From a virus: DNA of 24,259 nt. The stretch's first letter is position 1. Every line of letters starts with the position of its first letter. The notes below the pieces were generated by a model. The model searched no databases. It was not told the origin of the DNA and saw nothing but the letters and a program-made list of their open reading frames with translations. The translations under genes were made by a program, and so were the position numbers. Location: positions 1 through 24,259 of IMG/VR virus record IMGVR_UViG_3300047472_000453; one strand, given 5' to 3'. This document shows, one piece after another, positions 1-24,259 of the stretch.

Positions 1-46
1 TTAGAGTTGCTGACACAGCTTCCGCTGGCGTAAGCGGATAGATCAC
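1..46 (-). CDS. Possible start of a further downstream gene (partial)
   Basis: A GTG codon 9 bases after the stop of the 278-aa gene opens a frame beginning V/M-I-Y-P-L-T-P-A-E-A that stays open to the left edge. Only about 15 codons are visible and there is no clear Shine-Dalgarno, so product and function cannot be called. It is listed because the tight spacing matches the rest of the operon. Confidence 0.3.
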   Translation of the reverse strand, partial: MIYPLTPAEAVSATL

Positions 47-55
47 GCTTTTGCG

Positions 56-892
56 TTAGCTGAGCGCGATACCAAATGTGTCCGATGCCGACTGAATGAG
101 AGCGAGCAACTTTGTCTGTGACGCTGCCTGATGGTGGATCGAAACGCCGCACGTAGCAATCCGCGCCGCGCGGATCGGACAGGGCGTGGCGCCGGAGCCG
201 ACGTTGCCGAAGATGTTGCTCGGCGTGACGCCCGTGGTCCAAGTTCCCGTCGCGGGCGCACCGAGTACGGGCGTCTTGCTGTTGACGTATAGCGCCGTCT
301 GGCGGGACGCGGTGTCACCGCAAGCAACCACAATATTCGCGCTCGTCTCCCTGAGTTGCGAGCGCGGCACCTGAATGCGGCCGTTCGCGGCGTTGCCGTA
401 GGTGGTCCACAAGCGGAGGCTGTCGGTCTGAATGTCGACGCCACCACCCAGCGGAGCGCCGGACTGGTTGAACAGGACGCCGGCCGCCGCCGTGCTGTTG
501 GGCACGAAAACCATGATGAAGGTCCAGCTTCCGCCCGTCGGATACGGCGCGACCCCGACAACCGAAGCCTTTGCAGTCTGGCTAAAATCGATCGAAGGCG
601 AGTTGATGGTCGAGCCGTTGGGCAGCACCATCGGAAAGGCCGTATCGGCCGCATTGATGACCGGGAGGCCAGTGGCATCGGTGGTGTAGATCCGGCCGGC
701 GATAACGCCGGTCACGCGATCTTTCGGCAAGCTACCGACTGTTGCGCCGGCCCAAAAGGCATCGGACAAAGCGGCGGGGTTCGCTGCGAGGGAGGCGATT
801 CCTTGGTCGAAGGTGGTGACCGGCAGGAGCGGCATGCTGGTGTCGGTCGAAGCGACGCCCTGAGAGATTAGGACGGGCGTGAGTGCGGTCAT
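56..892 (-). CDS. Tail-associated LamG-like protein, 278 aa
   Basis: The ATG at 892 is chosen because TAAGGAG lies about 8 bases upstream; the frame remains open further upstream but there it overlaps the preceding gene. After a short N-terminal region of about 120 residues, the sequence reads as alternating beta strands (SWTFIMVFVPN, LRLWTTYGNAANGR, RQTALYVNSKTP). This resembles a concanavalin A/LamG-type jelly roll like those in phage tail fibres and receptor-binding proteins. It is the last complete gene of the tail operon, 13 bases after the SGNH tail gene, which fits a distal adsorption or fibre protein. There is no signal peptide or membrane segment. The fold assignment is inference from the strand pattern; the exact family is not recognised. 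Confidence 0.7.
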   Translation of the reverse strand: MTALTPVLISQGVASTDTSMPLLPVTTFDQGIASLAANPAALSDAFWAGATVGSLPKDRVTGVIAGRIYTTDATGLPVINAADTAFPMVLPNGSTINSPSIDFSQTAKASVVGVAPYPTGGSWTFIMVFVPNSTAAAGVLFNQSGAPLGGGVDIQTDSLRLWTTYGNAANGRIQVPRSQLRETSANIVVACGDTASRQTALYVNSKTPVLGAPATGTWTTGVTPSNIFGNVGSGATPCPIRAARIATCGVSIHHQAASQTKLLALIQSASDTFGIALS

Positions 893-905
893 GGCGTGGC
901 GCTCC

Positions 906-3263
906 TTACGAAAGCAGGACGGTCTGGATGCAGGCGTATTTGTGCATAGGGGTGCCGTCCGAGCGCAGGGCGCCGACGGTGTCTCGGAGGCAGCAGCGCG
1001 GGCCGGTCGTCGGGCCGCCGTTCGCGCCGGAGATCCCCGTTCGCGCAAACTCGATCCGCTGATTTGCCCCTGTCGGCGGGGCTGATAGCGTGATCGTGAC
1101 GGTGTTCGAGCCGCTGACCGTGATCGAGCTAATTGTGACCGTGTTGCCGCTGTCTTGCAGAAACGCGATGCCATAATTGCCGGGATCGCTGACGAAGGAC
1201 GTGTCGAGGACGAGATTGCCCTCGCCGCCTGCCATCGTCGCGGTGACCGTCGATCCGGACAGGCTCGCAATCGCGCAATAGAGCATTGGTTGGGTGGTGC
1301 CGGCGGCCTTGCGCGCAATGGCTCGCCCGATCTGCTCGCCGTGCATCCGTTGCCCGTAATTGCTGAGGTGTAGCCCGGTCGGGAACGGATATTGGTACAT
1401 CGCGCCGGTGCAGACGAAGCGATCAGGGTATTGCAGCGCCAACGTCAGACAGACCGTCGGGACGTCGGTTCGCGTAAGGTTGGCCGAGGTCCAGCTTGCG
1501 GTCTGCGCGCAGACCAGCAGCACGTTGCCCGATTGCCCGGTGGTTGCCTTGATATCGGCGTCGAGGTTGCTCTGCAGGGCGAGCATCGCGGTGGTGTAAG
1601 TCGCCGGCGCGGTATTGGCGTCGGTTTCACCTTGGATCCACACGATATCAGGAACGTCGAACGGCAAGCCGAGCCGATCGGCCTTCACCTTGGCCGAATG
1701 GACCGCCCGGATCAGGTTGGCATAGGCATGCGAACCCTTCGACAGCGCGGCAATCGACTGGCTCCCAACGCCCATCGTTGCCGTGACGACGACATCGGTA
1801 GCGGCCAGCGCGCCCGGCTGGGTGAGTTGAAAGCCGATGCCCGAACATGGCGTCTCGCCGGGCTTGACGATCGACTGGCGAGCGTAGGTCGACCGAACCT
1901 CGGAGAACTCCCGGAGATCCCGCCAGCTCGCCGTGTATTCCATTGGCAGCGGCGAGCCGTTCGGGACATCTTCGGGCATCATACGCGGGCCGATCCCGAA
2001 CGTCAGCGCGCGGCCAGGACGGACGGGGAAGGTCGAGTAGACCGCGCTGCTCGGGCCATAGCCGCAGCTATTGCTCTGCCCGTAGACGAACACGCCCCGG
2101 ACCGCCGCAGCGGTCGCGGTCGTCACTTCGCTTGCCAGCGATTCCCCTTCGAAGCGGTGGGCCGTGTCGTTGATGTCGGCGACGCCGCTGTTGCTGCCCG
2201 AACTGTTCGCCCATGCCAGCGCGTTGCGCTGGTAGATGATGCTATCGCCGCTCATCCAGAAGACGTCGGGATCGGAGCCCGCGACCGAGATCAGGATATC
2301 TACGCCGCCGCTGAGCTTTGCGCGGAGCTGGCGGGTCGGGGTCGCGCCCGCGATGTAGGGGATGATCGACGGAAAGGCGGATTTCCGGTTTGCGATCAGT
2401 CCCGAGGTCGGATCGACGACGCCAGGCATTGGTCGACCGCTCGGGTCGGCGAAACCACCTGACGCGCCGTCCCCAGGAAGCAACAGCACTGTCGGCGTGT
2501 CGAGCTTTGCCGATGGCGCGGTGAGGGAGATCTGTCGGCCGGCGCCGTCGACGCCAAGAACCGGGTCGGCGCCGGTCGGCAGATCGCCGGGAAGGAGCTG
2601 CGCGGTGGCGCAATGGCGGATCGTAGTGAAAAGCGATTGGCCGCCGACACTGACGGCCTGTACGAGCCGGCCAGCACCGTCCGTGTAGAGCGTGGCGCCG
2701 GGTAGCGAAAAGTCGCCCGGCAGCAGCGTGCGCGTGACCGTTTCGCGGTTGGTCGGGTCGGTCGTCGCGAACAGGGTTCGCCCATTGGACGCCCGCGCCG
2801 AGAGCAGCCTGCCGGCCCCGTCCACCCCGACCTCGGCCGCGCCGGTGGGCAGATCGCCGTTAAGTAGGATCCCCCGGACGGTACCCTTTTGTGAGTAATC
2901 GGGCTGGCTCACCAACGACTGGACAATGCCAGCGTTAAGCGTCGTTTGCGTGTTGGCAGCGAGAATGTTCGCGCCGGCGTCGACAACTCCCTGTGCGGCT
3001 TGCGCCTTTTGATCTGCCAGCCCCGCTTTCTCCTCCGCCAACGCCGCCGCCGCATTTGCCGCATCGGTCGCGCTCGCCGCCGGCGCGCGCAGGAAGTCGT
3101 TCGTAGCGTCCAGCGTCGGCGCGTCGATCAGATCGGCGTCGAACAATTGCGCGGGATAGGATGGGCCGCGTGGGCCCGGCGTGCCGAGAGTCAGAGCCGT
3201 GCGGGTTGCGCCGTCGATGATCTCCACCCGGGTCGTGCCGCCCGGCGGGACGGGCGCGCTCAC
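906..3263 (-). CDS. Tail protein with SGNH/sialate O-acetylesterase-like domain, 785 aa
   Basis: The GTG start overlaps the preceding stop (GTGA). Layout: a short beta region and collagen-like TPGPRGP (residues 28-34); an Ala-rich helical stretch (about 62-110); degenerate repeats of about 45 residues with LLPGDLPTGA...VDGAGR (about 131-288); an SGNH esterase domain (about 385-655); and a beta-rich C-terminus. The esterase carries GQSN with the nucleophile candidate Ser397, WIQGETDA (542-549) and a C-terminal GLHLSNYG with His632, matching the block I, III and V pattern of SASA/CE6-like carbohydrate esterases. The residue three before the His is Thr629, where many SGNH enzymes have Asp, so the acid of the triad may be absent or elsewhere. 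The likely role is deacetylation of host capsule, exopolysaccharide or LPS by the virion tail. Esterase homology is strong; the substrate is unknown. Confidence 0.85.
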   Translation of the reverse strand: MSAPVPPGGTTRVEIIDGATRTALTLGTPGPRGPSYPAQLFDADLIDAPTLDATNDFLRAPAASATDAANAAAALAEEKAGLADQKAQAAQGVVDAGANILAANTQTTLNAGIVQSLVSQPDYSQKGTVRGILLNGDLPTGAAEVGVDGAGRLLSARASNGRTLFATTDPTNRETVTRTLLPGDFSLPGATLYTDGAGRLVQAVSVGGQSLFTTIRHCATAQLLPGDLPTGADPVLGVDGAGRQISLTAPSAKLDTPTVLLLPGDGASGGFADPSGRPMPGVVDPTSGLIANRKSAFPSIIPYIAGATPTRQLRAKLSGGVDILISVAGSDPDVFWMSGDSIIYQRNALAWANSSGSNSGVADINDTAHRFEGESLASEVTTATAAAVRGVFVYGQSNSCGYGPSSAVYSTFPVRPGRALTFGIGPRMMPEDVPNGSPLPMEYTASWRDLREFSEVRSTYARQSIVKPGETPCSGIGFQLTQPGALAATDVVVTATMGVGSQSIAALSKGSHAYANLIRAVHSAKVKADRLGLPFDVPDIVWIQGETDANTAPATYTTAMLALQSNLDADIKATTGQSGNVLLVCAQTASWTSANLTRTDVPTVCLTLALQYPDRFVCTGAMYQYPFPTGLHLSNYGQRMHGEQIGRAIARKAAGTTQPMLYCAIASLSGSTVTATMAGGEGNLVLDTSFVSDPGNYGIAFLQDSGNTVTISSITVSGSNTVTITLSAPPTGANQRIEFARTGISGANGGPTTGPRCCLRDTVGALRSDGTPMHKYACIQTVLLS
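2400..2873 (-). repeat. Degenerate ~45-residue tandem repeats inside the SGNH tail protein
   Basis: Three clear units and one degenerate unit occur in residues 131-288. Each starts with LLNGDLPTG, LLPGDFSLPG, LLPGDLPTG or LLPGDGASG. In the first three, VDGAGR or TDGAGR follows about 14-16 residues later; the last has ADPSGR. The first two units also share a tail of the type LFATT/LFTTI. The repeats separate the helical N-terminus from the esterase and may form a stalk. Confidence 0.7.
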
Positions 3264-3592
3264 AAGGTCACCGGGGCGGTGAACAGCACGCGGACCGTGC
3301 CGGTCGCACTGGTGAAATCGCCGTTGGCGTCGCGATAGCGTATGTCCCAGGTCCAGTAACCGGGATCGAAATCGGCCGTCTCGATGCGCAAATTGTAGCG
3401 GCCGGGATATTGGGCCTGATCGAGTGGCTCGACCGCCAGATCGATGCGGCGGCTCTCGTCGGGGCTCAGCAGGCTGCTGGCGACGCTGATTTGCGCGTCG
3501 TCGAGGATCACCGGTGCGCCGTCCGATCCCTCGAATGTGCATTCGGCATAGAAGGTGTCGCCCACCTTGGTCGAATAAAGGGCTGCGGCCAT
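3260..3592 (-). CDS. Small beta-rich tail/baseplate protein, 110 aa
   Basis: The ATG at 3592 has a near-perfect AAAGGAGG about 7 bases upstream. The protein (VGDTFYAECTFEGSDGAP..., YPGRYNLRIETADFDPGYW) reads as a compact beta-sandwich resembling the N-terminal attachment domains of phage baseplate or fibre proteins. It is placed between the hub/tip protein and the SGNH fibre, and its stop overlaps the GTG of the SGNH gene, so translation is probably coupled. An adaptor role joining the fibre to the tip is an inference from position and fold pattern; no enzymatic motif is visible. Confidence 0.7.
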   Translation of the reverse strand: MAAALYSTKVGDTFYAECTFEGSDGAPVILDDAQISVASSLLSPDESRRIDLAVEPLDQAQYPGRYNLRIETADFDPGYWTWDIRYRDANGDFTSATGTVRVLFTAPVTL

Positions 3593-3616
3593 GCGCGGGC
3601 CTCCTTTCAGGCTGGG

Positions 3617-6600
3617 TCAGGACAGGAAGGGCTGCAAATATCCCCGGATACCGCCGGGCGTGCCGGTGGCGTTGGTGAGGGACACCTGAAAGTTGAGCAG
3701 CAGCCGGGCGCCGCTCGTATTGGTGTAGGTGCCATCGACGGAAAGGGTTTCCGTGTCGCCGTGGCCGATGATCAGATTATCGGTGTAGCTGCCGCTCATG
3801 GCCGAGAAGGTCACATCGTCGGTCGAATAGAACGCCGTGAGCGTCATATTCGGCGAGCCTCCGACGGCGGTGACATCCGCCTCCGCATGGAGCGTTACGG
3901 TCGATCCGGCGGGAAGGACGACGGTTCCGGTATAGTCCGTCGTGCCGGTACTCCCCAGCATTGTCGGTGCGTAGGGCGTGGTGCCGGGCGAGCCGTTGTC
4001 GCCGCTGATCCGCTGCGGGGACGACCAGCTGCCGATCAGAACGCCATTGCGTTGGGTCGAGGTCGATTGCCATACCGGATCGCTGCCGGCGGGAATGCCG
4101 TCATACCAGCCTGTCGGCACGCCACCGCCGGTGGGGGGGGCGGGGGCGGAGGTCGATCGCATGAAGATTTGCTGCTGATATTGCCCGTCAGTGCCGTTGG
4201 CGCCGTTCGATCCGGCGGCACCCGCGATCGATTTGGCGATGTTGAATATCTTGTCGTGATCGACGCCGGCCCAGGTGGCGCGGAGCGTCGCCGTCCCCTG
4301 GCTCGCCGCCATCGCGCCGACCGAATAGACGCCGGCGCTGTCGATCGCGATCGTGACGCCGCTGGACGATGCCACGCTCCAGGTCACCCCGCTGGTCAAC
4401 AACGTCGCGCCATGGAACAGCAGCATGCTGCCCGATGCGCCCGCGAACGATGCGACATTGCCGCTGCTGTCCGCCGCGATCGTCGCGCTCTCGTTGGTCA
4501 GGATCGCGGCAAACGTGTCGGTGCCGTCCTTGAGGCGGACGATGGTTTCGGTATCGCTGAGCGCGCCCGATGTCGCGGTGACGATCGCATAGGCCGCGGT
4601 CGAAAAGTCCCCGATCGCCAGCGTCCGTGTGTTGCCCGATCCACCGAGCGTGGCCGCTCCGAGACTGCTGTTCGACGCATCGTAGAGTGTGGCCGTGAAG
4701 CTCGCCGTGCCGGACACGTTCTGGAGCTGCGCTGTCAATGTGATCGTCTGGCCCGGCGGCGCTGCGCTGCCCGCGCCGTCATAGGTGAAGGTCTGCGCGG
4801 TCGAGGATAATGTGAGGAGTGGGGCTGAAATGCCGGGAATACCGGTGCCGGCGAAGGTCAGGTTGGTGATCTTGCCGCCCACGCCCTTGAATGCGGTATC
4901 GAGATAGAGCTGGAGCGACGGGCCGACACCTGCCGTCGTGTGCCGGACCATCCCGTTCTGCAGCCAGGTGACGGACGTGCCATCGTAGCGGACCATGAAC
5001 ATGTCGCCGGCGGCATAGCTGAACGGGCCGGCAATCGCGGCGCCGCTCGCATAGACCGCAGCACTCGCGCCGGTATCGGCCAGCCATGCGAAATCGATCG
5101 AGGCATAATCATCGTCGGTCGCGGGATCCGCATTGAGGCCGACGATGACGCCCGACGTCGTGTCGAGCGGCTGGAAACCACAGAAGCACCCGCCGATGAA
5201 ACTCTCCTGGCTCACGACCGAGGCATCGCCCCAGGCATTGGCACCGGTGATCTTTGTGACCGTCCGGCCATCGACGAAGCAATTGGCGCGGTTGATGAGG
5301 GTGAACCCGCCGAGTGCGCCGGTGCCGATCGTGACGTTCGGCGAAAGCTGCGCGGTAAGGGGCGAGACGTCGGCGAGGTCCTCGATCGCGCGCCCGAAAA
5401 CATTATACGACAGAAGCTTGACGTACATCGTCGATCCCAGCGCGAGCGCGCCATAAGCGTAATGGAACACCGCCTCGTCGAGCCGCGCGAACGTCTCGCC
5501 ACCCGCATGCGCCGCGATCGTGGTGCCGTAGAGGCCACGTCGCAAAGTGCTCAGATCGTAATGGTTGGGCGGCCCCGAAAGCAAAGTCGCCGTCTGATAG
5601 CTGACCAGTTCGGTGCCGATGATGCACAAGGTCGATCCGACATCGGCATTGCTGGCGGTCGTGCCCAACAATTGACCCGCGCTCTCCGTCAGATCGACCG
5701 ACAGCGTGTTCGCCGTGTCCGGATCGGCATGGCTGGCGAGGGGGGCGCCTGCTACGCCAATCCGCGCCGGCGCCGTGATCGCGCCGATCCGTTGATATTC
5801 GTGACCGTCGGCGCTGACCCACACTTCGCAACCGCCCCAATTCGAGTTGGTCGAAGCGGCGGCAATCCAGATTTCGGGTGCGCCGCCGGTCAGCGAGGTC
5901 GGCGCGTTGATCAACAGCGCCGTCGAGACCGATCCGGCGGTAACGTCCAGATTGGGGACATAACCCGATCCCGAATGGGCATTATACTGCGCGGCCGAGG
6001 CGACGCCGATATCCATACCGATTGCGGTGATGGCGAGGTTGCCATCCTCATCCTCGTCGATCCCGGTGATGCGCACCTGCTTGCGGTTCAGGCGCAATTC
6101 GTCGGTCGTGGTGGTAAGGGTGACGGTGTCGATCATCGGCTCGAGCCGCGCGAAATTCCATGGCAGGGTGAAGCTGTAGGTCTCGCGCATGTAGAGCGTG
6201 CGCTGGAGCAGCAATTGCGCCGCAGTCTGCGCAATCGCCGCGTCGCAGATGCTGTGGAGCGTGGTCGGATCCTGCTTGCGCCGGCCATATTGGACGATGT
6301 TGGCGAGATCCTGCGCGGGCGCGATCGCGGTGTTGTACTGGTTGGCGCGGTCGAGATATTCGACCTGGACCATATTGTAGGCGTCGGTCTGGTCAACGAT
6401 CTCCAGCTTTACCGGCTTGCCGTCGTCGGGGATGAGATCATCCTCGGTCAGATCGTAGCGCGGGGTCAGATCGGGGGACCAGCTGACGCCGTTGGCGCTG
6501 GCAGGGGCGTCGCCATAGCTGGCGATCTTGAGCTGCCCTTCGGACCAGACGGCTTCCGAATTGGTCGCTGTCATGATCTCGCTCAGGAAATCAGACGCCT

Positions 6601-7273
6601 GGCGCTGGCTGTCGATCACCGGCGACAGCAGCAGATTGTTGGCGCGGCAGGCGTGCGACCAGTCGGTGAGGTCGCCGATCAGCCCCGCCGGCCAGCCAGG
6701 AACGCCGGCGTTGCTGTTGGTCAGGAAATCGCTGACGATGTCTTTGGGATCGGCATCGTGGACGCTCCCGCCAAGCTGGACCGCGAAATCGACCTCGAAG
6801 CTGTGATTGGGCAAAGTGGCGTTGTCGCCGAGCGCATAATCCTGCGCATAGACGTAAGCGATCCCGCTATAGTTCAGGGCTTGGGGTGCGAATTGGCTGG
6901 CCAGATAGCCCCACGCCGACTGCGCCTGTGCGCCGTTGGCGAGGCTCAGCCCGGCATCGGCGAGCGCGGTCGCGCCGGAGAAGGTCGATTTGTCGCGATA
7001 GACGGTGTTGATGCCGCCGATCTGCCCTTCGCCGAGCGCGAGGATCACAGAGGCGGTATAGCTGTAATCGGTCGTGCTGCCGCTCCCGCCCAGCCCCTTG
7101 CCGCCGGCCTGCTTGCTCTTCTGCGCGATCGCCTTGAAGCCGCCATACCAAATGAGGTTGCACTTCACCCGCCCCCGCCCCCAACCGATCGTCAGCGGCA
7201 CGCCGAGCGTGGAGGATTGAACGCTGATCTGGTTGAGCTTGGTCGGCCCGGTCGAGGCTGGCTTTCCGCCCAT
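3617..7273 (-). CDS. Tail hub/tip attachment protein (Phage-tail_3 type), 1218 aa
   Basis: The ATG at 7273 is preceded by CAGGAG. The N-terminal ~440 residues are typical of the putative tail proteins of alphaproteobacterial phages that follow an NlpC/P60 gene: a Gly-rich loop (57-65), then the region around MVQVEYLDRANQYN (301-314) and NFARLEPMIDTVTL (373-386) characteristic of the Phage-tail_3 family. Next come hub-like beta domains (450-650), a jelly-roll/SPRY-like domain (about 655-810, with MVRYDGTSVTWLQNG), Ig-like beta domains (815-1010), a short collagen-like linker (GAAGSNGANGTDG, 1018-1030) and a C-terminal beta region. It occupies the position of GTA gene g15 and of lambda J, but I see no TIM-barrel segment like that of the GTA protein. 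It probably forms the tip and binds fibres. Homology to the family is sure; the C-terminal domain names are inferred. Confidence 0.88.
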   Translation of the reverse strand: MGGKPASTGPTKLNQISVQSSTLGVPLTIGWGRGRVKCNLIWYGGFKAIAQKSKQAGGKGLGGSGSTTDYSYTASVILALGEGQIGGINTVYRDKSTFSGATALADAGLSLANGAQAQSAWGYLASQFAPQALNYSGIAYVYAQDYALGDNATLPNHSFEVDFAVQLGGSVHDADPKDIVSDFLTNSNAGVPGWPAGLIGDLTDWSHACRANNLLLSPVIDSQRQASDFLSEIMTATNSEAVWSEGQLKIASYGDAPASANGVSWSPDLTPRYDLTEDDLIPDDGKPVKLEIVDQTDAYNMVQVEYLDRANQYNTAIAPAQDLANIVQYGRRKQDPTTLHSICDAAIAQTAAQLLLQRTLYMRETYSFTLPWNFARLEPMIDTVTLTTTTDELRLNRKQVRITGIDEDEDGNLAITAIGMDIGVASAAQYNAHSGSGYVPNLDVTAGSVSTALLINAPTSLTGGAPEIWIAAASTNSNWGGCEVWVSADGHEYQRIGAITAPARIGVAGAPLASHADPDTANTLSVDLTESAGQLLGTTASNADVGSTLCIIGTELVSYQTATLLSGPPNHYDLSTLRRGLYGTTIAAHAGGETFARLDEAVFHYAYGALALGSTMYVKLLSYNVFGRAIEDLADVSPLTAQLSPNVTIGTGALGGFTLINRANCFVDGRTVTKITGANAWGDASVVSQESFIGGCFCGFQPLDTTSGVIVGLNADPATDDDYASIDFAWLADTGASAAVYASGAAIAGPFSYAAGDMFMVRYDGTSVTWLQNGMVRHTTAGVGPSLQLYLDTAFKGVGGKITNLTFAGTGIPGISAPLLTLSSTAQTFTYDGAGSAAPPGQTITLTAQLQNVSGTASFTATLYDASNSSLGAATLGGSGNTRTLAIGDFSTAAYAIVTATSGALSDTETIVRLKDGTDTFAAILTNESATIAADSSGNVASFAGASGSMLLFHGATLLTSGVTWSVASSSGVTIAIDSAGVYSVGAMAASQGTATLRATWAGVDHDKIFNIAKSIAGAAGSNGANGTDGQYQQQIFMRSTSAPAPPTGGGVPTGWYDGIPAGSDPVWQSTSTQRNGVLIGSWSSPQRISGDNGSPGTTPYAPTMLGSTGTTDYTGTVVLPAGSTVTLHAEADVTAVGGSPNMTLTAFYSTDDVTFSAMSGSYTDNLIIGHGDTETLSVDGTYTNTSGARLLLNFQVSLTNATGTPGGIRGYLQPFLS

Positions 7274-7292
7274 ATGAGGCTCCTGTTTGCCT

Positions 7293-7316
7293 CCCTCTCC
7301 CCTTCAGGGGAGAGGG
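7293..7316. repeat. Perfect intergenic hairpin, 10-bp stem
   Basis: The arms CCCTCTCCCC (7293-7302) and GGGGAGAGGG (7307-7316) pair perfectly around the loop TTCA. It sits just after the stop of the NlpC/P60 gene and before the ribosome binding site of the tail hub gene. No T-run follows on either strand, so it is more likely an mRNA-stabilising or processing stem, or a dispersed palindrome, than a terminator. Confidence 0.75.
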
Positions 7317-7318
7317 CT

Positions 7319-7738
7319 TCAGAACAAAGTGAAAAACTTGACCGGGCGGCTCGCCAGTTCGCTGTCGCGATCCATGTCCCCGCGGCACACGCCCCCACCC
7401 CGGATCACCGCGTGGATCACCAGGGGAGCGTCGAGCACGATCGCGCCATGGCTGTAGCAGCGCCCATATTTCCAGATCGCGAAATCGCCCGGGCCGATCG
7501 CGTCGCGCGCAATCTCGCGCGCATAAAGCCGGACCCAGCCGAGGAACTGCTCCTCGTCGCGGTGGAGCATCCATTGCGGCGTATAATCGGGCGCGATGTG
7601 GGGGATCAGCCCCGCCGCCTCATACACCGCCGCCGGGAATTGCGCGCAATCGACCCCCACACCCCTGACCCGCGCCTGCGGATGATAGGGCGTCCGCTCC
7701 CAGCGCAACGCCTCGGCCACCACCACATCGCGGGTCAC
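7319..7738 (-). CDS. NlpC/P60-like tail peptidase, 139 aa
   Basis: The GTG start overlaps the DUF2163 stop (GTGA). The protein matches small NlpC/P60 cysteine peptidases of phage tails and GTA g14: the catalytic Cys31 in VDCAQFPAAVYEAAG at the head of a helix, His97 in YSHGAIV, and a third polar residue His109 in VIHAVI. The order Cys, His, His fits the family triad. Such tip-associated enzymes cleave peptidoglycan cross-links during DNA entry in the periplasm. Placement between DUF2163 and the hub/tip protein is the GTA g13-g14-g15 order. No signal peptide is present, as expected for a virion component. Confidence 0.9.
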   Translation of the reverse strand: MTRDVVVAEALRWERTPYHPQARVRGVGVDCAQFPAAVYEAAGLIPHIAPDYTPQWMLHRDEEQFLGWVRLYAREIARDAIGPGDFAIWKYGRCYSHGAIVLDAPLVIHAVIRGGGVCRGDMDRDSELASRPVKFFTLF

Positions 7739-8592
7739 AGCACGGTCTCGGGCACCGGGCAGTAGGGCGTGCCCTTGAAGCGGGCGATATTGTTGAACCG
7801 GCTGGCGCAGGTGGCGCTGGTCAGGTCGCAGCCTTTGTAGGCCGTGAAGCTGTCGCCGGCCGCCAACGGTGCCGGCAAGGGGCTGATCAGCCCGAAATTG
7901 CCCGCCGTGTCGTTGGACTTCACCGTGCGGGCGATGCCGCTATTGGCGCCCGACGTGAATGTCACCCGGCCTTGTGCGAACTCTCCGGCATGGCCGGTGA
8001 GATTGCTCGCGAACGCCGCATGGCTCGGCGCGCTGGATACGGTTCCGCCTGACGCGAAGCTGTCTGCGTTCAGCCCGCACCCGCTGTCATAGACCGTATG
8101 CAGGCAGGCCGTCTGATAGAGATTGGGCGGCACGTTGACGTTGAGCAGGATCATCCAGCTCGACACGGTCAGCTCGACCGACGAGCCCGCAATCGCGCCG
8201 ACCGAGGTCACCCGCCCGGCGAAGCGCAGCAACGTGCCGGTCACCGGGCTCGTCCAGTCGGGCAGGAAAGCGCGCTCCAGCCGCACGGTCGCGCCGTCGA
8301 GCCCGCGGCCGGCGATGAATGGGATGATCGGGGTGCCGTTGATACGATCGTCGACATTGGCGGTGATCGTCATCGTCAGCGTGCCGACCTCGAGCCCGAT
8401 CTTCTCCGATATCGATCCGCGATCGATTGCCGGCCCGAGTATGTAGGGGGTGCCGTTAGCGGTGAGCGGGATATCCGCGCCCGACCAGCGGACCACCGCG
8501 CCGCCCGACAAAGTGAGCGTCCACAGATCCGCCATCTGGAAATCGGCGCCGCTGTCGAGCAACGTCGCCAGCGCGGGCGAGGCGGCCTTCAC
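7735..8592 (-). CDS. DUF2163 tail hub/baseplate protein, 285 aa
   Basis: The GTG at 8592 overlaps the stop of the DUF2460 gene (GTGA) and gives an N-terminus M-K-A-A-S-P-A-L-A typical of the family. The body is beta-rich. The C-terminus has the hallmark Cys-containing pattern: CLHTVYDSGCG, then KGCDLTSATCASRFNN followed by RFKGTPYCPVPE, typical of DUF2163/phage BR0599 proteins. The homologue in Rhodobacter GTA (g13) is a hub protein between the distal tail ring and the tip. The clustered cysteines may bind iron or form disulfides, an inference from family knowledge. Downstream translation is coupled to the peptidase gene. Confidence 0.9.
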   Translation of the reverse strand: MKAASPALATLLDSGADFQMADLWTLTLSGGAVVRWSGADIPLTANGTPYILGPAIDRGSISEKIGLEVGTLTMTITANVDDRINGTPIIPFIAGRGLDGATVRLERAFLPDWTSPVTGTLLRFAGRVTSVGAIAGSSVELTVSSWMILLNVNVPPNLYQTACLHTVYDSGCGLNADSFASGGTVSSAPSHAAFASNLTGHAGEFAQGRVTFTSGANSGIARTVKSNDTAGNFGLISPLPAPLAAGDSFTAYKGCDLTSATCASRFNNIARFKGTPYCPVPETVL

Positions 8593-9239
8593 GATTTCAC
8601 CGTGACGAACGCGAGGCCCGATTGCGACCACAGCCCTTGCATCATTTGCTGCACATCGAGATCGTCCTGATCGAAGCGGCACAGGAACAGGAAATTGCCC
8701 GACCATGTCAGCGCCGCACCGGCGGCCGGCGCGGCCGCGAAGGTAATCTGACCGAGCGGCCCGATCGAATAGTCGCTCCTGATAGCGCCGTTGACCTTCA
8801 CGATCGGCGTGTTGAAGACGCCGCGTACCGGCTCGACGAAAGTCAGGTTGCCGGCACCGATCGTGCGGGTCAGCTGGAAGGTCGCCGTGCCATCGCCGGT
8901 GGCGAACCTTTGGTCGGTCACCTGATTGTCGGACGGATCGCAGAAGAAGAATTCAGCATATTTGCCAGCATGCGCGTTGAAGAAGGCCTGCAACCGCTCG
9001 AGCTCTTGATAATTCGGCCCGTCGCGCAGCACTTCATAGCCGACCTTGAAGTTCCACAGCGGGTAGGACCATCCCATCCGCCGCCGCTCGCGCCCGGAGG
9101 ACGCCTGGCTGACGGCGGTATTCCACTGCGGCCGCTTGGACGCGATGAAGCTGAAGCCGGGCAGGAGCGGGAAGATATCGGGATCGTCCGCGAAGTTCGG
9201 CGCCGTGATCAGCCACCGCGAAGGCAAATAAGATTGCAT
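8589..9239 (-). CDS. DUF2460 distal tail protein, 216 aa
   Basis: The ATG at 9239 has a strong AGGAGGT upstream. Family features include SRWLITAPNFADDPDIF near the N-terminus, the central WNFKVGYEVLRDGPNYQELERL, FFNAHAGKYAEFFFCDPSDN (about residues 88-107), and a C-terminal beta domain ending in FVTVKS. DUF2460 proteins (GTA g12) form the distal tail ring that closes the tail tube and receives the hub. It starts the tail-tip block after a cargo insertion, so it is separated from the tape measure by two exported-protein genes. Its own promoter may lie in the 143-bp divergent region upstream. Confidence 0.88.
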   Translation of the reverse strand: MQSYLPSRWLITAPNFADDPDIFPLLPGFSFIASKRPQWNTAVSQASSGRERRRMGWSYPLWNFKVGYEVLRDGPNYQELERLQAFFNAHAGKYAEFFFCDPSDNQVTDQRFATGDGTATFQLTRTIGAGNLTFVEPVRGVFNTPIVKVNGAIRSDYSIGPLGQITFAAAPAAGAALTWSGNFLFLCRFDQDDLDVQQMMQGLWSQSGLAFVTVKS

Positions 9240-9276
9240 CACCGCTACCTCCTGCGCACACAAAGGCGCCCGATTA

Positions 9277-9286
9277 CACAGCTGTG
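9277..9286. promoter_or_regulatory. Palindrome CACAGCTGTG in a divergent intergenic region
   Basis: A perfect 10-bp palindrome lies between the divergent DUF2460 gene and the plus-strand exported-protein gene. On the minus strand it overlaps a -10-like TGTAAT, without a convincing -35. It could be an operator; this is inference only. Confidence 0.3.
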
Positions 9287-9331
9287 GGTGCGTGCCGATT
9301 GGGCGTGCACGGTCAACGTCCCGGTGCAGCG

Positions 9332-9360
9332 TTGAAATACGATCAGGCGAGCGATATCGC
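9332..9360 (+). promoter_or_regulatory. Candidate promoter of the exported-protein gene
   Basis: TTGAAA (9332-9337) and TATCGC (9355-9360) are separated by 17 bases and end 22 bases before the ATG at 9383. The -35 is good and the -10 is weak. Independent expression is expected, since the gene is opposite to the late operon. Confidence 0.4.
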
Positions 9361-9382
9361 ATAGCGACAGGGGGGAAATCGG

Positions 9383-9949
9383 ATGATCGCGCTGATCGCT
9401 TTGACGGCCACGTTGCCGACCGTTTTCGGAATACAACTCGGCACGCCCGTTACCTTGCCCGAATGCGCGCGAGCGGAGATCGGACACGGGGTCTTGTCGC
9501 CCGATCTTTATGCGCAAAGCCAGACCGTCCTGTGCGAACAGCGTCCCGGCGTCCAATATCACGTCGATCCGCACCAGGGCGGCATCGTCTTTCCGATCGC
9601 GCAGATGCCGGTCATCCTCGGCTTTCCCACGATCGCGACAATCATCCGGGACGGCAAACTCGAGGCGATCAGGGCGGATACGCTGGGTCTGAGCAATGCG
9701 GATGCCATCATGGATCAGCTCAAACAGAAGTTCGGCGCGCCGACCGAGAAGGCTGACGAGACCGTCTATATCCGTTCTTTTCCCTGGCTCTCGGTCCGCG
9801 CTTTATGGGTCCGTGACGGTTATCGCGTCGAATATCACGGCATCGGCGGCAATCGGAGCTATGGCTGGGTGCGGGTCGAAACCGAAAAGGCCCGGGCCGC
9901 GCGGGAAGCGGAAGAGCATCCGGCCGAACCCCAGCGCACGCCTTTATAG
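9383..9949 (+). CDS. Secreted/periplasmic hypothetical protein (moron), 188 aa
   Basis: The ATG is preceded by AGGGGGGAAATCGG. The first ~17 residues (MIALIALTATLPTVFG) look like a short signal peptide, after which the mature chain contains three cysteines in its first third, then mixed alpha/beta sequence and an acidic, Ala/Glu-rich C-terminus. No family is recognised. It is the only plus-strand gene in the tail region and is inserted between tape measure and DUF2460, convergent with a small lipoprotein gene. That arrangement fits a lysogenic-conversion gene expressed from the prophage in the lysogen. Envelope localisation is supported by the signal peptide; its role is unknown. Confidence 0.75.
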   Translation: MIALIALTATLPTVFGIQLGTPVTLPECARAEIGHGVLSPDLYAQSQTVLCEQRPGVQYHVDPHQGGIVFPIAQMPVILGFPTIATIIRDGKLEAIRADTLGLSNADAIMDQLKQKFGAPTEKADETVYIRSFPWLSVRALWVRDGYRVEYHGIGGNRSYGWVRVETEKARAAREAEEHPAEPQRTPL

Positions 9950-9973
9950 AACCTGATCAGGAGCAGCGGCGGC

Positions 9974-10234
9974 TCAATATCCCCGCGTGATCTTGTCAGC
10001 GTATTCCTTGAGCTCCAGCAGGCGGCATTCGGTCTCAGCTTTCGTATGCCATTCACGATAAGCATCGTCGCTGCCGGCGCTGAGAGCCGCATCCATGGCG
10101 TCTTTCACGGCCTGGCAGGCTGCTTTGCCATCCCCAACCCGCTCGGCCGTTTCATAACGCTTTGCGGCGCGCGATAGATCGCTTCCGCAGCCGCCGAGCA
10201 TCAATAGCACGACGATGGCGATGGCCCGCTTCAT
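9974..10234 (-). CDS. Small lipoprotein, 86 aa
   Basis: The start chosen is the ATG at 10234, because it gives a classical lipoprotein signal (MKRAIAIVVLLMLGGC) with lipobox LGGC and Cys16 as the lipidation site. A G8 run (10244-10251) lies 9 bases upstream as the only SD-like stretch. A longer TTG-start version overlapping the tape-measure stop (TTGA at 10291-10294) would bury the signal behind 20 basic residues and is less likely. The mature part is helical and charged, with two more cysteines. It could be an Rz1-like or superinfection-exclusion lipoprotein, but no Rz partner is visible and no family is recognised. Confidence 0.72.
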   Translation of the reverse strand: MKRAIAIVVLLMLGGCGSDLSRAAKRYETAERVGDGKAACQAVKDAMDAALSAGSDDAYREWHTKAETECRLLELKEYADKITRGY

Positions 10235-10290
10235 ACAGTTTGTCCCCCCCCGGCGCTTTTGTTCTTTAATCGTTCTGTTCTTCTTTCGGG

Positions 10291-12606
10291 TCAAGCGCCT
10301 CCGCGTGCCTGGGGCTTGTGGTCATCAGAAGGAGATTGGCGTCCCGGCAAAATAGCCCTCGCGATCATCGCGCCGCTATGATCGTGATAATGGAAGTCTC
10401 CGCCCACGCCTCCATCATTGGCGGCGAAAGGCGCATTGCTGTTGGCCGCGCCGCCGCCCTGCAGCATGGCACGAAGCGGACTGGCGAGGTTCGCCGGCAG
10501 GACCATCTCGTTCTTGTGCAGCAGGAATGGGGCATTGTCATAGGGCACGGCGCCCATGCCCCCTTCTGCGCTGAAAAGCGATTGGCCCAGTTTGATTACG
10601 CCGAATGCGGCCGCTGCGGCCAGCGCCGGGGCGATGATCCAGCCATAGGGGCCAAGGCTGGACACGGCAGCCCAGACATGGCCTGCTGCCACGGCGGCGC
10701 TGTGGGCAATCTGCTTGATCGCGGTTGCGGCCGATAGCACGAGCGACTTGGCCGATGCGCCCTCCTCGGCGGTCGTTCGCGTGGTGATGCCGAACAGGGC
10801 CGAGGCGGTTTTCGACAGTTCGGCGCTGATCCACTTCTGGAGCATCTGCGAAAGGCTGCTCGATACGATCCCCACCATGCCGCGATAGAGATTGCCCAGC
10901 GTCGCGCTGAACCCCTGCTGCATCGTGGCAAGCTTCGCGATATTGTCCGCCCACAAGGATGCGGTGGAGGCGATCGCCTGCCGCTGGAGCTGGGTGCGCT
11001 CCAGCTCGTGCTGGCGGGTCAGATCGCTCTTCTTCTGCTGGTAGAGCTGTTCGGCGGCCAGAAGCTGATTGTTCAACGCATTCAGCCGAACCGGATCTTT
11101 GGTGCCTTTTTCTTCATCGGCGATATCCGCGCCGATCGATGCGACCTGGATATCGTGCCGGCGATCTTCGAAGCGCTCCTGTTCGGTCAGCAATTGATCG
11201 TTCGTTTCGATGCCCATCGAAACCCGGAACTTGGCCGCATTCTCATCTTCGGTGATGTTTCCCAGCGCGCGCTGCCGGCCGGCGCTGGCGGTCTGCGTCT
11301 CGATCTGGTGCCTTTGCTCGGTGGCGGCCTTGTCGATCTGGGTGATCCGATCCTGCGCGTCCTTATATTCTTTCGATTGCGCGCCGTACGTCGCCTTCAT
11401 CTGGTCGGCGAATTTGGTGGCGATGTCTAACTTTTGGGCTTCATTCTTCTGCGCGGCTTCGAGCTCCTTGCCGAGAGCGACCACCTTGGCGTCGTAATCC
11501 TCCTTGATGATCCCCTTGCGCAGCGCAAGATATTTGGTTTCGACGGCAAGATATTCAGCGTTGCTAAGATCGTTTCGCTTAAGGATCTCGTGCCAGTAAT
11601 CGGCCTCGGTCTGCTTCGAAATTTCGGCGGATTTGTTTTCGACGTCAGCTTTAGCTTCGAGGGCGACCTTCTGCCGGCTGAGCTCGGCCTCCCAGTCAGC
11701 CGTCCTACTTTTGGTTTGGCGAGGTTCGGGCGCACTGGCGCCGCCCTGCTTCAGTGCTGCGTCTCGCGCGCGCATCAGCTGCTCTGCCTGCTTTTCGTAG
11801 GCCTCCTTAGTCATGGTGCTGCCGGGCTTCCTGAACTCGGCATTCAACTCCGTTAGGGCGTTCTTGAACTTTATTGTTGCTCCAGCGGCCTTGTTAGTTG
11901 CGGCTTCAGCATTCTGCAGAGCGATTTCGGCTTCACCACTGCGGATCGCATCGTTCGCTTCTTGGGTCTTTTTTGCGTTGTCGAGTATGAGATCCGTCAA
12001 ACTTGCGATATTTTTTTCGGCAATCGTGCCTTTCATCAAGGCGCCGAACACCCCATCCGGATTTATTGGGTCGTTGGCTGCCGCAACGGCTTCGGCTAGC
12101 TTGGTGCGAGATAATTCAAGCGATGCGGCAATAAGGCTGCGTACGGCAACTTCATGATCACGAGTAAATTTTGCAGCGTCTATATCTTTTTGAATGGAGA
12201 TGGATGTTTGGCTGTCATTGGCGACGCTGGCGTTGTTTAAACGCTTGATCGCGTCGCTAAGGCCGTCCGCTGCTTCTTTATGTCTGTCTTCCGCTTCTTT
12301 CGCTTCAGAATGTTTCGACCACAAAGCGCTGAGGAGGCCAATTCCGGCGGATATGGCAATCCCCCAAGGCCCCTCCAGAAAGGCCACCACCCCGGCGCCG
12401 CCCTTCATCATCCCGGCGATGGCTTCGGTCACCTTGATGCCATGTTCGGCGAAGAGTGCCATCGGGCTGGCGCCTTCCACGAAGCCCGAGGCGACGCCGG
12501 TCAGCTCGGAGACAAGACCGGCCAGTGCCGATCTCGCCTCGTCGACCGTCGGCTTCACGTTCGCCGCGTCGGCGACGATTTTAACGTCGATCTGCTCGTC
12601 GGCCAT
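10291..12606 (-). CDS. Tape measure protein, 771 aa
   Basis: The ATG at 12606 (MADEQIDV) is preferred over 12612 because AGGGG is 7 bases before it and only 1 base before the other. The protein has a hydrophobic segment at about 50-95, a long charged alpha-helical and coiled-coil body (about 95-590, rich in Glu, Lys, Ala and Gln), a second hydrophobic Ala/Gly stretch near 640-680, and a C-terminus with FLLHKNEMVLPANLASPLRAML and a His-rich HYHDHS. This is the standard plan of a siphovirus tape measure that sets tail length and is ejected into the envelope. It follows the G/GT chaperones, as expected. At under 800 residues it predicts a fairly short tail. No peptidase or lytic transglycosylase motif is seen. 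Confidence 0.92.
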   Translation of the reverse strand: MADEQIDVKIVADAANVKPTVDEARSALAGLVSELTGVASGFVEGASPMALFAEHGIKVTEAIAGMMKGGAGVVAFLEGPWGIAISAGIGLLSALWSKHSEAKEAEDRHKEAADGLSDAIKRLNNASVANDSQTSISIQKDIDAAKFTRDHEVAVRSLIAASLELSRTKLAEAVAAANDPINPDGVFGALMKGTIAEKNIASLTDLILDNAKKTQEANDAIRSGEAEIALQNAEAATNKAAGATIKFKNALTELNAEFRKPGSTMTKEAYEKQAEQLMRARDAALKQGGASAPEPRQTKSRTADWEAELSRQKVALEAKADVENKSAEISKQTEADYWHEILKRNDLSNAEYLAVETKYLALRKGIIKEDYDAKVVALGKELEAAQKNEAQKLDIATKFADQMKATYGAQSKEYKDAQDRITQIDKAATEQRHQIETQTASAGRQRALGNITEDENAAKFRVSMGIETNDQLLTEQERFEDRRHDIQVASIGADIADEEKGTKDPVRLNALNNQLLAAEQLYQQKKSDLTRQHELERTQLQRQAIASTASLWADNIAKLATMQQGFSATLGNLYRGMVGIVSSSLSQMLQKWISAELSKTASALFGITTRTTAEEGASAKSLVLSAATAIKQIAHSAAVAAGHVWAAVSSLGPYGWIIAPALAAAAAFGVIKLGQSLFSAEGGMGAVPYDNAPFLLHKNEMVLPANLASPLRAMLQGGGAANSNAPFAANDGGVGGDFHYHDHSGAMIARAILPGRQSPSDDHKPQARGGA

Positions 12607-12616
12607 CGGCATTCCC

Positions 12617-13347
12617 CTATGTGTGGGTCGAAGGCAGCCCCAGGCGTGGCCGAGTCAGCTCGGCCATAGGCAGGTTGCCGAGGCCCTGGAGCGGATCGGC
12701 GGAATAGGCTGGGATCGATGGCGAGGCGGTGAGCGTCATGCCCCAGCCGCTCGCAAATGCGGCCAATGCGATATGGACCGGGGGGCCATATTCAGCCCAA
12801 TGCTCCCGCAGTCGGGCGATCTCTGGTAGATCCCAATCCTCGAGGATCGTCTTTTTCGACCCTCCTTCGACGCCGGCGGCGACCAACTCGAACAGGATCG
12901 AGCGAAGCTGCTCTCCTAGGCTCCCGCCCCGTCCCTCTGCGGAGCGGGAGCCACGGCTTCCCCCTGGGTCAGGCCGCTATGGCCCAGCACGGCGAGCATC
13001 CCTGCCATGATCGAACCGATACCATCGGGAGATGGATCGACGTCGTCCAGCAACTGCAGGACTGTGATTGACGGATCGATCCTGGAGATGCCGATATGTA
13101 GGATACGGATCGCGTCTGCTGCCTCTTGCAGCGCCTCTGCGGTCGTCATCGCTGCGGTGATCTGTCGGGATTTGGCCAGCCGCTCGTCGGCCGAATCGGT
13201 TGGCAGGATCGTGACCCCCGCTCGTTCGCCGATCGCCGCGCTGCGTGCCTGCTGCGCGTCGAGGATCGGCGCCGCTTCGATCATCTGGCCGAGCTTGTAG
13301 GGCGCGAGATCGAACGCGCGCCCGAGGAAGTGGACGACCGCGCTCAT
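12617..13347 (-). CDS. Tail assembly chaperone GT fusion by -1 frameshift, ~243 aa
   Basis: The second frame (open from 12976 to the stop at 12617) has no ATG or plausible SD in the overlap and is exactly -1 relative to the G frame. If ribosomes slip at GGGGGAA (12964-12958), residues 1-130 of the G protein are joined to about 113 residues that include GEQLRSILFELVAAGVEGG, WDLPEIARLREHWAEYGPP and a Pro/Ala-rich C-terminus. The position just before the tape measure, the overlap and the direction of the shift match lambda gpG/gpGT, where the T part binds tail tube subunits and G coats the tape measure. A TTG at 12886 could start a free T protein but has no SD. Confidence 0.72.
12916..13347 (-). 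CDS. Tail assembly chaperone G-like protein, 143 aa
   Basis: The ATG overlaps the tail tube stop (ATGA). The protein is largely helical after a short N-terminal part (AQQARSAAIGERAG, ADERLAKSRQITAAMTTAEALQEAADAIRI split by loops) and ends in a Pro/Ala-rich tail, APAPQRDGAGA. Location between tail tube and tape measure and the frameshift overlap with the next frame mark it as the G component of the G/GT pair. The sequence itself is not one I recognise by family name. It is expected to coat the tape measure during tail assembly and to be absent from the finished virion. Confidence 0.75.
   Translation of the reverse strand: MSAVVHFLGRAFDLAPYKLGQMIEAAPILDAQQARSAAIGERAGVTILPTDSADERLAKSRQITAAMTTAEALQEAADAIRILHIGISRIDPSITVLQLLDDVDPSPDGIGSIMAGMLAVLGHSGLTQGEAVAPAPQRDGAGA
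12919..12964 (-). promoter_or_regulatory. Programmed -1 frameshift signal (slip site plus hairpin)
   Basis: In the G frame the message reads CAG GGG GAA GCC, giving the run GGGGGAA at 12964-12958. After a 5-base spacer comes a stem of GGCTCCCGC (12952-12944) with GCGGGAGCC (12927-12919), 9 perfect GC-rich pairs around a 16-base loop. Slip site, spacer and stem have the geometry of a bacterial -1 frameshift cassette. The slip site is not a perfect XXXYYYZ: GGG re-pairs fully, but GAA would have to re-pair with GGA. Confidence 0.65.
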
Positions 13348-14102
13348 TCGCCGGTGCCGATCGTCAGTACGTTGCCCTGCGGATCGGCGAAGACCGTGAA
13401 CTCGAAATCGGGCAGCATGAAATCGTCGAGCTTGGTCGCCATCGACAGTTTGGTCGAAAGACACGCGTTGGCGCTCACCACTAGCGGCTTGCCGTTCTGC
13501 GCGACGAAGAAGTCGATGCGGAAGGTCGGCGCGTAACCCATCGGGATATTGACGACGGTCAGCTTGCGGCCGGTGGTCGAGCTTGCCGTATATTGATAGC
13601 TGATGATCACGCTCTTGCCGGTATCGCTGGAGGCGAACGTGTAGACGCCGGCGGCGACGCTATACTGCCCGGTGGTCGGCCCGGAAACGACGCGCGCATA
13701 AGCCAGTCCGCTCGTATCGGTGACGCCCAGATCGTTGGCCCAGGTGCCCGATCCCGGGATGGTCGGCGTGATCGCGAACGGGGTGGCTGGAATGGCCGCT
13801 GCCGGCGGGTTGATCACGTCGCTGATCGTGCCGACGACCATCGACTGGCCGAAGAACAGACTGTTCAGCAGCATGCCATTGATCTGTGCGAACGATGCCT
13901 TGCCGCTGATCTTGCCCTTCCCGCGCCCAACCGCGATCGGGAACTGGTTCTGGCCGTACAGCTCCTTGGTGTCGAAGCTCATGTCGAGGCTGACATTCTG
14001 CAGCACGCCGAACTGGACGGGGGTGGGGTTGGCAAGCGTGGTGCCATAAGCGTCGGTGGTAGCGGTGCCGATCAGGCTGCCCGCGCCGAAAACGGTTTGC
14101 AT
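13344..14102 (-). CDS. Major tail tube protein, 252 aa
   Basis: The ATG has AGGAG upstream. Residues 28-90 (PVQFGVLQNVSLDMSFD..., KGKISGKASFAQINGMLLNSLFFG) and 185-250 form the beta-rich body typical of siphovirus tube proteins, ending in LPDFEFTVFADPQGNVLTI. Between them lies a segment with YSVAAGVYTFASSDTGKSV (147-165), a beta-sandwich motif often found in tube proteins of related phages. Location after the tail-terminator-like gene and before the G/GT chaperones supports the call. The stop overlaps the start of G, so translation is coupled although tube protein is needed in much larger amounts. Confidence 0.85.
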   Translation of the reverse strand: MQTVFGAGSLIGTATTDAYGTTLANPTPVQFGVLQNVSLDMSFDTKELYGQNQFPIAVGRGKGKISGKASFAQINGMLLNSLFFGQSMVVGTISDVINPPAAAIPATPFAITPTIPGSGTWANDLGVTDTSGLAYARVVSGPTTGQYSVAAGVYTFASSDTGKSVIISYQYTASSTTGRKLTVVNIPMGYAPTFRIDFFVAQNGKPLVVSANACLSTKLSMATKLDDFMLPDFEFTVFADPQGNVLTIGTGE

Positions 14103-14171
14103 GGGGATGCTCCTGGATGAGGCCGCGCGCGGCGGGCCGGGTGTTGTGAATAGGAGGCGGGGATGCCCCCG

Positions 14172-14236
14172 CCGTTCGTTGAGCGAAGTCGAGATGCGTC
14201 AGCGCAACGTCCCTCGATTTCGCACGGGACGAACGG
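14172..14236. repeat. REP-like imperfect palindrome typical of sphingomonads
   Basis: CCGTTCGT (14172-14179) pairs with ACGAACGG (14229-14236), and GCGAAGTCGAG (14183-14193) pairs with CTCGATTTCGC (14213-14223) with a single G-T wobble. A third inner stem TGCG/CGCA has a 4-base loop. The outer and inner arms are the motif common in intergenic dispersed palindromes of Sphingomonas-type genomes. It fills most of the 143-bp gap between the tail-terminator-like gene and the tail tube gene. Confidence 0.7.
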
Positions 14237-14245
14237 GGGAAGTGC

Positions 14246-14671
14246 CTAGATCGTCAGGATCCGCACCGGGATCAGCGCGACCTCATCGTCCCCCAAAGTC
14301 CCTTCGGAGGTTTCGATCGCACCCTCGATCCGGGCATATTGGACGAGACCGTCCAGCGTCTGCGGTTGGCTCGCAGGGGTTGGATCGAGCGTCGTGGCGA
14401 TCGCATCGAGGATCGGGTTCAATATCTCGCCGGGCGATGTCGCGCCCGCCGCCGAAACATAGATGTAGAGCGTCGCCTCCAGCAGCCATCGCGACGGAAG
14501 CCCGTTGGCGGCGGTGGCCATCACCGTCTCGCGTCCTTGCGCCTGAAAGAGAGCGGGGCGCTGGGTGGCCGGCACGTCGGACCAATGTTTGAGCTTGCGC
14601 GATGCCGTGGCGAGGCCATCGGCCGTCGAAATCAGCGCGAACAAAGCCGAATAAATCACCTCGCGGTTCAT
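14246..14671 (-). CDS. Tail terminator/completion-like protein, 141 aa
   Basis: The ATG overlaps the stop of the gp10-like gene (ATGA). N-terminal helix (NREVIYSALFALISTA), then SRKLKHWSDVPATQRPALFQ, RWLLEATLYIYVSA and a C-terminal DEVALIPVRILTI strand. This is the alpha/beta pattern of small tail-terminator or minor-capsid proteins (gpU/DUF3168-like) that lie between HK97 gp10 and the tail tube. The call rests on gene order plus this general pattern, so the exact family is not certain. The next gene follows only after the palindromic intergenic region. Confidence 0.68.
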   Translation of the reverse strand: MNREVIYSALFALISTADGLATASRKLKHWSDVPATQRPALFQAQGRETVMATAANGLPSRWLLEATLYIYVSAAGATSPGEILNPILDAIATTLDPTPASQPQTLDGLVQYARIEGAIETSEGTLGDDEVALIPVRILTI

Positions 14672-15153
14672 GCCGTCGCCCTTTCGATACTCGCCGCCAG
14701 CCCGTTGCGAAGCGCGCCCGATGCTTCGAAGTCGGCCAGCGCCGATCGCAGGAAGGAGCGTGCAGGCAGGTTCATCCGCATCGGATGCGCCTGCACCGTG
14801 ATCGTCTTCGGGGCGATCGACCGCCCGAACGCCTGTTTGATCCGGCGCAGATGCTGGCGCACCGAGACGATACCCCGGAAGCCGAACTCCTGCGCCGCGG
14901 CATAGGGGGCGGCGGCCGAAATACTCGCGGTCACGGTGGTGCCGTCGCTCTGGATCACGGGCTGGATCGATCGCTGCAGCCGGCCGGTGCGCGCCTGCAA
15001 GGCCTGTCCGGACAATTTGTCTTGCTGGATCATACGCGTCAGCTGCAACGCCAGATCGCCGACGCCAGTCTGCAATTCGCTGGCGAGGCGCGACGCGAAG
15101 CCATCGAGCCGTGTCGCGATCGCGTCTGCGCCGATCATCTGCAGATCGATCAT
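14668..15153 (-). CDS. HK97 gp10-like neck/tail-completion protein, 161 aa
   Basis: The ATG overlaps the connector stop (ATGA) and gives MIDLQMIGADAIATRL. Family features are helical GADAIATRLDGFASRL, the later TGRLQRSIQPVI (about residues 54-65), AAPYAAAQEFGFRG (about 80-93), and the C-terminal PARSFLRSALADFE. These match HK97 gp10-type proteins that sit at the head-tail interface. It is flanked by the gp6-like connector and the terminator-like protein, all joined by 4-base overlaps, so the neck genes are translated as one coupled set. Confidence 0.87.
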   Translation of the reverse strand: MIDLQMIGADAIATRLDGFASRLASELQTGVGDLALQLTRMIQQDKLSGQALQARTGRLQRSIQPVIQSDGTTVTASISAAAPYAAAQEFGFRGIVSVRQHLRRIKQAFGRSIAPKTITVQAHPMRMNLPARSFLRSALADFEASGALRNGLAASIERATA

Positions 15154-15704
15154 AACGCCACCACCGTCTGCCAACTCTGCAACAATGTCGCGACCGAGGC
15201 GGGCATGTCTTTCTGCACCAACGAGACGGTCTCGCCGGCGAGGGACTTGGACGCCCATTCGGCCTTGTCGCGCAATTTGTAGCGCAGCGTCACCAGTTCG
15301 TTCGCGGCCTGCCGGATATCGGCCGGTACCACGTCATAACCCGCCTGATACTGGATGCGGATATTGGCGATCCCGCGCGTGAAGATGTGGCCGACCAGCG
15401 CGATCTGGCCATCGTCATGATAGAAGCCGAACTGCCCCCACCCGGATTGCGCAGCGATGGCCTGCCCGTCGATTTCCAGCGCAGTAACCGTCCGGATCGG
15501 GGTCTGCGGCAGCTGCAACGCTGCCGTCCCGCGCCCGGATCGGCGGATGTCGTAGCTGGCGGTGGTGATGTCACGGTTGAGCCACGCGCGGATCCACGCC
15601 GAGCAAGCGGTGACGAGCGTTGCGATCACGACGTCGTCGGCATCCGCCTCTACGCCGCAATAGGATTTCACGGCCGCGACCGTGGTGAGATCCCCCGGCA
15701 CCAT
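15150..15704 (-). CDS. gp6-like head-tail connector, 184 aa
   Basis: The ATG at 15704 lies a few bases after the preceding stop, with AAAGG upstream. The N-terminal LTTVAAVKSYCGVEADADDVVIATLV, read in two parts, followed by ACSAWIRAWLNRDI, is the helical signature of the Phage_connect_1/gp6 family. A beta region follows, and then PADIRQAANELVTLRYKLRDK near residues 126-146. These proteins form the ring that joins the portal to the tail neck. The gene order capsid, small protein, connector, gp10 is standard for HK97-like siphoviruses. Confidence 0.87.
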   Translation of the reverse strand: MVPGDLTTVAAVKSYCGVEADADDVVIATLVTACSAWIRAWLNRDITTASYDIRRSGRGTAALQLPQTPIRTVTALEIDGQAIAAQSGWGQFGFYHDDGQIALVGHIFTRGIANIRIQYQAGYDVVPADIRQAANELVTLRYKLRDKAEWASKSLAGETVSLVQKDMPASVATLLQSWQTVVAL

Positions 15705-15707
15705 GGC

Positions 15708-15917
15708 TCAATCGCCTTTCTGCGGTGCGGGGTCTGCCTTCGCCGGTGGTAGCTTGGCGGCGACAGTCGAAGCCAGCGTGAAGCCGTGCGCGATCAGCCC
15801 GGCCCAGTCACCGTGAGCGATGTCTTCGGCCAGCTCGATCGCGCCATCGACGACGGCGACCGGGCCCTGCGACAGAAACGCCGCGCTGACATGAGGCGGT
15901 GCGAGGAAACGGATCAT
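15708..15917 (-). CDS. Small hypothetical protein between capsid and connector, 69 aa
   Basis: The ATG at 15917 has GGGAGA upstream. The sequence has a short beta start (MIRFLAPPHVSAAFLSQG), an Ala-rich centre and a Lys/Pro-rich end (KLPPAKADPAPQKGD). No family is recognised. Its place directly after the major capsid gene is where head-decoration or small neck proteins occur, but nothing in the sequence proves that. Confidence 0.65.
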   Translation of the reverse strand: MIRFLAPPHVSAAFLSQGPVAVVDGAIELAEDIAHGDWAGLIAHGFTLASTVAAKLPPAKADPAPQKGD

Positions 15918-15936
15918 AGGATGGTCTCCCTGAGAC

Positions 15937-15967
15937 TCTCCTCCCCGAGACAGGCCCGGGGAGGAGA
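15937..15967. repeat. Intergenic hairpin after the capsid gene, 11-bp stem
   Basis: TCTCCTCCCCG (15937-15947) pairs perfectly with CGGGGAGGAGA (15957-15967) around a 9-base loop. It begins just after the capsid stop and precedes the 69-aa gene. No T-run follows in the direction of transcription. It could stabilise the 3' end of the capsid message or attenuate read-through. Confidence 0.7.
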
Positions 15968-15972
15968 CAGGA

Positions 15973-17598
15973 TTACGCCGTCGGCGCGATGTTGGTGATC
16001 ACGCCCGCGGCGAACGGCGCGTAGACCGCCAGCGCTTCCTGCGCGTAGACGCCATAATCCTGCTGGCGCGTCACCTTAGGCCACATCTGGGTGTAATAAT
16101 CCTTGCGGGTCAGCATCTCGGCCACCAGCGGAGTTTCGTTCGAGACATACCAGGCCGGCAATTTCTCCGCCCACGCCAGGATCGTGCCGGGCGCCAGATT
16201 GGGGTGGATCTTGACCGGGATCTTGGTGCCGCCATCGGGCGTGTAGGGGTTGAAGTAGAAAGCGACCGCGCCGTTCGCGGTCAGGCGATATCCGTCGCCC
16301 CCATCCGCCTGCGCCTCATATTTGAGCAAAGGCGAAGTCGCGTTGGACAGGACCAGCTTGGTGATCGATTTCAGCTCCTGCGAGCTGACATAGATCACCG
16401 TCGGGCTGATCCGGTAATTGTCCCACATCGATTTGAGCATCGTGTCGATCTCGGTGACCGAACCGATGCCCGACGCGGTCAGCTGGGTGCCGGTGCCCGC
16501 GGTGCCCGACGGCAGGCATGCGAAATAGCTGTTGGCGCCGGCATTCAGGTACGCCGTCGTCATCAGTCCGTCGAAGGCGAGGCCGCTGTTGCTCGAATAA
16601 TCGGTGGTAATCACGGTCGCCGCCTGGCGGCTGCCCGTGAGCGGGGCCGCGAAGCTGGCTGAGTTGATCGTGGTGATTGCCTGCAAGGTCTCATTGCCGG
16701 TCGTGCCGACATACCAGGCATAAGCGACCGCCCCCGTGACTGGCGCGACGGTGGCAAACAGGGTCTGGCCGAGCGTAGCTGCCTGGGTGGTCGCCGTCGA
16801 TTTGTTGGAGGCGCCGCCGTTCAGCGTGAAGGTACTTCCATCCGCCGACGCCACGCTCTGCGTCGTCGCAACGCCCGCGCTAAGGGTCGACTGCATGTAG
16901 CCGAGCTGGGTCAGCGCGACGACGATCACCGAATATGTCGCGGCGGGCAGGGTCGCGCCCGATCCGGAGGCCGACAAAGTCGGGGCGGCCGGGTTGCCGA
17001 GTGACAGCGAATTGTTGCCGGCAAGAATGCCAGCCTCTTCCTTCACCATCGCCTTCAGCATCAGCCGCAGCTGGACCATCGAATTCTCGTCCTCGAACCC
17101 TTCGGATGCGTACATCGCCTCCTCGGTGATCGAATCCTCCTCGCCGATCGTCGCGTAAGAGAGCGTCTTGTTGACGAGGCTGTAGGTCATGCGGCCGGCG
17201 CGCTTGCCCTCGGGGACAAACGGCGTCCAATTGTAGCCGGATCCCGTGAGCGCGGTGATCGCCTTGTAGCGCAGGGCATCGCCCGGATTCTTGCGCTGGT
17301 TGCGCGGGATGGCGTTGCGCAGCGGGGTGAGGGTGGGGAACAGGTTCAGCGCGGGCGCGCGCAGATCATAATAGGTCAGCCCGGTGCCGAGCGTGACCGT
17401 CTTCGCCAGATCCTCCGATCCATCATAGAATTGGTCGCCGCTCATCGGATTGCCGAGCGTCGCCTTCAGCAGGTCGAGTGTCTCGTTGGCGCGGTTGAAG
17501 GTGAGGAAGCCGTGGCGTTTGTCGTCGGCATTCTGGACGCCGTTGATATCGAGCATGAGCCGGTCGGCAAACACCGACCGCGGAGTGAGGGCTGTCAT
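15973..17598 (-). CDS. Major capsid protein (HK97 fold) with inserted beta domain, 541 aa
   Basis: The ATG has GGAGAA upstream. The N-terminal ~200 residues (FLTFNRANETLDLLKATLG, RYKAITALTGSGYN, TYSLVNKTLSYATIGEEDSI, MLKAMVKEEAGILAGNN) and residues 335-541 (DGLMTTAYLNAG, SPTVIYVSSQELKSITKLV, KIHPNLAPGTILAWAEKLPAWY, QQDYGVYAQEALAVYAP) fit an HK97-type coat protein. Between them, about residues 201-328, is a Ser/Thr/Ala-rich beta insertion with PAAPTLSASGSG and ATYSVIVVALTQLG, resembling Ig/FN3-like surface domains. There is no long N-terminal scaffold, which fits the long C-terminus of the preceding protease. A terminator-like hairpin lies just upstream. Confidence 0.9.
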   Translation of the reverse strand: MTALTPRSVFADRLMLDINGVQNADDKRHGFLTFNRANETLDLLKATLGNPMSGDQFYDGSEDLAKTVTLGTGLTYYDLRAPALNLFPTLTPLRNAIPRNQRKNPGDALRYKAITALTGSGYNWTPFVPEGKRAGRMTYSLVNKTLSYATIGEEDSITEEAMYASEGFEDENSMVQLRLMLKAMVKEEAGILAGNNSLSLGNPAAPTLSASGSGATLPAATYSVIVVALTQLGYMQSTLSAGVATTQSVASADGSTFTLNGGASNKSTATTQAATLGQTLFATVAPVTGAVAYAWYVGTTGNETLQAITTINSASFAAPLTGSRQAATVITTDYSSNSGLAFDGLMTTAYLNAGANSYFACLPSGTAGTGTQLTASGIGSVTEIDTMLKSMWDNYRISPTVIYVSSQELKSITKLVLSNATSPLLKYEAQADGGDGYRLTANGAVAFYFNPYTPDGGTKIPVKIHPNLAPGTILAWAEKLPAWYVSNETPLVAEMLTRKDYYTQMWPKVTRQQDYGVYAQEALAVYAPFAAGVITNIAPTA

Positions 17599-17614
17599 GA
17601 AGCTTTCTCCAATG

Positions 17615-17642
17615 AAAAAGCCGCCCGGATGAGGAGCGGCTT
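17615..17642 (-). terminator. Rho-independent terminator between protease and capsid genes
   Basis: On the minus strand AAGCCGC (17642-17636) and GCGGCTT (17624-17618) form a 7-bp GC-rich stem with an 11-base loop, running into TTTTT (17619-17615). It lies 17 bases before the capsid ATG, after the protease stop, so it would stop or attenuate late transcription just before the most abundant protein unless antitermination or RNA processing acts there. Confidence 0.65.
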
Positions 17643-17683
17643 CGGGAATATCGGGTGGTGTTCGGTGGGCAGGATTTAGAAGA

Positions 17684-18745
17684 TCACCGCATGGACGCGC
17701 CGACGCTGGCGAGAATTGCGGCCTGTTTGACCGGTCCGTTGGGGAGCGCCGCGATCCGTTCGGCCAGTGTCTCGCCGCGCTCGGCTGGCGCAGCGGCCTT
17801 CTCCATCGCGATCAACTGGCCCCGGGCGGGTTGCGGCTGGCGGCGCAACGTCTCGAGCTCGGCCAGCGCTTTGCCCAGACGCTCGGTCAGCGCCTCGACG
17901 CGCGGCGCAGACTCCGCGACCGCCTTGGCCAGCCGATCGCGATCCGCGGCGATCGCCGCGAACACGTCCTTTTCCACCGGCGTGCAAACAGCGCCAAGGC
18001 AAACCGCGTGGTCATGGATCGCCTGGATCATGTCGACATCGGAAGGCGCGTCGTCGACTGCCGGCGCGTCGGACGGGGACGGAGCATCCGTGGTCTCTGC
18101 AATTTTCGCCAGCGCCTCCCCGGCATTTTCCGCGATCAGTTCGGCACGCGCCCTGGCGACGAAATCATTGCGTCGGCTGGCCTTGCCCGCCGCGCGCGCC
18201 AGTTGGCCGGCGCGATCCAGCGTTGCCGCGTTACCGGGCTCATAGGCCTTGGCCAGCAGGAAGCGCACCGGCTCCTCCGCACCGTCAGCCTTGATCATCG
18301 TGAAGGTCGCCGCCGGATTGCACGGCACATCGACGATCGAAAGCTCGCGAATATCGGCGGTGTAGCGCTTGACCGCGCCATCCTGCCAACGCTTCGCATA
18401 GCGACCGCCTGGACTGAAGCCGGTATAGACGCCTTCCTCGACCTTGCGCCATTCGTCGTCGTCGACGATCTTCGCGACGAAGCCGACTTTCCTCAGATCG
18501 TCGTCGAAGCTGATGTCGACCAGCTTGCCGCACGCATTGCGGCCATGCTGTGCGCGGATATTGCCGAAGCTCTTGCCGTCCGATGCCTTGGCGATCTCGC
18601 TCGACCAGCTCTCGATATTGGGTCGGCTGCTGGTATAATCGAATACTTCGCCGGCGCGATCCGGGGTCTCGTCGAAAGAGCCGTAGACGAGCCGCCGGGC
18701 GGCATCGGCTTTGGCAAGCGGGATGAAGAGGGCCAGACGGTCCAT
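17684..18745 (-). CDS. Prohead protease with C-terminal scaffold-like domain, 353 aa
   Basis: The ATG at 18745 is chosen because AGGAG lies 7 bases upstream; the TTG two codons earlier has none at a suitable spacing. The protease part (1-165) resembles XkdF-like/HK97-type prohead serine proteases: GSFDETPDRAGEVFDY, His67 in IRAQHG, and Ser136 in RELSIVDVPCNPAA. The remaining ~190 residues are a long, acidic, Ala-rich helical region with a coiled coil (260-305), likely an internal scaffold. It cuts scaffold and capsid during prohead maturation. It lies directly before the capsid gene but is separated from the portal gene by three cargo genes and a short leader ORF. Confidence 0.85.
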   Translation of the reverse strand: MDRLALFIPLAKADAARRLVYGSFDETPDRAGEVFDYTSSRPNIESWSSEIAKASDGKSFGNIRAQHGRNACGKLVDISFDDDLRKVGFVAKIVDDDEWRKVEEGVYTGFSPGGRYAKRWQDGAVKRYTADIRELSIVDVPCNPAATFTMIKADGAEEPVRFLLAKAYEPGNAATLDRAGQLARAAGKASRRNDFVARARAELIAENAGEALAKIAETTDAPSPSDAPAVDDAPSDVDMIQAIHDHAVCLGAVCTPVEKDVFAAIAADRDRLAKAVAESAPRVEALTERLGKALAELETLRRQPQPARGQLIAMEKAAAPAERGETLAERIAALPNGPVKQAAILASVGASMR

Positions 18746-18824
18746 CGGCAAGCTCCTGTAGCGATGTTGATAGGGTGCCGCGCTGCCCTTGGCCGCGGGC
18801 GAAGATGGTGGATCGCCGTAGCGA

Positions 18825-19736
18825 TCAGGCGGTGCGGCGCCGGTCCTGGACGATTGCGCGACGGCGCAGGAAGCCGATCAGCCCGAAGCCGATGATGAAG
18901 CTCATCCAGCTCGCGGGCTCGGGCACGGGCGAAACTGGCGGTGTAAGCGAGCCGGATGGCTGGCTCGATCCTGTATTCGCCGGCGGAGGCGGAGGCGCCT
19001 GGAAGATCACCGGCGGCACCGACGGTGCGGTAACGGCAGGGGATGGCGTCGGTGGCGTGGGCGGCGACGGATCCGGGGTTGCGGTCAGGGTCAGGGCTGG
19101 TGCCGGCGTGCTGTCGGGCGCCGGCGACGTGGGCGTGCTCGTGACGGGTGCGGAGATGATTGCGCTCTCCGGCGTCTCATGCGGTTCGGTCGTTTTGGTG
19201 AACAGGCTGCTTTGCGGGCTGCCGGGGGTAAGGATGAACGGCCCCCAGGCACCGATGCTTTGAATGGCCGAAAGCTTCGCCCAAACCGGCGACACATCCA
19301 TCGTCCGATAAGCCAGCGCCGGTAGAGCGCCGATCGGCTTCACCGCTCCGATCGCGGTGACCGAGATCGGCAGATTATGCGGTGCGTCCGACGCGACCGC
19401 CAACATGCGCTGCCAGGCTTCGTCGCCCGGATCCTGTGCAATGAGCATTGACGGATAAACGGGCACTTCGGGCGCGCCGGATTCAGATGCGGGTGCGGAG
19501 GAGCCGTCGAGATGGATGGAAACGCCCCGCGCCGGTGTGTTTTCCTTGTGCGTGAACGGCCCGATGTGGAGGGTCGCTGCCGATGCCACCGCGATCAGGC
19601 TCATCGCCAGCACGACGCCGCCTGACAGGATCGCGCTGCGAACCATGCCGATCATTTCGATATCCGGCGCGGCGATCCCGCCGGTTACTACCGGCGGACC
19701 AAGAAGGTGGGCCGGCAGGTCCTCCATCTGCTCCAT
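18825..19736 (-). CDS. Proline-rich PEP-CTERM protein (cargo gene), 303 aa
   Basis: The C-terminus has the sorting signal VPEPASW (271-277), a hydrophobic helix (about 276-290) and RRR (291-293), the PEP-CTERM tripartite signal processed by exosortase in Gram-negative bacteria. A second hydrophobic segment at 33-54 (SAILSGGVVLAMSLIAVASA) is a signal peptide or anchor preceded by about 30 residues; starting at Met28 or Met31 would give a cleaner signal peptide. Residues 190-270 are Pro/Ser/Thr-rich, probably a cell-wall or surface spacer. No catalytic domain is recognised. It is a host-type surface protein, unusual inside a phage head module, and is preceded by a CtrA-type box. Identity of the sorting signal is strong; function is unknown. 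Confidence 0.85.
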   Translation of the reverse strand: MEQMEDLPAHLLGPPVVTGGIAAPDIEMIGMVRSAILSGGVVLAMSLIAVASAATLHIGPFTHKENTPARGVSIHLDGSSAPASESGAPEVPVYPSMLIAQDPGDEAWQRMLAVASDAPHNLPISVTAIGAVKPIGALPALAYRTMDVSPVWAKLSAIQSIGAWGPFILTPGSPQSSLFTKTTEPHETPESAIISAPVTSTPTSPAPDSTPAPALTLTATPDPSPPTPPTPSPAVTAPSVPPVIFQAPPPPPANTGSSQPSGSLTPPVSPVPEPASWMSFIIGFGLIGFLRRRAIVQDRRRTA

Positions 19737-19846
19737 CGATCGGGTCTCTCACAAAAACGCGACTGCACCATGCGGGCTATCATCCCGCTACTCCCGGAAC
19801 CGCAGCCAAGCTGATTCCCGAGGTCCGTTAACGATGGGTAATAAGA

Positions 19847-19862
19847 GTTAAAGACTCATTAA
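19847..19862 (-). promoter_or_regulatory. CtrA-type box TTAATGAGTCTTTAAC
   Basis: The minus strand reads TTAA-N7-TTAAC, the full consensus of the alphaproteobacterial cell-cycle regulator CtrA, 111 bases before the PEP-CTERM gene. Weak -35-like TTGTCC (19868-19863) and -10-like TCTTAT (19846-19841) flank it. Binding is not shown by sequence alone. Confidence 0.5.
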
Positions 19863-19892
19863 GGACAAGCCCGAATGCGTTAATGGCGACGA

Positions 19893-20126
19893 TCAGTCGA
19901 TCAATTCGCCACCCTCGCCCGCTTCCGTGTCACCGATGTCCTTCTTCTTCTCGATATTCTCGATCGCAGCCCGCTGCGCGGGATCGAGCAGCACCGCGAA
20001 AGCGAAACCGATCGCCATCGTCACGCTGGCCATGCGCCCTTTGCTCGATTTCTTGACTGCGCTGATCGCGAACGGCATCGCAATGGCAAGCAGCAAAGCC
20101 AGCACGGCCGCGACGAGCCACTTCAT
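19893..20126 (-). CDS. Small two-helix membrane protein, 77 aa
   Basis: The ATG at 20126 overlaps the stop of a 26-codon ORF (ATGA), which explains its modest SD (AAGG). Two hydrophobic segments at about residues 3-24 and 34-50, separated by KKSSKGR, are followed by a charged C-terminus (ENIEKKKDIGDTEAGEGGELID, split by acidic turns). The size and topology could suit a holin, but there is no lysis gene beside it and the context is cargo-like. It looks like a conserved host-type membrane protein; no family is named with confidence. Confidence 0.68.
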   Translation of the reverse strand: MKWLVAAVLALLLAIAMPFAISAVKKSSKGRMASVTMAIGFAFAVLLDPAQRAAIENIEKKKDIGDTEAGEGGELID

Positions 20127-20203
20127 CGGCCTTGCCCCTGCGATGCAGGACCGTGACGACGCAGCGTCGGCAGGTCTTCTTCGACCATGATCTTGCAGTG
20201 CAT
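20123..20203 (-). CDS. 26-aa leader-like small ORF
   Basis: GGAGGT lies 6 bases before ATG 20203, a better ribosome site than most genes here. The peptide begins MHCKIMVEEDL and ends GQGR. Its stop overlaps the ATG of the 77-aa membrane protein gene (ATGA), so the two are probably translationally coupled. It is an unannotated-type small protein or a leader controlling the downstream gene. Confidence 0.55.
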   Translation of the reverse strand: MHCKIMVEEDLPTLRRHGPASQGQGR

Positions 20204-20277
20204 TGCCCCACCTCCGCATTGGAAATGGTGACCGATCGGCTGATCGCAACGCAGCGACCATCGAGAGGCCGATGGCT

Positions 20278-20306
20278 GTGACATTTTGGCGCCAGCTGGC
20301 TAGAAC
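20278..20306 (+). promoter_or_regulatory. Promoter of the NYN gene with palindrome in the spacer
   Basis: GTGACA (20278-20283) and TAGAAC (20301-20306) are separated by 17 bases, a good sigma70-type match. The last ten spacer bases are the perfect palindrome GCCAGCTGGC (20291-20300), abutting the -10, a typical repressor position. Confidence 0.5.
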
Positions 20307-20355
20307 GGGCGGTGGCCAATTATCGTAGACGCCTGTTGCCGATCGAAGGACGCCG

Positions 20356-21165
20356 ATGAACGCCGATACGCTCCCCAACAACGCCCCCAATCGTCGCATC
20401 GCTCTGCTCATTGACGCGGACAATGTATCGCATGGGCATATCGCAGCCATGCTGGCCGAGCTGTCGAAATACGGCACCGCCAATATCCGGCGGGCCTATG
20501 GCGATTGGGGCAGCAGCGGCCTCAAAGGCTGGAAGGGCAAATTGCTCGATTTCGCGATCCGGCCGATCCAGCAATTCAGCTATACGGCCGGCAAGAACGC
20601 GACCGATATCGCGCTCGTCATCGATGCGATGGAATTGCTCTACACCCAGAAACTGGATGCCTTCTGTATCGCATCGAGCGACGGCGATTTCACGCCGTTG
20701 ATCATGCAGCTTAAGGCCAATGGCCAAGACGTTTACGGCTTTGGCGAGCGCAAGACGCCGTCCCCGTTCGTCAATGCCTGCACGACTTTCCTCTATCTCG
20801 ACAGTATCGAGGAGGGGGCCGCGCCTGCGCCAGTCGGCGAGCCGGTTGTGAAACCGAAACCCAAGGCAAAAGCTAAAGCGGCGAACACCTCTCCGTCCAA
20901 ATCCCTCGCGATGGATGCCAAATTGATCGCCATCTTGCGCGGTGCGGTGGAAGCCGTGGCGTATGACGATGGTTGGGCCTCGATGGCGGCTGCCGGTAGC
21001 GCGGCCAAGCGGCAGGCCCCGATCGATCCACGCAATTATGGCGCCAAGAATTTCCCTCGCCTGTTCGAGGCGACGGGCCTGTTCGAAATCTTCAAGGCGG
21101 AGAGTGGCCAGAGTTACGTTGCCGACAAGAGCAACAAGGATCGGGCGAAGGAGCCCTTGCTCTAG
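20356..21165 (+). CDS. NYN-domain putative RNase with C-terminal OST-HTH/LOTUS domain, 269 aa
   Basis: The ATG has AAGGA 6 bases upstream. Residues 14-150 form a NYN (PIN-like, LabA/DUF88) nuclease domain: IALLIDADNVSHG with Asp20 and Asp22, NATDIALVIDAM with Asp84 and Asp90, and ASSDGDFTPLI with Asp109 and Asp111, the metal-binding acidic residues of the family. A Pro/Lys/Ala linker (157-178) leads to a C-terminal domain (about 185-260) with AILRGAVEAV and GAKNFPRLFEATGLFEI, typical of OST-HTH/LOTUS RNA-binding modules. It probably cleaves RNA. It is on the opposite strand to the phage late genes, with its own promoter, and so is likely expressed in the lysogen. Such proteins are also common as chromosomal genes in this group. 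Confidence 0.9.
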   Translation: MNADTLPNNAPNRRIALLIDADNVSHGHIAAMLAELSKYGTANIRRAYGDWGSSGLKGWKGKLLDFAIRPIQQFSYTAGKNATDIALVIDAMELLYTQKLDAFCIASSDGDFTPLIMQLKANGQDVYGFGERKTPSPFVNACTTFLYLDSIEEGAAPAPVGEPVVKPKPKAKAKAANTSPSKSLAMDAKLIAILRGAVEAVAYDDGWASMAAAGSAAKRQAPIDPRNYGAKNFPRLFEATGLFEIFKAESGQSYVADKSNKDRAKEPLL

Positions 21166-21194
21166 GCAAGCCCGATCGATCAGGTTGGGCTTGC
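21166..21194. terminator. Possible bidirectional terminator stem between convergent genes
   Basis: GCAAGCCC (21166-21173) pairs perfectly with GGGCTTGC (21187-21194) over a 13-base loop. It begins right after the NYN stop and overlaps the last codons of the portal gene. It lacks a T-run, so termination is plausible only as a weak or Rho-assisted event. Confidence 0.4.
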
Positions 21195-22511
21195 AATCTC
21201 TCCAGATGGTACCGCCCCGGCCGCCGTATAGTTTATCGGCCGCGCGCCGGCGCCATCCGGCAGTGGATCGTCCCCGTTGCGATCACGCACCTCATCGATG
21301 CTGAGCGATCCGTTGCGCAGCCGCCGGTCCTCGATCTGCGATTTGATGTCGGGATCGAATTCGCGGTCCTCGATCCACGTGAATTCCAGATCGGGGCGCC
21401 CATAATCCTCGGCGAGGATGCGGTTCATCAGCCGGCGGACGAAGGCCATGATATTGGCCAGTCCCGCCGCCTCGGCTGCAGCGTGATCGCTTTGCGCGGA
21501 TCCCTGGCCCAGCCCCTGCTGCTTGAGAAACGGCGTGGGCGAGGTCGAGAAGGTGAAGCAGATCAGGCGGATCAGCCATTCGTCGAACATGTCCTGCAGC
21601 GGGGGCTGGCCGATCGGGTTCCATTTGAAGCCGGATGGCAGGAATTGCGCGATCCGGCGGTTTTCCACGCCCGCCGATGTCAGGTTGTTCCAGCGCGTCT
21701 CGACCTGCGCCACCTGATCGGGCTGGACGCCCTCGGGCGCCTCGAAGAAGCCGTCGCTTAGATTGCCGTCGCGGAAATACGCCTTCTGGCTCCGCATCCG
21801 ATCGATCGACGTCTCGACGATGTTCACGATCATCTCGACCCGGCTGAAGCCATAGGCATGATCGGCGCGCGGATTTTGCGGGTAATACAGCAGTTCGTCG
21901 CTGGTATAATCGACCGCCGGCACGCCCTTCAGGATTTGCTGATAACCGGGCAAAGGCGGGGCAGGGCGGCGGCCGCTGGCATCGAGCAGCACCTTGATCG
22001 TCGCGCCGTCGAGCAGTTCGAACGTATAAGGCCGGCCGGTCACGTCGCGGCGGCGATAGATCGAGGTCGCATCAAGCACGAACAATTGCTCGAGCAGCAT
22101 GCGCGACCATTGCGCCCAATCGTGGACGCGATCGGGATATTCGAGCTGCGCCTGGATCGCCGCCACCGCCGGATCGACCGCCCCGCGCAGATGCCCGGCT
22201 TTCTCGCGCGGCTTGATCGCCCACTCCAGCGTTTCGAATTTGTCCTTCTGCCCTTCCATCACCATCCGCAGCAGATCGCTGTTGCGTGCGAGCCGCTTGA
22301 GCTTCTCGAACCCGACCGGCTCCTCGGAGCGCGGGGTCAGGTTGAGATTGAACCCGACCGGATAATCATATTGCCGCCCCGCCACCTCGGGCGGCGCCAT
22401 CGGTGCCATCGGATCGAGCGGGCCGAACCAATTGGCCGGGGCGTTGCCGGTAAAAGCATATTTCACCGCGACGAGCGCGCGCGCGATCATGCCCTGCGGA
22501 TCAGCAGCCAT
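21180..22511 (-). CDS. Phage portal protein, 443 aa
   Basis: The ATG has AAAGGAGG upstream. The protein shows the portal pattern: N-terminal LARNSDLLRMVMEGQKDKFE (about 74-93) and WAIKPREK, the wing/stem region WSRMLLEQLFVLDATSIY (about 134-151), PYTFELLDGATIKVLLD, YGFSRVEMIVN, then the clip and crown with DMFDEWLIRLICFTF and ADHAA-type residues, and a C-terminal RNGSLSIDEVRDRNGDDPLP commonly seen in portals. It forms the dodecameric ring at one capsid vertex through which terminase pumps DNA. It follows the large terminase, as expected. Downstream the late operon is interrupted by the convergent NYN gene and other cargo. Confidence 0.9.
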   Translation of the reverse strand: MAADPQGMIARALVAVKYAFTGNAPANWFGPLDPMAPMAPPEVAGRQYDYPVGFNLNLTPRSEEPVGFEKLKRLARNSDLLRMVMEGQKDKFETLEWAIKPREKAGHLRGAVDPAVAAIQAQLEYPDRVHDWAQWSRMLLEQLFVLDATSIYRRRDVTGRPYTFELLDGATIKVLLDASGRRPAPPLPGYQQILKGVPAVDYTSDELLYYPQNPRADHAYGFSRVEMIVNIVETSIDRMRSQKAYFRDGNLSDGFFEAPEGVQPDQVAQVETRWNNLTSAGVENRRIAQFLPSGFKWNPIGQPPLQDMFDEWLIRLICFTFSTSPTPFLKQQGLGQGSAQSDHAAAEAAGLANIMAFVRRLMNRILAEDYGRPDLEFTWIEDREFDPDIKSQIEDRRLRNGSLSIDEVRDRNGDDPLPDGAGARPINYTAAGAVPSGEIASPT

Positions 22512-22536
22512 GGGGCCTCCTTTTTCTGTATTTCCA

Positions 22537-22555
22537 CCCGAACTCTCCGTTCGGG
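22537..22555. repeat. Hairpin between terminase and portal genes
   Basis: CCCGAAC (22537-22543) and GTTCGGG (22549-22555) pair perfectly around TCTCC. It lies just after the terminase stop and before the portal SD. No T-run follows, so it is not a classical terminator. Confidence 0.55.
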
Positions 22556-22568
22556 GAGGATGCAGGGC

Positions 22569-24005
22569 CTATTCCTTCAGTCGGGCATCCGCCCAGGCAA
22601 GCCAGCCTTCGAGCCCCGACCCCTGCGACAGATAGCGCAGTGCCTGGGTCGTGCTGTCGACATCGTCGTCATGCGCGCCGTTCGGGAAGGCGGCGTGCGA
22701 TGCGATATAGTCCGCCGCCCAATCCGCCCCTTCGGGCAGGAACACCCGGCCCGACTGGATCAGGGCCGTCACGGCGAAGGCGCGGCTGACCTTGTCGGTG
22801 TCGACCTGCACCGGAATGATCGGCAGCATCGTATCGCGCCTTAATTCCTGGATGAGCGATTGGCCCGACGCTTTGTCCTCCACCAGTACGGCATTGGGCA
22901 GCACCCCGCCCCAGCGTTGCGCGGCCTTCGAGACGAGGATGCGCTTGAGCTCGGGAAATTCGGCTTTCTGCTTCCACAGATCGACCAGATAGAAGCCGCG
23001 CTCGGTTTCGGCCCAGGTGGTACAGACCGAATAATCGTTCGCGGTCCGTGTCTTGAACGCGGTGTCCCAGCTCTGCACGATCCGCTTGACGGGCGGCAGC
23101 GCGTCGGGCGGGAAGAAGCGCCACCAGTCGATCTTGAAGATGCCGCCATCCAGCGGCGCCGGACTCTGCATATACTGCCCGGCAAATTCATAAGGCTTGA
23201 TCCGGCGCATTCGATCGAGCGTTTCGAAATCATGCTTCTGTGGCCAGAGCGGCACGTCGTCCGCATCGAGCGCGGGGATGCAAAGATGATCCCATGTCTC
23301 GCCATTGCCGCCGGCCAGCAGCCAGCCCGCCAGATCCTCCTCGTGCAGCCGCTGCATGATCAGGATGATCGGCGTGGACGGAGCGTTGGTGCGTGATTCC
23401 AGCGTGTTGCGGAACCAGTCGATCACGTTGGCCCGGATCAGATCGGAGGTTGCCTCGACCGCCTTGTGCGGATCGTCGATGATGATCGCACCACCGAAGC
23501 CGCGATCGCCCTCGTCGCGCAATTTACCCGCGCCGAAGCCGGTCATCGTCCCACCCGATCCCGTCGCGAACACCACACCACCGGCCGTGGTGCGCCAATC
23601 GTCACTCGCACGGCGGGCGGGATCGCTCAGCGTGTCGGGAAACAGTTCGCGATACCATTCGGACCGCACGAGATCGCGTGCCCGTGCGGCGTTGCTCGCG
23701 GCGAGCCGCGCGCCATAGCTCACATGGATGAACTCGCTGTCGGGCGCACGGCCGAGCGACCAGGCGATGAAATTGACCACCGCAATTTCGGTCTTCGAAT
23801 AACGCGGCGGCATATTGATGATCAGTCGCTTGCAGTCGCCCGCATGAACCGCCTCCAGCTTGTTGCAGATCAGATCATGGTGCCAGTTATGCTGCCACTG
23901 ATAACCTCGCTGGTTCAGAAAACTGTACCGACAAAACCAGTAAAGCGACGATCGCGCATTTTCCTGCCGCACAGGCAGGGCCTCGTGCGGATCAACCGGC
24001 TGCAT
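22569..24005 (-). CDS. Large terminase subunit, 478 aa
   Basis: ATPase and nuclease domains are both complete. Walker A-like MPPRYSKT (65-72), Walker B AIIIDD (173-178), and the coupling region LIMQRLHEEDLAGWLL (215-230) define the motor. The C-terminal RNase H-like nuclease has SWDTAFKT with Asp313, VEDKASGQSL with Glu376, and HDDDVDSTTQAL with Asp446/Asp447. This is the Terminase_6-type large subunit that packages and cuts concatemeric DNA at the portal. The first in-frame ATG after an upstream TGA is used, but it has no clear SD; the strong GGGAGGCG upstream instead serves an overlapping 11-codon ORF. Confidence 0.94.
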   Translation of the reverse strand: MQPVDPHEALPVRQENARSSLYWFCRYSFLNQRGYQWQHNWHHDLICNKLEAVHAGDCKRLIINMPPRYSKTEIAVVNFIAWSLGRAPDSEFIHVSYGARLAASNAARARDLVRSEWYRELFPDTLSDPARRASDDWRTTAGGVVFATGSGGTMTGFGAGKLRDEGDRGFGGAIIIDDPHKAVEATSDLIRANVIDWFRNTLESRTNAPSTPIILIMQRLHEEDLAGWLLAGGNGETWDHLCIPALDADDVPLWPQKHDFETLDRMRRIKPYEFAGQYMQSPAPLDGGIFKIDWWRFFPPDALPPVKRIVQSWDTAFKTRTANDYSVCTTWAETERGFYLVDLWKQKAEFPELKRILVSKAAQRWGGVLPNAVLVEDKASGQSLIQELRRDTMLPIIPVQVDTDKVSRAFAVTALIQSGRVFLPEGADWAADYIASHAAFPNGAHDDDVDSTTQALRYLSQGSGLEGWLAWADARLKE

Positions 24006-24027
24006 CGCGGGTCAATGGGCTGCCCAT
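23992..24027 (-). CDS. Possible 11-codon upstream ORF overlapping the terminase start
   Basis: GGGAGG lies 7-8 bases before ATG 24027. The frame reads MGSPLTRDAAG and stops inside the first codons of the terminase gene. It may bring ribosomes to the SD-less terminase ATG 22 bases on, by reinitiation, or it may be chance. Confidence 0.25.
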   Translation of the reverse strand: MGSPLTRDAAG

Positions 24028-24028
24028 A

Positions 24029-24211
24029 TCACGCCTCCCGCATATTCTGCCGTTCGGACCAGCGAGCCATGTCGCGCAGCCGCGCCGCCGTGCCGATCAG
24101 GGTATAATAAGCTGCCTCAGGTTCGAGCTCGCCGTGCGCCACTTGCATGACATCGTCGGCGAAATCGCGCAGCAACTGATCGAAGCCGTCGGGCAGCGCA
24201 TGCTTATTCAT
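24029..24211 (-). CDS. Small hypothetical protein upstream of terminase, 60 aa
   Basis: ATG 24211 overlaps the end of the preceding frame (ATGAATAA), so translation is probably coupled. The protein is helical and acidic (FDQLLRDFADDVMQVAHGE, AAYYTLIGTAARLRDMARW). No family is recognised. A longer version could begin at the right edge (ATG 24259), but that stretch reads as the last codons of the previous gene in another frame. Its place before the large terminase might suit a packaging accessory protein, without direct proof. Confidence 0.65.
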   Translation of the reverse strand: MNKHALPDGFDQLLRDFADDVMQVAHGELEPEAAYYTLIGTAARLRDMARWSERQNMREA

Positions 24212-24259
24212 CGAACAATGTGTGGAGCGCGGCGGCGATGCGCTGCCCCTCATCGGCAT
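24204..24259 (-). CDS. C-terminal end of an upstream gene (partial)
   Basis: One frame enters from the right edge and reads ADEGQRIAAALHTLFDE before TAA at 24206-24204, overlapping the ATG of the 60-aa gene. Only 17 residues are visible. Position would suit a small terminase subunit or another packaging protein, but the fragment is too short to identify. Confidence 0.45.
   Translation of the reverse strand, partial: ADEGQRIAAALHTLFDE

What the first reader, a model, noticed from the sequence alone, without database searches (positions are those of the whole stretch)
12919..12964. Complete -1 frameshift cassette for the G/GT tail chaperones, with an atypical slip site
The T-like frame has no ATG or SD, is exactly -1 to G, and overlaps it. 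At the overlap lie GGGGGAA in the correct phase, a 5-base spacer, and a perfect 9-bp GC stem. The slip site deviates from XXXYYYZ: the A-site Glu tRNA would pair with GGA at its middle base only poorly. So either the frameshift rests mainly on P-site GGG slippage, or the site is a new variant driven by the strong stem.
Basis: partly seen in the sequence, partly recalled or inferred. Interest (0 to 1): 0.72.

Follow-up and report, generated by a model that had tools for sequence, protein, structure and literature searches.

The report
Tail-chaperone -1 ribosomal frameshift site
A prophage makes a short and a long form of a tail-building helper protein by letting some ribosomes slip back one base at GGGGGAA; this is a standard trick of tailed phages, and GGGGGAA is the usual slip site in this phage family rather than an odd one.

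Summary
On the minus strand, G (13347-12916) lies between the major tail protein and the tape measure gene. It carries GGGGGAA (12964-12958) in the phase needed for a -1 shift. A 5-nt spacer and a GC hairpin follow; the hairpin is 13 bp, longer than the 9 bp reported. The -1 frame, open from 12976 to 12617, has no ATG and no conserved start before the T domain. The fusion is 243 aa. Among 62 non-duplicate loci (the window plus 61 relatives), 40 carry in-phase GGGGGAA (0.08 expected) and 10 carry GGGGGAG; most others carry GGGAAAN or A-rich heptamers. The Gly codon at the site is GGG in 51 of 55, against 13 of 59 at a nearby conserved Gly. A published survey found about a thousand GGGGGAA sites in actinophage frameshifts. 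The site is therefore not atypical. The strong stem covaries in the four closest relatives but is weak or absent in most of the wider family, so it does not define a new class. The A-site codon is almost always GAA or GAG, so A-site tRNA probably matters too.

The parts
12916..13347 (-). G gene (tail assembly chaperone, short form, 143 aa)
   Evidence: ATG start overlapping the end of the major tail protein gene; iterative HMM links it to G of 61 relatives at the same place; model pLDDT 87.8 with a disordered tail from residue 130
12958..12964 (-). slip heptamer G_GGG_GAA
   Evidence: in phase; 40 of 62 loci carry it in phase, 0.08 expected; GGG used for 51 of 55 Gly at this column
12953..12957 (-). 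5-nt spacer GCCGT
   Evidence: spacer length 5 kept in L001, L002 and L086
12919..12952 (-). stimulatory hairpin, 13 bp with an 8-nt loop
   Evidence: -29.7 kcal/mol for 12957-12916, z -4.2; two compensatory pairs in L086
12617..12976 (-). T open frame (-1 relative to G); the frameshifted part of GT begins after the slip site
   Evidence: open frame; homologous -1 frames in 61 relatives; nearly invariant PP motif
13344..14102 (-). major tail protein gene (neighbour upstream; used to find relatives)
   Evidence: PHROG 8234 E 2e-84, a family of unknown function, with a weak hit to a virion structural protein family; role inferred from position directly before G/T and the tape measure gene
10291..12612 (-). 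tape measure protein gene (neighbour downstream)
   Evidence: PHROG 339 tail length tape measure protein, E 1.2e-17

Best explanation
This is the G/GT tail assembly chaperone pair of a siphovirus-type prophage, expressed by programmed -1 ribosomal frameshifting. Most ribosomes make the 143-aa G. A minority pause at the hairpin with Gly-tRNA on GGG (P site) and Glu-tRNA on GAA (A site) and slip back one base. The P-site tRNA re-pairs perfectly on GGG; the A-site Glu tRNA re-pairs on GGA with one middle U-G pair. They then read the -1 frame to make the 243-aa GT, probably with junction ...TQGE-SRGSR.... As in lambda, G would coat the tape measure protein and the T part would recruit tail-tube subunits. 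Shown here: sequence elements, phase, conservation and covariation. Inferred: that slippage occurs, its efficiency, the tandem mode and the assembly role.
For: In-phase GGGGGAA in 40 of 62 loci against 0.08 expected; 40 of 41 copies in G genes are in the -1 phase. GGGGGAG in 10 more, and classic heptamers such as GGGAAAN or A-rich runs in most of the rest. GGG codon at the site in 51 of 55 against 13 of 59 at a control Gly. T-frame homology in the -1 frame in 62 of 67 loci tested. No conserved T start codon. Hairpin z -4.2, with two compensatory changes in L086. The G model ends its fold at residue 129-130, at the slip site. Literature: about a thousand GGGGGAA sites in actinophage frameshift data (PMC10885494), phi16 (PMC5506516; in-phase copy checked), lambda role (PMC5009743).
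Against: No experimental product. The window's G and T match no Pfam or PHROG family on their own, and Foldseek gives no significant match for G or T, so the chaperone identity rests on position, coupling to T, and weak hits of relatives to TAC families. A measured efficiency for GGGGGAA was not found; G_GG.G_GG.U without stimulator is poor in E. coli (PMC4066793).
Confidence: 0.93

Rival explanations
1. Only the P-site Gly tRNA slips on GGGG, and the A site is then filled from the -1 codon GGA, giving the junction ...TQGG-SRGSR.... This is a sub-model of the frameshift, so its confidence overlaps with the best explanation.
For: GGG to GGG re-pairing is perfect, while Glu tRNA on GGA has a middle U-G pair; a 'five' motif with other A-site codons is also listed in the actinophage survey.
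Against: Next to GGG the A-site codon is GAA or GAG in 49 of 55 loci, never GAU or GAC at that column, although those give the same -1 codon GGA. GAA is enriched over GAG compared with background (Fisher p 2e-7). A protein-level need for Glu could also explain part of this.
Confidence: 0.25
2. T is translated from its own internal start after G, not by frameshifting.
For: AGGAG overlaps the G stop; TTG at 12886; some relatives have ATG or GTG in the T frame.
Against: The window start candidate is not conserved (CTG in L001 and L002) and lacks an SD; several relatives have no start at all in the first 120 nt (L001, L035, L040, L082). It does not explain the slip site.
Confidence: 0.03
3. RNA polymerase slippage on the G run produces the frame change.
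For: Homopolymer of five G.
Against: A five-base G run is short for this (general knowledge); the site is fixed in one codon phase, and relatives use GGGAAAC or CCCAAAC, which lack a long run.
Confidence: 0.02
4. A chance or decayed overlap with no function.
For: No experiment.
Against: Enrichment and codon choice statistics across relatives.
Confidence: 0.01

Closest known systems
Phage lambda G/GT -1 frameshift (Levin 1993, Xu 2013/2014, cited in PMC5009743; slip site G_GGA_AAG from own knowledge)
   Same: Gene order major tail protein - G - T - tape measure; -1 slip near the 3' end of G; T only as GT fusion
   Different: Slip site GGGGGAA: perfect re-pairing in the P site and one U-G pair in the A site, the reverse of lambda; strong GC hairpin downstream; no recognisable sequence similarity by family search
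Actinophage tail assembly chaperones with GGGGGAA ('fivetwo' motif, PRFect, PMC10885494)
   Same: Identical heptamer at the annotated frameshift of the tail chaperone gene
   Different: Host group differs; the protein sequences were not compared here
Corynephage phi16 gp14/gp14A (PMC5506516)
   Same: GGGGGAA in phase with a downstream RNA structure; -1 frame runs on through orf15
   Different: Predicted H-type pseudoknot and internal SD there; simple hairpin and no upstream SD seen here

Membership tests
G/GT-type tail assembly chaperone frameshift cassette | Located between major tail protein and tape measure genes | tested here: met
   Tape measure gene by PHROG 339; the upstream gene, PHROG 8234 (unknown function), is taken as major tail protein from its position
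G/GT-type tail assembly chaperone frameshift cassette | T frame is -1 to G, overlaps it and lacks its own conserved start | tested here: met
   62 of 67 loci have a homologous -1 T frame
G/GT-type tail assembly chaperone frameshift cassette | Slip heptamer in phase near the 3' end of G, conserved in relatives | tested here: met
G/GT-type tail assembly chaperone frameshift cassette | GT fusion protein is made at low ratio to G | not testable with these tools
   Needs protein data
Known tail chaperone protein families (Pfam TAC, PHROG) | Sequence or fold match of G | tested here: inconclusive
   Window protein has no hit; single relatives hit Phage_TAC_12, Phage_TAC_19, PHROG 183 and 1442 weakly; Foldseek non-significant, with several tail chaperones among the top 50
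Canonical X_XXY_YYZ slip site | YYY in the A-site part | tested here: not met
   GGGGGAA has GGA there; matches the 'fivetwo' motif of PRFect
Stimulatory 3' hairpin | Stable stem a few nt downstream, kept by compensatory change | tested here: met
   z -4.2; two compensatory pairs among four close relatives, 29 of 500 shuffles as good, so modest; not general in the wider family

The most novel reading that the evidence does not exclude
G_GGG_GAR is a distinct class of bacterial -1 slip site, separate from X_XXY_YYZ, working by a perfect P-site re-pairing plus a tolerated middle U-G pair in the A site. In this phage family it comes in two layouts: close to the G stop (about 22-25 nt) without a strong stem, or 40 nt or more upstream with a strong hairpin (mean z -2.3 against -0.5, p 4e-4 after collapsing close relatives; exploratory).
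Probability: 0.3. Interest if true: 0.4.

Novelty: new member of a known kind. Interest (0 to 1): 0.2.

Why it matters
It extends GGGGGAA tail-chaperone frameshifting, reported mainly from actinophages, to a broad set of mostly proteobacterial prophages, where T is annotated as a separate hypothetical gene. The codon pattern gives a simple test of which tRNA slips at a site that breaks the textbook rule.

Tried and rejected
DNA-level search of phage records and tblastn of G: no match, since G is too divergent. Pfam and PHROG on the window's own G and T: nothing significant. Foldseek on G and T: no significant match. Rfam: no frameshift element. Stem as the driver of the whole class: rejected, since many GGGGGAA loci have structure z near 0. 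SD-like AGGAG at the G stop: rejected as a T start signal, not conserved. Accessions for mycobacteriophages L5 and Bxb1 were not held. G/T assignment failed in five loci (L045, L047, L057, L059, L083), which were left out. A first script for G/T extraction failed and was rerun.

Full report
The window holds a prophage structural operon on the minus strand: terminase, portal (Pfam), a major tail protein gene (13344-14102; PHROG 8234, a family of unknown function, role taken from position), then G, T, a tape measure gene (10291-12612; PHROG 339) and tail genes of a type also seen in gene transfer agents (Pfam Phage_phiJL001_Gp84_N, Phage_BR0599, Phage-tail_3, Rcc01698_C).

Observation. G runs from 13347 to 12916 and encodes 143 aa. 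The heptamer GGGGGAA lies at 12964-12958 and is read CAG GGG GAA in the G frame and GGG GGA in the -1 frame. After a 5-nt spacer comes a hairpin of 13 bp with an 8-nt loop; the 42-nt stretch to the G stop folds at -29.7 kcal/mol, z -4.2, with no shuffle as stable. The -1 frame is open from 12976 to 12617. The fusion is 243 aa. The only T-frame start near the overlap (TTG 12886) has no SD and is not conserved. All main claims of the finding hold; the stem is longer than stated, and an SD-like AGGAG at the G stop was missed but is not conserved and has no start behind it.

Relatives. The G protein itself finds only two close relatives in viral contigs, so the major tail protein was used: 74 viral and 10 genome loci. 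T finds one more (L086). After removing duplicates, 67 loci could be read for G and T, including the window. G and the -1 T frame are each linked to the window by iterative HMM in 62 of 67 (E-values are for a small set, and the two sets of 62 are not quite the same loci). In the 62 loci kept for counting, 40 have GGGGGAA in phase. Outside the overlaps the heptamer occurs 12 times in 481 kb, so 0.08 in-phase copies were expected. Ten more have GGGGGAG at the site, and most others have GGGAAAC, GGGAAAA, GGGGGGA, CCCAAAC or A-rich heptamers. Two loci (L015, L054) have no clear site. At the conserved Gly column, chosen without regard to codon, GGG is used in 51 of 55 loci, against 13 of 59 at a neighbouring conserved Gly; the preceding base is G in 54 of 55. 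This is selection on nucleotides, beyond the amino acids.

Literature. PRFect (PMC10885494) states that the 'fivetwo' motif was GGGGGAA in all of about a thousand cases in the SEA-PHAGES (actinophage) data, whose joined genes are tail chaperones. These are annotated frameshifts, not all tested. Phage phi16 has the same site (PMC5506516); I checked that it is in phase and that the -1 frame runs on. The role of G and GT in lambda is summarised in PMC5009743. So the slip site is not new.

Which tRNA slips? Gly on GGG re-pairs perfectly; Glu (UUC) on GGA keeps the outer pairs and has a U-G pair in the middle (inference from base pairing). If only the P site mattered, GAU or GAC would do as well, since they also give GGA in the -1 frame. 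None is seen at the conserved column; the codon is GAA in 39 and GAG in 10 of 55, and GAA is enriched over background (Fisher p 2e-7). This favours a contribution of the A-site tRNA, though a protein-level need for Glu is not excluded.

The stem. Across 58 loci, structure in the 60 nt after the slip site is stronger than in control windows (mean z -1.1 against -0.2, p 5e-6), but only 24% have z below -2, and many GGGGGAA loci have z near 0. Strong stems go with slip sites 40 nt or more before the G stop (exploratory). In the window's own clade the 5-nt spacer and stem are kept in L001, L002 and L086; L086 has two pairs changed on both sides. With four sequences, and arms joined by hand for the count, this is modest evidence (29 of 500 shuffles as good); sliding the partners destroys it. 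Third codon positions from the slip to the G stop are more conserved than upstream (0.75 against 0.53 in three sequences).

Protein. The G model is confident (pLDDT 87.8): a beta hairpin and helices, with a disordered tail from residue 130, so the frame change falls at the end of the folded domain. Foldseek gives no significant match; several tail assembly chaperones and a 'pre-tape measure frameshift protein G' appear among the weak viral matches. The T model is poor.

Verdict. A genuine, ordinary -1 frameshift cassette of a tail chaperone pair; a new member of a known kind, with a slip site common in this phage group and in actinophages.

Noticed in passing
window 18825-19736 (-): A protein with a C-terminal PEP-CTERM sorting motif (Pfam PF07589) lies inside the phage structural gene block, probably a cargo (moron) gene.
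   Followed up: partly
window 20356-21165 (+): A NYN nuclease-domain plus OST-HTH/LOTUS protein on the opposite strand, inserted within the structural block next to the portal gene.
   Followed up: partly
L037 and L081, G 3' end: GGGGGAG site 58 nt before the stop; L037 has a second in-phase copy at 73 nt, a possible duplicated slip site.
   Followed up: no
L015 and L054, G/T overlap: No recognisable -1 slip heptamer although G and a -1 T frame are present.
   Followed up: no
62 relatives, G/T overlap: Two layouts: slip site 22-25 nt before the G stop without strong structure, or 40 nt or more with a strong hairpin.
   Followed up: partly
L087, L089, L090: Public records annotate G and T as separate hypothetical proteins, with no joined GT.
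   Followed up: yes
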